64,000 bases of DNA from Vitreoscilla filiformis (lineage in GTDB: Bacteria; Pseudomonadota; Gammaproteobacteria; Burkholderiales; Burkholderiaceae_C): contig NZ_CP022423.1 of the NCBI RefSeq assembly GCF_002222655.1, positions 310,001-374,000 of the forward strand, given 5' to 3'. This document shows positions 1 to 64,000 of the stretch, one piece after another (the first letter of the stretch is position 1; each line of letters starts with the position of its first letter). Under the pieces are notes generated by a model. The model worked only from the letters and a program-made list of their open reading frames with translations. It did no database searches and was not told where the DNA came from. The translations under genes and the position numbers were made by a program.

Positions 1-199
1 CCGGGTTGGCGCAAGGGCTGGACAAGGCTGGGGGTTCGGGCCGGAAAACGGTGGGCAGAAAATCGGCGGGGGCTGCAAAGCTCCCCCACGGAATCAGCGA
101 CAAGGTGAGGGCAAGCGGTGAGCGGGTCAACATCGAACGGCTTTCGAAAGGGGGCTGCCCCCGGTTATCGGTAGAGACGGGGCTGTTGTCAATCCGCAC
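1..199. other. window edge, no gene recognised
   Basis: This stretch lies downstream of the nrdJ stop codon and runs off the window. Open frames cross it, but none carries a recognisable domain and they look like by-products of the high GC content. A gene tail continuing from outside the window cannot be excluded. Confidence 0.3.
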
Positions 200-3100
200 T
201 CAACCACAGGCTCCCACATGGCCGCAGGCCGTACAAAACTCACACCCATCTTTGTGGATGACGCTGGCGTTGCCACACTCGGAGCAACGGGAACCCGGTT
301 GCAGTGCGGGGTCGGTGCCACGCGGAGCGATGGGGGTTGCACTTTGCGGCGTGGGGGGAGCGGCCATCAAGAGCCCAGCTTCGCGCAGCGGGAACCCCGC
401 TTCGTCCAACACCCCCAGCATGACGTAACGATGCACGATGAGCTGCGCCACGTACGCCACCGTGCTGGGCCATGTGCGTTGGCGGGCCTGCCCCGGCACG
501 GGCGCCATGAAGTGCTCCAGCGGCGCCGCCACGGTGAGCAAGGCGCGCAGCTTCAGGCCGATCCACGCCGGGTCGATCACCCGCATGTCCAGCGACAGCA
601 GCCGCGCCAGCCCGTCCAGCGCCTGTGGATAGTGGCCAGATAAACCCAAGGCGCATGGCCGCGTCACCCAACCGTTGGGGGCATCTGGGCTGGGCACGGT
701 CACTTCCTTGAGTGTGAGGGTGAAGTGATCGCCGGTGGCCGGGTTGTCCACATCCACCGCCCAGGCCAGGGTGCCATCGCTGCCGGTGCGGGGCTCGTCG
801 CGGCTGAACAGGGCGTCGAGCATGGGCGTGGGGCTGTCGTCGGCGTCGTGGAAGGTGCCCAGGGTTTCGCAGCGCCAGCGAATCACCGCCGCCGTCGCCG
901 CCACCACGCCCGGAAAGCGCCGACGCTCGCCCATGGGCGGGAAGGCCATCTCGAAGGCGTGGTCGTCGGCCACCGTCGCCAGGGCGTCGAGTTTGAGGCG
1001 CAGCCAGTGCGCGTCGCCGGCGCGCATGTCCATCGACAAGGTTTTGGCCAGGGCGCTCAAGCCACGCGGTTGGTCGGCACCATTGACCCACACTTCAAAC
1101 GGTAAGGTGGCGCCGAACAAACCGGTGTCGGGGCCGGCATCGGCGGGCAGTTCGCCCACGAACAGCGCGAACTCGCCCAAAGGATGCTGAATCAAGTAAC
1201 TCCACGCGGGGTTGCCGCCGGGCAGCTCGGGGCGGCTGGGCCAGCGCAACGAGTTCGGCGCCGGGGTGGGTAGGCGGGACAGGTGCAAACGCGGGTTCAA
1301 CGCCGAAACGGTCGGCGCCGTGGCCGGTGCTGCCGGCGCGGGCGTGGGGCTGACGCTCAACACCGCCCCCAGCACGCTGTTGGGCCGGTACGTGGCCAAC
1401 CCTTTGAGGCCGGCGCGCCAGGCTTGCAGGTAGAGGTCTTGGAAATCGGCGTAAGGGTAGTCGGCTGGGACGTTGACGGTTTTGGAGATGGCCGTATCGA
1501 TGAACGGCGCCACAGCGGCCACCATGTGGGCGTGGGCCTGGGCGCTCATTTCCAGCGCGGTGACGAAGGCGTCGGTCAGCGGGGCGGTATCGCCTTTGAG
1601 GTGGCGGTACAGGCGCCAGGCGTGATCCTCCACCGGATATTCCTTGAAGCGGTTGTCCGGCATGCGCTTTTTGCGCGTGTACGTCCAACTGAACGCGGGT
1701 TCGATGCCGTTGCTGGCGTTGTCGGCAAAGGCCAGGCTGATGGTGCCCGTCGGCGCAATCGACAGCAGATGCGAGTTGCGCAAGCCCTGAGCGCGGATGC
1801 GGGCTTGCAAGGCGTCGGGCAAGCGAGCGGCAAACCCATCGGGGCGCAGATAACCTTCGGCGTTGAACAACGGAAAGGCGCCGCGCTCGGCGGCCAGTTC
1901 GACGCTGGCGGCGTAAGCCGTATCACGCAACACTTGGCTGATGTGGCGGGCCATGGCGCGGGCGGGTTCGGTGTCATAGCGCAGGCCGAGCATCACCAGC
2001 GCATCACCCAGCCCGGTGAACCCCAGGCCGATGCGCCGCTTGTTCGCTGCCTCTTGGCGCTGCTGCGGCAGTGGCCAGACGGTGACATCCAGCACGTTGT
2101 CCAGCATCCGCACTGCCACTTGGGCGACTTCGGCGAAGGCGGCGGCGTCAAACGTCGCGCCGGCCTCGAAGGGGGTGCGCACAAAGTGGGTCAGGTTGAT
2201 GGAGCCGAGGCAGCAGCAGCCGTAGGGCGGGAGGGGTTGTTCGGCGCATTGCCCCGTCACCAAGCCGTTGAAGATGACGGTGTTGCCATCGGGCTGGGTG
2301 GTGTCGAACACGGCCTCGCGCCCGGCGGGTTCGATGCGGGTGATGCGGGTGGTGAACGATGACGCGCTGGCGTCGCCCTCCACGGTCAGCACATGCCCGC
2401 CGTCCTCCGAGCGGATGCGCGACATCACCCCGAAATTGGTCAGCAGCGTTTGAAGCGCTTGCAGCCAGGGCCGATGCGGCGTCGTCAACCGGGCACTCAC
2501 CGGGGCGTCCAGCAGATCGTCCCGCGCAAACACGCCCGTCAAATAGGCTCGCACACAGGCTTCGGTGCCCTGCCACACGGCTTCCGGCACATGCGGCTTG
2601 GCTGTGTCCACAGCGTGCGCCCACGCCCGCCCCAGCTCGGCACTGCCCTGCTCGCCAAACTGCCCTTTGCCACACTGCACCCACAGCTCGTCGCCCTCGC
2701 GCAGTTCGCTGAGTTTAAGTTTGCCGCGCTGGGTGTAGAAATCGTGCCAAGCGGTGGCCTTGATCTCGTGCCCAGCCTCTGTGGTGACCCGAAACACCTC
2801 CGCCTCACGCGCCGTCTGAAACGCTGGCACAGCCGGGCGTGTCACGGTGCCGCGTGGCGCTTGGGGGCCAGTGGTGGGCGCATCGGCCCGTTCCGGCAAA
2901 GCCCGCACATCCACCGTGACCTGCAACGGCGCCCCGGTCGCGCACAAGTCCCCGATGCGCACCAAGCCGTGTTGCGTCGCCAAGCGCGTGTCGGCGGTGA
3001 CGCACGGGTTCGTCGCCGCAATCGTCTCGCAGTAGCCCAGGTTGTTGTCCTGGTTGATGCGATCCAAAAACAGCACCCCCGGCTCGGCGTGGTCGTAGGT

Positions 3101-3907
3101 CGAACGCATGATCTGATCCCACAGCGCCCGCGCCGACACCGTGCGGTACACCCACAACCCGTCCGCCCGCTGGTGAGCACCTTCGGTGCGCAGTTTTTGG
3201 CTCGGCGGGGCTCGGTGCGTCAGTTCGATCTCGGCATCGGTCAGCACGGCGTGCATGAACGCATCCGTCACCCCCACCGAAATGTTGAAGTTGCGCAGGT
3301 CGCCCTCGTCCTTGGCGTGGATGAATTCTTCGATGTCCGGGTGATCGCAACGCAACACGCCCATTTGCGCCCCGCGCCGCGCCCCCGCCGATTCGACCGT
3401 TTCACACGAACGGTCGAACACCCGCATGTAACTCACCGGCCCGGAGGCACTCGATTGTGTCGAGCCCACCCACCCGCCTTTGGGTCGAATGCGCGAAAAG
3501 TCATACCCGACACCGCCACCCCGCCGCATCGTTTCCGCCGCTTCGGTCAGCGCGGTGTAGATGCCCGGGAAGCCCTCTTCCACATGGGAAATCGAATCCC
3601 CCACCGGCTGCACAAAACAGTTGATGAGCGTGGCCGTCAAGTCGGTGCCCGCCGCCGAATTGATGCGCCCTGCCGGCACAAAACCGTGGCGTTGCGCCCA
3701 CAAAAAGCGTTCCTGCCAATGCGCCCGCATCGCCGGATCTTCCGCCTGGGCCAGCGCTTGCGCGACGCGCTCGCGCACCGCTTCCAGCGTCTGTTCGTCG
3801 CCCTTGGCGTATTTTTCCAACAACACCTCCAAGCTGATCGGCTGCGGAGGCAGCGACGACAACGAAGGCGAAACCGGCTCAAAAGCCTCAGCAGGAACGT
3901 GATGCAT
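200..3907 (-). CDS. nrdJ: adenosylcobalamin-dependent (class II) ribonucleotide reductase with intein
   Basis: Reduces ribonucleotides to deoxyribonucleotides using adenosylcobalamin as radical source, so it needs no oxygen. The 1235-residue product carries the family marks: an early redox cysteine (LINCFVQP, near residue 93), the second cysteine and catalytic loop (N-P-C then [11 protein letters not shown]), the phosphate loop [10 protein letters not shown], and a C-terminal TSCPD-like region ending in a CxxC cluster (CSECGN...CEFCTACG). Residues 302-553 are an intein inserted exactly at the catalytic cysteine, so the mature enzyme would be about 983 residues. Position 2 after that cysteine is Ala where most relatives have Gly. 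The gene lies 55 bases downstream of a chorismate lyase-like gene on the same strand. The gap is too short for a cobalamin riboswitch directly in front of nrdJ. Confidence 0.93.
2249..3004 (-). other. intein within nrdJ (about 252 residues)
   Basis: The coding frame is interrupted between N-P and C-A-E-Q of the reductase active-site motif. The insert starts with Cys ([20 protein letters not shown], block A), has a block B with the T-x-x-H motif (KATAWHDF) and [15 protein letters not shown], and ends [20 protein letters not shown] before the extein Cys. The C-terminal residue is Gln after Gly instead of the usual His-Asn. The middle ([11 protein letters not shown], then [17 protein letters not shown]) resembles a degraded LAGLIDADG homing endonuclease. 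N-terminal splicing residues look intact; atypical Gln-ending inteins are known to splice. Activity is inferred only. Confidence 0.9.
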
Positions 3908-3962
3908 GGCAATCCGTCAAGGGCAAAAAGTGGAAAAAATCTCCAGAAAGCTGGATGAATCC

Positions 3963-4553
3963 TCAGTATTCTGGCGGAGAAGCCGCGAGCATGCCGCGCC
4001 GGAAGCATTCCGTGATCACCATGGCCGTGCCGCGTTCAGGGACATCGATGGCATAACTGCGCGTCGCCTCCGGGTCGGGCAGCCCGACATGGGCCCACAA
4101 CGCCGGCCACAGCGTTTCGGGGGCCGCCAGGGTGCGGCGCCGAATCCACATGCGCGCCAGCAGGTGGCCAATCGGTGTGCGCCCTTGGGCCAATTCCACT
4201 TGAATGTCGGGGGGCAAGGCCGCTGGCGCCAGCCAAGACAGGTTGTCCATCATGATCTGGCCGTGGGCGTGCAGACTCACCAAGCGCTCGATGAACACCT
4301 CGCCGGGCAACTGCGCCCGCACCAAGGCTGGTGCGGCATCGGCAGGCACCTCGCGCTGCACATGCACCGTCAGCCCGACCGGGCCAGCGGCCACTTCTTC
4401 ACACAGCCGGGTGGCCGAGCCGTCTTGCGCCAACAGCAGCGAAGCCACGCGGCGCGCCCAAGGTCTTTCGGTGGCAGACCAGTCCGACAACAAACGCGCC
4501 CGCGCTCCATTCGACGCAAGCAAGGCCAAATCGGCCGACGGCAACAGCGACAT
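3963..4553 (-). CDS. chorismate pyruvate-lyase-like protein (UbiC/DUF98 family)
   Basis: A 196-residue product that resembles the chorismate lyase fold: a central segment with a conserved Arg before a hydrophobic strand (FIERLVSLHAHGQIMMDN), the LPPDIQVELAQGRTPIGHLL stretch typical of the family, and a C-terminal SYAIDV...MVITECF strand pair. If catalytic, it would remove pyruvate from chorismate to give 4-hydroxybenzoate for ubiquinone. The ubiA prenyltransferase gene that often accompanies ubiC is not next to it. The start is chosen at 4553 because GGAAGG sits at good spacing upstream; a frame open to 4625 exists but would overlap the divergent region. It lies upstream of nrdJ on the same strand. 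Confidence 0.6.
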   Translation of the reverse strand: MSLLPSADLALLASNGARARLLSDWSATERPWARRVASLLLAQDGSATRLCEEVAAGPVGLTVHVQREVPADAAPALVRAQLPGEVFIERLVSLHAHGQIMMDNLSWLAPAALPPDIQVELAQGRTPIGHLLARMWIRRRTLAAPETLWPALWAHVGLPDPEATRSYAIDVPERGTAMVITECFRRGMLAASPPEY

Positions 4554-4704
4554 GCGCACCTTCCAAGCAGAGGGAAAACCCGGAATTTTCGCCCGGCCAC
4601 TCGACAGATCTTGGGCTACAGGCACACTGCGGGATGTGAATCCTCAACCCGTCATCCCCATTCGTACCGAAGCACCCGCCGATTGCCCCACTCAAGGATG
4701 CGAG

Positions 4705-4974
4705 ATGTGTGCTAGCAGCGCCAGCCCACCGACTGCGACGCCGCCGCCTCACGCTCCGCCCCTGTTAGAGGGAGACCCGGCCCAGTTGGCACTCGCCCTG
4801 GCGGGTCTGGAGGAGGTGCTGCCATTCATCCGCCAGCTGCATTGCACCGCTGACGAGGTTTGCCTGACCCTGCATCCGCTGCCGCACTGTGCGGGGGCCC
4901 AGTTGGTGCAGCGTTGTTTCTTGGAACTGCGCCGTCGGCTGCCGGACACGGACATCTACGTCACCCCAAGCTGA
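4705..4974 (+). CDS. small conserved-looking hypothetical protein
   Basis: An 89-residue product with a Pro-rich N-terminus (residues 8-20) followed by a probable helical and strand domain (GLEEVLPFIRQLHCTADEVC, then CFLELRRRLPDTDIYVTPS). No family is recognised. AAGGA lies six bases before the ATG, which supports translation. It is divergent from the chorismate lyase-like gene and convergent with the AcoR-type regulator, ending 15 bases before the latter's stop. Confidence 0.5.
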   Translation: MCASSASPPTATPPPHAPPLLEGDPAQLALALAGLEEVLPFIRQLHCTADEVCLTLHPLPHCAGAQLVQRCFLELRRRLPDTDIYVTPS

Positions 4975-4989
4975 CACACCCGCAGCGCC

Positions 4990-7032
4990 TCACAGCTCAC
5001 GCAGCTTGCGGTACAGCGTGTTGCGGCTGATGCCCAAGCGCCGCGCCGCCTCGGACAAATTGCCCCCCGCCTCGGCCACCACGCGCCGCGTGGTTTCCTG
5101 CTCAACGCGACGCAAATCACACGGGTCGTCGCTCGGCGTGCTGCCAGGGTGACGGCGATTCGGCAGGCGCACCGCCCGCAGATCGTCGGCCAAATCGTCG
5201 GGCAGGTGGGCCCAGTCGATGCGCCATTCGTGCGTTTCCATGAGGGCGCACGCCGTGCGCAGCGCGTTGGCCAGTTGGCGCAGGTTGCCCGGCCAGCGGT
5301 AGGCCGCGAAGCGCTCCAGCAACTCGGGTGTGAGTTGGAGTTGGCCGCTGCGCTCGGGCGCGATGTCGTCCAACAACCGGTCGATCAACGCGGGCAGGTC
5401 GTGGCGCTCGCGCAGCGGGGGCAGCACCAGCGTCAGGCCGTTCAAACGGTAATAGAGGTCTTCGCGGAAACGTCCGGCCTGCATTTCGTCGCGCAGGTTG
5501 CGGTGCGTGGCGCAAATGAGTTGAATGTCCACCGGCACCGGCTTGCCTCCGCCCAGCGGCAGCACTTGGCGCTCTTGCAGCACGCGCAGCAGGCGGCCTT
5601 GCATCGCCAAGGGCATGTCGCCGATTTCATCCAGAAACAGCGTGCCGCCATCGGCTTCGCGGATGCGCCCGGGAGCGCCGTCGCGGCTGGCTCCCGTGAA
5701 GGCGCCGGGGCGGTAGCCGAACAACTCGGCTTCGATGAGGCTTTCAGGCAGCGCCGCACAGTTCACCGCCACCAGCGGGCCGGCCTTGCGTGGGCCACTG
5801 CCGTGAACGGCCCGGGCAAAAATTTCCTTGCCGACGCCGGATTCGCCGTGCAGCAGCAGGGCAATCGGTTTGTCCAGCACGCGCCGGGCGCGTTCCAGGG
5901 CGTTGCGCAGGGTCGGGTCACCCGTGTCGAGGGCCGCCAAAGGGTCGGCGGGTTCGGGGCGGGTCACCGGTGGGGCCTGGTGTTGAAACGCGGCGGCCAC
6001 CGCTGGCGGCACCGTCGCGCCGGGCGCGCCGAATGCGCGGCTGGCTTGGCCGCTGGCCAAGGCACTGAGCGGCGCACGCGGCGTCGCCGGGGGGCTGACG
6101 GTGATGCTTTGCCGGCCCAATTCGAGCCGCATCCACAGCGTTTGGCCTTGGCGGTCGGTGACGGCTTGCGGGTGCGGCTGGCTCTGGCGCAGCGCGCCGG
6201 GGGGCAAGGCCAACAGTTGATCGACGCGAATCGACCCAACATCCGACCAGCGCAAGCCCAGCAGTTTGAGCGCGCTGTCGTTGGCGCCGATCACCCAGCC
6301 GTCTTCGGACAAGGCGAGCAGGCTTTCGGTGAGGGTGGCGATGCCTTCGGGTTGGCGATGCAAACGCAGGCGCAGGCCTTGGCCGTGGCGGGTGTCAAAC
6401 AAGCGGTGTTCGATCATGCGCGCCGCCGAGCGCACCAGCCCCAAGGTGTGGCGGTGGTAGCCGCGATGGTCGCCGGACAAATCCAGCACCCCCAGGATCT
6501 TGCCGCCCGGATCGTGGATCGGCGCGGCGGCGCAGGTGAGAAACCCGTTGCGCTCCAAATAGTGCTCGCCGCCATGCACCACCAGCGCGGTGCCTTCGGC
6601 CAACGCCGTGCCGATGGCGTTGGTGCCGCGCCAGCGCTCGTGCCAATTGGCGCCGGGGCGCAGCGCCACCCGTTCGGCGCGTTGCAGGAATTCAGCGTCA
6701 CCCAAGGTGTGCAGCACCATGCCATCGGCATCGGCCAGGATGACGAGGCTGTCCGTGTCGCGGGTTTGTTCGTGCAGCAGTTCCATGGCTGGGCGGGCGT
6801 GGGCCACCAGCTCGTGGTGCTGCTCCAGCGCCCGCGCCAACTGGCGGGCCGAGGCGTGCGGTGCGCCCGGTGTGCGGCCATTGGGCAACAACCCCGCTTC
6901 GGCGCTGCGCTGCCACGAACGGGCCAGCACCGGCCCGATCAATTCGGCGGAAACCGTGCCGGTGTTGTTCAACTGTTCACGCGCCTGGCGAACCTGGGCC
7001 GGCGACGAAGGAGGTGTCAGGGCGTGATGCAT
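4990..7032 (-). CDS. acoR: sigma-54-dependent transcriptional activator, AcoR type
   Basis: A 680-residue enhancer-binding protein. The N-terminal third holds a GAF-like sensor region with the typical W-x-R-G-T-N-A-I-G-T segment of AcoR relatives. The central AAA+ domain has Walker A GESGVGKE, the sigma-54 contact loop GAFTGA and Walker B GTLFLDEIGDMP. The C-terminus is a Fis-type helix-turn-helix (GGNLSEAARRLGISRNTLYR). It should activate RNA polymerase-sigma54 at the divergent acetaldehyde dehydrogenase gene, in response to acetoin, acetaldehyde or a related signal. The start at 7032 is preferred over an upstream in-frame codon at 7230 because AGGAAG precedes it and homology to the family begins there. 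Confidence 0.85.
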   Translation of the reverse strand: MHHALTPPSSPAQVRQAREQLNNTGTVSAELIGPVLARSWQRSAEAGLLPNGRTPGAPHASARQLARALEQHHELVAHARPAMELLHEQTRDTDSLVILADADGMVLHTLGDAEFLQRAERVALRPGANWHERWRGTNAIGTALAEGTALVVHGGEHYLERNGFLTCAAAPIHDPGGKILGVLDLSGDHRGYHRHTLGLVRSAARMIEHRLFDTRHGQGLRLRLHRQPEGIATLTESLLALSEDGWVIGANDSALKLLGLRWSDVGSIRVDQLLALPPGALRQSQPHPQAVTDRQGQTLWMRLELGRQSITVSPPATPRAPLSALASGQASRAFGAPGATVPPAVAAAFQHQAPPVTRPEPADPLAALDTGDPTLRNALERARRVLDKPIALLLHGESGVGKEIFARAVHGSGPRKAGPLVAVNCAALPESLIEAELFGYRPGAFTGASRDGAPGRIREADGGTLFLDEIGDMPLAMQGRLLRVLQERQVLPLGGGKPVPVDIQLICATHRNLRDEMQAGRFREDLYYRLNGLTLVLPPLRERHDLPALIDRLLDDIAPERSGQLQLTPELLERFAAYRWPGNLRQLANALRTACALMETHEWRIDWAHLPDDLADDLRAVRLPNRRHPGSTPSDDPCDLRRVEQETTRRVVAEAGGNLSEAARRLGISRNTLYRKLREL

Positions 7033-7272
7033 CGGTGTTCTTCCTGAGGGGGTGTTACGCTTTGCCTCACTTATGCAAACCTGTTCATGGGGGTCTTCAC
7101 CACACCCCAGCGTGACAACGGAGCGTTCCAACAGATTTGCCCGGCTTTCTTGTGTTGTTGTGAGACACCGCTGCCCCATGCGGCGGTGGTGATACAGCAG
7201 TTTGCACGAATTGGGCCTGTTTTTCTGCATGATTCAGCCGCTTTGCACACGATCATCCCGACACGGCAAAGC

Positions 7273-7288
7273 TGGCACAGCCTGTGCG
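7273..7288 (+). promoter_or_regulatory. sigma-54 (-24/-12) promoter of the aldehyde dehydrogenase gene
   Basis: TGGCACAGCCTGTGCG keeps the invariant GG-N10-GC spacing and the TGGCAC -24 element. It lies about 82 bases before the dehydrogenase ATG, in the divergent region shared with a sigma-54 activator, which fits its role. The -12 element is TGC without the preferred preceding T. Confidence 0.7.
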
Positions 7289-7369
7289 TTAGAGCAGCTC
7301 GACCCGGCGGGCTTGCACAACCGACCGGGGCCCTACCATCCACCGAACTCGCTCCAGGAGACAAACGCG

Positions 7370-8890
7370 ATGATCTACGCAGCACCCGGTTCTGAAGGCG
7401 CCACGATTCAATACAAGGCCCGCTACGACAACTTCATCGGCGGCAAGTTTGTTGCCCCGCTGGATGGCCAGTACTTCGATGTGATCACCCCGATCAGCGG
7501 CCAGGTCTACACCCAAGCCGCCCGCTCGACCGCTGCCGACGTGGATCTGGCCCTGGATGCCGCCCACGCCGCTGCCGACAAGTGGGGCAAGACCTCGGTG
7601 GCCGAGCGCGCCAACATCCTGCTGAAAATTGCGGATCGCCTTGAGCAAAACCTGGAAAAGCTGGCTTACGCTGAAACCGTGGACAACGGCAAGCCGATCC
7701 GCGAAACGCTGAACGCCGACATCCCGCTGGCTGTGGATCATTTCCGCTACTTCGCCGGCTGCCTGCGTGGCCAAGAAGGCTCGCTGTCGGAAGTGGACGA
7801 AAACACCGTCGCTTACCACTACCACGAGCCGCTGGGCGTGGTTGGCCAGATCATCCCCTGGAACTTCCCGATCCTGATGGCCGCTTGGAAGCTGGCCCCG
7901 GCCCTGGGCGCTGGCAACTGCGTGGTGCTCAAGCCCGCTGAATCGACCCCGATCTCCATCCTGGTGCTGGTCGAACTGATCGCTGACCTGCTGCCGCCGG
8001 GCGTGCTGAACATCGTCAACGGTTTTGGCCGCGAAGCCGGCATGCCGCTGGCCACCAGCAAGCGCATCGCCAAGATCGCCTTCACCGGCTCGACCGCCAC
8101 CGGCAAGGTCATCGCCCAAGCCGCTGCCTCGAACCTGATCCCCGCCACGCTGGAGCTGGGCGGCAAGTCCCCCAACATCTTCTTCGCGGATGTGATGGAC
8201 AAGGACGACAGCTTCCTGGACAAGGCCATCGAAGGTCTGGTGCTGTTCGCCTTCAACCAAGGTGAAGTTTGCACTTGCCCGAGCCGCGCCGTGATTCAAG
8301 AGTCGATCTACGACCGTTTCATGGAACGTGTGCTGCCCCGCGTGGCCGCCATCAAGCAAGGCAACCCGCTGGACACCGACACCATGATCGGCGCCCAAGC
8401 CTCGCAAATGCAGATCGACAAGATCAGCAGCTACCTGGAGTTGGGCAAGCAAGAAGGCGCGCAAGTGCTGATCGGCGGCGCCCGTGCTGAACTGGGTGGC
8501 GATCTGGGTGGTGGTTACTACGTGCAGCCGACGCTGTTCAAGGGCCACAACAAGATGCGCATCTTCCAAGAAGAAATCTTCGGCCCGGTGCTGGCCGTGA
8601 CGACCTTCAAGGACGAAGCCGACGCCCTGGCCATCGCCAACGACACCGTGTACGGTCTGGGCGCTGGCGTGTGGAGCCGCAACGGCAACGTGGCTTACCG
8701 CATGGGCCGCGCCATCAAGGCGGGCCGCGTGTGGACGAACTGCTACCACGCCTACCCGGCGCACGCTGCCTTCGGCGGCTACAAGGAATCGGGCATCGGT
8801 CGCGAAACCCACAAGGTCATGCTGGATCACTACCAACAGACCAAGAACCTGCTGGTCTCCTACAGCGAGAACAAGCTGGGCTTCTTCTGA
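7370..8890 (+). CDS. acoD: acetaldehyde dehydrogenase (AcoD/ExaC-type aldehyde dehydrogenase)
   Basis: NAD-dependent oxidation of acetaldehyde to acetate, typically in acetoin or ethanol catabolism. The 506-residue product has the length of AcoD and the family motifs: LELGGKSPN with the general-base Glu, and the catalytic Cys in [12 protein letters not shown], whose C-x-C form marks the AcoD/ExaC/AldB subgroup. GFGREAG and FTGSTATGK form the coenzyme-binding region. AGGAG precedes the ATG. Regulation by the divergent sigma-54 activator is inferred from the promoter at 7273. A terminator follows at 8915. The substrate could also be another short aliphatic aldehyde. Confidence 0.92.
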
Positions 8891-8914
8891 TCGATTGGGT
8901 TGGATGAGCGAACG

Positions 8915-8940
8915 AAAAGGGCGGGCGACCGCCCTTTTTT
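8915..8940 (+). terminator. rho-independent terminator after the aldehyde dehydrogenase
   Basis: A ten-base-pair stem (AAAAGGGCGG with CCGCCCTTTT) around a GCGA loop, running into a T tract, 25 bases after the dehydrogenase stop codon. Confidence 0.85.
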
Positions 8941-8958
8941 GCGTTTGGCGGAAGGGTT

Positions 8959-9080
8959 CCCCCTCTCCCCAACCCCTCTTCCGCGAGGGGAGAGGGGCTT
9001 GATGTGCGCGCAGGTCTTTGCGCCAGAACACCCGGTTTTGCTCCCTCTCCCCTTGTGGGAGAGGGCTGGGGAGAGGGGGC
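8959..9080. repeat. paired palindromic (REP/BIME-like) element, copy 1
   Basis: Two hairpin units face each other. The first has the CCCCTCTCC / GGAGAGGGG arms at 8959-8999; the second has CCCTCTCCCC...GGGGAGAGGG at 9041-9080. About 41 bases separate them. The same paired element occurs at 15778 and 17267. This copy lies between the dehydrogenase terminator and the DUF779 gene. Confidence 0.85.
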
Positions 9081-9144
9081 GTGCCGGGGCAACATGACAT
9101 GATCGACGCGCCGGAGCGCTGATTGAACAACGAGGAGACACATC

Positions 9145-9522
9145 ATGGTTGAACGGGTCATTCCCACCCCGGCGGCGCAAGCGCTGATCGACACGCTGAA
9201 AAAGCGCCACGGCCCCGATTTGATGTTCTACCAATCGCACGGCTGTTGCGATGGCAGCACGCCAATGTGCTTGAAGGTGGGCGAGATGCCGCTCACGCCG
9301 CAGGATGTGCGCATGGGCGAGCTGGCCGGTGTGCCGTTTTACGCCGCCCGTGCGCAGTACGAATACTTGCAAGGCGGCCAAGTCATCATCGATGCCAAAC
9401 CCGGTGGGCTGGGTACCTTCTCGCTGGAAGACGGCGAGAACATGCACTTCGCCGGCACGCAGCGCCTCTGGACGGACGCAGAATCGGCCTGGTTGCAGGC
9501 GCATCCGCTGCCTGGGTTTTGA
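9145..9522 (+). CDS. DUF779 domain protein
   Basis: The 125-residue product matches the DUF779 family, with the Cys-rich SHGCCDGSTPMC motif near residue 33 and a conserved C-terminal half (GGQVIIDAKPGGLGTFSLED). Members of this family are often found beside AcoD/ExaC-type aldehyde dehydrogenases, as here, so a role linked to that enzyme is likely, but the molecular function is unknown. GAGGAG precedes the ATG. A terminator and a palindromic repeat separate it from the dehydrogenase, so it may have its own promoter. Confidence 0.85.
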   Translation: MVERVIPTPAAQALIDTLKKRHGPDLMFYQSHGCCDGSTPMCLKVGEMPLTPQDVRMGELAGVPFYAARAQYEYLQGGQVIIDAKPGGLGTFSLEDGENMHFAGTQRLWTDAESAWLQAHPLPGF

Positions 9523-9536
9523 GTGTTTCGTCGTTC

Positions 9537-9971
9537 ATGCATCCATCGTCCACCGAACCGTCCGAGCGTTTCCTGCGGGGGCAGGCCACCTTGTCCAGCA
9601 TCCACGGCCATGTGGGTGAAGGCGTGATGCGCGCCCTGCAAGAGATTGCCCCGGACTTTGCCCGCCTCATCATCGAGTTTCCATACGGTGACATCTACGC
9701 ACGCGGCGTGCTGTCCCCACGCGAACGGCAGATCGCCACGATTGCCTCGCTGGCCACGCAAGGCAATGCCCCAACGGAACTCAAAGCCCATCTGCAAGGC
9801 GGCTTGAACGTGGGTTGCACCCGCCAAGAGCTGGTGGAGGTGCTGATGCAAATGGCGGTGTATGCCGGTTTCCCGGCGGCGCTCAATGCGCTGTTCGTCG
9901 CCAAGGAACTGTTCGCGGAACTGGATGCGCAGTGTGAAGCCCAGCACAGCCCAGCGTCCCACGGAGGTTAG
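9537..9971 (+). CDS. carboxymuconolactone decarboxylase family protein
   Basis: The 144-residue product shows the family pattern: LSPRERQIATIASLATQGN, then ELKAHLQGGLNVGCTRQELV, then a helical EVLMQMAVYAGFPAALNAL. The redox C-x-x-C of AhpD-type members is absent, so it is closer to the decarboxylase-like branch than to peroxidases. It starts 14 bases after the DUF779 gene and probably shares its transcript. The substrate is not known; neither the name nor the distant ligAB genes prove a role in aromatic degradation. Confidence 0.8.
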   Translation: MHPSSTEPSERFLRGQATLSSIHGHVGEGVMRALQEIAPDFARLIIEFPYGDIYARGVLSPRERQIATIASLATQGNAPTELKAHLQGGLNVGCTRQELVEVLMQMAVYAGFPAALNALFVAKELFAELDAQCEAQHSPASHGG

Positions 9972-9980
9972 GCCGCGCAC

Positions 9981-10358
9981 ATGTCCGCTCGCTCCGCCCT
10001 GTTCAGCACGCTGCTTGCGTTGGGCGTCGCCGTTGTGCTCACAGCTGCATCGTCCGTCGTCGAGCGCATCGGGCCAGAGCAAGTCTCATACAGCAACCTC
10101 TGCGGCCCCACTGGCTCTGGCGAATGCCTCGAACCCGTGCTCGCAGGCGGCTTCCCTCTGGCCTACCTCATCGACGCTCCGGGAATCTCTGTAGAACACC
10201 AGCTTTCCTTCGGAGAAGACACCATTCGCCCCGGGCCGATGCTTCTGAACCTCTGCTTCTACTGGGCGGCTGGGCTTCTGGTTCTGCGCTGGTTCAGGCA
10301 CCGTTGCCCTTCGACAAGACCACGGGCGCCCAACCGCGAAGATCCCCCCGGCGTGTGA
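9981..10358 (+). CDS. small membrane protein of unknown function
   Basis: A 125-residue product with two predicted membrane segments: residues 7-27 (LFSTLLALGVAVVLTAASSV) and about 88-103 (LLNLCFYWAAGLLVLRWF), separated by a roughly 60-residue loop containing two cysteines (LCGPTGSGECLEP), which may form a disulfide if periplasmic. The C-terminal tail is Arg/Pro-rich. It starts nine bases after the preceding gene. No family is recognised. Confidence 0.55.
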   Translation: MSARSALFSTLLALGVAVVLTAASSVVERIGPEQVSYSNLCGPTGSGECLEPVLAGGFPLAYLIDAPGISVEHQLSFGEDTIRPGPMLLNLCFYWAAGLLVLRWFRHRCPSTRPRAPNREDPPGV

Positions 10359-10390
10359 ACAGGGCGGCAGCGATGCGGTATGGTCACGCC

Positions 10391-11842
10391 ATGACCGACC
10401 TCAGCTTTTTCTGGCACGACTACGAGACCTTTGGCCGCGTGCCTCGCCGTGACCGACCGGCCCAGTTTGCCGGCATCCGCACCGACGCCGATCTGAACGA
10501 AATCGGCGACCCGGTGAGCCTGCTCTGCCAACCCGCCCCGGATTATTTGCCCGACCCCGAAGCCTGCTTGTTGACCGGCCTGCTGCCCCAACAGTGTCTG
10601 GCCGAAGGTGTGCCCGAGCACCAGTTTGCCGCCCGCATCGAGGCCGAGCTGGGGCGGCCGGGGACGGTCGGGGTGGGCTACAACACCATCCGATTTGATG
10701 ACGAGGTGACGCGCCACCTGTTCTGGCGCAACCTCATCGACCCCTACGCCCGCGAATGGCAAAACGGCTGTGGCCGTTGGGACGTGCTGGACGTGGTGCG
10801 CTGCATGTACGCCCTGCGCCCCGAAGGCATGGAATGGCCCACGCATGAAGACGGGCGCGTGTCCTTCAAACTCGAAGACCTCAGCCGGGCCAACGGCCTG
10901 AGCCACGAACAGGCCCACGATGCGCTCTCGGACGTGCGCGCCACCCTTGCCCTGGCGCGGCGGATGCGTCAAGCCCAACCCAAGCTCTGGGCGTTCTGCC
11001 TCAAGCTGCGCCACAAAACCGCCGTGTTGGAAGAAATGGGCGTGGGCCGGCCATTCGTTCACATCTCCGGCATGTACGGCCCGCAGCGCGGGTGCATGGC
11101 GTTGGTGTGGCCGCTGGCGCCGCATCCGAGCAACCGCAACGAAATCATCCTGTGGGATTTGGCGGAAAACCCCGCCGAGCTGTTCAGCCTGGGTGTGGAT
11201 GAGATCCGCCAACGCCTGTTCACCCGCAGCGATGAATTGCCCGAAGGCGTCACGCGGTTGCCGATCAAGACGCTGCACATCAACAAATCCCCCATCGTGG
11301 TGGGCAACCTCAAGGTGTTGACGCCCGCCGTGTTGCAGCGCTGGTCGATCGATCTGGATCAAGCCCTGCGCCACGCGGAACAATGCGCCCGCCACGGCGC
11401 TCGGTTGGCTGGCCTGTGGCCCGACGTGTTCGCCCGCCCCGAATCGGCCCAGAGTCAGCCGGTGGATGTGGATGAAAACCTGTACGGCGGTTTTCTCGAT
11501 AAACCCGATCGTGCCCGCCTGGATCGCCTGCGCAAACTCCCAGCAGACGACCCCGCTTGGCCCCGCGCCGGTTTCGACGACCCCCGGCTCGGCGAGCTGG
11601 TGTTCCGCTGGCGTGCCCGCAACGCGCCGGACACCTTGTTGGATGGCGAGCGCGAACGCTGGCAGCAGCATTGCACCCGCCGGCTGCATCAAGGCGCAGG
11701 CGGATCGCTGACGCTGCCAGCGTTCTTTGAGCGCCTGGACACCCTGCAAGAAACCGCCGACGAGCGCGGCCAAGCCCTGCTCGAAGCGCTGTACGACTAC
11801 GCCGAGCACATCGCCCCACCCGTGCCTGCGGCGGGGCAATAG
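10391..11842 (+). CDS. sbcB: exodeoxyribonuclease I
   Basis: A 3'-to-5' single-stranded DNA exonuclease of the DEDD superfamily, used in recombination and mismatch repair. The 483-residue product starts with the first catalytic block (FFWHDYETFGR), has the second in VGVGYNTIRFDDEV, and the third in NGLSHEQAHDALSDVRATLALA. The ExoI-specific SH3-like and helical regions follow (HINKSPIV, LYGGF). Length fits the family. An in-frame ATG at 10373 is a possible alternative start. The stop codon forms part of the OxyR-like operator of the next gene, ahpC. Confidence 0.93.
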   Translation: MTDLSFFWHDYETFGRVPRRDRPAQFAGIRTDADLNEIGDPVSLLCQPAPDYLPDPEACLLTGLLPQQCLAEGVPEHQFAARIEAELGRPGTVGVGYNTIRFDDEVTRHLFWRNLIDPYAREWQNGCGRWDVLDVVRCMYALRPEGMEWPTHEDGRVSFKLEDLSRANGLSHEQAHDALSDVRATLALARRMRQAQPKLWAFCLKLRHKTAVLEEMGVGRPFVHISGMYGPQRGCMALVWPLAPHPSNRNEIILWDLAENPAELFSLGVDEIRQRLFTRSDELPEGVTRLPIKTLHINKSPIVVGNLKVLTPAVLQRWSIDLDQALRHAEQCARHGARLAGLWPDVFARPESAQSQPVDVDENLYGGFLDKPDRARLDRLRKLPADDPAWPRAGFDDPRLGELVFRWRARNAPDTLLDGERERWQQHCTRRLHQGAGGSLTLPAFFERLDTLQETADERGQALLEALYDYAEHIAPPVPAAGQ

Positions 11843-11875
11843 GCTGAGGCTATCGCGGCCTTTTGATCAATCAAT
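11839..11875 (+). promoter_or_regulatory. OxyR-like operator and promoter of ahpC
   Basis: ATAG-N7-CTAT (11839-11853), seven bases, then a second 15-base unit with GATCAATCAAT (11861-11875). This copies the four-half-site, ten-base-periodic OxyR layout, although the second unit is weak. A TAAGAT -10 element lies at 11898-11903. The same architecture, including the GATCAATCAA word 33 bases before the -10 element, stands in front of ahpF. Confidence 0.65.
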
Positions 11876-11954
11876 CCACGACATCAGCGGCGCCGCCTAA
11901 GATGCGTCCCGTGGCCTGAGATGGGCCGCTTCAACCAACCGAGGAAACAGCTCC

Positions 11955-12530
11955 ATGTCGATCATCAACACCGCCGTTCAGCCGTTCAAGACCACCGCCT
12001 TCGTCAACCGTGATGGCAAGGGCGAATTCATCGCCGTGTCCGACGAATCCCTGAAGGGCAAGTGGTCCGTGCTGATCTTCATGCCGGCGGCTTTCACCTT
12101 CAACTGCCCGACCGAAATCGAAGACGCTGCCGACAACTACGCCGCCTTCCAAGCCGCTGGCGCTGAGGTGTACATCGTCACCACCGACACCCACTTCTCG
12201 CACAAGGTGTGGCACGAGACCTCGCCGGCCGTGGGCAAGGCCAAGTTCCCCCTGGTCGGCGACCCGACCCACACCCTGACCAACGCTTTTGGCGTTCACA
12301 TCCCGGAAGAAGGCCTGTCGCTGCGCGGCACCTTCATCATCAACCCGGAAGGCGTGATCAAGACCGCTGAAATCCACAGCAACGAAATCGCCCGTGACGT
12401 GTCGGAAACCCTGCGCAAGCTGAAGGCCGCCCAATACACCGCCGCCAACCCTGGCCAAGTCTGCCCGGCCAAGTGGAAGGAAGGCGCCAAGACCCTGGCT
12501 CCGTCGCTGGACCTGGTCGGCAAGATCTGA
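11955..12530 (+). CDS. ahpC: alkyl hydroperoxide reductase peroxiredoxin subunit
   Basis: A typical 2-Cys peroxiredoxin that reduces hydrogen peroxide, organic peroxides and peroxynitrite. The 191-residue product has the peroxidatic Cys in FTFNCPTE, the TDTHFSHKVWH segment, and the resolving Cys in NPGQVCPAKWKEG near the C-terminus. It matches the enterobacterial AhpC type in length. It is reduced by AhpF, encoded 9 kb away. GAGGAAA precedes the ATG, and a terminator follows. The upstream OxyR-like operator suggests peroxide induction. Confidence 0.96.
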   Translation: MSIINTAVQPFKTTAFVNRDGKGEFIAVSDESLKGKWSVLIFMPAAFTFNCPTEIEDAADNYAAFQAAGAEVYIVTTDTHFSHKVWHETSPAVGKAKFPLVGDPTHTLTNAFGVHIPEEGLSLRGTFIINPEGVIKTAEIHSNEIARDVSETLRKLKAAQYTAANPGQVCPAKWKEGAKTLAPSLDLVGKI

Positions 12531-12576
12531 TGATGTTCGGCGTGTGGCGCTGACGAACGTCGCGCCGCATGTGCCC

Positions 12577-12605
12577 AACCGGCCCCCAACGGGCCGGTTT
12601 TTTTT
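12577..12605 (+). terminator. rho-independent terminator after ahpC
   Basis: Nine-base-pair stem AACCGGCCC / GGGCCGGTT around CCAAC, followed by a run of T residues. It also sits just beyond the 3' end of the converging fdsD gene. Confidence 0.88.
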
Positions 12606-12610
12606 CGTCC

Positions 12611-12814
12611 TCAGCCGCGCAGGGCTTCGCGCACCCACAGATGAACACCTTCCCCCCCGGCGGCCAAATGGGCGGCCAAGGCGCGGCGCATCCTCGGCTC
12701 CCAGAACTTTTCGATGTGCTGGGCGATACCGACCAGCGCCTCGGCCCGATCCGGCTGGGCCTCGTAAAACTGGCCGATGCGGTTGGCCATGTGTGTCAGT
12801 GTGCGAATGTCCAT
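12611..12814 (-). CDS. fdsD: formate dehydrogenase delta subunit
   Basis: The 67-residue product begins MDIRTLTHMANRIGQFYEA and matches the small delta subunit of soluble NAD-dependent formate dehydrogenases, which associates with the FdsGBA core and aids assembly or stability. It is last in the operon, 13 bases after the fdsA stop. In characterised fdsGBACD operons, fdsC stands between fdsA and fdsD; here there is no room for it. An open frame extends upstream to 12907, but only the part from 12814 shows family similarity. Confidence 0.88.
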   Translation of the reverse strand: MDIRTLTHMANRIGQFYEAQPDRAEALVGIAQHIEKFWEPRMRRALAAHLAAGGEGVHLWVREALRG

Positions 12815-12827
12815 GGCGGCTCCAACG

Positions 12828-15746
12828 TCAGGCGGTCGGGTGGGCTTGGGCCAGCAAATCGAGCTGGTGGCGGTGAAAATCGGCGTACTCGCGCTGCCAC
12901 GGGGCAAGCTGGTGAGCGGGCACTTTGCTCACTTGCACGGCGGTCACCTTGTATTCCGGGCAGTTCGTCGCCCAGTCGGACGAATCCGTGGTGATGACGT
13001 TGGCGCCCGAGCCCGGATGGTGGAAGGTGGTGTAAACCACCCCCGGTTGCATTTTCTCGGTGAGCCGGGCACGCAGCACCGTTTCCCCGGCGCGGCTGGC
13101 GATGCCCACCCAATCACCGTCGGCGATGCCGCGCTCTTGGGCGTCGTGAGGGTGGATGTCCAGCCGGTCTTCGTCGTGCCAGCGGGAGTTCTCGGTGCGC
13201 CGCGTCTGCGCGCCCACGTTGTACTGGCTGAGGATGCGCCCGGTGGTCAGCAGCAGCGGAAAGCGCCGCGTCACCTTCTCATCGCTGGCCACGTATTGGG
13301 TGATGAGGAAACGCCCCCGTCCGCGCACAAACCGCTCGCGGTGCATGGTGGCGGTACCGGCTTCGTCGGTGCCGTCGTTGCAGGGCCATTGCACGCTGCC
13401 CAGGCGCTCCAGCTTGGCGTAGCTCACGCCGGCAAAACTGGGCGTGAGCGCGGCAATCTCCTGCATCACTTCCTCGGGGTGGGCGTAGTGCATGGGGTAG
13501 CCCAGGGCGTTGGCGAGTTTCACCGTCACCTGCCAATCGGCCAGCCCAGCCAGTGGCGGCATGGCCTGGCGCACGCGGCTGATGCGGCGCTCGGCGTTGG
13601 TGAAGGTGCCGTCCTTCTCCAAAAAACTGGCGCCGGGCAGGAAAACATGGGCGTACTGCGCCGTCTCGTTCAAAAACAGGTCTTGCACCACCACGCATTC
13701 CATCGCCGCCAGCGCCGCGCTGACGTGCTGGGTGTTCGGGTCAGACTGCAAGATGTCTTCGCCCTGGCAGTACAGCCCTTTGAAGCTGCCATCCAGCGCC
13801 GCGTCCAGCATGTTGGTGATGCGCAAGCCCGGCTCAGGGTTGAGCGGCACGCCCCAGACGGCTTCAAACTGGCTGCGCACCGTCGTGTCGGAGATGTGGC
13901 GGTAGCCGGGCAGCTCATGCGGGAAGCTGCCCATGTCGCAACTGCCTTGCACGTTGTTCTGGCCGCGCAGTGGGTTCACGCCCACGCCCTCGCGCCCGAC
14001 CATGCCGCAAGCCATCGCCAAATTGGCAATGCCGATCACCATGGTGGAGCCTTGTGCGTGCTCCGTCACGCCCAAGCCGTAATAGATGGCGGAGTTCGGC
14101 CCGCTGGCGTAGAGCCGGGCAGCGGCGCGCACTTCGGCAGCGGGCACGCCGGTTTCAGCCTCAAACGCTTCGGGCGAGTTTTCCGGGCGGGCGACGAATG
14201 CGCGCCAATCGTTGAAGCTTTTGGCGTCGCAGCGCTCGGCCACATAGGCTTCGTTCACCAAATCTTCGGTGACGATGACGTGCGCCAGCGCGGTGATCAT
14301 CGCCACGTTGGTGCCGGGCCGCAGCGCCAGATGGTGCGCGGCGCGGATGTGCGGCGCGTTCACCAACTCGATGCGGCGCGGGTCAATGACGATGAGCTGG
14401 GCGCCTTGGCGCAGGCGTTTTTTCAGGCGTGAGCCGAACACCGGGTGCGCGTCGGTGGGGTTGGCGCCGATCACCAGCACCACATCGGCCTGTTCCACGC
14501 TCTTGAAGGTTTGCGTGCCGGCGGAGGTGCCAAAGGTTTGCCCCAAGCCGTAGCCGGTGGGCGAATGGCAGACGCGGGCGCAAGTGTCCACGTTGTTGGT
14601 GCCGAACGCGGCGCGGATGAGCTTTTGCACGAGGTAGGTTTCCTCGTTGGTGCAGCGGCTGGAGGTGAGGCCGCCCACGGCATCGCGCCCGTGCTGGGCT
14701 TGAATGGCTTGGAAACGCTGGGCAGCGTAGCCGATGGCTTCGTCCCAACTCACTTCCCGCCACGGGTCGGTGATGCGCTCGCGGATCATCGGCTTCGTGA
14801 TGCGATCCTTGTGCGTGGCGTAGCACCAAGCGAAGCGACCTTTGATGCACGCGTGGCCTTCGTTGGCCTGGCCGTCCTTCCAAGGCACCATGCGCACCAC
14901 GGTGTTGCCCTTCATTTCGGCCTTGAAGCCGCAGCCCACACCGCAATAAGCGCAGGTAGTCAGCAGGGCGTGCTCGGGCTGGCCGAGCTGGATCACCGAG
15001 TTTTCTTGCAGCGTGGCCGTTGGGCACGCTTCGACGCAGGCACCGCAGCTCACGCACTCGCTTTGCATGAAAGGCTGGCTCTGGCCGGGCGAAACACGGC
15101 TCTCAAACCCGCGCCCAGCGATGGTGAGCGCAAACGTGCCCTGCACCTCCTCACAGGCTCGCACGCAGCGGTTGCAGACGATGCACTTGCTGGCGTCGTA
15201 GGTGAAATAGGGGTTGGAGGTGTCCGCCGCCGCGTCGCAGTGGTGGGCACCGGACACGCCGGCCACCGCCTGCCCGGCCACGCCGTAGCGCACCGCACGC
15301 AAGCCGACCACGCCGGCCTGGGTTTGCAGCTCGCAGTGGCCGTTGGCGCTGCACGTCAGGCAATCCAATGGGTGATCGGAGATGTACAGCTCCATCACGC
15401 CCTGGCGCAGTTGTTGGAGTTTCGGCGTTTGGGTGCGCACCACCATGCCGTTTTCAGCGGGCGTGGTGCAGGAGGCGGGGTAGCCGCGTCGCCCCTCAAT
15501 CTCCACCAAACACAGTCGGCACGAGCCAAAGGGCTCCAGCATGTCGGTGGCGCAGAGCTTGGGCACTTGGATTCCCGCGTCCACGGCGGCACGCATCAGC
15601 GAAGTACCAGCGGGTACGCTCACGGAACGACCGTCGATGAGGAGGTTCACCGTCTGGTCAGAGGTGCGGGCGGGGGTGCCGAAATCCACCTCACGCAGCG
15701 GCGTGGTGGCGGAGAAGCTGGCGCAGGTGCAGTTGGAGCAGCTCAT
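12828..15746 (-). CDS. fdsA: NAD-dependent formate dehydrogenase, molybdenum catalytic alpha subunit
   Basis: Oxidises formate to CO2 at a bis-molybdopterin guanine dinucleotide cofactor. The 972-residue product has, in order, an N-terminal [2Fe-2S] ferredoxin domain (FGSCRLCLVEIEG), a His-ligated cluster (HPLDCLTCSANGHCELQ), a 2x[4Fe-4S] ferredoxin segment (CIVCNRCVRACEE and CVSCGACVEACPT), the catalytic-domain cluster (CAYCGVGCGF), and the molybdenum ligand Cys in CARVCHSPTGYGLG. The Cys rather than selenocysteine, followed by His, is typical. The start is ATG 15746 (MSCSNCTCASF); the frame stays open upstream through a palindromic repeat, which is not expected to be translated in this frame. 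Confidence 0.95.
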   Translation of the reverse strand: MSCSNCTCASFSATTPLREVDFGTPARTSDQTVNLLIDGRSVSVPAGTSLMRAAVDAGIQVPKLCATDMLEPFGSCRLCLVEIEGRRGYPASCTTPAENGMVVRTQTPKLQQLRQGVMELYISDHPLDCLTCSANGHCELQTQAGVVGLRAVRYGVAGQAVAGVSGAHHCDAAADTSNPYFTYDASKCIVCNRCVRACEEVQGTFALTIAGRGFESRVSPGQSQPFMQSECVSCGACVEACPTATLQENSVIQLGQPEHALLTTCAYCGVGCGFKAEMKGNTVVRMVPWKDGQANEGHACIKGRFAWCYATHKDRITKPMIRERITDPWREVSWDEAIGYAAQRFQAIQAQHGRDAVGGLTSSRCTNEETYLVQKLIRAAFGTNNVDTCARVCHSPTGYGLGQTFGTSAGTQTFKSVEQADVVLVIGANPTDAHPVFGSRLKKRLRQGAQLIVIDPRRIELVNAPHIRAAHHLALRPGTNVAMITALAHVIVTEDLVNEAYVAERCDAKSFNDWRAFVARPENSPEAFEAETGVPAAEVRAAARLYASGPNSAIYYGLGVTEHAQGSTMVIGIANLAMACGMVGREGVGVNPLRGQNNVQGSCDMGSFPHELPGYRHISDTTVRSQFEAVWGVPLNPEPGLRITNMLDAALDGSFKGLYCQGEDILQSDPNTQHVSAALAAMECVVVQDLFLNETAQYAHVFLPGASFLEKDGTFTNAERRISRVRQAMPPLAGLADWQVTVKLANALGYPMHYAHPEEVMQEIAALTPSFAGVSYAKLERLGSVQWPCNDGTDEAGTATMHRERFVRGRGRFLITQYVASDEKVTRRFPLLLTTGRILSQYNVGAQTRRTENSRWHDEDRLDIHPHDAQERGIADGDWVGIASRAGETVLRARLTEKMQPGVVYTTFHHPGSGANVITTDSSDWATNCPEYKVTAVQVSKVPAHQLAPWQREYADFHRHQLDLLAQAHPTA

Positions 15747-15777
15747 GTCAGACCTTCTGGTGTGGTGGGGGAGGTTT

Positions 15778-15924
15778 CCCCTCTCCCCAACCCCTCTCCC
15801 ACAAGGGGAGAGGGGCTTTGTGTGATGCGCGAGTCCTGCGCGTTTGGGGCAGGCGAGCCTGGCCTTCACGTGCGCTGGGTTTGGGCTCCCTCTCCCCTCG
15901 TGGGAGAGGGCTGGGGAGAGGGGG
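15778..15924. repeat. paired palindromic (REP/BIME-like) element, copy 2
   Basis: Hairpin units at 15778-15817 (with the CTCTCCCACAAGGGGAGAGG core) and 15886-15924 (CTCCCTCTCCCCTCGTGGGA core), separated by about 69 bases. It fills the fdsB-fdsA junction and supplies the last codons of fdsB, so the original end of fdsB was probably replaced. Confidence 0.87.
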
Positions 15925-17638
15925 CCGCCGCCACCCCAAAATCCTGCGGATAGTGATTCAGCGCGGAAAGCACCGGGTAGGGTGTCATGCCGCCCATGGC
16001 GCACAGGCTGCCGTGCTGCATCGTGTCGCACAAATCGCGCAGCAGGGTGAGTTGCTGGGCGTGCTGCGCAGCGTTGGGCGCTGCGCCCGCCGGGGCAGTG
16101 CGTTCGATGCGCTGCATCACCTCCACGCCCCGCGTTGAGCCGATGCGGCAGGGCGTGCATTTGCCGCAGCTCTCGGCGGCGCAAAACTCAAAGGCGTAGC
16201 GCGCCAGTTCGGCGAGGTTGGCCGTGTCGTCATGCACCACGATGCCGCCGTGGCCCAGCACCGCGCCGTGAGCGGCGTAGGCTTCGTAATCGAGCGGCAC
16301 ATCCCAGAGCGATTCGGGCACATAGGCGCCCAGCGGGCCGCCCACTTGGACCGCTTTCACTGGCCGACCGCTGCGCGTGCCGCCGCCAAAACCGTAGATG
16401 AGCTCTCGCAAGCTGAGGCCAAACGCTTTTTCCACCAGCCCGCCGTGCTTGATGTTGCCGGCCAGTTGGAACGGCAGCGTGCCGTGTGAGCGACCCACGC
16501 CGTAATCCCGATACGCCTGCGCACCCCGCGCCAAGATGAACGGTACCGCCGCCAGCGTCAGCACGTTATTGATGACGGTGGGCTGGCCGAACAGCCCCGA
16601 CAGCGCCGGCAACGGCGGCTTGGCCCGCACGATGCCGCGTTTGCCTTCGAGGCTTTCGAGCATCGCTGTTTCCTCGCCACACACGTAGGCACCCGCCGCC
16701 TTGCGGGTGTGCAGGTGGAAGGTTCGACCGCTGCCCAACACGTTCTCACCGAGGAAACCGGCAGCGCTGGCGCGCTCAATCGCTTCGTTCATCACCGCCA
16801 GCGCGTGCGGGTACTCGCTGCGGATGTAGATGAAACCTTGCGTAGCGCCCACCGCCAGCGCAGCGATGGCCATGCCTTCGATCAGCATGAACGGGTCGCC
16901 CTCCATCACCATGCGGTCGGCGAAGGTGCCGGAATCGCCCTCGTCGGCGTTGCACACCACGTACTTTTGCGCCGCGTGGGCGTGCGCCACCGTCTTCCAT
17001 TTGATGCCCGCCGGAAACGCCGCGCCACCACGCCCGCGCAGGCCCGAGTGGGTGACTTCATGCAGCAACTCGGCGCTGGTGAGGGTGAGCGCCTTGCGCA
17101 GGCCGGCCCAGCCGTCGTGTGCTTCGTAGTCCGCCAGGCTCAGTGGGTCGGTGACACCAATGCGGCGGAAGGTCAGGCGCTCTTGCATCACCAAGTACGG
17201 CATCTGCTCGGTGACGCCGTGGCGCAGTGGATGCGCTACTACGGTCATGTCATCGCTGGTGTGTTGCCCCCTCTCCCCAACCCCTCTCCCACAAGGGGAG
17301 AGGGGCTTTGAATGCATTGCTCCCTCTCCCCTCGTGGGAGAGGGTCGGGGAGAGGGGGATACGTCGCCCTCGGGCATGAAACCACCGGTGAGCAAGTGCG
17401 CGTCGTCCAGCAGCGCGGGCACATCTTCCGGCTGCACCGGGCCGTAAGCGATGCGCCCGTGCGGCGTGACCACTTCCACCAGCGGCTCCAGCCACAACAG
17501 GCCACGTGAGCCGTTGCGGGTGAGGTTGAGCGTCACGCCGCGCTGGGCGCAGGCGGCTTGCAGGGCTTCGGCCACCTCGTCGGCGCCAGCGGCCAGGGCG
17601 GCGGCGTCGCGGGGCACAAACAGTTGAACGGTGCTCAT
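15866..17638 (-). CDS. fdsB: NAD-dependent formate dehydrogenase, flavin/NADH-binding beta subunit
   Basis: NuoF-like subunit carrying FMN, the NAD site and a [4Fe-4S] cluster; it passes electrons from formate to NAD+. The 590-residue product has an N-terminal thioredoxin-like domain (residues 1-90), the flavin/NAD motif GLRGRGGAAFPAGIKWK, CNADEGDSGTF, and the cluster motif ESCGKCTPCRIGSTRG. Two stretches are foreign. Residues about 94-124 (PRPSPTRGEG...LSPCGRGVGERG) are translated from a palindromic repeat inserted in frame between the thioredoxin-like and NuoF domains, and the last roughly 20 residues come from a second repeat. It overlaps fdsG by four bases. Confidence 0.93.
   Translation of the reverse strand: MSTVQLFVPRDAAALAAGADEVAEALQAACAQRGVTLNLTRNGSRGLLWLEPLVEVVTPHGRIAYGPVQPEDVPALLDDAHLLTGGFMPEGDVSPSPRPSPTRGEGAMHSKPLSPCGRGVGERGQHTSDDMTVVAHPLRHGVTEQMPYLVMQERLTFRRIGVTDPLSLADYEAHDGWAGLRKALTLTSAELLHEVTHSGLRGRGGAAFPAGIKWKTVAHAHAAQKYVVCNADEGDSGTFADRMVMEGDPFMLIEGMAIAALAVGATQGFIYIRSEYPHALAVMNEAIERASAAGFLGENVLGSGRTFHLHTRKAAGAYVCGEETAMLESLEGKRGIVRAKPPLPALSGLFGQPTVINNVLTLAAVPFILARGAQAYRDYGVGRSHGTLPFQLAGNIKHGGLVEKAFGLSLRELIYGFGGGTRSGRPVKAVQVGGPLGAYVPESLWDVPLDYEAYAAHGAVLGHGGIVVHDDTANLAELARYAFEFCAAESCGKCTPCRIGSTRGVEVMQRIERTAPAGAAPNAAQHAQQLTLLRDLCDTMQHGSLCAMGGMTPYPVLSALNHYPQDFGVAAAPSPQPSPTRGEGAQTQRT
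17267..17358. repeat. paired palindromic (REP/BIME-like) element, copy 3, inside fdsB
   Basis: Units at 17267-17310 and about 17320-17358 with only a short spacer. They have nearly the same sequence as the copies at 8959 and 15778. The element keeps the fdsB reading frame open, adding about 30 residues to the protein between two domains. Confidence 0.88.
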
Positions 17639-18108
17639 GCTGCCACCTCCTGCACGCCCAGTTGTTGGGCGATGCGCGCCAGCTTGGCCTCACTCACACG
17701 GGCGTGCAGCCGCTCATCCACCTGAACGGCGGGCGATTGGGCGCACAGGCCCAAGCAGTACACCGCTTCCAGCGTCACGGCGCCGTCGGCACGGGTTTGG
17801 CCCAGGGCGCAGCCGAAGATGCGTTCAGCCGCCGCCGTGAGTGCCCGGCTGCCGCAGGCTTGGCAGGACTCGGCTTGGCACACCTGAACCACATGCCGCC
17901 CGGCGGGCCACTGGCGGAAGTGGTGGTAATAGGTGATGACGCCATGCACCTCGGCCCGCGAGAGGTTGAGCGCCTCGGCGATGGCGGGCACCGCTTCGGA
18001 CGGGATGTGGCCGAAGGCGTCTTGCACGGCGTGCAGCAAGGGCAGGAGGGCGCCGGGGGTGGCGCGATGATGCACGATCAAATCGGCGAGCAACGGGGCT
18101 TCTGGCAT
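17635..18108 (-). CDS. fdsG: NAD-dependent formate dehydrogenase gamma subunit
   Basis: NuoE-like [2Fe-2S] subunit of the soluble formate dehydrogenase. The 157-residue product has the helical N-terminus (PGALLPLLHAVQDAFGHIP), the VHGVITYYHHFR segment, and the four cluster cysteines in CQAESCQACGS and CLGLCAQSP. It is the first gene of the fdsGBAD operon and overlaps fdsB by four bases (ATGA). I chose ATG 18108 because AAGG precedes it and homology begins there; an in-frame ATG at 18186 would add 26 residues of low complexity. The operon promoter should lie in 18109-18261. Confidence 0.92.
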   Translation of the reverse strand: MPEAPLLADLIVHHRATPGALLPLLHAVQDAFGHIPSEAVPAIAEALNLSRAEVHGVITYYHHFRQWPAGRHVVQVCQAESCQACGSRALTAAAERIFGCALGQTRADGAVTLEAVYCLGLCAQSPAVQVDERLHARVSEAKLARIAQQLGVQEVAA

Positions 18109-18261
18109 GGCGGGCACCTTGGCGACGGCAGGGGCAGTGGGCGCGCATGGTGGCGCCAGAACGGCAACGGCGCAATATGAGCCCATCGGCGCCTGGCATG
18201 TGCTGTGCAGCTCCTAAAGGGTTGACCCGAAGGGGACGCACACGCCTGAAAATGCGATTCC

Positions 18262-19833
18262 ATGAGCGCCCTACCCTTCCGCCGCAAGCTGCCGATTGGC
18301 ATCCAAACCTTCCGCATCATCCGCGAGGGTGGTTACTACTATGTGGACAAAACCGGGCAGGCCGTCGATCTGGCCGAACGGGGTCGGGCCTACTTCCTGA
18401 GCCGCCCTCGGCGCTTCGGCAAAAGCCTGCTGGTCGATACCTTCAAAGAGCTGTTCGAAGGCAACCGGGCGCTGTTCACCGGATTGGCCGCCGAATCGCG
18501 CTGGGACTGGGCGCAGCGTCATCCCGTCATTCACCTCAGTTTTTCAGATGGTGTGTTGCAAAGCCGCGCCGAGCTGGATCGGCGCATCGCCGAGCTGCTG
18601 CACGGCAACCGCGAAGCGCTGGGCCTGCCGCTGCCAGAGCGCATTGCACCTGGGGATGTGACGAGCAATTTCGTCGATCTGATCCGCCAAGCCCACCGTC
18701 AACATGGCGCCCCGGTGGTGGTGCTGATCGACGAGTACGACAAACCCATCCTCGACAACCTCAGCGTGCCCGACACCGCCCGCCAGATGCGTGAAGGTCT
18801 GAAAAACCTTTACTCCGTCCTCAAGGGAGCGGATGCACATTTGCGCTTCGTCTTCCTCACGGGCGTGAGCAAGTTCAGCAAGGTGAGCCTGTTTTCGGGC
18901 CTGAACCACTTGCAGGACATCACCCTGGACAAGCGCTGCGCCACCCTGTGCGGTTACACCGAACACGAGCTGAAAACGGTGTTTGCACCCGAGTTGCTTG
19001 GGCTGGATCCGGAGGAAATTCGCCGCTGGTACAACGGCTACAACTGGTTGGGCGAAGGCGTTTACAACCCGTTCGACGTGCTGCTGTTGTTGGACAAGCG
19101 CGAGTTCCAGCCCTACTGGTTTGAAACCGGCACGCCGACGTTTCTGGTCAAGCTCCTGGCCGAGCGCCAGTTCTTCACCCCCGATCTGAGCCAGGTGATG
19201 GCGATGGAGCAGCTCATCGGCTCCTTTGATGTGGATGAAATCCCGCCTGAAGCGCTGCTGTTCCAGACCGGCTACCTCACGCTGCGCGGACGCGAGGAAA
19301 TCTCACGGGCGCAGTGGGTCTACACCCTGGGCTATCCGAACCGCGAGGTCGAAACCAGCCTGAACGGCGCCCTGCTCAAAGGCTACGGCGTGCCGGATCG
19401 CCCCGCGCTGGCCACCCGTCTGCAATTGCTCAAACTGCTGCGCAACGGGGATGCGGCCAGTCTGCGGGCACTGTTCCACGCTTTTTTTGCCAGCATCCCG
19501 CACGACTGGTATCGCCGCAACGAGCTGGCGGGCTTCGAGGGCTACTACGCCAGCATCGTTTACAGCCACTTTGCGGCGGCGGGGTTGGAGATCCGGCTGG
19601 AAGATGCCACCAACCACGGTCGCATCGACATGACGGTGTTGGCCTTCGGCACCGTCTGGCTGTTCGAGTTCAAGGTGGTGGAACTCGTGCCCGAAGGCCG
19701 CGCCCTGGCGCAACTGCAAGCCCGGGGCTACGCCGAAAAATACCGCGCACGCGGCGAGCCCATCCGCCTCATCGGGGTGGAGTTCAGCAAGGTGGATCGC
19801 AACATCGTCGGCTTTGAGGTGCTGGAGGCGTGA
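18262..19833 (+). CDS. AAA-family ATPase with C-terminal PD-(D/E)XK nuclease-like domain
   Basis: The 523-residue product fits the AAA-ATPase_like plus PDDEXK_9 family. It begins with LPIGIQTFRIIREGGYYYVDKT, then Walker A SRPRRFGKSLL (near residue 50), Walker B VVVLIDEYDKP (near 155), and a C-terminal nuclease-like core with Asp in GRIDMTV and the E-x-K pair in LFEFKV (residues 453-473). These proteins are common, often multicopy and patchily distributed; their role is unproven, with mobile-element or defence functions suggested. The stop overlaps the start of the ModE-like regulator by four bases, so the two are translationally coupled. Confidence 0.85.
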   Translation: MSALPFRRKLPIGIQTFRIIREGGYYYVDKTGQAVDLAERGRAYFLSRPRRFGKSLLVDTFKELFEGNRALFTGLAAESRWDWAQRHPVIHLSFSDGVLQSRAELDRRIAELLHGNREALGLPLPERIAPGDVTSNFVDLIRQAHRQHGAPVVVLIDEYDKPILDNLSVPDTARQMREGLKNLYSVLKGADAHLRFVFLTGVSKFSKVSLFSGLNHLQDITLDKRCATLCGYTEHELKTVFAPELLGLDPEEIRRWYNGYNWLGEGVYNPFDVLLLLDKREFQPYWFETGTPTFLVKLLAERQFFTPDLSQVMAMEQLIGSFDVDEIPPEALLFQTGYLTLRGREEISRAQWVYTLGYPNREVETSLNGALLKGYGVPDRPALATRLQLLKLLRNGDAASLRALFHAFFASIPHDWYRRNELAGFEGYYASIVYSHFAAAGLEIRLEDATNHGRIDMTVLAFGTVWLFEFKVVELVPEGRALAQLQARGYAEKYRARGEPIRLIGVEFSKVDRNIVGFEVLEA

Positions 19834-20924
19834 AGCGCAGCCTCCGCGCCACCCGCGTCACCATCCGCCCGGTGTGGTCGATTCAGGATGCGGACGGCGG
19901 CCCGCCTCTGCCAGAACGCCTGCTGGCCCTGTTGGTGCAGGTACAAGCCCAAGGCAGCCTGCTGGCCGCCTGTGAGCGTTTGGGCATGAGCTATCGCCAC
20001 GGTTGGGATCTCGTGCGCCAAGGCGAGGCCGCGCTCGATGCCCCGCTGTTGCACATGGCACGCGGCAAGGGCTCGACCCTCACGCCGCTGGGCGCGCAGT
20101 TGGTGTGGGCCGATCACCGCATCACCGCCCGACTCGGCCCGGTGCTGGACTCGCTGGCCTGCGAACTGGCCGCCGGACTCAGCCAAGCCTTGGGCGCCGA
20201 TCCGCCCCAGCTTCGGCTGCACGCGAGCCATGGGTTTGCCGTCGAAGCGCTGGTACAAGCGCTGGGCCGCCAAGGGGTGACGGTGGAGCGCCGCTACGGC
20301 AGCAGCGTCGAAGCCGCCGCCGCGCTGCACGATGGCGCCTGCGATCTGGCCGGCCTTCACCTGCCCGAAGGCCCTCTGCAAGCCGCCGCGCTGGCCCACT
20401 ACGCGCCTTGGCTGGGTCGGCCAGATTGGCAACTCATCGACATCGCCACCCGCCGCCAGGGTCTGATGCTGCCCGCCGGCAACCCCGCCAAACTCTACGA
20501 ACTGGCCGACCTCACCCGCCCCGGCGTGCGCTTCATCAACCGCCAAGCGGGTTCGGGCACGCGCTTTTTGCTGGAAGGGCTGCTGGCGCAGGCGGGCGTT
20601 TCGCCGCAACGCATCCCGGGGTTTGAACAGGGCGAGTTCACCCATGCTGCCGTGGCCGCGTTCGTGGCCAGTGGCATGGCCGATGTGGGCTTCGGCTTGG
20701 AAACCCCCGCCCGCCACTTCCGCCTTGATTTTTTGCCCTTGGCCAGCGAGCGTTATTTCCTGCTCTGCCGGGCTTCGACCTTGGACACCCCCGCGCTGCA
20801 CGCGGTATTGACGGTGCTGCGCTCGGCGGCGTTTCATGCGGAAGTCGATGCCTTGCCGGGCTACCACGCTGGGCGGGCCGGACACGTGCAAGCGCTGGCC
20901 GAAGCATTCCCGCCAAGCCGATAG
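19830..20924 (+). CDS. ModE-like DNA-binding protein with periplasmic-binding-protein-like sensor domain
   Basis: The 364-residue product has an N-terminal winged helix of ModE type (residues 28-85, with ACERLGMSYRHGWDLVR and GSTLTPLGAQLV) and a substrate-binding-protein-like domain (about residues 120-345, with NRQAGSGTRFLLE and DVGFGLE). Such one-component regulators respond to molybdate or a related small ligand. It lies near the molybdenum-dependent fds operon, which suggests control of molybdenum use or formate oxidation, but this is inference. The start is GTG, overlapping the preceding stop. Its own stop overlaps the OxyR-like operator of ahpF. Confidence 0.78.
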   Translation: MKRSLRATRVTIRPVWSIQDADGGPPLPERLLALLVQVQAQGSLLAACERLGMSYRHGWDLVRQGEAALDAPLLHMARGKGSTLTPLGAQLVWADHRITARLGPVLDSLACELAAGLSQALGADPPQLRLHASHGFAVEALVQALGRQGVTVERRYGSSVEAAAALHDGACDLAGLHLPEGPLQAAALAHYAPWLGRPDWQLIDIATRRQGLMLPAGNPAKLYELADLTRPGVRFINRQAGSGTRFLLEGLLAQAGVSPQRIPGFEQGEFTHAAVAAFVASGMADVGFGLETPARHFRLDFLPLASERYFLLCRASTLDTPALHAVLTVLRSAAFHAEVDALPGYHAGRAGHVQALAEAFPPSR

Positions 20925-20957
20925 GTTTTGCATATGGGTGAGATTGGATCAATCAAA
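20921..20957 (+). promoter_or_regulatory. OxyR-like operator and promoter of ahpF
   Basis: ATAG-N7-ATAT (20921-20935), seven bases, then ATTGGATCAATCAAA (20943-20957). TACCAT at 20980-20985 serves as a -10 element, 33 bases after the start of GATCAATCAA. Every spacing equals that of the ahpC operator at 11839. Confidence 0.65.
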
Positions 20958-21029
20958 CCCGCCAATCACGCCCCCGTCCTACCATGAGGGCATTGAGACA
21001 CCCGACCTGCATCGAAAGGACACGACACC

Positions 21030-22601
21030 ATGTTGGACACCAACACCCAAGCCCAGCTGCAAGCCTATTTCCAGCGCATCAGCCAGCCCGTGGAGCTGGT
21101 GGCCAGTTTGGACGATCGCCCCGCTTCGGCTGAAATGCGCGAGCTGCTCACCGAAGTGGCCGCCGCAGCACCCGGCAAGATCAGCTTGCGCGTCGATGGC
21201 CAGGCCGAACGCCGTCCCTCGTTCCAAATCCGCCGGGCCAACGGTGCGGGGGGCGAGGTGCGTTTCGCCGCCATCCCCATGGGCCATGAATTCACCTCGC
21301 TGATTCTGGCGGTGCTGTGGGCCGGTGGTCATCCACCCAAGGTCGAGCCGGAGGTGATCGAGCAGATCAAGGCGTTGGAGGGGGACTTCCGCTTCAAGGT
21401 CTACATGTCCCTGACCTGCCACAACTGCCCGGACGTGGTGCAAGCCCTCCACCTCATGGCCACCTTCAACCCGCGCATCCAAGCGGTGGCGGTGGATGGT
21501 GGGCTGTTCCAAGCCGAGGTCGAAGCCAAACAAATCATGGCCGTGCCCTACGTCACGCTGAACGGTCAGCCGTTCGGCTCGGGCCGCATGGAGGTGAAGG
21601 ACATCCTCGCCAAAATCGACACCGGCGCCGCCAAGCGCGAAGCCGCCGCCATGAACGCGAAGGAGGCCTTCGATGTGCTGATCGTCGGCGGTGGCCCGGC
21701 TGGCGCGGCGGCAGCGGTGTACGCAGCGCGCAAGGGCATCCGCACCGGTTTGCTGGCCGAGCGTTTCGGCGGTCAAACGCTGGACACGCTGGGCATCGAA
21801 AACTTCATCTCGGTGCCGGAAACCCAAGGCCCGAAATTCGCCGCCGCCCTGGAAGCGCATGTGCGCACCTACGACGTGGATGTGATGACACAACAGCGTG
21901 TCGAACAGCTCATCCCCGCCGAACAGACCGGGGGGCTGACCACGGTCAAACTGGCCAACGGCGGCGAGTTGAAGGGCCGCACGGTGATCGTGGCCACGGG
22001 CGCCCGCTGGCGCAACATGAATGTGCCCGGTGAAGCCGAGTACAAAACCAAGGGCGTGGCCTACTGCCCGCACTGCGACGGCCCGTTGTTCAAGGGCAAG
22101 GACGTGGCGGTGATCGGCGGCGGTAACTCCGGCGTCGAAGCGGCGATCGACTTGGCGGGCATCGTCAAAAGCGTGACCTTGCTCGAATTCGCCGACCAAC
22201 TGAAGGCCGATCAGGTGCTGGTGAACAAGTTGAAGAGCTTGCCCAACGTCACCATCCACGTGAATGCCCAGACCACCGAAGTCATCGGCGATGGTCAGAA
22301 GATGACCGGCCTGCGCTGGAAGGATCGCGTGAGCGGCTCCGAACACGAAGCCGCACTGGCGGGGGTGTTTGTGCAGATCGGCCTGGTGCCCAACACCGAA
22401 TTCGCCAAGGGCGTGGTGGAGATGAACCGCTTCGGCGAAATCATGGTGGACGCCAAGTGCCACACCAGCGTGCCGGGCGTGTTTGCGGCGGGGGACTGCT
22501 CCACGGTGCCCTACAAACAAATCATCATCGCCACGGGCGAAGGGGCCAAGGCGGCGCTGTCGGCTTTCGATCACCTGATCCGCACGCCGGCAGCCGCCTG
22601 A
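21030..22601 (+). CDS. ahpF: alkyl hydroperoxide reductase flavoprotein subunit
   Basis: NADH-dependent FAD disulfide reductase that recycles AhpC. The 523-residue product has the N-terminal double thioredoxin-fold domain with its redox pair in [11 protein letters not shown], then the FAD-binding [17 protein letters not shown], the thioredoxin-reductase-type dithiol CPHCDGP, the NADH-binding [15 protein letters not shown], and the C-terminal FAD motif [15 protein letters not shown]. Length fits AhpF. It is not adjacent to ahpC, but the two share a promoter and operator layout. A GAAAGGA ribosome site precedes the ATG. Confidence 0.96.
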
Positions 22602-22622
22602 CCCCCACCCGCCTCAGGCACC

Positions 22623-25600
22623 TCAAGGCCCAGCGCACTCGGGGGGGCGATCGGATGTGCCCGCCGGGAAGAACAGTTGACACTCGGTCGGGTGCGTGTG
22701 GCGGTGCAGCGCCTGCAACCGCGCCCCCATCCATGCCGACAACTGCGCGGGGCTGTAGGTGGTGCGCGTCACGTCCCAGAGGCGCAGGGTTTTGTCCACG
22801 CCGAGTGTCATCACCTGATGGCCCTCGGCCATGAATTTGGCGGCCAAGATGCCTTCTTGGTGGCCTTTCAATTCGGTCAACAACACCCCTTCGCGAGCGC
22901 GCCACACGCGGGCCGTTTCGTCGTCGCTGGCGGTGAGGATGCGTTGGCTGTCCGCACTGAACACCACCGATCGCACGGTGCCCGTGTGCCCCGTCAGTTC
23001 GGTCAGCAAAACGCCTCGTGCCACATCCCAGACCTTGGTCGTGCCATCGGGGCTGCTGCTGGCCACCAAACCACCATCGGGGCTGAACACCACCGACAAC
23101 ACCCGGTCTTGGTGACCTTTGAGCTCGGCCAGCAACGCCCCGTCCGATGCTTGCCAAATCCGCACGACGCGGTCATCGCCCCCCGTCACGATGCGCCGAC
23201 CATCCAGGCTGAATGCCGCCGCCCACACGGCCCCCACATGGGCGGCGATCGTCACGCGGGGCGGCCCACCCAACAAACCGTCGGAAACGCTGACCTGCCC
23301 GCCATCGTTGGCCGTCAGGATGCGGGAGCCGTCGATGTTGAACGCGACCACGCGCACCCAATCGCGCTGTGGGGGCAGCGTCAAACTCAACTGGCCGGTG
23401 GCAACGTCCCACACCCGCACCAGCCGGTCGGTGCTGCCTGTCACCACCCGGTTGCCCTCAAAGTTGAACGCCGCCACCAGGGTCGAAGCATTGGCCGGAT
23501 TGACCCATTCGGCCAACACCTTCTCATTCTGAACATCCCAGACCCGCGTCAACGCATCCGCCCCAGTGGTCACGAGGCGGTGGCCTTGGGTGTCGAACGC
23601 CGCGTTGCGGATCCAGTCCCGCAGATCGTCGATGGTGCGCAGCGGCATGTCCTTGCGCGCACTCCACACCCTCAGGGTGCGATCCGAGCTGGCCGTGACG
23701 ACACGGGTGCCGTCCGGGCTGAACGCCGCGCCACGCACCGCCGCCGCGTGACCACGCAACTCGGTCAGCAATGCCCCTTTGCCTTTGGTCTCGCGGATGT
23801 CCCACAAGCGTGCGGTGCGATCGTCGCTGGTGGTCACCAGTTGGGTGCTGTCGGGTGAGAACACCGCCGACAGCACCCAATCTTGGTGGCCCTTGAGCTT
23901 CAGCAAAGGCCGCTGAAGCTGGTTCACATCCCACACCCGGGCGGACTTGTCCGCGCTGGCGGTGACCAAGCGCGTGCCATCGGGACTGAAAGCCACCCAG
24001 CGCACCATGTCATGGTGGCTGCGCAGCTCACCGACCAGCTCACCGGTGGCTGCCCGCCACAGCCGAGCGGTGCGGTCATCGCTGGCGGTGGCCACCCATT
24101 GACCGTCTGGGCTGAACACCGCCGAACGAATCGGCCCGGCATGCCCTTTGAGTTCGAACGCCAGCGTGGCGGTGTGCCCATCCCACTGCCAGATGCGGGC
24201 GGTAGCGTCGTCGCTGGCGGTCAGCACCCGTTGGCCTTGGGCATCCCAGGTGCTGGCCCAGACACCACCGGCATGTCCGCTCAAGGTGGCCAGCAGCGCC
24301 CCTGTGCGTCGATCCCACAGCCGGGCGGTGCCATCGGTGCTGCTGGTGAGCACCTGCGTGCCGTCGGGGCGGAACGTCGCCGTGGTCACCGGCCCATGGT
24401 GGCCGGTCAAATTCGCCAGCACCTGACCCGTCGGCACGGCCCACACCCGGGCGCTGCGATCGTCACTGGCCGTCACCACTGCTTGACCATCTTGGCTGAA
24501 CGCCACCGTGCGCACCAGCCCCTGATGACCCCGGAATGCCCGAATTTCTTGCCCAGTCTGGGCATGCCACAGACGCGCCGTGTGGTCCTCGCTGGCCGAC
24601 ACGATGTGGGTACCGTCCCCACTGAACGCTGCGGCGAACACCCGATCTTGGTGGCCCACCAAACCCAGCAAGGCCGCTTGAGCGGCGTCGGCGGCCTTGA
24701 ACGCCGCCGCACTGACGTTGCCCCCTTGCTGACTCACCCTCAACGCCGCGTGACCCAACAACAAGGCCCGGTCGGGATCGCCCAGCAACAGCGAGGCCGT
24801 CACCCCGGCGGCCAGCTCACCCGCTCGGGCCTGGCGCATCGCCGCCTGCGCCTGCACGTACAAACTGAAGAAGCCCACAGCCACGCCACTGGCCAGCACC
24901 GTGGTGCCCACCAAAATTTGGTTGGTTCGCGTCCAGAACGTGGGGCGGTGCAGGCGAACCCAGTCCATGCCGAACAATTGTCGATACAGGCCATTGCGCC
25001 ACTGCAAACACCCATCGGCCCGCCGCATCAGCCCCGACAAGCGCAAGCGGTTGTGAACCACCGAGGTGTCCTGCACCCTCACCCGCCGACCGCGCAGCAC
25101 CCGCTCGCACACATCGAACAGTTCCGTTTGCAACGGGGCGGGGGTTCGGAGCAGGTAGTCGGCCACGAACTGGAAGTGCGGATCGCCGCGCCCCTTTTCG
25201 CTCAACAGCTCATGCGCCACCAAGGCAGGAACCTCTGCCGGATCGGTCACGGCCTGGGCACTGAGCAACGCACACAATTTTTGCGTCAGGTAGGGCTGGC
25301 CGCCGCTCCAGTGCAACACGGCGGCCAGCAGCGCGTCGGTGGTGGCTGGGGGCTGTTGCAGTGCGGCCAGCAAGGGCCGCGCCTCAGCAGGAGAGAAGTC
25401 GGTGATCTCCACACGCTGCCCGATGTTGAAAGGGGTGCGGCTGGGATCCCGAATCAACTCTCCCGGCGTGGCCACCCCCAGCAACACAAACGACAGTCGC
25501 GCCAACTCTGGCCGCTGCGCCCGCTGGTTGTGCAGGGCCCGGATGAGGGCAAAAAAATCATCGGTGAAATCCAGCCCCAGGGTGGTGTCAATTTCATCGA

Positions 25601-26027
25601 CCAGCACCGTGATGCGCCCCGGCACCTCGGGCAGCAGCACCTCGGTGACATACGCCCACATGCGCTGCGCCAGCGGCAGATGCGCATGGGCCTCCCACCA
25701 ACTGAACACGTCGGTCTGCGGCATGCAGGCGGACTCGATTTCCGTCAGCACCCCCAGATACCAGCTCTCTGCACTGACTTGCTGGCTGCCGATGGTGGTG
25801 AGGTCGATGGCCACCACGATCTGCCCCTCGGCCCACAAAGCCGCTGTGGTGCGGGCCATGAGGCTGGACTTGCCCATCTGCCGCGAGGACAGCACATAAG
25901 CAAACTCACCCTGGCGGCACAGCGCCAGCAACTCCGCATCACAAGGGCGGGTGATGTAGCTGGGGCTGTCGGGCGGCAACGTCCCCCCGGTGACGTAGCG
26001 AAAAGCAGGGGCATGAACGGCGCTCAC
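22623..26027 (-). CDS. AAA-like ATPase with membrane segment and WD40 propellers
   Basis: The 1134-residue product has three parts. Residues about 10-350 are an AAA-like/STAND-type ATPase with Walker A SSRQMGKSSLM and Walker B ITVLVDEIDTTL, ending in a winged-helix-like segment (LRLSGLMRRADGCLQWRNGL). One membrane span follows at about 366-392 (ILVGTTVLASGVAVGFFSLY). From about 450 to the end I count 15 WD40 repeats (for example GHQDRVLSVVFSPDG ... ASDDRTARLWD), enough for two propellers; repeats 9-11 are the most diverged. It follows the TIR gene by 15 bases on the same strand and shares its RQMGKSSL ATPase type. A sensor or scaffold role is plausible; the function is unknown. Confidence 0.88.
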   Translation of the reverse strand: MSAVHAPAFRYVTGGTLPPDSPSYITRPCDAELLALCRQGEFAYVLSSRQMGKSSLMARTTAALWAEGQIVVAIDLTTIGSQQVSAESWYLGVLTEIESACMPQTDVFSWWEAHAHLPLAQRMWAYVTEVLLPEVPGRITVLVDEIDTTLGLDFTDDFFALIRALHNQRAQRPELARLSFVLLGVATPGELIRDPSRTPFNIGQRVEITDFSPAEARPLLAALQQPPATTDALLAAVLHWSGGQPYLTQKLCALLSAQAVTDPAEVPALVAHELLSEKGRGDPHFQFVADYLLRTPAPLQTELFDVCERVLRGRRVRVQDTSVVHNRLRLSGLMRRADGCLQWRNGLYRQLFGMDWVRLHRPTFWTRTNQILVGTTVLASGVAVGFFSLYVQAQAAMRQARAGELAAGVTASLLLGDPDRALLLGHAALRVSQQGGNVSAAAFKAADAAQAALLGLVGHQDRVFAAAFSGDGTHIVSASEDHTARLWHAQTGQEIRAFRGHQGLVRTVAFSQDGQAVVTASDDRSARVWAVPTGQVLANLTGHHGPVTTATFRPDGTQVLTSSTDGTARLWDRRTGALLATLSGHAGGVWASTWDAQGQRVLTASDDATARIWQWDGHTATLAFELKGHAGPIRSAVFSPDGQWVATASDDRTARLWRAATGELVGELRSHHDMVRWVAFSPDGTRLVTASADKSARVWDVNQLQRPLLKLKGHQDWVLSAVFSPDSTQLVTTSDDRTARLWDIRETKGKGALLTELRGHAAAVRGAAFSPDGTRVVTASSDRTLRVWSARKDMPLRTIDDLRDWIRNAAFDTQGHRLVTTGADALTRVWDVQNEKVLAEWVNPANASTLVAAFNFEGNRVVTGSTDRLVRVWDVATGQLSLTLPPQRDWVRVVAFNIDGSRILTANDGGQVSVSDGLLGGPPRVTIAAHVGAVWAAAFSLDGRRIVTGGDDRVVRIWQASDGALLAELKGHQDRVLSVVFSPDGGLVASSSPDGTTKVWDVARGVLLTELTGHTGTVRSVVFSADSQRILTASDDETARVWRAREGVLLTELKGHQEGILAAKFMAEGHQVMTLGVDKTLRLWDVTRTTYSPAQLSAWMGARLQALHRHTHPTECQLFFPAGTSDRPPECAGP

Positions 26028-26042
26028 AGTGCGGCCCCCAGG

Positions 26043-27575
26043 TCACAGCACACGGGTCAGGTACAGGCTGTAGAGCGGACAGCGGGCCACCAAACGCCCC
26101 CCGCTCTCCTTCAACACCCCGCCCGCCATCAAACGATGGCGCTGTGCCGTGTCGGCCATGCCGGTGCGCAGGGCGCTGCGCATGGCCATGAGCAAATCCG
26201 GACGGGCGTGCAACCGCGCCAGCATGGCCCGCAGATGATCCCCAAAGGGGCCGCTTTCCGAATCGGCTTCGCGCAGCAGATCCAGCAGCGTGTGGCGCCG
26301 CTTGCTCAACAAGTACAGCGCTTTGCGCATCAAGTAGGGGTGTCCAGCCAGCAGTTCGTACAACTGCGCCAGTTCGCCAGCGCCCAACGGGGCCCCATGG
26401 GAAGCGTTCATCTGCATGACCTCCTCCCGCGTGAAATCCTCCAACCGCAGGTTCGTCCCGACGTTGAACGGGGATTGGCTCAGGTTCTCGATCAGCATGT
26501 GCGGTTCGGTCGAGATCACCTGTGCCAGCGCGAACAGCTTCCACGCCGGGCGCATGGCCCGCATGTTGTGCCAACTGCGCAACATGCCGAAGAAGTCCGA
26601 GCTGGTGGGGGCGTCGAGCAGGGCGTCGGCCTCATCCAGCGCCAGCAGCAAGCCACCAGGCTGACACGCGGGCAAGATGCGGCGCTCCATGAAACGGGTG
26701 GCTTTTTGCAGTGGCGGCAACGGCGCAGCCCAGTGTTTGTCCAGCTCGGACGCCAACCCCAAGGCGTCTTCCACCAGATAGCAAAACTGGTGATACAGCG
26801 TATTCGGGTCAGCCAACTCTGCCGTGCCAAATCCTTGGAAATCGACAAACGCCACTTGTTTGCCAGCGTGCTGGGCGCGTTGCATCACCCGACCCAACAG
26901 CGAACTCTTGCCCATCTGCCGTGGGGCTTGGATGGTGAGGGTGTAGCCCGCATGCTGCTGCTCTTCCTCCGCCACCCCGTCGGCCAGCCGCGTGACATAA
27001 AACGGCGATTCGGGCGAAATCGTGCCTTCTGGGGCTTCCAACGGCCCCCGGGGTGCCCCCGTGCCCAGCGCAGCGCGTGGGTTGGCAGAGGGCAACGGCA
27101 CATCGGCGGCCAGACCCGCACCACTCAGCGTAGGCGCGGGCAGATCGGCCAAACCGGTCACCGCACGGGTCAGTTCGGACAGCAAACGCTCATCGTCGGA
27201 CGGGTCACGCCACAAGGCGTAGTTCACTTGGTTCAGGCACGCGCCCAAGTCATACGGCAACGCCCCTTCAAAACGCACACGCACCGGCAGGATGACGGGC
27301 CGGGTGCCACTGCGCTTGCGCTGCTCCATGGCCATGCGCACTTCCTCGGCCACCATCTGGCTTTGCACCGAATGTTCGGACAGCAGCAGCACCAAAAAGT
27401 CCGCCGCGACCAGCTCTTGCTGGATGCGTTTGACCCAGTTTTCTCCCACCACCATGGTTTGATCGAGGAACACATCGTGGCCCTGTGCGTGCAAACGCGC
27501 CAACAGGCGCTCCGCCAAGGGTTGGTCGAACTCGGTGTTGCGCTTGTAGCTGATGAAAATGCGCTGGCGGGTCAT
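26043..27575 (-). CDS. TIR domain fused to AAA-like ATPase
   Basis: The 510-residue product begins with a TIR domain (residues 3-130: RIFISYKRN, GHDVFLDQ, ADFLVLLLSEHSVQS, a candidate catalytic Glu in MVAEEVRMAME, RPVILPVRV). A linker leads to an AAA-like ATPase with Walker A APRQMGKSSLL (near 225) and Walker B GLLLALDEADALL (near 310). Bacterial TIR domains often cleave NAD+ or signal in anti-phage immunity. The ATPase is of the same type as in the downstream WD40 protein, and the pair probably forms one operon. ATG 27575 is chosen because TIR similarity starts there. Enzymatic activity is not shown by sequence alone. Confidence 0.87.
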   Translation of the reverse strand: MTRQRIFISYKRNTEFDQPLAERLLARLHAQGHDVFLDQTMVVGENWVKRIQQELVAADFLVLLLSEHSVQSQMVAEEVRMAMEQRKRSGTRPVILPVRVRFEGALPYDLGACLNQVNYALWRDPSDDERLLSELTRAVTGLADLPAPTLSGAGLAADVPLPSANPRAALGTGAPRGPLEAPEGTISPESPFYVTRLADGVAEEEQQHAGYTLTIQAPRQMGKSSLLGRVMQRAQHAGKQVAFVDFQGFGTAELADPNTLYHQFCYLVEDALGLASELDKHWAAPLPPLQKATRFMERRILPACQPGGLLLALDEADALLDAPTSSDFFGMLRSWHNMRAMRPAWKLFALAQVISTEPHMLIENLSQSPFNVGTNLRLEDFTREEVMQMNASHGAPLGAGELAQLYELLAGHPYLMRKALYLLSKRRHTLLDLLREADSESGPFGDHLRAMLARLHARPDLLMAMRSALRTGMADTAQRHRLMAGGVLKESGGRLVARCPLYSLYLTRVL

Positions 27576-27718
27576 GGTGGGCTTTCTGCAATGCAGGCTG
27601 GATTGTCGCCACCCCGCAGGCCATTCCGCACAAAAAACCGGCAGCAATGCACACCACTGTGCCGCCCGATGCGGGACACGTCCTCCTAAACTGACCCGCC
27701 TTGCATTCGAGATCTGCC

Positions 27719-28927
27719 ATGAGCTGCTTCACCCAAGCCGCGCGCGCTGCGCGCATGAACCCGTCCATCCTGCGCGAAATTCTCAAGGTCACCGATCGGC
27801 CCGGCGTGCTCTCTTTGGCGGGGGGGCTGCCCTCGCCGCACACCTTCCCGGTCGAAGCCATGCGCGAAGCCACCGCCAAAGTGTTGGCCGACGCCCCACG
27901 CGAAGCGCTGCAATACGCCGCCAGCGAAGGTTTCGGCCCGCTGCGCGATTGGGTGGCCGCCCACTTGCGCGGCATGGGCTTGAAGGTCGAAGCCCATCAG
28001 GTGCTCATCACCACGGGCTCACAGCAAGGGCTGGATCTGGTGGGCAAAGTGCTGGTGGACAGCGGGGCGCCCGTGGCCGTCGAAACCCCGACTTACTTGG
28101 GTGCCCTGCAAGCCTTCAGCCCGTTTGAACCTTTGTTCACCAGTGTGGCCAGCGACTTGGACGGCCCCCTGCCCGACGCCATCCGCGCCCTGCCCCACGA
28201 TGCCCCCGGCACCCGTTTTTTGTACGTGTTGCCCAATTTCCAAAACCCCACCGGGCGCCTCATGCCCGAAGCACGACGCCAAGCGGTGATCGCCGCCGCT
28301 CAAGCGGCCCGCGTGCCGTTGGTGGAAGACAACCCTTACGGCGATCTGTGGTTCGACGCCCCGCCCCCGCCCCCGCTGGCCGCACGTTGGCCGGAGGGGG
28401 TGGTGTACATGGGATCGTTCTCCAAAGTGCTGGCGCCGGGGCTGCGCCTGGGCTACGTGGTGGCGCCGCCGGAGCTGTTCCCCAAGCTGCTGCAAGCCAA
28501 ACAAGCCGCCGATTTGCACACCCCCGGCTTCAACCAGCGGGTGGTGTACGAGGTGATCAAAGACGGTTTCTTGGATCGGCACGTTCCCACCATCCGCGCC
28601 CTCTACAAAACCCAGCGCGATGCCATGGTGCAAGCCCTGGCCCAGCACATGCCCGCTGGCACCGAATGGCGCGTGCCACAAGGCGGGATGTTCTTCTGGC
28701 TGCGTTTGCCCGAAGGATGCCCGGCCCTGGCGTTGCTGCCCCAAGCGGTGGCGGCTGGTGTGGCCTATGTGCCCGGGGAACCGTTCTACGCCCACGCGCC
28801 GGACAGCCGCACCGTGCGCCTGAGTTTCGTCACCCTGACCCCCGCACAAATCGATGAAGCGGTGGCCTTGCTGGGCCACGTGCTGCGCCGCCATTTGAAC
28901 GAAGACTTGCAAGCCCCCACGCCATGA
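27719..28927 (+). CDS. PLP-dependent aminotransferase of the LysN/2-aminoadipate type
   Basis: Fold-type I class I/II aminotransferase, 402 residues. It has LSLAGGLPSPHTFP near the N-terminus, the cofactor-contacting TTGSQQGLDL, YVLPNFQNPTG, and the Schiff-base Lys in MGSFSKVLAPGLRLGY. This pattern is that of free-standing relatives of MocR aminotransferase domains (2-aminoadipate, kynurenine or broad-specificity enzymes); the substrate cannot be told from sequence. ATG 27719 is preferred over an in-frame TTG at 27701. It overlaps the PhzF-like gene by four bases and is divergent from the TIR gene. Confidence 0.88.
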   Translation: MSCFTQAARAARMNPSILREILKVTDRPGVLSLAGGLPSPHTFPVEAMREATAKVLADAPREALQYAASEGFGPLRDWVAAHLRGMGLKVEAHQVLITTGSQQGLDLVGKVLVDSGAPVAVETPTYLGALQAFSPFEPLFTSVASDLDGPLPDAIRALPHDAPGTRFLYVLPNFQNPTGRLMPEARRQAVIAAAQAARVPLVEDNPYGDLWFDAPPPPPLAARWPEGVVYMGSFSKVLAPGLRLGYVVAPPELFPKLLQAKQAADLHTPGFNQRVVYEVIKDGFLDRHVPTIRALYKTQRDAMVQALAQHMPAGTEWRVPQGGMFFWLRLPEGCPALALLPQAVAAGVAYVPGEPFYAHAPDSRTVRLSFVTLTPAQIDEAVALLGHVLRRHLNEDLQAPTP

Positions 28928-29763
28928 GCACCCATCGCTTCACGCAACTGGATGTGTTCAGTGCCGACGCGCTGCGGGGCAACCCGCTGGCCGTCGTCCA
29001 TTCAGCCGACGATCTGAGCGAGGCCGACATGGCCGCCTTCGCCCGCTGGACGAACCTGAGCGAAACCACGTTCCTGCTGCGCCCCACCGATCCAGCTGCC
29101 GATTACCGGGTGCGCATCTTCACGCCGCACACCGAGTTTCCATTCGCCGGTCATCCGACCTTGGGCAGTTGCCGCGCCTGGCTGGATGCCGGCGGCGTGC
29201 CTCAACGCGAAGGGGTGGTGGTGCAGGAATGCGGCGCGGGCCTGGTGAGCATCCGCCGCGATGGGGCCCGCCTGGCATTCGCTGCCCCGCCATGCACACG
29301 CACCGGCCCGCTCGAACCCGATGTTCTGGCCCAAATTGGCCGCGCCTTGCGCTTGGCACCCAGCGACATCGTGGCCCACCAGTGGGTGGACAACGGCCCA
29401 GGCTGGTGCGCCATCCGCCTGGCGTCGGCGGCGCAGGTGCTGGCCTTGCAACCCGATTGGGCGGCTTTGGCCGGGCTCAAACTCGGGGTCATCGGCCCGC
29501 ACGAACCCGGTGCCGCTGCCCAGTTTGAGGTGCGGGCGCTCATCGGCTCAGGCGGTGGGTTTGAAGACCCGGTGACAGGCAGCTTGAACGCCAGTTTGGC
29601 CCAGTGGCTCATTGGCCCGGGTGTGGCCCCGGCGCGTTACGTGGCAGCGCAAGGCCACGCGCTGGGCCGTGCAGGCCGGGTGCATGTGGAGCGCGACGCG
29701 CAAAACACCTTCTGGATCGGCGGGGATGTGACCCCCTGTGTCCACGGCACGCTCACGCTTTGA
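28924..29763 (+). CDS. PhzF-family isomerase-like protein
   Basis: The 279-residue product has the diaminopimelate-epimerase-like two-domain PhzF fold: FTQLDVFSADALRGNPLAVV at the start, the candidate catalytic Glu in NLSETTFLL, the FTPHTEFPFAGHPTLGS motif, and SGGGFEDPVTGSLNASLAQW in the second domain. Most family members outside phenazine clusters have unknown substrates, and no phenazine genes are present. Translational overlap with the aminotransferase suggests they act on related metabolites. Confidence 0.87.
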   Translation: MSTHRFTQLDVFSADALRGNPLAVVHSADDLSEADMAAFARWTNLSETTFLLRPTDPAADYRVRIFTPHTEFPFAGHPTLGSCRAWLDAGGVPQREGVVVQECGAGLVSIRRDGARLAFAAPPCTRTGPLEPDVLAQIGRALRLAPSDIVAHQWVDNGPGWCAIRLASAAQVLALQPDWAALAGLKLGVIGPHEPGAAAQFEVRALIGSGGGFEDPVTGSLNASLAQWLIGPGVAPARYVAAQGHALGRAGRVHVERDAQNTFWIGGDVTPCVHGTLTL

Positions 29764-29780
29764 CGTCACAGCTTTGTCAC
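29763..29780 (+). promoter_or_regulatory. possible Pho box upstream of ppk1
   Basis: Two imperfect CTGTCAT-like heptamers, ACGTCAC and TTGTCAC, are spaced 11 bases apart as in PhoB sites, with a CATAAA -10-like element just downstream. The first heptamer is weak, and the distance to the ppk1 ATG would leave almost no leader, so this is tentative. Confidence 0.3.
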
Positions 29781-29802
29781 CACCGCTTCATAAACTGGGG
29801 CG

Positions 29803-31935
29803 ATGACCTTCTCCGCCGATCACCCCGCTGTGGCCGCCACTGGCGCCGTCGCCACCCCTGCTGAACCGGTGGCCTTGCTCAACCGCGAGCAGGCCATTCT
29901 CGCCTTCAACCGCCGGGTGCTGGCCCAAGCGCAGCGCCCGGATGTGCCCTTGTTGGAGCGGCTGCGTTACATCACCATCGTGTCATCCAATTTGGATGAG
30001 TTTTTCGAAGTGCGGGTGGCCGACGCCCTCGAAGCCGCACGCGCCGCTGGATCCGATAGCCCCGAACACGCCGCCTTGGCCGAAGCAGCCACCCAGGCGC
30101 ACGCCTTGGTCGATGAACAATATGCCGTGTTCAACGACGAGGTGATGCCCGCGCTGGCCCGTTTGGGCATCGAAGTCATCAACCACGCCGAGCGCACGCC
30201 CGCCCAACGGGCCTGGGTGGCCGAATTTTTCGAGCGTGAGGTGCGGCCTCTGCTCACCCCGGTGGGGCTGGATCCGTCGCACCCGTTCCCGCTGGTGGCC
30301 AACAAATCGCTGAACTTCATCGCCCGCTTGGGCGGACGCGACGCTTTTGGACGCGAAAGCACCATCGCCATCGTCAAGGTGCCGCGTGTGCTGCCGCGTG
30401 TGCTACGCATGCCCGCTGAGATTTGCGGGCCTGGCCGGCAAGGTTTTGTGCTGCTGTCCAGCGTCATCCGGGCCCATTTGGGCGACTTGTTCCCCGATCG
30501 CACCATCGAAGCCTTCTCCCAATTCCGCGTCACCCGCGACTCGGATCTGGATGTGGACGAAGACGACGTGACCAACCTGCGCCAAGCCCTGCGCAGCGGT
30601 TTGACGACGCGCCATTTTGGCCAAGCCACCCGCCTCGAAGTGGTGAACACGTGCCCGCGTGAGTTGTCCGATTTTCTGCTGGAACAGTTCGAACTGACCG
30701 AATCGGCGCTGTACCGCGTCAACGGCCCGGTGACGCTGGTGCGCCTGAACCAGCTCATCGACCAAGCCAGCGACGTGCCCGGCCAGCCCTCGCTGTTCTT
30801 CAGCCCCGTTGAGCCGGGCTGGCCCGCCAGTTTGCCGCGTGAGCGCAGCATCTTTGCCACCTTGCGTGAACGCGACGTGATGTTGCATCACCCCTTCGAG
30901 AGCTTCGATGCGGTGGTCGAATTCTTGCGCCAAGCCGTCCACGACCCGGACGTGCTGGCGATCCGCCAAACCATTTACCGCACCGGCGCCAAGTCGGTGC
31001 TGATGGACTTGCTGCTGGAAGCGGTGCGGCGAGGCAAGGAAGTCATGGTGGTGGTCGAGTTGAAGGCACGCTTCGACGAAGAAGCGAACATCAACTGGGC
31101 CGAGCGACTCGAAGCGGTGGGTGCGCAGGTGGTGTACGGCATCGTTGGCCACAAAACGCACGCCAAACTGCTGCTCGTCACCCGGCGCGAGGCCGAAGCC
31201 GACGGGCGCACCCGGTTGCGACGCTACGTTCACCTGTCCACCGGCAACTACAACCCCAAGACGGCACGCCTCTACACCGACGTGGGTTACCTCAGCGCCG
31301 ATGAAGGCATCACCGCCGAAGCCGATGCGGTGTTCCAGCAGATTGCCAGCTTGAGCCGCCAGCAGCAGCCCCACCATTTGATGACGGCCCCATTCGCCAT
31401 GCATGCTCGCCTCGTGGCGTGCATTCGGCGGGTGGCGAACGCGGCGCGGGCCGGTACATCGGCCCGCATCGTCGTCAAATGCAACGCCGTGACCGATGAA
31501 GGGCTGATCCGGGAGCTGATCGCGGCGGGCCAGGCGGGGGCCGAAATCGACCTGATCGTGCGGGGAGCCTGCATGCTGCCGCCCGGGCTGTCGGGACAAA
31601 CCGACTCCATCCGAGTGCGCTCGGTGGTCGGACGCTGTTTGGAGCATTCGCGGGTGCTCTACTTCCGCTGGGGCACGGGGGAGGCGGACGAAGTGCTCTA
31701 CCTGTCCAGCGCGGATTGGATGAGCCGCAACATGTTCCGCCGCATTGAAATCGCGTGGCCGGTGCAAGATGAGGGTTTGCGCCAGCGCGTCATTGATGAG
31801 TGCCTGACACCCTATCTGCACGACGCCTGCGACGCTTGGGCTCAACAATCCGACGGGCGCTATGTGCGCATCGACACGGACGGCCCCAGCGCCCAGCAAG
31901 CCTTGCTGACACGCTACCGTGCCCGCCACGCCTGA
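29803..31935 (+). CDS. ppk1: polyphosphate kinase 1
   Basis: Reversible synthesis of inorganic polyphosphate from ATP, at the inner membrane face. The 710-residue product contains the N-terminal helical domain (ILAFNRRVLAQAQ, SSNLDEFFEVRVAD), the PPK-specific HPFPLVANKSLNF, the PLD-like catalytic domain with AIRQTIYRTG, and the phosphohistidine region VGHKTHAKLLLV, followed by STGNYNPKTARLYTDVG. Length fits PPK1. The sixA-like phosphatase gene follows 12 bases downstream, a usual partner in this group. Confidence 0.95.
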   Translation: MTFSADHPAVAATGAVATPAEPVALLNREQAILAFNRRVLAQAQRPDVPLLERLRYITIVSSNLDEFFEVRVADALEAARAAGSDSPEHAALAEAATQAHALVDEQYAVFNDEVMPALARLGIEVINHAERTPAQRAWVAEFFEREVRPLLTPVGLDPSHPFPLVANKSLNFIARLGGRDAFGRESTIAIVKVPRVLPRVLRMPAEICGPGRQGFVLLSSVIRAHLGDLFPDRTIEAFSQFRVTRDSDLDVDEDDVTNLRQALRSGLTTRHFGQATRLEVVNTCPRELSDFLLEQFELTESALYRVNGPVTLVRLNQLIDQASDVPGQPSLFFSPVEPGWPASLPRERSIFATLRERDVMLHHPFESFDAVVEFLRQAVHDPDVLAIRQTIYRTGAKSVLMDLLLEAVRRGKEVMVVVELKARFDEEANINWAERLEAVGAQVVYGIVGHKTHAKLLLVTRREAEADGRTRLRRYVHLSTGNYNPKTARLYTDVGYLSADEGITAEADAVFQQIASLSRQQQPHHLMTAPFAMHARLVACIRRVANAARAGTSARIVVKCNAVTDEGLIRELIAAGQAGAEIDLIVRGACMLPPGLSGQTDSIRVRSVVGRCLEHSRVLYFRWGTGEADEVLYLSSADWMSRNMFRRIEIAWPVQDEGLRQRVIDECLTPYLHDACDAWAQQSDGRYVRIDTDGPSAQQALLTRYRARHA

Positions 31936-31947
31936 CCCTGGAGTTGT

Positions 31948-32439
31948 ATGGACCTGATCTTGTGGCGCCATGCCGACGCCGAAGAATTGAGCGAAGGCGT
32001 GGACGACCCGCTTCGCGGCCTCACCCCCAAGGGCGAGCGCCAAGCGCAGCGCGTGGCCGAATGGCTGAACCGCTTTCTGCCAGAGCGCACGCGTGTGTTG
32101 GTTAGTCCGGCGCTGCGCACTCAGCAAACGGCGCAAGCGCTGGAGCGCCCCTTCAAGATTGTGGAAGCGCTTGGGCCCGAGGGCACGGTTGACGGCTTGC
32201 TGGCGGCCAGTCGCTGGCCGGAAGCCAGCACCCCTGTCTTGGTGGTGGGGCACCAACCAACGTTGGGTTTGGCCGCGGCTTATTTGATGACTGGCCCGCG
32301 TTTGGCAGGCTCACCGCACGATCCGATGTTGCGGCCCTGGTCGATCAAAAAGGGCAGTGTGTGGTGGCTGCGCCACCGGCCACGCGAAGATCGCGGCGAG
32401 GTGGTGTTGGTGGCGGTGCGCACACCCGAACAGATGTGA
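31948..32439 (+). CDS. sixA: SixA-type phosphohistidine phosphatase
   Basis: Histidine phosphatase superfamily protein of 163 residues. The N-terminal catalytic motif is LILWRHADAEE, with RHA replacing the RHG of mutases as in SixA. The second Arg is in LVSPALRTQQTAQAL, and the second His is in VLVVGHQPTLGLAA. SixA proteins remove phosphate from phosphohistidine of phosphotransfer proteins. It lies directly after ppk1 and is probably co-transcribed, which suggests a phosphate or nitrogen-PTS link. Confidence 0.85.
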   Translation: MDLILWRHADAEELSEGVDDPLRGLTPKGERQAQRVAEWLNRFLPERTRVLVSPALRTQQTAQALERPFKIVEALGPEGTVDGLLAASRWPEASTPVLVVGHQPTLGLAAAYLMTGPRLAGSPHDPMLRPWSIKKGSVWWLRHRPREDRGEVVLVAVRTPEQM

Positions 32440-32460
32440 GCCCCGCCAGCGCCCGGGCAC

Positions 32461-32772
32461 TCAAGCCTCGGCGCGGTTCATTTCCTTGTTGATCGACACC
32501 TCAAGCTGCTGCTGCACGCCCTTGGCAATCTGATCCTTGAGCGGCGCCAACAGCATGTTGAAGGAGGCACGCACCTCGATGTAATCGGGGGCGATCTCCA
32601 TTTCGCCCCTCACGCCCATGCGTTCGAAGGACACAACGTCTTTGTCCAGGCCGGTGACGGTGGAGCAGCTCATATCGAACTTTTGGGTCACGTTTCTGAC
32701 CCAAGCGTTTTCGATGCGACGGGCCCGCCCTAGCCCCAAAGTATGCAAGCGGCGAATGGTGATATCGGACAT
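32461..32772 (-). CDS. polyhydroxyalkanoic acid system family protein
   Basis: The 103-residue product fits the family annotated as putative PHA granule or PHA-system protein: SDITIRRLHTLGLGRARRIE, then DVVSFERMGVRGEMEI, then a helical tail that ends QQQLEVSINKEMNRAEA. Function is unclear; the family co-occurs with polyhydroxyalkanoate storage, though no phaC or phaP gene is in the window. It is 38 bases downstream of the aminopeptidase gene on the same strand. Confidence 0.72.
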   Translation of the reverse strand: MSDITIRRLHTLGLGRARRIENAWVRNVTQKFDMSCSTVTGLDKDVVSFERMGVRGEMEIAPDYIEVRASFNMLLAPLKDQIAKGVQQQLEVSINKEMNRAEA

Positions 32773-32810
32773 GGTGGGTACTTCTTCAACAACTGTCGAG
32801 GATGACGAAT

Positions 32811-33935
32811 TCAGGGCTGGGCCACTGAAGCGCCCAGCGCGGGGCGTAATGATGCCAGTTGTTCCAAAACGCGAGATCGCTCAATCGAGGGAAGTTGTGC
32901 CAGCTCACGCACTCGGGTATGAAACTGTGTGAAGTCTTGCCCCTGTTGCTGAAACAAATGTTCAAAGGCCCCGACGTGTTGGGTGTACGTGGCCTGCATC
33001 CCCAGCGTGGCGTTGTTGAGCCGGTTCAGGCTGGCGTCGTAGCCGGTGTAACCCCCCCAGCGCTGTTGCAGTTGGGCGTATTCATCCCTCAGCAGAACGA
33101 TGAGGCGGGTTTTTTCCGCACGCATGGCCGGCGCCCGCAACGGTTGGCGATACAGCGCCTCCAACCGCTGGCGATGCCGCACCAGCAACTGATGCCAGTC
33201 CTGCCGACGCTGTTCGATTTGTTGCGTCAGTGCTTGTTGCGCTACGGCAGCCTGGAGGCCATGGGCGTGCTGCATCCAGCGCCGCACACCCAGCCGTTCC
33301 ACGGTGGTGGCGTAAGACTCGTTGAACGTCGTGTCCCCCGGCACGTACACCACCTGATGGGCCAGTTCGTGGAAGAGCAAACCGGCCAGATCGGGCTCGT
33401 TGCGACGGATGAAGGTGTTGAGCAGCGGGTCTCCCCCCAGCGCGTTGAGTTTGCCCAGCGTGGAATAGGCCGGCACCGGGTACACCGTGGTTTCCAGCCC
33501 CTGAGCACGCAGCGTTTCGGCGTGGGCTTGGGCGTCGGCCTCGCGGTAGTAACCGCGATAGCCCACACACCCCGCCACCGGAAAACACCAGGTGTGCAGC
33601 GTGAGCGAAAACTCCGGCGCCGCTGCCACGTTCCACACCACGGCGGAGCGACCCAAATCAGCGTAGCGGCGGTAACTGGCGTTGTCCGGCAGGCCGAGTT
33701 CGGTGGTCGCAAAGTCTCGCAGGCGCTGGCTGAGTTGCAAGCGTTCACGTAACGCCGCTGGGGTGGCCGGATCGGCAAGCCAATCGTCCACGGGGCGGCT
33801 GGCCCACAACACGCCCACATGCCCGCTGGCGGATTGCACCAAGTAACCCAAATCGGCACACCCCGTCGCCAGTCCGAGCAACAGCGTGCTGGCCGTCAAC
33901 GCGGCCCACAGCCCTTTGCGGCGGCAAGGGGTCAT
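32811..33935 (-). CDS. lipoprotein aminopeptidase (zinc metallopeptidase)
   Basis: The 374-residue product has a lipoprotein signal (LLLGLATGC, Cys near 26) and belongs to the predicted aminopeptidase family with GLLFHELAHQVVYVPGDTTF, where HExxH binds zinc, and a downstream Glu in NESYATTVE as third ligand. The N-terminal GHVGVLWASRPVDDWL and the long C-terminal helical region with QQRWGGYTGYD are typical. It overlaps the molybdopterin oxidoreductase gene by four bases (ATGA), so the two are translated together, though a functional link is not obvious. Confidence 0.85.
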   Translation of the reverse strand: MTPCRRKGLWAALTASTLLLGLATGCADLGYLVQSASGHVGVLWASRPVDDWLADPATPAALRERLQLSQRLRDFATTELGLPDNASYRRYADLGRSAVVWNVAAAPEFSLTLHTWCFPVAGCVGYRGYYREADAQAHAETLRAQGLETTVYPVPAYSTLGKLNALGGDPLLNTFIRRNEPDLAGLLFHELAHQVVYVPGDTTFNESYATTVERLGVRRWMQHAHGLQAAVAQQALTQQIEQRRQDWHQLLVRHRQRLEALYRQPLRAPAMRAEKTRLIVLLRDEYAQLQQRWGGYTGYDASLNRLNNATLGMQATYTQHVGAFEHLFQQQGQDFTQFHTRVRELAQLPSIERSRVLEQLASLRPALGASVAQP

Positions 33936-35980
33936 GCCAAAGGCGCCACGTCCACCAGACAGTCGTAGAACGTCGCGCCGCCGCCCAAGTCGGTGAGGGC
34001 TTGGCTGGTGAGTTCGTTCACATTGGTGCCGTTGCGGCCCAGTTTGCGCCACCACACGCCCAGGCCGTTCACCACACCGGGCCGTGCCCGCTCGCCAACG
34101 TGCGCGGTGCAGTGGTACTCGCCCCGGTCGTTGAACACGCGCACCGGTTGGCCATCGACGATGCCACGCGCCGCCGCGTCCTGCGGGTGCAGCTCCAGCA
34201 GCGGTTCGCGCTCGGCGGCGCGCAGGCTGGCCACGTTCACAAAAGTCGAGTTCATGAAATGCCGCGCCGGCGGCGAAATGAAGGCCAGCGGGTAACGCGC
34301 CGCCAAGGCGGGCGTGCGCTCGGGGCTTTCCAAGTTCGGCACATGATCCGGCAGCGGCAAACCCGGCGCACATGCCCGCGCTTGGCCGCTGGGCGTCGGG
34401 AAACCGCCTTCGGCAAAAGGCGCCGCAGGTACGTCCAGATGCACCCAGCCGTCACGCAGCAACGCTTCGATGTCGAACCCCTCGTGAAAGGCTTGGCGGA
34501 TGAGGGTGCGGTCATCGTCGGCGAAACACGGGTCGTCCAACCCCATGTGGGCGGCCAGGCGCCGGAAAATGTCGCTGTTGGGCAAACTCTGCCCACGCGG
34601 CGCGAGGGCGGGTTCGTTCAGCGTCACCCAGGTGTGGCCGTAGCTGCACACCACGTCCCAATGCTCCAATTGCGTGGTGGCGGGCAGGACGTAATCGGCA
34701 TGATCGGCCGTGTCGGTGAGGAAATGCTCCAGCACCACGGTGAACAAGTCCTCACGCTTCAACCCGGCGATGACTTGGGCGGAATCCGGCGCAATCGCCG
34801 CCGGGTTGCTGTTGTAGACGATGAGCGCCTCCACTTTCGGCCCGAACGTCGGCGAACCGGGGTGGCACAGGTCGGCGCCCAAAGTCGTCATGTTGAGCGT
34901 GCGCGGGGTGCGGCCCGCGAGCAGGTCGGGGCGCTCCAGCGCATCGGGGTTTTTCACCGCTTTGGCCCAGCCCGAGGCCGACAGCAACAACCCCCCCGCC
35001 GCATGGCGCCACGCCCCCGTCAGGCACGGCAACAGCGCGATCAACCGCACCGCGTTGCCGCCGCCATGCACGCGCTGCATGCCGTAGTTCAGACGAATGG
35101 CGGCTGGCGCCGTGGTGCCGTAATCGTGCGCCAGTTGGCGCACCGCCTCCGGCGTGAGGCCGCAGACCTCGGCGGCACGTTCGGGCGGCCATTGCAGCGC
35201 CCGCTCACGCAGCGCGGGCCAGCCTTCGACGTGGCGTTCGATGTAATCGTGATCCAGCCAATCGTGAACGATGAGTTCATGCATCAACCCCAGCGCCAAC
35301 GCGCCATCGGTGCCAGGGCGCAGGGCCAAGTGTTGATGGCATTTTTCTGCCGTTTCGGTGCGGCGCGGGTCGATGGCGATGAGTTTGGCGCCAGCACGCT
35401 TGGCGGCTTGGGCGTGGGCCCAGAAATGCAAGTTGGCGGTGATGGAGTTGCTGCCCCAAATCAAAATCAACCGGCTCTCGGCGAATCGCTCGACGTGGGT
35501 GCCGATTTTGGCGCCATAGGTTTGCAGCAGCGCTTCGCCGCCGGCTTCGGCGCAAATGCTGCGGTGCAACCGGCTGGCGCCCAAGCGGTTGAAGAAGCGG
35601 GCGGCCATGCCTTCGCCCTGCACCAAACCCATCGTGCCGGCGTAGCTGTAGGGCAGGATGGCTTCGGGATCACGCGCCGCGATGGTGCGCAGGCGGGCGG
35701 CGATGTCGGCCAGCGCCTCGTCCCAACTCACGGGCTGAAACTGGCCGGCGCCTTTGGGGCCGATGCGCTTCAAGGGCGTGAGCACGCGCTCCGGGTGGTC
35801 GGTGCGCTCGGCGTAGCGCGACACCTTGGTACACAGCACGCCCTGGGTGGGCGGATGCGCGGTTTCACCTTGAATGCGCACGATGCGCTCCCCTTCAACG
35901 GTGACGCGCAGGGCGCAGGTGTCGGGGCAATCGTGCGGGCAGGCGGCGCGAACGGTGCGCTGGATGGTGGGAGTGTTCAT
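33932..35980 (-). CDS. molybdopterin-dependent oxidoreductase
   Basis: DMSO-reductase-family enzyme of 682 residues. The N-terminus carries a [4Fe-4S] site (ACPHDCPDTCAL then GVLCTKVSRYAERT), followed by WDEALADIAARL, AGTMGLVQGEGMAARFF, WGSNSITANLHFW, and the cofactor-binding C-terminal domain (LELHPQDAAARGIVDGQPV, GVVNGLGVWWRKLG). No twin-arginine signal is seen, so it is probably cytoplasmic. The substrate is unknown; relatives are annotated as formate dehydrogenase-like or BisC-like. No partner subunits are nearby. Confidence 0.87.
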   Translation of the reverse strand: MNTPTIQRTVRAACPHDCPDTCALRVTVEGERIVRIQGETAHPPTQGVLCTKVSRYAERTDHPERVLTPLKRIGPKGAGQFQPVSWDEALADIAARLRTIAARDPEAILPYSYAGTMGLVQGEGMAARFFNRLGASRLHRSICAEAGGEALLQTYGAKIGTHVERFAESRLILIWGSNSITANLHFWAHAQAAKRAGAKLIAIDPRRTETAEKCHQHLALRPGTDGALALGLMHELIVHDWLDHDYIERHVEGWPALRERALQWPPERAAEVCGLTPEAVRQLAHDYGTTAPAAIRLNYGMQRVHGGGNAVRLIALLPCLTGAWRHAAGGLLLSASGWAKAVKNPDALERPDLLAGRTPRTLNMTTLGADLCHPGSPTFGPKVEALIVYNSNPAAIAPDSAQVIAGLKREDLFTVVLEHFLTDTADHADYVLPATTQLEHWDVVCSYGHTWVTLNEPALAPRGQSLPNSDIFRRLAAHMGLDDPCFADDDRTLIRQAFHEGFDIEALLRDGWVHLDVPAAPFAEGGFPTPSGQARACAPGLPLPDHVPNLESPERTPALAARYPLAFISPPARHFMNSTFVNVASLRAAEREPLLELHPQDAAARGIVDGQPVRVFNDRGEYHCTAHVGERARPGVVNGLGVWWRKLGRNGTNVNELTSQALTDLGGGATFYDCLVDVAPLA

Positions 35981-36211
35981 GGTGATGGTGACATCGCAGG
36001 TTGGGGCGTGGCTGAGACGGGCACAACGGGCTGGCTCACCTGAGCTTGCTCGCGGATGCGCTTAATTTGTTCGGAAGCCAGGGTTTGGGGCGAAGCGTGG
36101 CATATCACCTGAAAGTCGTGGGTGACCAGCTCATCGTTTCATTCATTTGAGACGCGAAATGCGCATCTTCGCAAGTCTCGCGCCAGGTTAATCACCTTGT
36201 TCACATTTCAT

Positions 36212-36838
36212 TTATTTGAGCCATATTGAAATACCAACAAAAGCAATGACATTCAAAACAACCGTTGCCCAAAACACCTGCCTAAACTCTGCTTTTACAG
36301 ACTTGTGCCGAAGAAATTGTTGTGCAATCAACGCACCCGGCCACCCAGACAGCAAGGCGATGGCGTGCAAATTTGACTCAGGTATTCTTCTTTGATTCGA
36401 CTTGGCCGCAGCTTTATCCATAACATACATCATGAACAGTAAAAAACTGGAGGCCACATATACGGCAAATGTATATCTCGGAACCTTAAATAATGAGGCA
36501 CACAACACATACACCACAACAAACAAAGGTATAACGAACAAGGTCGCAGTCCCCCACTGAGCGGGCGCGTCGTTATTTATTCTGCTTTTATTTGGTCTGT
36601 TTAAATTACTTTTACTCACGGACTGACAGGGGCGTACATTGAATGCGCGTTTCTTCCCTTGATGGTTCGTTTCCACTTTGAACACATACCTCTGGTTCAG
36701 CTTGGGCCGACCATTTGTGCTAAAGGATTTTATATGCGCAAAAATCTGCTGACCACCTTGAACAGGCTCCAGAAAACCAAACCCACGCTCATCATTCCAC
36801 TGAACTAAAACACCTTCAAATTCCATTTTGATGCACAT
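36212..36838 (-). CDS. cold-shock domain fused to DUF1294 membrane protein
   Basis: The 208-residue product starts with a cold-shock-like nucleic-acid-binding domain (VLVQWNDERGFGFLEP, QQIFAHIKSF) and ends with a DUF1294 membrane domain with three to four spans, including the conserved YVMDKAAAKSNQRRIPE and LLSGWPGALIAQQFLRHKS. The role of this fusion is not established. The gene is AT-rich compared with its neighbours, which suggests transfer. ATG 36826 is an alternative start. Confidence 0.82.
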   Translation of the reverse strand: MCIKMEFEGVLVQWNDERGFGFLEPVQGGQQIFAHIKSFSTNGRPKLNQRYVFKVETNHQGKKRAFNVRPCQSVSKSNLNRPNKSRINNDAPAQWGTATLFVIPLFVVVYVLCASLFKVPRYTFAVYVASSFLLFMMYVMDKAAAKSNQRRIPESNLHAIALLSGWPGALIAQQFLRHKSVKAEFRQVFWATVVLNVIAFVGISIWLK

Positions 36839-36879
36839 CCTATTTTAAAGGGTATCACTCTTAAAAGAGATTTTTATAT

Positions 36880-37040
36880 TTCACCTTACGTCACCACGCG
36901 CAAGACGCACAGGTAGGCGTAAGAGAAAAGCGAGCTTCGTCGAGCGAGCCAACTTGTTGAACCGCCCACTGCTGACCCACGCCATGGGTGGTATGGGAGT
37001 TGAGGGCTAAAGCCCCTCGGCTACCCGATTGGGTTTTATA
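36880..37040. other. GC-rich unexplained insert between AT-rich genes
   Basis: A short GC-rich segment, including GAGGGCTAAAGCCCCTC at about 36999-37015, stands between two AT-rich genes. On the minus strand it could encode a short tail (HGVGQQWAVQQVGSLDEARF, then a stop) without a recognisable start. It may be a remnant of a mobile element, but no family was recognised. Confidence 0.3.
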
Positions 37041-37046
37041 ACTGAA

Positions 37047-37394
37047 TCAAAATACCCGACCAAGCATTTTAATTATCGCAATAATTAATTTTACAAAAAC
37101 AGACAACGCCAGAATACCATAAAAAATAAACGCCCACGCAGCATAAACAAAAACCATCATCATCTCAAATGAATCACTTTCCGAAACAAAACTCACGCAC
37201 ACAACCACCAACAACATCACCACCGTGATTATTGACACTCGCCTATCAAACTTACTTGCCGCACGCGAAAATCCATACAACACGAATATCACCACTGGAA
37301 TCATTACCGCAATCAACGCAACAACCGATAGGACAACAAATCCAGCACTGATCTCATAATATTGATTTTGATGGGTATGCAAGTTAGCCACCAA
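37047..37394 (-). CDS. small AT-rich membrane protein
   Basis: A 115-residue product with three predicted membrane spans (about residues 16-42, 52-70 and 80-110). No family is recognised. Base composition is far more AT-rich than the rest of the window and the codon choice differs, so it was probably acquired horizontally together with the neighbouring DUF1294 gene. Confidence 0.5.
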   Translation of the reverse strand: MVANLHTHQNQYYEISAGFVVLSVVALIAVMIPVVIFVLYGFSRAASKFDRRVSIITVVMLLVVVCVSFVSESDSFEMMMVFVYAAWAFIFYGILALSVFVKLIIAIIKMLGRVF

Positions 37395-37979
37395 TGCATT
37401 TTGCTTTTGTCAAATTGAGCACAAACCACACACCCAAGGCGCGCAGTTTAGGAAACACCCGATCCACCGCCCTCTTGGATTTTTGAATTTCTCTGATCAT
37501 CAAGTTCATCCTATAAAATTATAGCTTTGCAAACTCTACACAGACTTCAATCGCAGCCCCAGCCAATGGCCCAATAACTTGGGATTGGCATTACCAAAAC
37601 CGCACCGACCGCTGCAAATTAAACGCGACTTCATGGGGATGAGTTTATATTTTCCTACGTGTATTTTAGGCCAACACCGCCGATGTTGCTGCAATTGCTC
37701 TTCGCAAACAGGTAGGCATAAAACCACTGCTCCCCACCCTCGGCCAACACGATAGCGCGCTACTGGTTGTCTTTCAGCCGCTGCTTGAACACGGCGGCAC
37801 ACAGCTCGGCATCCGTGATGTGCGCTTTCCTGACATCGCCAACAGCGCGAACGGTGCGCCGCTCAACAGCAAGGGCATTCATGGGCAGCGATGATGGCAC
37901 AGGGCTTGCGGCCCTCAGCCAACGCCGGCGCCGCTAATATGGACAGACCGTCTCGCCCAACGCTTTCAGGAATTCCGTC
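37395..37979. other. gene-poor, partly AT-rich stretch with a toxin-gene remnant
   Basis: No intact gene was found here. The first part (to about 37640) is AT-rich and has only short open frames. The second part (37655-37882) holds a decayed RelE/HigB-like toxin sequence on the minus strand. The last 100 bases form the leader of the M20 amidohydrolase gene. Confidence 0.6.
37655..37882 (-). pseudogene. decayed RelE/HigB-like toxin gene
   Basis: Reading the minus strand from 37882 gives AHITDAELCAAV, then FKQRLKDNQ, a stop at 37760-37762, and on in the same frame RAIVLAEGGEQWFYAYLFAK and SNCSNI. This order matches the RelE-like toxins of the HigB/PF06296 type, which usually have a Gly-rich ADLGGG segment between the first two blocks; here it is missing. 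The internal stop and the deletion indicate a dead gene. No antitoxin partner was recognised. Confidence 0.6.
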
Positions 37980-39215
37980 ATGCCGCTGATCGATTCGTTG
38001 CAGGCCCACTTGCCTGCGTTCACCGCGTTGCGACGCGACATCCACGCCCACCCCGAGCTGTGTTTCCAAGAGGAACGCACCGCGCAGCTCGTGGCCGACA
38101 AACTCACCGAATGGGGCATCCCCATCATCCGAGGGTTGGGCAAAACCGGGGTCGTCGGGGTGGTGAAAGCCGGCACCAGCGACCGCGCCATCGGCCTGCG
38201 CGCCGACATGGACGCCCTGCCCATGACCGAGCACAACCGCTTCGCCCACGCCAGCCAGTTCCCTGGGCGCATGCACGCTTGCGGCCACGACGGCCACACC
38301 GCCATGCTGCTGGCAGCGGCGCATCACCTGGCCACGCACCGCCACTTTGACGGCACGGCTTACCTCGTGTTCCAACCGGCAGAAGAAGGCGGCGGCGGCG
38401 CCCGCGAAATGATGAACGATGGCCTGTTCGAGCGCTGCCCGATGGAGGCCATCTTCGGCATGCACAACTGGCCCGGCATCCCACAAGGGCAGTTTGCGGT
38501 GTGCGATGGGCCGATCATGGCGTCGAGCAACGAGTTCCGCATCGTCATCACCGGCAAGGGCGGCCATGCGGCGATGCCCCACACCAGCATCGACCCGGTG
38601 CCCATCGCCTGCCAGATGGTGCAAGCGTTTCAAACCATCATCACGCGCAACCGCAAACCGTTGGACGCCGCCGTCATTTCCGTGACGATGATCCACACCG
38701 GCGAAGCCACCAATGTGGTGCCGGACACCTGCGAAATCCAAGGCACGGTGCGCACCTTCACCCTCGGGGTGCTGGACATGATCGAACAGCGCATGCGCGA
38801 CATCGCCCAGCACACGGCCGCCGCGTTTGGGGCGCAGGTGGCGTTTGAGTTTCAGCGCAACTACCCGCCGACGATCAACCATCGCCAAGAAGTCGCGGTG
38901 CTGCGGGAGGTGATGCGCGAGGTGGTCGGCGCCGACAAGACGCTCGAATTTGAGCCCACCATGGGAGCAGAAGATTTCAGTTTCTTCCTGCAAGCCAAAC
39001 CCGGCGCCTACTTCATGCTGGGCAACGGGGACGGGGCCCACCGCAGCGCCTACGCCGGACACGACGGCGGCAGCGGTGGCTACACCCTCGGGCCATGCAC
39101 GCTGCACAACCCGAATTACGACTTCAACGACGCGCTGCTGCCAATCGGCGCCACGCTGTGGGTGAAGCTCGTGGAGCGCTGGCTCGGCCCGCAAGCCTCA
39201 CCAGCGCAGGGCTGA
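37980..39215 (+). CDS. M20-family amidohydrolase (hippurate hydrolase-like)
   Basis: A 411-residue metal-dependent amidase/carboxypeptidase of the M20D group. Visible motifs are RRDIHAHPELCFQEERTA, IGLRADMDALPM, the metal-site segment MHACGHDGHTAMLL, FQPAEEGGGGAREM, and the lid domain with ITGKGGHAAMPH. The C-terminal metal ligand region is GAEDFSFFLQAKPGAY. Such enzymes hydrolyse N-acyl amino acids, hippurate or indole conjugates; the substrate is not predictable. AGGAA precedes the ATG, and the gene converges on gap. Confidence 0.9.
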   Translation: MPLIDSLQAHLPAFTALRRDIHAHPELCFQEERTAQLVADKLTEWGIPIIRGLGKTGVVGVVKAGTSDRAIGLRADMDALPMTEHNRFAHASQFPGRMHACGHDGHTAMLLAAAHHLATHRHFDGTAYLVFQPAEEGGGGAREMMNDGLFERCPMEAIFGMHNWPGIPQGQFAVCDGPIMASSNEFRIVITGKGGHAAMPHTSIDPVPIACQMVQAFQTIITRNRKPLDAAVISVTMIHTGEATNVVPDTCEIQGTVRTFTLGVLDMIEQRMRDIAQHTAAAFGAQVAFEFQRNYPPTINHRQEVAVLREVMREVVGADKTLEFEPTMGAEDFSFFLQAKPGAYFMLGNGDGAHRSAYAGHDGGSGGYTLGPCTLHNPNYDFNDALLPIGATLWVKLVERWLGPQASPAQG

Positions 39216-39217
39216 CA

Positions 39218-40234
<1,017 letters not shown>

Positions 40235-40267
40235 CTAAGGGGATGAGCGGAAACGGAACGAACGATC

Positions 40268-40297
40268 AAAAAAAAGGAGCCAACGGACGTTAGCTCC
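40268..40297 (-). terminator. rho-independent terminator after tkt
   Basis: On the minus strand, GGAGCTAAC pairs with GTTGGCTCC around GTCC (one G-U pair) and is followed by eight T residues. It lies ten bases after the tkt stop codon. Confidence 0.82.
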
Positions 40298-40306
40298 TCT
40301 CTTGAT

Positions 40307-42418
40307 TTACTTGGCCAGCACCTTCTTCACCGTGGCCGCCAGGTTATCGGCGGTGAAGTGGAACAGGTCGAACAACACGCCGGCTGGGGCAGATTCGCCA
40401 TAGCGATCCAGGCCGATCACGGCATCGCAGCGGTACTTCCACCAGAAGTCGGTCACGCCGGCTTCGATGGCCACACGCGGCAGCTTGGCCGGCAGCACCT
40501 CGGTTTTGTACTCGACATCTTGGCGGTCAAACACCGTGGTCGAGGGCATGGACACCACGCGCACCGGAATTTGCTCGGCTGCCAGCAGCGCCTGGGCCTT
40601 GAGCGCGAGCTGCACTTCCGAGCCGGTGGCAATGATGACCGCCTTGGCCTTCTTCTTCAGGCCGGCTTTTTCCGGTTCGGCCAGCACGTAAGCGCCCTTG
40701 GTGATGACGTCGGCGTCGTCCTTGGCCAGGTACGGCAGGTTTTGACGCGACAGCAACAGCGCGCTCGGGCGGTTCTTGTTGGCCAGTGCCATGCTCCACG
40801 CCACGGCGGTTTCGCAGGTGTCAGCGGGGCGCCACACGTCCAGGCCGGGGATGAGGCGCAAGCAAGCGGCGTGTTCGACCGATTGGTGCGTCGGGCCGTC
40901 TTCGCCCAGGCCGATGGAGTCGTGCGTGAAGACGTGGATCACGCGCTGCTTCATCAACGCGGCCATGCGGATGGCGTTGCGGCTGTAGTCGCTGAACGTC
41001 AGGAAGGTGCCGCCGTAGGGGATGTAACCGCCGTGCAGCGCCACGCCGTTCATGATGGCCGCCATGCCGAACTCACGCACACCGTAGTTGATGTGGCGGC
41101 CCAGTTGGCCGGCTTCGTTGCGCACCGGGGTGCCGGTGGCGTCAACACGCAGCGCGGGCGTGCTCTTGGTGTTGGTGAGGTTGGAGCCGGTCAGGTCGGC
41201 TGAACCGCCCAGCAGCTCGGGCAGCTTGGCGGTGAAGACTTCCAGCGCAATTTGGCTGGCCTTGCGGCTGGCGACGGTTTCGGCCTTGTCGTGGGCGCCG
41301 CCCACGGCTTCCACGGCGATTTCGGCGAAGTTGGCCGGCAGTTCGCCATTCATGCGGCGGGTGAACTCGGCAGCCAGCTCGGGGAAGGCAGCGGCGTAGG
41401 CAGCGAAGCGGCCATCCCACTCGGCTTGCACGGCGGCGCCGGCGGCGGTGGCGTCCCACGCGGCCTTCACATCAGCGGGGATGACGAAGGGCTCAGCCGT
41501 CCAGCCCAGGGCTTCGCGGGTGAGGGCGATTTCAGCGCCGCCCAGCGGTTCGCCGTGGGCCTTGGCGGTGCCAGCGCGATTCGGCGAGCCTTTGCCGATG
41601 GCCGTCTTGCAGACGATCAGCGTGGGCTTGTCTGCCGAAGTCTTGGCTTGGGCGATGGCCGCGTCCACCGCGTTCACATCGTGGCCATCCACCGGGCCGA
41701 TGACGTTCCAGCCGCAGGCTTCGAAGCGCTGCGGGGTGTTGTCCACGAACCAAGGCGCGACGTTGCCGTCGATCGAGATGCCGTTGTCGTCGTACAAGGC
41801 GATCAGCTTGTTCAGCTTCCACGCGCCGGCCAGGGCCACAGCTTCGTGGCTCACGCCTTCCATCAGGCAGCCGTCGCCCATGAAAACGTAGGTGCGGTGA
41901 TCCACCACGGTGTGGCCATCGCGGTTGAATTCAGCGGCCAGCAGCTTTTCGGCCAACGCGAAACCCACGGCATTGGTGATGCCTTGACCCAGCGGGCCGG
42001 TGGTGGTTTCCACGCCGGGGGTCACGTCCACTTCGGGGTGACCTGGGGTTTTGCTGTGCAGTTGGCGGAAGGCCTTCAGATCGTCGATGCTGAGGTCGTA
42101 GCCGGTGAGGTGCAGCAGGGCGTAAATCAGCATCGAGCCGTGGCCGTTGGACAGCACGAAGCGGTCGCGGTCAAACCACTTCGGCGCAGCCGGGTTGTGC
42201 TTGAGGTGACGACTCCACAGCGCTTGGGCCATGTCGGCCATGCCCATGGGGGCGCCAGGGTGGCCGGAGTTGGCTTGCTGGACGGCGTCCATGGTCAACG
42301 CACGGATGGCGTTGGCCATTTGCGGATGCGGGACGACCGGCGCTGCGACCGAGCCGGCCTTGGGGGCCTTGGCTTTGGCAGGGGTCTTGGTGGAGGCGGC
42401 TTTGCGAGTAGAAGGCAT
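40307..42418 (-). CDS. tkt: transketolase
   Basis: Thiamine-diphosphate enzyme that moves two-carbon units in the pentose phosphate pathway. The 703-residue product has an alanine/lysine-rich N-terminal extension of about 30 residues, then [20 protein letters not shown], the ThDP motif [13 protein letters not shown] ... [16 protein letters not shown], the central [18 protein letters not shown] with the proton-relay His, and a C-terminal domain beginning after [15 protein letters not shown] 42418 is chosen because upstream codons in the open frame have no similarity. It is divergent from speH. Confidence 0.96.
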
Positions 42419-42504
42419 GCTGGCTGGCCGGACGCCACGCGACGCCCGAGAAAGTCCGAGGAAGGGAACCGGGGATTTTAGCGGGGGTACGGATAATCCC
42501 GAGC

Positions 42505-42966
42505 ATGCATGGCCTGCACTTGACCGCCGATCTCCGTGGCTGCCCCGCGACACAGCCCGTCATGGTGTCGCCCGACGCGCTGGGGGCGCTGTGTCGCACC
42601 GCTGTGGCCGCAGCGGGTTTGCAGGCTGTGGGCGAGCTGTTCCACGGTTTTTCTGTGCGAGCTGGGCAGCACGGGCCATCGGGAGTGACGGGGGTGGTGC
42701 TGCTGGCCGAATCCCATGTGGCGGTTCACACATGGCCCGAGTTGGGCGCGGTGACGCTGGACGTCTACGTTTGCAACGTGGGGCAGAACAACGAAGCGCG
42801 GGCCCGCCAGTTGCTGGCCGACTTGTGTACTGCCTTCGCCCCGACCCATGCTCACACCCAAGCCCTGCAACGTGGCCAACTGGGCGTTGACGCCAGTCAA
42901 GCCCTTACAGCGAGGGGCTGTCTATCTTGCGCGAACCTTGCTGCCCCTTCCAAAGGAGCCCCCTGA
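42505..42966 (+). CDS. speH: S-adenosylmethionine decarboxylase proenzyme
   Basis: Makes decarboxylated AdoMet for spermidine synthesis. The 153-residue proenzyme contains the self-cleavage site in [14 protein letters not shown], where the bond before Ser is cut and Ser becomes the pyruvoyl cofactor, and the downstream LDVYVCN motif with the active Cys. It resembles the short (class 1b) bacterial form, with a longer C-terminal tail. A speE spermidine synthase gene is not adjacent. It is divergent from tkt and precedes the hemerythrin gene by two bases. Confidence 0.92.
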
Positions 42967-42968
42967 TC

Positions 42969-43553
42969 ATGCGACCGCTTGCCTACACCGTCATCCGTGA
43001 CGAACACAACGCCCTGGCGGCCATCTTGCGTTCGCTGCCGCAGTTGTTGGAACACGCCCGCCGCGCCGAGCAGTTGCCCGACTTTGGCCTGCTGCGCGCC
43101 ATGCTGTTCTACATCGACGAATTTCCGGAGCGCCTGCACCACACCAAGGAGTCGCGCTTGTTGTTTCCCAAGTTGCGCCAGCGCGTGCCGGGCTTGGTGG
43201 AAATTTTGGCGCGTCTGGATGCCGAACACGCCAAGGGTGAAACCGCGATCCGCCACTTGGAGCACCTGCTTTTGGCCTTCGAGGTCATGGGCGAAGCGCG
43301 GCGGGAAGCGTTTGAGGTCGGCGTGTCGCGCTACGTGGAGTTTTACTTGACGCACATGGGCATCGAAGAACAAACCCTGCTGCCGGCGGCCCTGGCCCAC
43401 TTCAGCGCCGAGGATTGGGACGAGCTGAACCAAGCGTTCGCCCAGAACCGTGATCCGCTGGCCGGCCACGGTTCGCTGACGGATTACGCTCCGGTGTTCA
43501 GCCGCATCGTCAACTTGGCGCCGGCACCCATCGGGCTGGGAGCGGCAGCGTGA
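42969..43553 (+). CDS. hemerythrin HHE domain protein
   Basis: The 194-residue product is a four-helix HHE cation-binding protein, with iron-ligand candidates in VIRDEHNALAAIL, ERLHHTKESRLLFP, LDAEHAKGETAI and FYLTHMGIEEQTLLP. Such domains bind a di-iron centre and serve in oxygen or nitric oxide sensing and iron-sulfur repair; the specific role is unknown. ATG 42969 is preferred over an upstream in-frame start. Its stop overlaps the start of the MurU-like gene. Confidence 0.87.
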   Translation: MRPLAYTVIRDEHNALAAILRSLPQLLEHARRAEQLPDFGLLRAMLFYIDEFPERLHHTKESRLLFPKLRQRVPGLVEILARLDAEHAKGETAIRHLEHLLLAFEVMGEARREAFEVGVSRYVEFYLTHMGIEEQTLLPAALAHFSAEDWDELNQAFAQNRDPLAGHGSLTDYAPVFSRIVNLAPAPIGLGAAA

Positions 43554-44248
43554 CGCAGCCGCCCCGCGCACTGATCCTGGCCGCTGGTCGCGGCGAGCGC
43601 ATGCGCCCGCTCACCGACGCCTGCCCCAAACCGCTGCTGACGGTGCGTGGCAAACCGCTCATCGTGTATCACTTGGAAGCGCTGGCCGCAGCGGGCGTGC
43701 AGGATGTGGTGATCAACACCGCTTGGCTGGAAGAACAATTCCCCGCTGCGCTGGGCGACGGCCAACGCTGGGGGCTGCGCCTGCACTACAGCATGGAGCA
43801 GCGGGATCATGGCGGTGCGCTGGAAACTGCCGGTGGCATCGCCAAAGCCCTGCCGCAACTGGCACCGGACGGCGTCAGCCCGTTTTGGGTGGTGTCCGGG
43901 GACGTGTTTTTGCCTGGTTTTGATTTCCCGGCGGCAGCGGTGGCAGCGTTTGCGGCCCGTGCGCGGCTGGGGCAACTGTGGCTGGTGCCGAATGCGCCAC
44001 ACCATCCGCAAGGGGACTTTGGCCTCAGCGACGAGGGCTTGGCCTTGCGTGAAGCGCCCGAGAAACTGACGTGGGCGAGCGTCGGGTTGTTTCGCCCGGC
44101 GCTGTTTGCCGATGTGCCCGTTGGCACCCGCTTGGCGCTGCGTCCCAAGCTGGACGAGGCGCTGGCCGCTGGGCGACTCGGCGCCCAACGCTGGGCCGGC
44201 GCGTGGACGGATGTGGGGACTGTGGAGCGCCTGGCCGGCCTTCAATGA
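43550..44248 (+). CDS. MurU-like sugar-1-phosphate nucleotidyltransferase
   Basis: The 232-residue product has the pyrophosphorylase signature LILAAGRGERMRPLTDACPK, the substrate-binding KPLIVYHLEALAAAG and HYSMEQRDHGGALETAGGI, and the VVSGDVFLPGFDF metal site. It matches MurU (UDP-MurNAc from MurNAc-1-phosphate in peptidoglycan recycling) or related mannose-1-phosphate guanylyltransferases. The AmgK kinase partner usually found beside murU is not here, so the substrate stays open. It starts with GTG overlapping the hemerythrin gene by four bases. Confidence 0.8.
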   Translation: MTQPPRALILAAGRGERMRPLTDACPKPLLTVRGKPLIVYHLEALAAAGVQDVVINTAWLEEQFPAALGDGQRWGLRLHYSMEQRDHGGALETAGGIAKALPQLAPDGVSPFWVVSGDVFLPGFDFPAAAVAAFAARARLGQLWLVPNAPHHPQGDFGLSDEGLALREAPEKLTWASVGLFRPALFADVPVGTRLALRPKLDEALAAGRLGAQRWAGAWTDVGTVERLAGLQ

Positions 44249-44255
44249 CCGCCGT

Positions 44256-44654
44256 TCAATTCATCGGGGGCAAGGATTCAGCCCCCGCGTCGCCCACGAT
44301 GAAATGCCGTGTTTGCATGGGCTGCAATCCCGGTAAGAACTGACGGTAAGCTGCCTCAAAAGCTTGCATGTCGCAAGGCACGGCCCATGTTTCACGGGCT
44401 TGGCCGACTTGGCGAAGCAGCTCCCGCTTGCGTCCCCGTTCGACCAAGTTGTAGAAACTGAGCCGCTCCACCAGACTGAGCGCATCACCTGCATGCGGCG
44501 CACCCTGGACGGAAGCCAGATCAACGGCGCCATGTCCGTACCAAATCGCCAACGCAGCGCGATGCACCACATCAGCACTGACCCGCGACAGCCCTTGCTG
44601 CGCGACTGCTGAAAGCGCCACCCCAGCCCCGCTTCCCTCAACCCGAATGTTCAT
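44256..44654 (-). CDS. unknown protein coupled to a nucleotidyltransferase
   Basis: The 132-residue product has no recognised domain. It is mostly helical by appearance (VAQQGLSRVSADVVHRAALA, then RKRELLRQVGQARETWAV), and its start overlaps the stop of the nucleotidyltransferase gene by four bases. A small gene tightly coupled to a DUF6036-like nucleotidyltransferase recalls toxin-antitoxin layouts, but there is no direct sequence proof. No signal peptide or membrane span is seen. Confidence 0.55.
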   Translation of the reverse strand: MNIRVEGSGAGVALSAVAQQGLSRVSADVVHRAALAIWYGHGAVDLASVQGAPHAGDALSLVERLSFYNLVERGRKRELLRQVGQARETWAVPCDMQAFEAAYRQFLPGLQPMQTRHFIVGDAGAESLPPMN

Positions 44655-45253
44655 GACAACCCCGCGTGGTACTTGCGGACGTACCCCAGTTTTGAAAGCA
44701 GATCACCGGGGCGCCCGACGTGATACTGCTCGACATCTTGCGTCAACTTGAGGAGAAAATCCCAGGATGCCCCCGGAAAGTCCATCAAGGTCAAGATGTC
44801 AGCAACGTCCGCCTCTGACAAACGACCCAATTTGGTCAGGGCCAAATCTTCGCGTGCGGGCAAAAAAACGACCAGCGGTGAACCTTCCAGACGCTCAAGC
44901 TCTGTCGCACGGGATTCGAAATCCTCATGCAAAGGCCCCAGCGTCGCGTTGTAAGTCAGATCGAATTCCAGCAAATCTGGCGCATCCTCGGCATCCGATT
45001 GCACCAAGACGTAGCCAACCTGTGCTTTGGCTGCATGTAAATCGCGCCGAGGCACCACTGCCGTGAGCAGATCGACATCCAAATCACTGCTCACGCGAGA
45101 GGCTGCGTAGAGGTGAACCGCACAGCCCCCGAAAATGTACGCACGCACCGAATGCACCGGCGTTCCGCGAGCTTTCAGCACGTCGCCCAACTGTCCTAGC
45201 AACGCGAAAATAGCGGCGGAAAATGATGCAAACCGTGGCGTGCTCATCACCAA
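44651..45253 (-). CDS. DUF6036-like nucleotidyltransferase
   Basis: The 200-residue product has the minimal nucleotidyltransferase pattern: FGGCAVHLYAASRVSSDLDV, with the GG motif and the D-x-D metal pair, then a helical tail with FLPAREDLALTKLGRLSEAD, typical of AbiEii/DUF6036-like proteins. Such enzymes act as antitoxin-like or toxin nucleotidyltransferases in several two-gene modules. Here it precedes a small unknown gene with a four-base overlap. ATG 45247 is an equally good start. Confidence 0.75.
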   Translation of the reverse strand: MVMSTPRFASFSAAIFALLGQLGDVLKARGTPVHSVRAYIFGGCAVHLYAASRVSSDLDVDLLTAVVPRRDLHAAKAQVGYVLVQSDAEDAPDLLEFDLTYNATLGPLHEDFESRATELERLEGSPLVVFLPAREDLALTKLGRLSEADVADILTLMDFPGASWDFLLKLTQDVEQYHVGRPGDLLSKLGYVRKYHAGLS

Positions 45254-45268
45254 TGGGCCGTGGAGGCG

Positions 45269-46012
45269 TCAGGCCTTACCCTGATTCGCCACCGCCGCCG
45301 CAGCCTTGGCCGCTGCTTCGGCGTCGCCCAGGTAATAGCTCTTGATCGGCTTCAGATCGGCGTCCAGCTCGTACACCAGCGGAATGCCGTTCGGGATGTT
45401 CACGCCAACGATGGCATCGTCACCGATGTTGTCCAAGAACTTGATCAGGGCACGGATGGAGTTGCCATGCGCGGCAATCAGCACACGTTGGCCGCTCTTG
45501 ATCGCCGGCGCCAGCGCGTCATTCCACGCGGGGATGACGCGGGCCACGGTGTCCTTCAGGCACTCGGTCAGCGGCACTTGATCCGGGTTGAGCTTGGCGT
45601 AACGCACGTCTTGGCGTTGGCCACGCGGGTCGGTCGCTTCCAGGGCGGGCGGCGGGGTGTCGTAGCTGCGGCGCCAGACCAGCACCTGGGCGTCGCCGTA
45701 CTGCTTGGCCATGTCGGCCTTGTTCAAGCCTTGCAGGCCACCGTAGTGACGTTCGTTCAGGCGCCAATCTTTCACCACCGGCAGCCAATCCCGATCCATC
45801 GTGTCCAGGCAGTGGTTCAGGGTGTGAACGGCGCGCTTCAGCACCGAGGTGTAGGCCACGTCGAACTCATAGCCTTCGGCCTTGAGCAACGCACCAGCGG
45901 CGCGGGCTTGGGCCACGCCGGTGTCGGTCAGTTCGACATCCGTCCAGCCAGTGAAACGGTTTTCCAGATTCCAGGTCGATTCGCCGTGGCGGATCAGCAC
46001 GAGCTTGTACAT
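45269..46012 (-). CDS. gpmA: 2,3-bisphosphoglycerate-dependent phosphoglycerate mutase
   Basis: Interconverts 3- and 2-phosphoglycerate. The 247-residue product starts [20 protein letters not shown], with the phosphorylated His in [30 protein letters not shown] and the second catalytic His in [12 protein letters not shown] complete the active site. Length is typical for GpmA. The frame remains open upstream to 46876, but similarity starts at ATG 46012. It is divergent from the rhodanese gene. Confidence 0.95.
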
Positions 46013-46102
46013 GGCCAAAAAGCGCCACGAGGGCGCAGCAGAGTGGAGCAAAGCCTCAAATTCTATAATTTGCGGTTTGCGCCAACCCTGACGGATGACA
46101 AC

Positions 46103-46516
46103 GTGAACTTCTTGCTTGAAAACTGGCCTTTGGTGACGATGGCCGTGGTGTCCGGAGGGCTGCTGCTGCGGCCCTTGCTGCAAGGTGGCAGCGGCGAGGG
46201 CGTGCCGCCCAGCGAGGCCGTGCGCCTCATGAACCGCGAAAAAGCCGTGGTGATCGATGTGTGTGAACCGGATGAGTTCGCCGCTGGCCACATCGGCAAC
46301 GCCCGCAACCTGCCGCTGGGTTCGTTGGACGGCGCCAAGGGGTTGCCGGGTAACAAACAACTGCCGTTGGTGATCGTCTGTGCGGCGGGCGTGCGGGCGG
46401 CGCGTGGCGCCAAAGTGCTGCGCGACAAGGGTTATGAGAACGTCCACGTGTTGGCCGGCGGCATGCGGGCTTGGCGTGAAGCCAATTTGCCCGTCGAATC
46501 CAGCAAAGCTGCTTGA
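46103..46516 (+). CDS. membrane-anchored rhodanese-like protein
   Basis: The 137-residue product has an N-terminal membrane anchor (residues 5-22, [15 protein letters not shown]) and a single rhodanese domain with [20 protein letters not shown] and the active-site loop [12 protein letters not shown]; the catalytic Cys is present. It may handle sulfane sulfur or redox sulfur transfer. The GTG start at 46103 (VNFLLENW) follows the usual start of this group in Burkholderiales. The grxC and secB genes follow on the same strand, an arrangement often seen in this order. Confidence 0.83.
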
Positions 46517-46651
46517 CACCAGGCTTTTGACCCGTCGCTTCGGGGGGCCATCGTGCCACTCGCCCATGCCGCCATGGCGGTTTGATGACAATTTACGCAC
46601 GTTGCCGACGGTTGTCGTGCGTGAATCGTTGTCTTGCTGAGAGTTGTCGCC

Positions 46652-46909
46652 ATGAACAAGGTGCTGATGTACACCACCCAGGTCTGCCCCTACTGCATCC
46701 GCGCCAAGGCGCTGCTCAAGCAGCGCGGCGTGAGCGAAATCCAAGAAATCCGCGTGGATCTCGATCCGGTGGCCAAGGGTCACATGATGGAGATCACTGG
46801 CCGCCGCACCGTGCCGCAGATTTTCATCGGCGACACCCACGTTGGCGGCTGCGACGACTTGGTCGCGCTCGATCAACGCGGCGGCTTGCTGCCCTTGCTC
46901 AACGCCTGA
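46652..46909 (+). CDS. grxC: glutaredoxin 3
   Basis: An 85-residue glutathione-dependent disulfide reductase. The redox site is CPYC ([15 protein letters not shown]), followed by the cis-Pro segment [20 protein letters not shown] that binds glutathione. ATG 46652 (MNKVLMYTT) matches the family start; an in-frame codon at 46634 is less likely. It sits between the rhodanese gene and secB. Confidence 0.95.
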
Positions 46910-46955
46910 GGCCCCACCTTTCGGGCCATCGGCCCTGCGACATAATGCGCCTCGC

Positions 46956-46988
46956 AGCCCGCCCCCACTTCCGGGTACGGGCTTTTTT
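46956..46988 (+). terminator. probable terminator between grxC and secB
   Basis: AGCCCG at 46956-46961 pairs with CGGGCT at 46978-46983, with possible inner CCC/GGG pairing, followed by T residues. It could end the grxC transcript. A CATAAT -10-like element at 46941-46946 lies just upstream, so it may instead be an attenuator in a secB leader. Confidence 0.55.
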
Positions 46989-47003
46989 CATTGCGAGACG
47001 ACC

Positions 47004-47453
47004 ATGGCCGATCAAGACCTGACCCCTGTGTTCCAGATTCAGCGCATGTACCTGAAGGACATGTCGCTGGAGCAACCCAACTCGCCGCAAATCCTGCTGG
47101 AACAGCAACAACCGCAGGTGGACATCCAGCTCGGCCTGAGCGGTGAAGCCATTGCGGATGGCGTGTACGAATCGTGCGTCACGGCCACCGTCACCACCAA
47201 GATCGGCGACCGCACCCTGTTCCTGATCGAAGCCAAGCAAGCCGGCATTTTCGAGATCCGCAACCTGCCGCAAGAGCAGGTCGAAGGCATCCTGAACGTG
47301 GTGTGCCCGCAGATGATTTACCCGTATCTGCGCGCCGTGGTGTCGGACGTCTGCACCCGCGCTGGCTTCCCGCCGATCCTGCTGACGGAAGTCAACTTCC
47401 AAGCCATGTACGAATCGCGCATGCAACAAGCCGCCAACGGCTTGGCTGCCTGA
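47004..47453 (+). CDS. secB: protein-export chaperone SecB
   Basis: Tetrameric cytoplasmic chaperone that keeps Sec substrates unfolded and delivers them to SecA. The 149-residue product has the family core [35 protein letters not shown], and the conserved [20 protein letters not shown] segment with [12 protein letters not shown]. Length is typical. ATG 47004 follows a GCGAGAC leader. gpsA starts 38 bases downstream and is probably co-transcribed. Confidence 0.96.
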
Positions 47454-47491
47454 TCACGCGAATCGCCGCTCACGCCTTGCTGTTCTGAGCA

Positions 47492-48532
47492 ATGCGAATC
47501 ACGGTATTGGGTGCCGGCGCCTGGGGCACAGCACTGGCCATGGCGGCTGCCCGCCATCACCCTGTGCAGCTCTGGGCACGCGACGCGGCCCAAGCGGCGC
47601 ACATGCAGGCCGTCCGCAGCAACCCGCGTTACTTGCCCGACCTCGCCTGGCCGGCGCCACTCACCGCCACCCCTGACTGGGACGCGGCCATGCGCCACGC
47701 CAGTCACGACGATGGGCTGTTCATCATCGGCACGCCGATGGCCGCCTTGCGCGCCACGCTGGCCGCTTTGCCGACGCACGCCCGGGTCTTCTGGCTGTGC
47801 AAAGGGTTTGAAGCGGGCACGGGCTTGCTGGGGCATGAAATCGCCGCGCAGGTGCTGCCGCATGGGCGGGTGGGTGTGCTGTCCGGGCCGAGTTTTGCGC
47901 AGGAAGTGGCCACCGGGCAGCCGACTGCGCTGGTGGCTTCCAGCTTCGATGCCGAACTCACCCGCCTGGCGGTGACGGCCTTGCACAGCGACGCGCTGCG
48001 CATCTACACCTCGGACGATCCCGTGGGCGTCGCAGTCGGTGGGGCGGTGAAAAACGTGCTGGCCATCGCCACGGGCATCTCCGATGGGCTGAATCTGGGG
48101 TTGAACGCCCGGGCGGCGCTCATCACACGGGGGTTGGCGGAAATGTCGCGCCTGGGCGTGGCGATGGGCGCCCGGCTCGACACCTTCATGGGCCTGACCG
48201 GGCTCGGAGATTTGGTGTTGACCGCCACGGGGGATTTGTCACGCAATCGCCGCGTGGGCCTGTTGCTGGCCGAAGGGCTGGCCTTGCCGGACGTGCTGGC
48301 GCGTCTGGGGCATGTGGCCGAAGGCGTGTACAGCGCCAAGACGGTGGCCCAGCGCGCTGCCGCGCTGGGGGTGGACATGCCATTGACAGCAGCGGTGAAC
48401 GCGGTGCTGGATGGGCGGGAAACGCCTCGGCAGGCGGTCGAGCGGCTGATGCGGCGGGATGCGCGGGCGGAGGCTACCCAAACCCGTTCTGCCGCCACGC
48501 CTCAAACACCGCCACCGCCACCGCATTGCTGA
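47492..48532 (+). CDS. gpsA: NAD(P)-dependent glycerol-3-phosphate dehydrogenase
   Basis: Makes sn-glycerol 3-phosphate for phospholipids. The 346-residue product has the Rossmann motif [52 protein letters not shown], the catalytic Lys in [13 protein letters not shown], and [20 protein letters not shown]. The C-terminal tail is Ala/Pro-rich and overlaps the end of the converging trmL gene by 59 bases. Confidence 0.95.
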
Positions 48533-48935
48533 GGTTGAGGCTGCGCTGCCCTGGCCGCATGGGCAGGCGCACGCGCTGACTCAGCGGGAAGGTCTCGCGC
48601 AAGGCCGGATCGAGCCCGGCGCTTTCGCGGCCAAACACCAGCGTGTCGCCGGGTTGCCAGGTGATGTCGGTGTGTGGGCGGCTGCCGTGGGTGGTGAACG
48701 CAAAGCAGCGCTCTGGCGCCGGCTGCTCGGCGGCGATAAACGCCGCCCAACTCGCATGGCGCCGCACGGTGGCGTACTCGTGATAGTCGAGGCCCGCCCG
48801 CTGCAACAGCTTGTCATCCATCGAAAAGCCCAAGGGCTCGATCAGATGCAAGGCGCAGCCGGTGTTGGCCGACAGCCGAATGATGTTGCCGGTGTTCGGC
48901 GGGATTTCAGGTTGAACCAGGACGATGCGGAACAT
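48474..48935 (-). CDS. trmL: tRNA (cytidine/uridine-34 2'-O)-methyltransferase
   Basis: SPOUT-class methyltransferase that modifies the wobble base of tRNA-Leu. The 153-residue product starts [20 protein letters not shown], then [20 protein letters not shown], and the knot region [13 protein letters not shown] ... [20 protein letters not shown], which binds AdoMet. It overlaps the comF gene by 29 bases at its start and gpsA by 59 bases at its end, a compact arrangement. Confidence 0.93.
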
Positions 48936-49749
48936 GCGGCGCATTGTCGCCGCCCAACGCCGGGGCCGCTGCGTCTTCCAACTCTCGCGGGCTGGGCGTG
49001 CGCGCCACCACCCACCACGACACCGCCCGCGCCCCGCCCTCCAACAACGCTTGGCCGGCAGCCCGCAGCGTTGCGCCGGTGGTGAGCACATCGTCCACCA
49101 AGGCAACGTGCTGACCTTGCAAACGCGCCCGTGCCAGCGGGTGCGGCATGAAAGCTTGCCCGAGGTTTTGCAAACGCTGCGCCCGATCCAACGCGGTTTG
49201 TTGGCCCGTGCTGCGCCAACGCAGCAGCGCCTCGGGGTCATAGGGCAAATCCAGCGCTCGGGCGACGTGGCGGGCGATCTGCCCGGCTTGGTTGAAACCC
49301 CGCTCACGCAGGCGGGCGTCGGACAAGGGCACCGCCGTCACCCGCGTCACCGGCCCGGCGGGTGACGGTGGCGCGGCCCGCACCGCATCCACCAACAGCG
49401 CGGCCAGCCAGGGCACATGGTCCAAACGACCGTGGAATTTGAGCGCCGGAATCAGCGTGCGCCACGGTTCAACGTAATCCACCGCCGCCACCGTGGCCGC
49501 TGGCCCAGGCGGTTGGTATTGACACGCCGGGCACTCGCCCCCCCCAACCCATGGCACAGCGCAGCGCGGGCAGCGGGCCTTTGGCGCGGCGTAGCGTTGC
49601 CGGCAGGGTTCGCAGCGCGCACCGCTGGCCCAGGCATCGCACACCGGACACACCCCCGGCCACGCGGCCAACACCCGGTCCACGCCCTGGCGCCACCAAG
49701 GCCCGAAGCGGAAACGGGCCTTGTGGAGTGGGTCGGTCGGAGCGGGCAT
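48907..49749 (-). CDS. comF: ComF-family phosphoribosyltransferase-like protein
   Basis: The 280-residue product has an N-terminal zinc-finger-like Cys cluster (VCPVCDAW ... CEPCRQRY ... CPRCAVPW ... CPACQYQ), the YVEPWRTLIPALKFHGR segment, and the PRPP-binding motif VALVDDVLTTGATLRAAGQA. ComF relatives aid DNA uptake in competent bacteria; others (GntX) act in gluconate use. The C-terminal tail after residue 255 is variable and overlaps trmL. Confidence 0.88.
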   Translation of the reverse strand: MPAPTDPLHKARFRFGPWWRQGVDRVLAAWPGVCPVCDAWASGARCEPCRQRYAAPKARCPRCAVPWVGGGECPACQYQPPGPAATVAAVDYVEPWRTLIPALKFHGRLDHVPWLAALLVDAVRAAPPSPAGPVTRVTAVPLSDARLRERGFNQAGQIARHVARALDLPYDPEALLRWRSTGQQTALDRAQRLQNLGQAFMPHPLARARLQGQHVALVDDVLTTGATLRAAGQALLEGGARAVSWWVVARTPSPRELEDAAAPALGGDNAPHVPHRPGST

Positions 49750-49809
49750 CGGCTCAATATACTGGCCGGCCCCTGCGCCTTGGCGCCTCTGTTTTTGCTG
49801 GCCGTGCCC

Positions 49810-50715
49810 ATGTCCGACGTTTCATCCTCTGCCGAATTGAGCCACCGGCTCGACCCCGCCGCCGCCCAGCGCGTGCGCCAACGGCTGCTCGCAGCCCAGC
49901 CGGCACCGTGGCTGCATGAGGAAATTGGCCGGCGCATGGTGGAGCGGCTGGCGGTGATTCGCCAAACCCCCGCCTCGGTGCTGTTGTGGCCCGGCGACGA
50001 TGGGCCGCTGGCGCCCGAGCTGCGCGCCGCCTGCCCCGCTGCGACGTTCCAGCGGGTGGTGGAGCATCGCCCGCCCGCTGGGGATGGCCGACCGTGGTGG
50101 TCGCGCTGGCGGGGTGAGGCGCCACCGCGTGAGTTGGCCCCCGAAGCCGCGTTGGCGGGGCAAACGGCGCTGTTGTGGTCGGTGATGCGCCTGCATGGGG
50201 AGGCCGACCCGCGTGCGCTGCTGGCGGCGTGGCGCCGGGCGTTGGCGCCGGACGGTTTCGTCATGTACGCCACGCTGGGGCCGGGCTCGCTGCCGCAATT
50301 GCGGACGCTGTATGCCCGCCAAGGCTGGGGGCCGGCGTTGGCCTTGCCGGTGGACATGCACGATTTGGGCGACATGATGGTCGAGGCCGGGTTTGCCGAT
50401 CCAGTGATGGATCAGGAGCAGTTGCACCTCACCTATTCCTCGCCGGAAGCCTTGCTGGAGGAACTGCGCGGCTTGGGGGCGAACACCGCGCCCGGTCGGT
50501 TCTCCGGTTTGCGCACGCCGCGCTGGCGGGCCGAGTTGCTGGCCGGTTTGCACCGCCTGGCCGATGCCCAGGGCCGGTTGCACCTGACGCTGGAAGTGGT
50601 TTACGGCCACGCCTTCCGCGCACCGGACAAAGGCCCCGCCGTGAGTGCCGACACGCGCATTGCGCTGGACGACATGAAATCCATGCTGCGCCGTCGCCCA
50701 CCGGGCGGAGCGTGA
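49810..50715 (+). CDS. BioC-like methyltransferase-fold protein
   Basis: The 301-residue product resembles betaproteobacterial BioC (malonyl-ACP O-methyltransferase, first step of biotin synthesis) in its C-terminal two thirds: VDMHDLGDMMVEAGFADPVM, LTYSSPEALLEELRGLG and LTLEVVYGHAFR. The AdoMet-binding Gly-rich motif expected near residue 55 is replaced by SVLLWPGDDGPL, so catalysis is doubtful. No other bio gene is nearby. It is divergent from comF. ATG 49810 is chosen because similarity starts there. Confidence 0.72.
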   Translation: MSDVSSSAELSHRLDPAAAQRVRQRLLAAQPAPWLHEEIGRRMVERLAVIRQTPASVLLWPGDDGPLAPELRAACPAATFQRVVEHRPPAGDGRPWWSRWRGEAPPRELAPEAALAGQTALLWSVMRLHGEADPRALLAAWRRALAPDGFVMYATLGPGSLPQLRTLYARQGWGPALALPVDMHDLGDMMVEAGFADPVMDQEQLHLTYSSPEALLEELRGLGANTAPGRFSGLRTPRWRAELLAGLHRLADAQGRLHLTLEVVYGHAFRAPDKGPAVSADTRIALDDMKSMLRRRPPGGA

Positions 50716-50760
50716 TCGGCGTCACGTTCAGGCTGGCGAGCTGCGCTAAGGTGCGCGGCC

Positions 50761-51375
50761 ATGCAACACCTTCTGACTCGACGCCACCTGCTCGCTGTGG
50801 CAGGCACCGCCGCCTTGAGCGGCTGCGACAAACTCGGCCTGGGCGGCACGCCGCAACCGGCTTTCAAGGGTTTGAACATCACCGGGGCCGACTACGCCCG
50901 CCGCCTCAGCCTGCCCGACCAAAACGGCCAGCCGCGCACTTTGGCGGATTTCAAAGGCAAGGTGGCGGTGGTGTTTTTCGGCTACACCCAATGCCCGGAC
51001 GTGTGCCCGACGACCTTGATGGAGCTGGCCACGGTCAAACGTGATTTGGGCGCGCAAGGGGCGTTGGTGCAGCCGGTGTTTGTTTCCGTCGATCCCGAGC
51101 GGGACACACGCGAGTTGCTCAAAGCCTACATGGCGAACTTCGGCCCGGATTTTCTCGGGCTCTCGGGCGACGCGGCCCAAACCCAAGCCGTGGCCAAGGA
51201 ATTCAAGATTTATTACGCCAAAGTGCCGAGCAAAACGAGCGGCAATTACACGGTGGATCACACCGCCGGCTCGTATTTGTTCGACAAACAAGGCCAGGTG
51301 CGGGTGTTTTCCCGCTACGGCAGCGGCGCCGAAGCGCTGGCGCATGACTTGAAGTTGTTGCTGGCAGAGCCGTGA
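50761..51375 (+). CDS. SCO1/SenC-family copper chaperone
   Basis: Thioredoxin-like protein that helps assemble the copper A centre of cytochrome oxidase or acts in redox stress. The 204-residue product has a lipoprotein-type signal (LLAVAGTAALSGC), the copper-binding FFGYTQCPDVCPTTLMEL (CxxxC), and the distal His in YTVDHTAGSYLFD. It is exported and probably anchored in the membrane. No oxidase genes are adjacent. Confidence 0.92.
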   Translation: MQHLLTRRHLLAVAGTAALSGCDKLGLGGTPQPAFKGLNITGADYARRLSLPDQNGQPRTLADFKGKVAVVFFGYTQCPDVCPTTLMELATVKRDLGAQGALVQPVFVSVDPERDTRELLKAYMANFGPDFLGLSGDAAQTQAVAKEFKIYYAKVPSKTSGNYTVDHTAGSYLFDKQGQVRVFSRYGSGAEALAHDLKLLLAEP

Positions 51376-51384
51376 CGCGCCTGC

Positions 51385-52308
<924 letters not shown>

Positions 52309-52350
52309 GCGGGGTTGTGAGTCCACCAGAGGGGAACGGTTCCCTTGATA

Positions 52351-52377
52351 TTAGCACTCCCCCAGAGGGAGTGCTAA
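52351..52377 (-). promoter_or_regulatory. CIRCE operator (HrcA site) over the rpoH promoter
   Basis: A perfect TTAGCACTC-N9-GAGTGCTAA inverted repeat. On the minus strand the inner edge forms a TAATAT -10 element (52348-52353), and TTAGCA 18 bases before it serves as a -35 element, so HrcA binding would block polymerase. No hrcA or groE gene is in the window. Confidence 0.93.
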
Positions 52378-52400
52378 ACCCACCCCATCGGCCCGAAAGC

Positions 52401-53684
52401 TCACACCGATGAGGCAGGCGCCACAGAGCGGCCCGCCGTCTCCATCAAGAACTTCACCCCCGCTGGCAAACACACCCGCTTCAGATCGAATCGGTTGACC
52501 ACACTGGTGCGCGCCGCCTGTCGCACAGCTTCGAAACGCGCCGGATCGGCCAGCACCTGGCCCAAGCGCGCCAAGATGTCCTCCGGATCAAAGAAGTTGA
52601 CCAGCAGGCCGTTGCCACCGTCCACGATCACGTCTTCGACCGGGGCGGTGCGGCTGGCCACCACCAACGCACCGCAGCTCATCGCCTCCAGCAGCGACCA
52701 CGACAGCACAAACGGGTACGTCAGGTACAAGTGCGCCGTCGTGACTTGGAAGATGGCGTGCAAATCCTTGTGCGGCACTTTGCCGGTGAAATGCACCCGT
52801 TCCAGTTCTGCGTCGGTCAGCCCTGGCGTGGCGGGGCTGCCGGTGCGGATTTCGTCCAGCAGCACTTCGCGCCAACTGCGTCCGCTGGCATGGCGCTGGC
52901 CGTAGCTGACATCGTCGCCGCCCACCACGATCACCCGCACGTCCGGGTGGCGCCGCAGCAGCTTGGGCAACATGCGCATGAAGATGTGGAACCCCCGATA
53001 CGGCTCCAAACCCCGTCCCACGTAGGTAACGATGGGCTGGCCCTTGCGGTATTCACGCCCCTGCCACGTCCAACAGGCGTTGGGATCGGGGCGGATGGCG
53101 TCCGTGTCCACCCCTTCGTGCAGCAGCGTGATTTTGGCCTGGTGGGCCACCGGGAAACGCGAGCGCTGCCACGGCGTCGGCGACACCCCCGCCGTGCAGT
53201 TCTCCAGCGCCGACAGGTGCATGCTGTTGCGCATGGTCATGCGGCACAAACCGTCCAGCGAGGTCGGAAACTCCGGGTCGAAGTTGACGTCGCCGCCTTG
53301 GTTGGCGAAGAAGAACTCGAAGTAGTTGATGAGCGGCACGTGGGGCAGCACATCCCAGACAAACAGGCTCTCGCCCCAGCCGGGGTGCGCCACGATCAGA
53401 TCCGGCACCAACCCATTTTTCTTCAACTCGCGCAGGCAGCGCACCACTTGCTGGCCTCGACGCACTTGGGCATCGACATCGCGCAAATACCCGTGGATCT
53501 TGTCCCGATCCGGCGCTGGGGGCACGGTGTACGCCATCACCCGGATGCCCGGATGCAACTGGAGACACCGCGCCAGCGTGTGGCGCTCGCAGATGCCCAA
53601 CACCTCATGCCCCGCTTGCAGCAAAGCTTGAATCAGATGGGTGAACTGGCCCGGCAGGTTTTGATGAATGAACAGAAAACGCAT
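52401..53684 (-). CDS. GT4-family glycosyltransferase
   Basis: A 427-residue GT-B fold enzyme. The N-terminal domain starts MRFLFIHQNLPGQFTHLIQA, with a Gly-rich loop and the VAHPGWGESLFVWDV segment. The C-terminal domain shows VTYVGRGLEPYRGFHIFMR, VIVVGGDDVSYG, and the donor-binding LLEAMSCGALVVAS with a nearby Glu. The substrate is unknown. It lies upstream of rpoH and directly downstream of the type I secretion genes on the same strand, so a role in surface polysaccharide or glycosylation of an exported product is possible. Confidence 0.87.
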   Translation of the reverse strand: MRFLFIHQNLPGQFTHLIQALLQAGHEVLGICERHTLARCLQLHPGIRVMAYTVPPAPDRDKIHGYLRDVDAQVRRGQQVVRCLRELKKNGLVPDLIVAHPGWGESLFVWDVLPHVPLINYFEFFFANQGGDVNFDPEFPTSLDGLCRMTMRNSMHLSALENCTAGVSPTPWQRSRFPVAHQAKITLLHEGVDTDAIRPDPNACWTWQGREYRKGQPIVTYVGRGLEPYRGFHIFMRMLPKLLRRHPDVRVIVVGGDDVSYGQRHASGRSWREVLLDEIRTGSPATPGLTDAELERVHFTGKVPHKDLHAIFQVTTAHLYLTYPFVLSWSLLEAMSCGALVVASRTAPVEDVIVDGGNGLLVNFFDPEDILARLGQVLADPARFEAVRQAARTSVVNRFDLKRVCLPAGVKFLMETAGRSVAPASSV

Positions 53685-53698
53685 CGCACTGACACTCT

Positions 53699-55069
53699 TT
53701 AATGCTCTCGGAACGAGCGGCGGAAATAACCCGTCAGCGGCTCCATCAGGAACCCGAAGGGCGTACGCTCAGAAATTTTCAGGTACGCCTCCACCGGCAA
53801 ACCGGGCTGCATCGGCATGCCGCTGCTCTTGAGCGCCTCAGGCGCCACATGCAGCACCGCCGTCAGGAACTGTGCGCCGCTGCGCTGGTCTTCCACCGCG
53901 TCAGCCGACACCCGAATCACCTCGGCTGGCAACAGTTTTTCACTGCGGCTGTAACCGGTGTTGATGCGCACTTCGGCCTGAACCCCCGCGACCACGTCCG
54001 CCCCCGTCTCCAACGGAATGCGCGCTTCAATGACCAGTGGTGCATCCACGGGCACGATGTCCACAATCGGCTCGCGGGCGCCCAAGGCCGAGCCCGGTGT
54101 GTTCACCCGCAAGTTCAGCAAGCGCCCCGACTCCGGCGCCGTCACTTTCTGCCGCGCATGGTCGTCTTGGCTGGAACGCAACCGCTGCCCCGTGTCGGAC
54201 AGGCGCCCCGCCACCTCACGCAATTCATCCGAGGCGCTTTGGCGCAGGTTGTCACGCAGCATCTGCGCGTGAGCCCGCAAGCTGCCCAAACGCTGTTGAG
54301 CTTGTGCCAATTCGGCCTCGTTGCTCAGCCGGCGGGACTCGTAGTCACTCAGCGCCCGCTCCAGCGCCAGCACCCGCGTGCGGTTGACGAACTGCTCTTT
54401 GGCCAGTTGGCGGTTCAGCTCCAACTCCTCACGCATGGCCCCGATGGCGTTGCCGGCGTTGTCACGCTCACGCAAACGGGCTTGGATTTCGGCCTCGGTG
54501 CTGCTCATTTGCGCCTCATCCCCCTGCAACTGGGCGGCCAGATTCGCCTGGCGGGCCTGGAAACTGGCGCGCTCCTTGCGAATTTGCTCGGACAACTGCG
54601 CTTCGCCCTTGAATTCCTCCAACAGCGCGGGCGCAGGTTGCCATGTTTTTTGGCCCGCCAGCTCGGCCTCCAAACGCGATTGGCGCAGCCGGTCGGCCAG
54701 AAACTGGGCCCGCAGCATGTCCACCGAGGCTTCGACGCGCACGTCTTCCAGCTCCAGCAGCACGTCCCCCTTTTGCACCAACTGGCCTTCTTTCACAGGG
54801 ATGCGGGCCACGGTGCCCCCATCACGGTGGGTGACGGTGCGACGGTTGGCCTCGACTTTGACCAACCCCTGTGCCACCACCCCCCCGGAAATGGGTGCGA
54901 ACAACGCCCACAGCACAAACAAACCCACCCACAGGCCGATGACCCACAGCCCACGCAACTGCATGATCCGCGCACGCTCGGCCAAGGGTACGCGCACCAC
55001 CACAGCGTCCACGGAACCTTGCGACGCCAGGGTGGGCAAAGAGACTGGGGAAGCACTCGTCAAGCTCAT
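53699..55069 (-). CDS. type I secretion membrane fusion (HlyD-family) protein
   Basis: The 456-residue product has an N-terminal membrane span (residues 40-62, WVIGLWVGLFVLWALFAPIS), a lipoyl-like region with GTVARIPVKEGQLVQKGDVL, a long alpha-helical hairpin rich in Gln and Glu, and a C-terminal domain ending EPLTGYFRRSFREH. It links the inner-membrane ABC transporter to an outer-membrane TolC-type channel. It overlaps the transporter gene by four bases. No TolC gene or RTX substrate gene is visible here. Confidence 0.9.
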   Translation of the reverse strand: MSLTSASPVSLPTLASQGSVDAVVVRVPLAERARIMQLRGLWVIGLWVGLFVLWALFAPISGGVVAQGLVKVEANRRTVTHRDGGTVARIPVKEGQLVQKGDVLLELEDVRVEASVDMLRAQFLADRLRQSRLEAELAGQKTWQPAPALLEEFKGEAQLSEQIRKERASFQARQANLAAQLQGDEAQMSSTEAEIQARLRERDNAGNAIGAMREELELNRQLAKEQFVNRTRVLALERALSDYESRRLSNEAELAQAQQRLGSLRAHAQMLRDNLRQSASDELREVAGRLSDTGQRLRSSQDDHARQKVTAPESGRLLNLRVNTPGSALGAREPIVDIVPVDAPLVIEARIPLETGADVVAGVQAEVRINTGYSRSEKLLPAEVIRVSADAVEDQRSGAQFLTAVLHVAPEALKSSGMPMQPGLPVEAYLKISERTPFGFLMEPLTGYFRRSFREH

Positions 55070-56808
55070 GCGGTTTGCCCTCGTGATTGATGGGGATGTG
55101 CCACCACAGCCGCCGACCGCTGCGCGGCCGCGACCTGGGACTGCTGCGCCTGCTGGGCTTGGGCCTGCAATTGGGCCTGGGTGGCGGTGCGTTCAACTTG
55201 CCCGTCCCGCATGACGATGACTTTGTCCGCCACGCCCAACAGGCGACGGCGTTGGGTCACGGCCACCACGGTGGTACCACGCTGCTTGAGGCCTTGCAAG
55301 GCATGCATCAGGGCGTCTTCGCCTTCGGAGTCGAGGCTCGCGTCGGGCTCGTCGAGCACGACCACCGCCGGAGCCTGGTACAGCGCCCGCGCCAAGGCCA
55401 CACGCTGCCGCTGCCCGCCCGACAAGCGCCGGCCACCTTCACCCACTTGGGTGTCGTAGCCCTGCGGGAAACGCAAGATCAGCTCATGCACCCCCGCCGC
55501 TTTGGCGGCAGCGATGACGGCTTCGGCACAGTCGTTCTCCGGCGTTTGCGTGAACCGGGCGATGTTTTCGGCCACGGTGCCGGAAAACAGCTCCACATCC
55601 TGCGGCAAATACCCGAGGGCGGGGCCCAGCACGCGGGGATCGTATTGTCGGATGTCCGCCCCATCGAGCCGCACCACGCCAGCCGAGGGGCGCAGCACCC
55701 CGACCAGCAAACGGGCCAGCGTCGTCTTGCCGGCGCCGCTGCCCCCCACCAAGGCCACGATCTCGCCCGGTGCCGCGTCGAAACTGACTTGGCGCAGCAA
55801 AATGCGTTGGCTGTCGGGCGTGACATGGGTCAACCCTTCGACCTTGAGGTGCCCCTGCGGGCGCGGCAGCGTCGTGGCCACCACGCCTTCGGGGGGCTTG
55901 GCCAGCAGCTCATCCAACCGGCCAAACGCCAGTCGGGCTTCCGTGAAGGCGCTCCAACTGCCGATGATTTGCTCAATCGGCGCCAGCGCACGCCCCAAGA
56001 TGATGGTGGTGGCCAGCATCACCCCGGAAGAAGCGCCCTCGTGGATCACCAGCCAAGCTCCGAGGGCCATCATCAGCACCTGCACCATTTGCCGCAGGGT
56101 GCGCGTGCTGGCCGACAACACGCCAGTGCGCGACCCCATCGTCAGGTTCCGATCGTGAACCGACGCCGTTTGCTCGGCCCAGCGCCGCGACAGGGTGTCA
56201 CTCATGCCCAGCGCCGTCACCACTTCGGCGTTGGCCAGGCAGCGATCCGCCCAGCGCCCTGCGGCACGCATCTCTTTGAGGGTGCCGTCCAGGCCAGACC
56301 GGGTGCGCTGGTTGTTGCTCCACGTCAGCCACAGCAGCACCAGCACGGACACGATGGCCAGCAACCCCAAGCGCCAATCAAATGCCGCGATGAGCAGCAC
56401 GTAAACAACGGCCCAAGGCGCGTCGAACAAGGCCACCACCGGCGTGCCGGACAAAAAGTTGCGCAGCGTGCTCAGGTCTTTGAGACCGTCATCGGCGGCG
56501 GTGGTCGTCTGGCGGGCGTTGGTGACGATCAGGTGAGACAGCAACGTCGGCCCGAAACGCTGCTCCAGCGACATCCCCACCAGCGACAGCAACCGGCTGC
56601 GCACCTGATCCAGCGCACCGAAAGCTGCCAGCGTCACCCCGGTGAGGATCGTCAGCATGACCAAGGTCTCGATGCTGCGCGTCACCAACACCCGGTCGTA
56701 CACCTGGAGCATGTAGATGGAAGGGGCCAACAGGGCCAAATTGATGGCCAAGCTGAACAAAGCGGGCCAACGCAAGCGCTGGCGTAGAAAAACGGCAAGG
56801 TCGGTCAT
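55066..56808 (-). CDS. type I secretion ABC transporter (PrtD/HasD-like)
   Basis: A 580-residue membrane-ATPase fusion. It has a six-span transmembrane domain (from WPALFSLAINLALLAPSIYM) with no N-terminal C39 peptidase, then a nucleotide-binding domain with Walker A VGGSGAGKTTLARLL, signature RRLSGGQRQRVALARALY and Walker B VVVLDEPDASLD. It powers export of an unfolded protein, probably with a C-terminal signal. ATG 56808 is chosen over a TTG at 56826. The SUMF-domain gene lies upstream on the same strand. Confidence 0.91.
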   Translation of the reverse strand: MTDLAVFLRQRLRWPALFSLAINLALLAPSIYMLQVYDRVLVTRSIETLVMLTILTGVTLAAFGALDQVRSRLLSLVGMSLEQRFGPTLLSHLIVTNARQTTTAADDGLKDLSTLRNFLSGTPVVALFDAPWAVVYVLLIAAFDWRLGLLAIVSVLVLLWLTWSNNQRTRSGLDGTLKEMRAAGRWADRCLANAEVVTALGMSDTLSRRWAEQTASVHDRNLTMGSRTGVLSASTRTLRQMVQVLMMALGAWLVIHEGASSGVMLATTIILGRALAPIEQIIGSWSAFTEARLAFGRLDELLAKPPEGVVATTLPRPQGHLKVEGLTHVTPDSQRILLRQVSFDAAPGEIVALVGGSGAGKTTLARLLVGVLRPSAGVVRLDGADIRQYDPRVLGPALGYLPQDVELFSGTVAENIARFTQTPENDCAEAVIAAAKAAGVHELILRFPQGYDTQVGEGGRRLSGGQRQRVALARALYQAPAVVVLDEPDASLDSEGEDALMHALQGLKQRGTTVVAVTQRRRLLGVADKVIVMRDGQVERTATQAQLQAQAQQAQQSQVAAAQRSAAVVAHPHQSRGQTA

Positions 56809-56911
56809 GACAATAAAACGCGACAAAAAAGCACGAGGAACCCCGCGCCGCCGGGGACTGTACTCTGGATCAGGGGAGTCTCTCGACGAGACTCACCACC
56901 CAAAGCCCACA

Positions 56912-58192
56912 TCAAGCCCCCGCACTGGCTGGTTTGGCTGCGGGTGTCCCGGCATCCACGGTCCCCACCAAACGCACCACCAGCCGGAAACCGATGTAGG
57001 GGTCACGGCGTTGCTTGACGCTGCCAGAACGGGCAATCAAGCTCAACCCGTCATCGGTCATGGAGGCGTAGCTGCCCCCACGCACCACCCGCATGCTGGC
57101 CGTCGGGCTGAACACATCCCGCGCATCGGACGGAATCGCAGCGCGGTTTTCACGCCAAGGCGAGGCCAGCCATTCGTTGACGTTGCCGATCATGTCGTAC
57201 AAGCCATAGCCGTTGGGCCGCCGCCCCGCCACCGAGCGAATGCCCCCCGAACATTTGCCGAACTGCGATTGCAAGCAGCGCTCGGGCAACGGCAAATCTT
57301 TTTTCCACAAGTAGGGCTCGGTGTAGAGGCCCCCGCGTGCGCTCAGCTCCCACTCGGCTTCAGAGGGTAAGCCTATCGACTCGACCTTCACGCCCAGGCG
57401 ATTGGCGTACCGTTTGGCAAACCACCGGGCATATGCCTCGGCATCGACGGCACTGACGCAGCGAATCGGCGCGGTTTCGTCGCCACTCATGGCGGGATCG
57501 TCCCAGCGACACGGATCGATCGTCATGCCGGTGGGCTGGTAGTCGCGGTCGGGGGCGTTCCAGAAGGCGCGCCACTGCGCCACAGTGACTTCGGTGCGAG
57601 CCATGGCAAAACGGTGCCTGAAGCTCACACTGATCGCTTCTCGATCCGACCCGAGCGTCACGGTGCCAACGCGGGGAATGACGATGAAGGTCGGACACGC
57701 TTCCTTGCTGGTGCAGCCGGACACGTACAGCTCCGCCAAGTCATAAACCGGCTGATTTTTCGCCTCTGCCGCCCGCTGCTCCATGGCCGCCGCCTGCTTG
57801 GGATCGACAAGCAACCGAACCGCGTCCAACTCCGCTTGCAGGCGCATGGCCCGCTGACCGGCGTCCAGGGCGTTGCGCTGGGCTTCTTGCACGTGGACAC
57901 GCGCCTCTTGCAGTTGGACTTCCTTGGCGCTGAGGCTGTCTTTCAGGGTTTTGATGTCCGCGCTGGTTTGCAGCAATTGGGCTTGCAGCTCGCCTTCCTT
58001 GGTGGGCAGCAGCGCAGGCACCCAGGATGGCATGTTCGCGCCATTGGCCGTTGTACGCACCGGGCGGGAGGGCGCCACGATCACCAGCGCCAGCAGCAAC
58101 GACAGCCCCCAGCGCAACAGGGCCGCCCATGGGATCCGTGGCCGCCAGCGCGTCGCCACGGAGGAGCGTCCAAAACGCGCAAATCGTTTCAT
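56912..58192 (-). CDS. SUMF1-domain protein with membrane anchor and coiled coil
   Basis: The 426-residue product has an N-terminal membrane anchor (residues 26-42, LLRWGLSLLLALVIVAPS), a long coiled coil (about 65-145), and a C-terminal formylglycine-generating-enzyme-like (SUMF) domain with FAMARTEVTVAQWRAFWN, GLPSEAEWELSARGG, YGLYDMIGNVNEWLASPW and MRVVRGGSYAS. The paired active-site cysteines of true sulfatase-modifying enzymes are not seen in RVVRGGSYAS, so it is unlikely to make formylglycine. It may act as a periplasmic scaffold or kinase-linked partner. It is divergent from the GH9 gene. Confidence 0.85.
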   Translation of the reverse strand: MKRFARFGRSSVATRWRPRIPWAALLRWGLSLLLALVIVAPSRPVRTTANGANMPSWVPALLPTKEGELQAQLLQTSADIKTLKDSLSAKEVQLQEARVHVQEAQRNALDAGQRAMRLQAELDAVRLLVDPKQAAAMEQRAAEAKNQPVYDLAELYVSGCTSKEACPTFIVIPRVGTVTLGSDREAISVSFRHRFAMARTEVTVAQWRAFWNAPDRDYQPTGMTIDPCRWDDPAMSGDETAPIRCVSAVDAEAYARWFAKRYANRLGVKVESIGLPSEAEWELSARGGLYTEPYLWKKDLPLPERCLQSQFGKCSGGIRSVAGRRPNGYGLYDMIGNVNEWLASPWRENRAAIPSDARDVFSPTASMRVVRGGSYASMTDDGLSLIARSGSVKQRRDPYIGFRLVVRLVGTVDAGTPAAKPASAGA

Positions 58193-58238
58193 GATGTCCT
58201 GTTGTTTCCGATCACGCTTGCCATTGTCAGGGCTTCAC

Positions 58239-60902
58239 ATGCACACACTCACTGCACCTCCCCAGCTCCACCCCCCTATGGCCTCACGCCGCATCGCGCC
58301 CATCGGTGTGTGGGCTCGGCATTTGGGCCTGGCGGGGGCCATCGCCACGGGGGTCAGCGTGGCCACTGCGGCCCCGGCGCAGATTTCACCATTTCTCAAA
58401 GTGGATCAGTTCGGCTACCTGCCGGACAGCCGCAAACTGGCCATCGTGGTCGATCCGCAGGCTGGATCGAACGCAGCGGCGGCCTTCGCGCCCGGCACAG
58501 GCGTGGGACAGTACGAAGTGCGCCGCTGGGACGACGACCGTGTGGTGCTTCGCGCCACGCTGCAAGCTTGGCGGGCGGGCGCCACTCACTTCCAATCGGG
58601 CGACCGGGGCTGGTGGCTGGATTTTTCCAGTGTGAAAACCCCGGGCGCCTACTACCTGTATGACAGCGTTCGCCGCGTCGGATCGGGGCGCTTCGACGTG
58701 GGGCCCAAGGTCTATGACGAGGTGTTGCGCCAAGCGTTGCGGGTGTTTTATCACCAGCGCTTGGGGGTGGCGCATCCCAGCCGCTACGCCGGGGCGCGCT
58801 GGGCCGACGCTGCCAGCTACCAGGGGGCTCAACAAGACCGCTTCGCCACCAGCCGCTACGCCAAAGGCGACGCCCGCACCGCCCGCGACTTGCGCGGCGG
58901 CTGGATGGACGCTGGCGACACCAACAAGTACACCACTTTCGCCCAATCGGCGGTCTTGCAGTTGCTCGAAGCGTACCGACTCAGCCCACAGGTGTTCACC
59001 GATGCACTGGGCATTCCCGAGTCCGGCAACGGTCTGCCCGATGTACTGGACGAACTCAAGTGGGAACTGGCCTTCCTTCAGCGCATGCAAGACGCCACAG
59101 GCACCCACGGGTTGTTGCTCAAAGTCGGCGTGGACACCGACGAAGGCAGCGCCAGCCCGCCCAGCAGCGACACCCGCCCCCGCTACTACCTGCCCGAATG
59201 CACCTCGGCCACGCTGGCGGGCAGTGCGATGTTGGCGGCAGGGGCGGTCGTGTACCGGGGCATCGCGTCCCAGCAAACGTATGGGAATGCGTTGCTGACC
59301 CGCGCTCAAGCGGCCTGGCAACGTGCCAAAGTCACCACGCAAAACTTCAGCACCTACCAAACCCAGTGTGACGATGGGCACATCCGTGCGGGCGACGCCG
59401 ACGTGTCGGCCACCGGCCAACTGGCCAGCGCGCTGACGGCAGCGGTGTATCTGTATGAAGCCACGGGCAAGGCGGAATACCGGCAATTTGTCGAACAGCG
59501 CTACACCCAAGCGCCCCCCTACAGCGACACCTGGTGGGGGCCCTACGGCCACGCGCAACACCTGGCGCTGCTGCGGTATGCGGGTTTGCCGGGCGTGTCG
59601 GCGACGGTGGCGGCCAACATCCGACGGCAAAAACAGGGGATGAACGGCGTGATGTCGATCGATGATGACCAAGCAGGCACCGACTTGTACCGCGCCCATC
59701 TGCCCGATGCGCAATACCACTGGGGCCACAACCAAGTGCGCGCCAACGTGGGCAACCTCAACCTGGACTTCATCCACTTCCAGCTCAACCCCACCCAGCG
59801 CGCCCAATACCGGGCCATTGCCGAGCAGCACCTGCACTGGCTACACGGTGCCAACCCGCTGGGGCTGGTGATGCTGTCGAACATGAACGCCCATGGAGCC
59901 GAGTCGTCGGTGCGCCAGATTTACCACACCTGGTTCACCGATGGCAGCGCGTGGGACGACGCGCAAACCTCCCCCAAAGGCCCGCCACCGGGTTACGTCA
60001 CCGGCGGGCCGAACAAGGGTTACAGCGGCCCTGTGGCTGGCATCACCGACCAGCCGCCCCCAAAAGCGTACCGGGACTGGAATGCCGGTTGGCCGGAAAA
60101 CTCGTGGGAGTTGAGCGAACCGGCGATTTACACGCAAGCCGCCTACGTGATGCTGTTGAGCCGCATCATCGCCAGCCAGGGCAGCACGCCCGTGGTGACC
60201 GACACCGAGCCTCCCAGCGCACCGGGCGCACCGGTGGTCAGTGCGCGCACCGCGCAGGGTTTCAGCTTGAGCTGGGCGGCGAGCACGGACAACACCGGCG
60301 TCACGGCCTACGACCTGTACACCGGCACGACGCTGCTGCGATCCGGCCTGACCGACACCCGCGTGACCCTCAGCGACCAACCGTGCGCCCGCCCCTTCAC
60401 CCTCCGCCTGACCGCACGGGACGCCGCTGGCAACACCTCGGCGTTCGGGCCGGCCACGACCACATCCACCCTGGCCTGCCAAGCCCAAGAGGTGTACACC
60501 GACACCTTGGGCAGCGGTTGGAGCGATTGGTCATGGAACGCCACGCGCCAGTTCAATGACACCACCCACGTCCACACGGGCACACAGGCGATCCGGGTGG
60601 ATTTGAGCAACTGGGGCGGCCTGTCCCTGCGCCACGACAGCGGCTGGAGCACGACCGGCACCACGCTCCGGTTCTGGGTGTACAGCCCACAAGCCACGCC
60701 GTTGCGCCTGTACACCCAAAGCAGCGATGGGGGTGGAGACAGCGCTTCCGTCAACTTCAGCACCCTGGCGGGCCAGTGGCAACAGGTGTCGGTGTCCATG
60801 AGCCAGCTTGGGAATCCGAGCTGGCTCAAGCGTTTGAACATTCAACTGGCTTCGGCAGGCTCAGGCACGATCTACGTCGATCAAATCGAGCTGCTGCGCT
60901 GA
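58239..60902 (+). CDS. secreted GH9 cellulase (endoglucanase) with FN3 and C-terminal binding module
   Basis: Glycoside hydrolase family 9 enzyme of 887 residues. It has a Sec-type signal (hydrophobic core LGLAGAIATGVSVATAA), an N-terminal Ig-like cellulase domain (about 48-140), the catalytic domain (about 155-645) with the catalytic Asp pair in GGWMDAGDTNKYT, the VTGGPNKGYSGP loop and the proton-donor Glu in ENSWELSEPAIYTQAAYV, then a fibronectin type III domain (655-745) and a beta-sandwich C-terminal module (748-887, TLGSGWSDWSW...), probably carbohydrate-binding. ATG 58278 is a possible alternative start. It should cleave beta-1,4-glucan outside the cell. Confidence 0.9.
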   Translation: MHTLTAPPQLHPPMASRRIAPIGVWARHLGLAGAIATGVSVATAAPAQISPFLKVDQFGYLPDSRKLAIVVDPQAGSNAAAAFAPGTGVGQYEVRRWDDDRVVLRATLQAWRAGATHFQSGDRGWWLDFSSVKTPGAYYLYDSVRRVGSGRFDVGPKVYDEVLRQALRVFYHQRLGVAHPSRYAGARWADAASYQGAQQDRFATSRYAKGDARTARDLRGGWMDAGDTNKYTTFAQSAVLQLLEAYRLSPQVFTDALGIPESGNGLPDVLDELKWELAFLQRMQDATGTHGLLLKVGVDTDEGSASPPSSDTRPRYYLPECTSATLAGSAMLAAGAVVYRGIASQQTYGNALLTRAQAAWQRAKVTTQNFSTYQTQCDDGHIRAGDADVSATGQLASALTAAVYLYEATGKAEYRQFVEQRYTQAPPYSDTWWGPYGHAQHLALLRYAGLPGVSATVAANIRRQKQGMNGVMSIDDDQAGTDLYRAHLPDAQYHWGHNQVRANVGNLNLDFIHFQLNPTQRAQYRAIAEQHLHWLHGANPLGLVMLSNMNAHGAESSVRQIYHTWFTDGSAWDDAQTSPKGPPPGYVTGGPNKGYSGPVAGITDQPPPKAYRDWNAGWPENSWELSEPAIYTQAAYVMLLSRIIASQGSTPVVTDTEPPSAPGAPVVSARTAQGFSLSWAASTDNTGVTAYDLYTGTTLLRSGLTDTRVTLSDQPCARPFTLRLTARDAAGNTSAFGPATTTSTLACQAQEVYTDTLGSGWSDWSWNATRQFNDTTHVHTGTQAIRVDLSNWGGLSLRHDSGWSTTGTTLRFWVYSPQATPLRLYTQSSDGGGDSASVNFSTLAGQWQQVSVSMSQLGNPSWLKRLNIQLASAGSGTIYVDQIELLR

Positions 60903-60912
60903 AGCGCGGGGT

Positions 60913-61677
60913 TCAAGCGAACTTGGAAAAGTCCGGCTTGCGCTTTTGGAAGAAGGCTTGGAACGCCTCCTGCGCTTCCGGGCTGCGCAGACGTTGACTG
61001 AACAGTTCACCCTCGCTTCGCATGATGCCGCGCAGGGCCGTGGCCTGGCCGGCGTGCATCAACTGCTTGATTTGGCGAACCGCGCCCGGCGGCAGCTCGT
61101 TGAAACGCTCGGCCACACGCCGAGCGTGGTTCAGCACTTCCGAAGGGGGCAGCACGGCATTGGCCAAACCACACTCCAGCGCTTCAGCGGCGGAGAAAGG
61201 ATCGCCCAGCAGCAGCTTTTCGGCGGCACGGCGCTGCCCCATGAGTTGGGGCACCAGCCAACTGGCGCCAAACTCCGGCACCAAGCCCAGGCTGGCAAAC
61301 GGCATGGCCAAGCGGGCCTCGTCACTGATGTAGACGAAATCGCAGTGCAACAGCATCGTTGTGCCAATGCCGATGGCCGACCCGGTGACGGCGGCCACCA
61401 CCGGTTTGTCACACGCCAACAAAGCGCGCATGAACACGAACACCGGCGAGTCCTCCCCTTGAGGCGGACGCTGGACAAAATCTTCGATGTCATTGCCCGA
61501 AGTAAAGATGCCCGGCTGCCCCGTGATCAACACCGCCCGCACCTCCGGGTTGGCTTGAGCGGCCACCAAGGCATCGGCCAAGGTTTGGTACATCGCCAAG
61601 GTCAGGGCGTTTTTCTTTTCAGGACGGGCGATTTCCAGGGTCGCCACCCCGTTCACGACAGCGGTTTTGATGCTCAT
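60913..61677 (-). CDS. enoyl-CoA hydratase/isomerase family protein
   Basis: The 254-residue crotonase-fold product has ARPEKKNALTLAMYQTLADA, the oxyanion-hole region GIFTSGNDIEDF, VVAAVTGSAIGIGTTMLLHC, and the catalytic Glu in GLVPEFGASWLVP. The first Glu of classic hydratases is not at its usual place, so isomerase or another crotonase activity is possible. Its start overlaps the stop of the LysR gene by four bases, so both belong to one operon, divergent from ligAB. Confidence 0.88.
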   Translation of the reverse strand: MSIKTAVVNGVATLEIARPEKKNALTLAMYQTLADALVAAQANPEVRAVLITGQPGIFTSGNDIEDFVQRPPQGEDSPVFVFMRALLACDKPVVAAVTGSAIGIGTTMLLHCDFVYISDEARLAMPFASLGLVPEFGASWLVPQLMGQRRAAEKLLLGDPFSAAEALECGLANAVLPPSEVLNHARRVAERFNELPPGAVRQIKQLMHAGQATALRGIMRSEGELFSQRLRSPEAQEAFQAFFQKRKPDFSKFA

Positions 61678-62630
61678 ACAAGGTCTTTCTGTGGTGAATC
61701 GCGTCGGGGACGCACAAGGGTTGGCATTGTGCCCAGCAAGGTCTGACGCAACCAAGTGTGAACCGGATCGTGCTGATGGCGCAGGTGCCACACCATGTAC
61801 ATGGCCAGTGTGGGCGTCGAAACGGGCACAGGCGCCTGGGCCAATCCACGCAGTACCCCCTCACCGAGCAGACCGGGGGCAGTTGCCACCCACGGCCCCG
61901 CACGCAGCAAGCCTGCCAAGCCGGCAAACCCCGGCACCAAGGCCACGATGCGACGCTGTATGCCTTGGGCCAGCAGCCAATCATCCAGCTCCAAACTGCG
62001 CCGGGGTTCGTACAACACACTGACATGCTCGGCGGCCAGATAGTCGGCCAAACCTTGCGGGGCGACACGCTGTTGGGGGTCGTAGAACACACGGTAGGTG
62101 TCCTCGAACAAGCGGCGCTGCACGATGTCCGATCCTTCCGGTGGACGCGGGGTCAACACCAGATGGCACTCCCCTTCGCGCAGCAACGCGGGCTGTGGAG
62201 CGCCCGAAGGGATGACGCGCAGCGTCACCCCAGGTGCCTGCGCCCGCAGCGCACGCAGCAGCGGGGGCAGGAGCAAATCCCGCTGCAAATCATTGGCGGC
62301 GATGGTGAAACACGCCGTGAGCTGCTCAGGAACCACCCCACCGGCCCAACTGAAAGCCCGCAGTTCGTCCAGCAGGGTGCGCGCACGGGCGGCCAGAACA
62401 TCGGCGTGCGCCGTCGGCACGATGCCGCGCCCGGACTTGACGAACAACGCATCCCCCACCAGCCCCCGCAACCGCTCCAAGGCATGGCTGACGGCCGATT
62501 GGGTCAACCCCAACCGTTGCGCCGCCCGCGTGATGCTGCCGCACTCGTGAACACACAGCAACAGTTGCAACAAGTGGCCATCCAAGTCGAGATAAGCCGG
62601 TGAAGGCGTTGATGCATCGATTTTTTTCAT
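61674..62630 (-). CDS. LysR-family regulator, probably of the lig genes
   Basis: The 318-residue product has a LysR winged helix-turn-helix (residues 25-80: CGSITRAAQRLGLTQSAVSH, ALERLRGLVGDALFVKSGRG) and a substrate-binding sensor domain. It is divergent from ligA, with 81 bases between them, the common place for a LysR activator binding site; a GCAT-N4-ATGC inverted repeat lies there at 62636-62647. The likely inducer is protocatechuate or a ring-cleavage product, but this is inference. ATG 62639 is an alternative start. Confidence 0.85.
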   Translation of the reverse strand: MKKIDASTPSPAYLDLDGHLLQLLLCVHECGSITRAAQRLGLTQSAVSHALERLRGLVGDALFVKSGRGIVPTAHADVLAARARTLLDELRAFSWAGGVVPEQLTACFTIAANDLQRDLLLPPLLRALRAQAPGVTLRVIPSGAPQPALLREGECHLVLTPRPPEGSDIVQRRLFEDTYRVFYDPQQRVAPQGLADYLAAEHVSVLYEPRRSLELDDWLLAQGIQRRIVALVPGFAGLAGLLRAGPWVATAPGLLGEGVLRGLAQAPVPVSTPTLAMYMVWHLRHQHDPVHTWLRQTLLGTMPTLVRPRRDSPQKDLV

Positions 62631-62711
62631 GGATCGCATGAGTATGCACCGCTTTATCGCAGACCCGCCCCGCGAAATACTGGGCCACCCCAGCCTCCAC
62701 CGGAGACACCC

Positions 62712-63056
62712 ATGCCCACCGAAACCCCGATTCCTGGCACCACGCTGTTCGATGGCACCCAAGCCATGAAAGGGTACGCGCTGAACAAGATGTGCTACTC
62801 GTTCAATTCCGCCGCCAACCGGGTGGCGTTTCAACAAGACGAAGACGCTTACTGCACCCGCTATCAGTTGAACGACGCACAGCGCAACGCCATCCGAAAC
62901 CGTGATGTGCTCGGCCTGATCGCCGCAGGGGGCAATGTGTATTACTTGGCCAAGTTCGCCGGCATCTTGGGGTTGGACGTCCAAGACCTGGGTGCCCTGC
63001 AAACGGGCATGAGCAAAGACGCATTCAAAGCCATGCTCGTGGCGGCTGGCCAGTGA
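62712..63056 (+). CDS. ligA: protocatechuate 4,5-dioxygenase alpha subunit
   Basis: Small helical subunit of the extradiol enzyme that opens the protocatechuate ring at the 4,5 position. The 114-residue product has YALNKMCYSFNSAANRVAFQ, MCYSF being typical of LigA, DAQRNAIRNRDVLGLIAAGG, and NVYYLAKFAGILGLDVQDLG. It lies 39 bases before ligB in a shared transcript. Confidence 0.94.
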   Translation: MPTETPIPGTTLFDGTQAMKGYALNKMCYSFNSAANRVAFQQDEDAYCTRYQLNDAQRNAIRNRDVLGLIAAGGNVYYLAKFAGILGLDVQDLGALQTGMSKDAFKAMLVAAGQ

Positions 63057-63095
63057 TCTAACCCACCGAATTCATTGTTTGAGGAGACACGTCCC

Positions 63096-63950
63096 ATGGC
63101 ACACATCGTCGGTGGCATCACCACATCCCACGTTCCTGCGATCGGTCGCGCCATCGCCCGAGAACTGCAACAGGATCCCTATTGGAAGCCCTTTTTTGAT
63201 GGCTTCGCCCCCGTTCACACCTGGCTGGAACAAGCCCGCCCCGATGTGGTGGTGGTGTTCTACAACGATCACGGCCTGAATTTTTTCCTCGACAAGATGC
63301 CCACGTTTGCCGTGGGCGCTGCGCCCAGTTATGTCAACGCCGACGAAGGCTGGGGCATTCCGCAGGTGCCGGCGTTTCCAGGGGAGCAACACCTGTCATG
63401 GCACCTCATCAACCAGCTCATCGACGCTGAGTTTGACCTCACCACCTGCCAAGAAATGCTGGTGGATCATGCTTTCACCCTGCCGATGGCACTGCTTTGG
63501 CCGGATCAGAATTGGCCGGTCAAGGTCGTGCCGGTGTGTTTCAACACCGTGCAGTTTCCGCTCCCGTCGGCCAAGCGCTGCTGGGCATTGGGGGAGGCCA
63601 TCGGCCAAGCTGTCCGCACATGGCAGACCGACGACGGTCGTGAACCCCGCGTGCTGTTCCTTGGCACCGGTGGACTGAGCCATCAACTGGACGGCGAACG
63701 GGCCGGTTTCATCAACAAGGCGTTCGATCTCCAGTTCATGAACAGCCTGATCGAAGACCCGAAGTGGGCCACCCAATTCAGCGTTCACCAACTGGTGGAA
63801 AAAACGGGCACCCAAGGGGTGGAGCTGCTGATGTGGCTGGCCACCCGCGCTGCGCTGGGTGAGCAAGTCCGGCGAATTCACCAGAATTACCACATCCCGA
63901 TTTCCAACACCGCTTCGGGCCTGATGGTGATGGAACCGGTGCAAGGCTGA
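63096..63950 (+). CDS. ligB: protocatechuate 4,5-dioxygenase beta (catalytic) subunit
   Basis: Extradiol dioxygenase of the LigB superfamily, with non-haem Fe(II). The 284-residue product has the metal and catalytic residues in GGITTSHVPAIG, VVVFYNDHGLNFF, DHAFTLPMALLW, and FLGTGGLSHQL, with the terminal HIPISNTASGLMVME. It converts protocatechuate to 4-carboxy-2-hydroxymuconate semialdehyde. Genes for later steps (ligC, ligI, ligJ, ligK) are not present before the terminator. Confidence 0.95.
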   Translation: MAHIVGGITTSHVPAIGRAIARELQQDPYWKPFFDGFAPVHTWLEQARPDVVVVFYNDHGLNFFLDKMPTFAVGAAPSYVNADEGWGIPQVPAFPGEQHLSWHLINQLIDAEFDLTTCQEMLVDHAFTLPMALLWPDQNWPVKVVPVCFNTVQFPLPSAKRCWALGEAIGQAVRTWQTDDGREPRVLFLGTGGLSHQLDGERAGFINKAFDLQFMNSLIEDPKWATQFSVHQLVEKTGTQGVELLMWLATRAALGEQVRRIHQNYHIPISNTASGLMVMEPVQG

Positions 63951-63960
63951 CCCGAACGCA

Positions 63961-63995
63961 AAAAGCCCGCAAGCTCAACAGCTTGCGGGCTTTTT
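63961..63995 (+). terminator. strong rho-independent terminator after ligB
   Basis: Fifteen-base-pair perfect stem (AAAAGCCCGCAAGCT with AGCTTGCGGGCTTTT) around CAAC, closing on a T tract, ten bases after the ligB stop. It ends the ligAB transcript, so any further catabolic genes would have their own promoter. The near-symmetric stem could also act in the other direction. Confidence 0.95.
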
Positions 63996-64000
63996 GTTGG

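Follow-up and report, generated by a model that had tools for sequence, protein, structure and literature searches.

A TIR-AAA_35 gene and its AAA_35-WD40 neighbour in Vitreoscilla filiformis: a candidate two-protein NLR/STAND-type switch

Two neighbouring genes of Vitreoscilla filiformis form one system, as judged from sequence comparison, and we consider it fairly likely that this system acts as a two-protein switch of the NLR/STAND type, in which gene 1 supplies the effector half and gene 2 a membrane-bound sensor half. The window analysed here is a stretch of 64,000 nucleotides (contig NZ_CP022423.1, positions 310,001 to 374,000), and all coordinates below refer to it. Comparison with relatives establishes the composition of the two proteins, the shared ancestry of their ATPases, the conserved pairing, the intact motifs and the exchangeable ends. 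The features are the following.

26043-27575, minus strand: gene 1, TIR-AAA_35 protein of 510 aa, the effector half with ATPase AAAa
27189-27560, minus strand: TIR domain of gene 1, residues 6-129 (Pfam)
27342-27344, minus strand: codon of Glu78, candidate catalytic residue of the TIR domain (alignment)
26055-27032, minus strand: AAA_35 domain AAAa, residues 182-507, comprising nucleotide-binding domain, helical lid and winged helix (Pfam and structure matches)
26901-26927, minus strand: Walker A of AAAa, residues 217-225, APRQMGKSS (conservation)
26028-26042: gap of 15 nt between gene 1 and gene 2
22623-26027, minus strand: gene 2, AAA_35-TM-WD40 protein of 1134 aa, the sensor half with ATPase AAAb
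24972-25985, minus strand: AAA_35 domain AAAb, residues 15-352 (profile match)
25863-25889, minus strand: Walker A of AAAb, residues 47-55, SSRQMGKSS (conservation)
24861-24917, minus strand: predicted membrane span of gene 2, residues 371-389 (hydropathy)
23658-24677, minus strand: first WD40 propeller, 8 blades, residues 451-790
22773-23654, minus strand: second WD40 propeller, 7 blades, residues 792-1085
22635-22682, minus strand: C-terminal cysteine pair Cys1116/Cys1131 of gene 2, the only Cys after residue 340

The open frame of gene 1 (26043-27647) begins with TTG; on the basis of the family alignment, we chose as start codon the conserved ATG at 27575. Pfam recognises TIR_2 (E 1.2e-22) and AAA_35 (PF14516, E 5.1e-87) in the protein, which confirms the fusion of a TIR domain to an AAA-like ATPase that an earlier note on this DNA had proposed. 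TIR NADases carry the motif SxWxxxE, usually with the Trp. This Trp is absent from the gene 1 TIR, where Met74 is found in 77 of 79 ungapped rows. A TIR domain without its catalytic residue, which the earlier note had named as counting against its reading, is not what the alignment of relatives returned: of 79 ungapped rows, 78 keep the candidate Glu78, and its counterpart in the best-matching PDB sequence is the Glu of SKQWPARE. The ATPase motifs are kept as well, both in Walker A (K223 in 81/81 rows, S224 in 80/81) and in Walker B (D314 and E315, each 81/81), as is the GxP of the helical lid (G411 and P413, 81/81), a lid with this motif being a STAND trait. No sensor follows the AAAa winged helix, and the tail behind AAAa has a median length of 2 aa among relatives. 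The PADLOC matches of gene 1 all lie within the TIR, bar two weak P-loop matches.

Gene 2 (open frame 22623-26027, beginning with GTG) lies on the same strand, so that the adjacency and the 15-base gap reported earlier are as described. Its first 400 aa match AAA_35 (E 4.4e-29) and, as the earlier note had observed, both ATPases carry RQMGKSSL. Conservation in AAAb extends to Walker A (K53 in 77/77 rows), Walker B (D144 in 74/74 and E145 in 73/74 ungapped rows) and GxP (G243 in 72/72, P245 in 71/71 ungapped rows). The protein has no effector, the extension in front of AAAb being of median length 5 aa in relatives, and no PADLOC match was returned for it. Pfam marks 13 WD40 stretches, and in the predicted structure we counted 60 propeller strands, that is 15 blades (8+7), the number of repeats given before. 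Alignment of the two ATPases by hhalign (probability 100, E 5.4e-46, 323 columns, 28% identity) bears out the proposal of their common ancestry.

Pairing was surveyed at the best 80 TIR-AAA_35 loci in named genomes, which represent nine phyla. An AAA_35 neighbour of the gene 2 type stands at 76 of these loci, in 73 of them downstream and on the same strand, and three of the four loci where the partner is missing are contig ends. The earlier note had held that rarity of the two genes together would speak against it; the survey found the reverse. Because of this tally the pairing is not attributable to chance, and we rejected the explanation as chance neighbours. That gene 1 and gene 2 are unrelated genes, adjacent by accident, is in our estimate extremely improbable: the identity of only 28% between the ATPase sequences could be cited for it, as could a TIR-AAA_35 gene from the window's family that is only remotely related (L158 in G532, 27% identity) and has no AAAb within the 10 kb examined, but start and stop codons of the paired genes overlap in many loci, a natural single-chain fusion of the pair exists (P0036), and AAAa and AAAb diverge in parallel across pairs (r=0.93, a value that also contains shared host ancestry). 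The earlier view of the two genes as one system is thereby upheld.

As modelled, AAA_35 folds as an NLR/STAND-like core, in agreement with the earlier assignment to STAND-type ATPases. Residues 187-510 of the gene 1 model align to CED-4, Apaf-1 and NRC4, Avs3 is among its Foldseek matches, and the best whole-chain match is the plant TIR-NLR RPP1 (TM-score 0.40). For gene 2, Foldseek places Apaf-1 (TM-score 0.30) second, behind a propeller, with full-length Apaf-1 aligned along the entire chain; the VIA-align list for this protein was filled with propellers, and the whole-chain match to Apaf-1 comes from Foldseek. These low whole-chain scores imply that domains and their order are alike and that their arrangement is not. 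In both ATPases the P-loop nucleotide-binding domain keeps its Walker A and Walker B motifs intact, the latter followed by conserved arginines, and the GxP helical lid and the C-terminal winged helix of STAND proteins are present, while the usual one-chain layout with effector and sensor is not found, the parts being spread over two chains.

The membrane span noted earlier in gene 2 is predicted by hydropathy at residues 371-389 (mean Kyte-Doolittle 1.98), and AlphaFold gives a pLDDT under 50 for residues 365-383. From its sequence features, gene 2 is probably membrane-anchored, with the WD40 sensor outside the cytoplasm. The rival view holds that the propellers are cytoplasmic and the hydrophobic stretch a mere tether or buried helix, as in a cytosolic Apaf-1-like receptor; we think this possible, though on balance improbable. 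It would fit the Apaf-1 alignment over the entire chain (at TM-score 0.30) and the 7 of 67 partner proteins in which the span is missing. The other 60 have it in the same position (residues 340-500), and the partner proteins show a positive-inside charge bias of 41 to 8, both of which argue against a cytosolic location. The C-termini of partners point both ways: in 3 of 23 they are a protein kinase and in one a histidine kinase, so those C-termini are probably inside, but in 5 of 23 scanned partners the place of WD40 is taken by CHASE2, an extracellular receptor domain in the available parts of two reports (PMC3501461, PMC8195603). Depletion of Cys in the propellers was considered as a sign of an outside location and was weakened by a control: five other WD40 open frames of the loci also contain few Cys (0/578, 1/615, 0/620, 0/153 and 4/159), low-Cys propellers thus being general. 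The charge bias was kept as evidence against the cytosolic view, and so was the conserved C-terminal Cys pair; of the 25 uncut partners with eight or more WD40 hits, 22 have at least two Cys in their final 70 residues.

Relatives of gene 1 exchange the effector end (TIR, SIR2, CHAT, trypsin, phosphoesterase, kinase) and relatives of gene 2 the sensor end (WD40, TPR, CHASE2, LRR, FGE), which leads us to regard the pair as an NLR split into two halves. A protein search with the SIR2-AAAa of one relative (L112) mostly gave SIR2 proteins with other ATPases. How such a switch would be used is a question on which two readings compete. One is specifically anti-phage: a phage product or envelope damage would trigger NAD+ depletion by the TIR and abortive infection, a reading to which we give a little less than even credence. 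STAND ATPases with TIR, caspase-like or trypsin effectors are known or predicted in bacterial immunity in the available text of two reports (PMC10907252, PMC8195603). The distribution is patchy: of 299 genomes from the window's family, 2 contain close full-length relatives, and of 399 genomes from its order, 2 have AAA_35 genes in adjacent pairs. Plasmid copies exist. Among 50,697 phage records no match was found; viral contigs gave 26 pattern matches with one true relative (L154, 36%), which has an AAAb neighbour.

Against the anti-phage reading, defence genes, which the earlier note had suggested seeking nearby, are not enriched around the pair: 140 neighbours at 21 loci match 62 PADLOC families vs 101 for 130 control genes (E up to 1e-10), a control figure raised by strong HerA/SIR2 matches in at least one control region. 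Gene calls followed a simple longest-frame rule, four of the 144 neighbouring frames chosen were left out for their length, and the 20 control regions were hand-picked at arbitrary places, with a same-genome control for 14 of the 21 loci. No system model in PADLOC or NCBIfam covers gene 1 with gene 2, and the high copy number in a Scytonema (G689, 33 AAA_35 matches) fits cell death or signalling too. At the locus itself, Pfam identifies the outer neighbours as an AhpF-like oxidoreductase (21030-22601) and an aminotransferase (27701-28927); since these are not adjacent to each other in any of 8 related genomes, none of the eight offered a clean empty site for comparison, and acquisition is deduced only from patchiness. 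The promoter and terminator scan of the locus gave nothing beyond chance.

The second reading is regulated cell death or stress signalling unrelated to phage, in which an envelope or chemical cue, sensed by the membrane-anchored half, would lead to a NAD-derived signal or to killing by the TIR; we see it as possible, though less likely than not. The CHASE2 partners would suit it, although they are apparently mutually alike (37-44% identity to the first one) and may represent one event. In one relative (L116) the AAAa half bears a LuxR-type HTH together with a kinase, a regulatory output, and 53 of the 80 best loci are cyanobacterial, but the effectors are mostly destructive enzymes, and rarity and patchiness in the window's lineage are unlike core signalling.

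For the two-protein switch we propose the following sequence of events. At rest both ATPases would be off. Binding of a ligand by the propellers would change the state of the membrane-bound ATPase, and AAAb might then nucleate a mixed or TIR-AAAa ring, in which clustered TIRs would cleave NAD+ so that growth stops, or would make a NAD-derived signal. We infer the oligomerisation and the NADase activity, as well as the topology and a role in defence or cell death. Taken as a whole, the earlier reading is partly supported. Going further, we tentatively speculate, at rather below even confidence, that such genes are widespread bacterial "paired NLRs", in which a transmembrane sensor STAND ATPase monitors the cell exterior with WD40, CHASE2 or other ends and activates, through a mixed ATPase assembly, a helper STAND ATPase that swaps its N-terminal effector freely. 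The helper effectors in such pairs would comprise TIR, SIR2, caspase-like, trypsin, phosphoesterase and kinase ends. If true, bacteria would have their own equivalent of the sensor-helper NLR pairs of plants, one that spans the membrane, and if the sensor half crosses the membrane, bacterial NLR-type receptors can read signals beyond the cytoplasm. The exchangeable ends also provide ready-made natural experiments for studying the activation of one STAND ATPase by another.

In the accessible part of the literature outside subscription journals we found no account of a TIR-AAA_35/AAA_35-WD40 pair, and several known systems share some of its traits. Plant TIR-NLRs (the RPP1, Roq1 and WRR4A resistosomes) likewise place a TIR in front of an NLR ATPase core; they carry their own C-terminal LRR sensor on that chain, whereas the window pair has its sensor on the other protein. 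Plant sensor-helper NLR pairs, too, divide the ends between two proteins. Apaf-1 is not known to have a membrane span, and its N-terminal CARD has no equivalent on the gene 2 chain, which is without effector or adaptor. The Apaf-1/CED-4 apoptosome proteins resemble gene 2 in joining an ATPase core to a double WD40 propeller, the anatomy given for Apaf-1 in the available part of one account (PMC13174449). Swarozyc and TEP1 are TIR-like NADases in the same partial source, TEP1 uniting NADase, NACHT and WD40 (PMC13174449); they are single-chain DUF4062 proteins there, in contrast to the two-chain TIR_2/AAA_35 pair. The Avs and bNACHT NLR-like defence proteins combine an N-terminal effector, a STAND switch and a C-terminal sensor, and in the text available characterised antiviral STAND proteins usually have these three parts on one chain (PMC10907252), whereas in the window pair, a type of pairing found in nine phyla, the STAND core is duplicated and the ends are divided between two ATPases. 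Thoeris, TIR-SAVED and TIR-APAZ (SPARTA) lack an AAA_35 ATPase, unlike the window pair, and none of the Thoeris, CBASS-TIR or SPARTA partners (ThsA, SAVED, APAZ-Ago) is adjacent at the locus. The MoxR-vWA ternary and bDLD/EAD STAND conflict systems overlap with the window pair in their effectors and, like it, have many multicellular hosts, but they are built, in the parts of the reports available, around either a MoxR-vWA pair or an adaptor domain instead of an AAA_35 ATPase pair (PMC7159879, PMC8195603). The "Npun2340/2341 family" of MNS STANDs, in the portion of its description available, may be the ATPase family of the pair (PMC8195603). The nearest precedent is nSTAND2, a predicted two-gene STAND/STAND counter-invader operon (PMC8195603), in which a STAND ATPase gene likewise lies next to a second one and the effectors of one of the two are exchangeable. 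Its ATPase is PF20702, nearer to CR-ATPase/DAP3 (PMC8195603), and not AAA_35; PF20702 matched neither AAAa nor AAAb at E up to 10 and no protein of the window's genome. In nSTAND2 the NTP motifs of one ATPase, the one that bears GT4 or HEPN, are eroded, whereas both ATPases of the window pair are intact.

The two genes lie next to each other on the minus strand, 15 nt apart, in agreement with the arrangement described in the earlier note:

27575-26043, minus strand: gene 1, 510 aa, TIR_2 and AAA_35 (PF14516) domains by Pfam
26027-22623, minus strand: gene 2, 1134 aa, AAA_35 domain, hydrophobic span and WD40 repeats

Both are flanked by opposite-strand genes that are ordinary by Pfam, one for a PLP aminotransferase and the other for an oxidoreductase resembling AhpF. 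Two genes away from the pair, at 18262-19833 on the plus strand, an AAA-ATPase_like (PF09820) and PDDEXK_9 nuclease (PF08011) gene is possibly another conflict-type gene. The AAA_35 domains of genes 1 and 2 are related from end to end (28% identity; E 5.4e-46 by hhalign), which bears out the proposed shared ATPase ancestry. Family alignments show intact Walker A and Walker B motifs in the ATPases of gene 1 (AAAa) and gene 2 (AAAb). The arginines that follow Walker B, R333 and R339 in AAAa (each 81/81, with R339 missing from a few relatives in another alignment) and R163 and R169 in AAAb (73 of 74 ungapped rows each), are candidates to reach the active site of a neighbouring subunit. Predicted structures have mean pLDDT values of 85.8 (gene 1) and 87.7 (gene 2). 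The gene 2 model contains 60 propeller strands by manual count, and thus the 15 blades expected from the 15 WD40 repeats noticed before; strands and matches to known propellers divide them into 8 (residues 451-790) and 7 (residues 792-1085).

That the two genes work together is indicated by their co-occurrence. The genome collection yielded at least 519 confirmed gene 1 relatives, and among the best 80 of these loci, selected on gene 1 alone and many of them mutually related, 76 carry a partner with a gene-2-type AAA_35 domain. The partner lies downstream on the same strand, overlapping or within 150 nt, in 58 loci, often with a start/stop overlap of 4 or 8 nt (larger overlaps result from the choice of the longest frame). 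It is found downstream at 156-843 nt in 14 loci and at 4547 nt in one (L067), upstream on the same strand in two (L060, L072) and upstream on the opposite strand in one (L049). Three of the four loci without a partner end at a contig edge with 0, 150 and 262 nt remaining; on the fourth, a short contig (L068), WD40 frames lie to either side. The divergence of AAAa and AAAb runs in parallel, with r values, which include shared host ancestry, of 0.933 (68 pairs), 0.905 (46 cyanobacteria) and 0.863 (22 others), against 0.36, 0.43 and 0.51 for the best of 2000 permutations; both genes have the same nearest neighbour in 34 of the 68 pairs. One protein (P0036) joins AAAb, TIR and AAAa in a single chain, its first ATPase being typed from the alignment. 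A reverse search of 193 Myxococcota genomes returned 17 strong gene-2-type matches (>240 bits) at 15 loci by manual reading, 13 of which have a gene-1-type ATPase within a few kb on the same contig; one lies at a contig break (G871) and one is without such an ATPase (G723, L123). Altogether, partner frequency, parallel divergence and the fusion uphold the earlier reading that genes 1 and 2 form one system, as judged from sequence comparison. Dependence between them may be one-sided in some cyanobacteria, because the matches listed show no gene 1 beside certain gene-2-type proteins of ~2000 aa.

Variant arrangements also occur. L060 and L072 (Myxococcota) combine the reversed gene order with an additional WD40 gene of ~1500 aa downstream, L124 (Myxococcota) has two consecutive gene-2-type copies, and a Nostoc plasmid (L118:55-11361) carries a NACHT gene followed by two tandem pairs of gene-1 and gene-2 type.

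AAAa proteins stop at the ATPase (median 2 aa beyond, 1/81 with >20 aa), and AAAb proteins start with it (median 5 aa ahead, 2/77 with >60 aa). Because gene 1 ends and gene 2 begins with the ATPase, the effector-switch-sensor order of an NLR is spread over two paralogous switches, with a cut at either end. We regard the pair as an NLR/STAND effector system whose halves sit on separate, intact ATPases and whose sensor probably crosses the membrane.

On the effector side, the candidate catalytic residue, whose absence would have spoken against a TIR NADase, is retained: 78 of 79 ungapped rows keep Glu78, which lies within SxMVxxE and aligns with a Glu of the best PDB sequence match (4c7m). The usual TIR motif has Trp at a position held here by Met74 (window 27354-27356), a near-invariant residue (77 of 79 ungapped rows) and a family trait. 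NAD+ cleavage by this TIR is likely.

On the sensor side, 67 partners are 540 aa or longer, and 60 of them have a hydrophobic span starting at residues 340-500. Lys+Arg in the 15 flanking residues average 3.37 before and 2.02 after the span, with more before in 41 partners, the reverse in 8 and equality in 11. At least two Cys occur in the final 70 residues of 22 of 25 uncut partners with at least eight WD40 hits; in 15 of these, the C-terminal two are the sole Cys beyond residue 420, as are Cys1116 and Cys1131 in the window. CHASE2, described as extracellular in PMC3501461 and PMC8195603, occupies the WD40 slot in some gene 2 proteins. Since span, charge bias, Cys pair and CHASE2 point the same way when taken together, we favour an ATPase inside and a sensor outside, perhaps with a terminal disulphide. 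Contrary to an outside sensor, propellers are generally low in Cys, the span of gene 2 is weakly modelled, 7 of the 67 partners lack a span and some C-termini are kinases.

Both ends are exchangeable. The following loci were chosen partly for a visible pair and are examples rather than a rate. By Pfam, the gene-1-type ATPase, with a gene-2-type gene alongside, is preceded by Trypsin_2 at L119 (L120-L122 likewise by eye), CHAT at L110, CHAT and TIR at L013, Metallophos at L111, SIR2_2 at L112, protein kinase at L116 and APH/TCAD9 at L126; no Pfam domain was found ahead of it at L105, L118 and L127. On a Candidatus Chlorohelix plasmid (L116:6203-8419), a LuxR-type HTH also follows the ATPase, an architecture that suggests transcriptional output; the WD40 gene of gene-2 type precedes the gene in this locus. 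Two proteins, Sorangium and metagenomic (P0242, P0243), list SIR2_2, TIR_2 and AAA_35 on one chain, which would place two NADase-type domains on a single switch. Three more distant pairs in the window's family (L155-L157) set an alpha/beta-hydrolase gene with a weak AAA match beside an AAA_35 gene, the hydrolase replacing TIR; the hydrolase match is above cut-off in L155 and L157 and below it in L156, and TPR replaces WD40 in both scanned partners (L155, L157). Among 23 gene 2 C-termini selected for absence of clear WD40 (tallied from the first 25 of 57 families) were CHASE2 (5), TPR_2 (5), FGE-sulfatase (4), protein kinase (3), LRR_4 (2), CHAT (2), WD40 (2) and histidine kinase (1).

The pair is rare in the organism's own family and order but common elsewhere. 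Some gene 1 match, mostly TIR alone, occurs in 29 of 299 family genomes, and close full-length relatives, both with partner, occur in two: the window's genome and G411 (59% identity), apparently the Roseateles oligotrophus S00239 genome of locus L007. The three other genomes of the genus gave no full-length match. A third, distant TIR-AAA_35 gene of the family (G532, L158:4263-5762; 27% identity) has no gene-2-type ATPase within the 10 kb examined. At order level (399 genomes), AAA_35 matches occur in 7, above the curated cut-off in 4 and as an adjacent pair in 2. By phyla assigned manually from record titles, the 80 loci comprise 53 Cyanobacteria, 10 Chloroflexota, 5 Acidobacteriota, 3 each of Pseudomonadota, KSB1 and Myxococcota, and 1 each of Verrucomicrobiota, Calditrichota and Aminicenantes. 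Gene 1 matches appear in 37 plasmid records, 7 with at least 80% coverage. The window's genome has a second TIR_2 match (G000:C1:2841590-2841952, L002) inside a 1627-aa open frame, and its four AAA_35 matches are situated away from it.

Most likely, a signal would lead the membrane-bound ATPase of gene 2 to recruit or open the TIR-ATPase of gene 1, and the clustered TIRs would then use up NAD+ or produce an NAD-derived signal. The earlier note had proposed a search for neighbouring defence genes, of which there is no excess: 62 PADLOC families among 140 genes near 21 loci vs 101 among 130 genes of hand-chosen control regions (E up to 1e-10).

Neither PADLOC nor NCBIfam has a model for the pair as a whole; their matches fall in the TIR, are weak or stay under the curated cut-off. 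No account of AAA_35 pairs was found in the literature searched, in line with the earlier note, which knew of no named system with exactly this composition. The nearest description found is the two-gene nSTAND2 operon (PMC8195603, section 15), which differs in its ATPase family, PF20702, with no match in either AAA_35 domain or in the window's genome. One of the nSTAND2 ATPases is dead, whereas both are intact in the AAA_35 pair.
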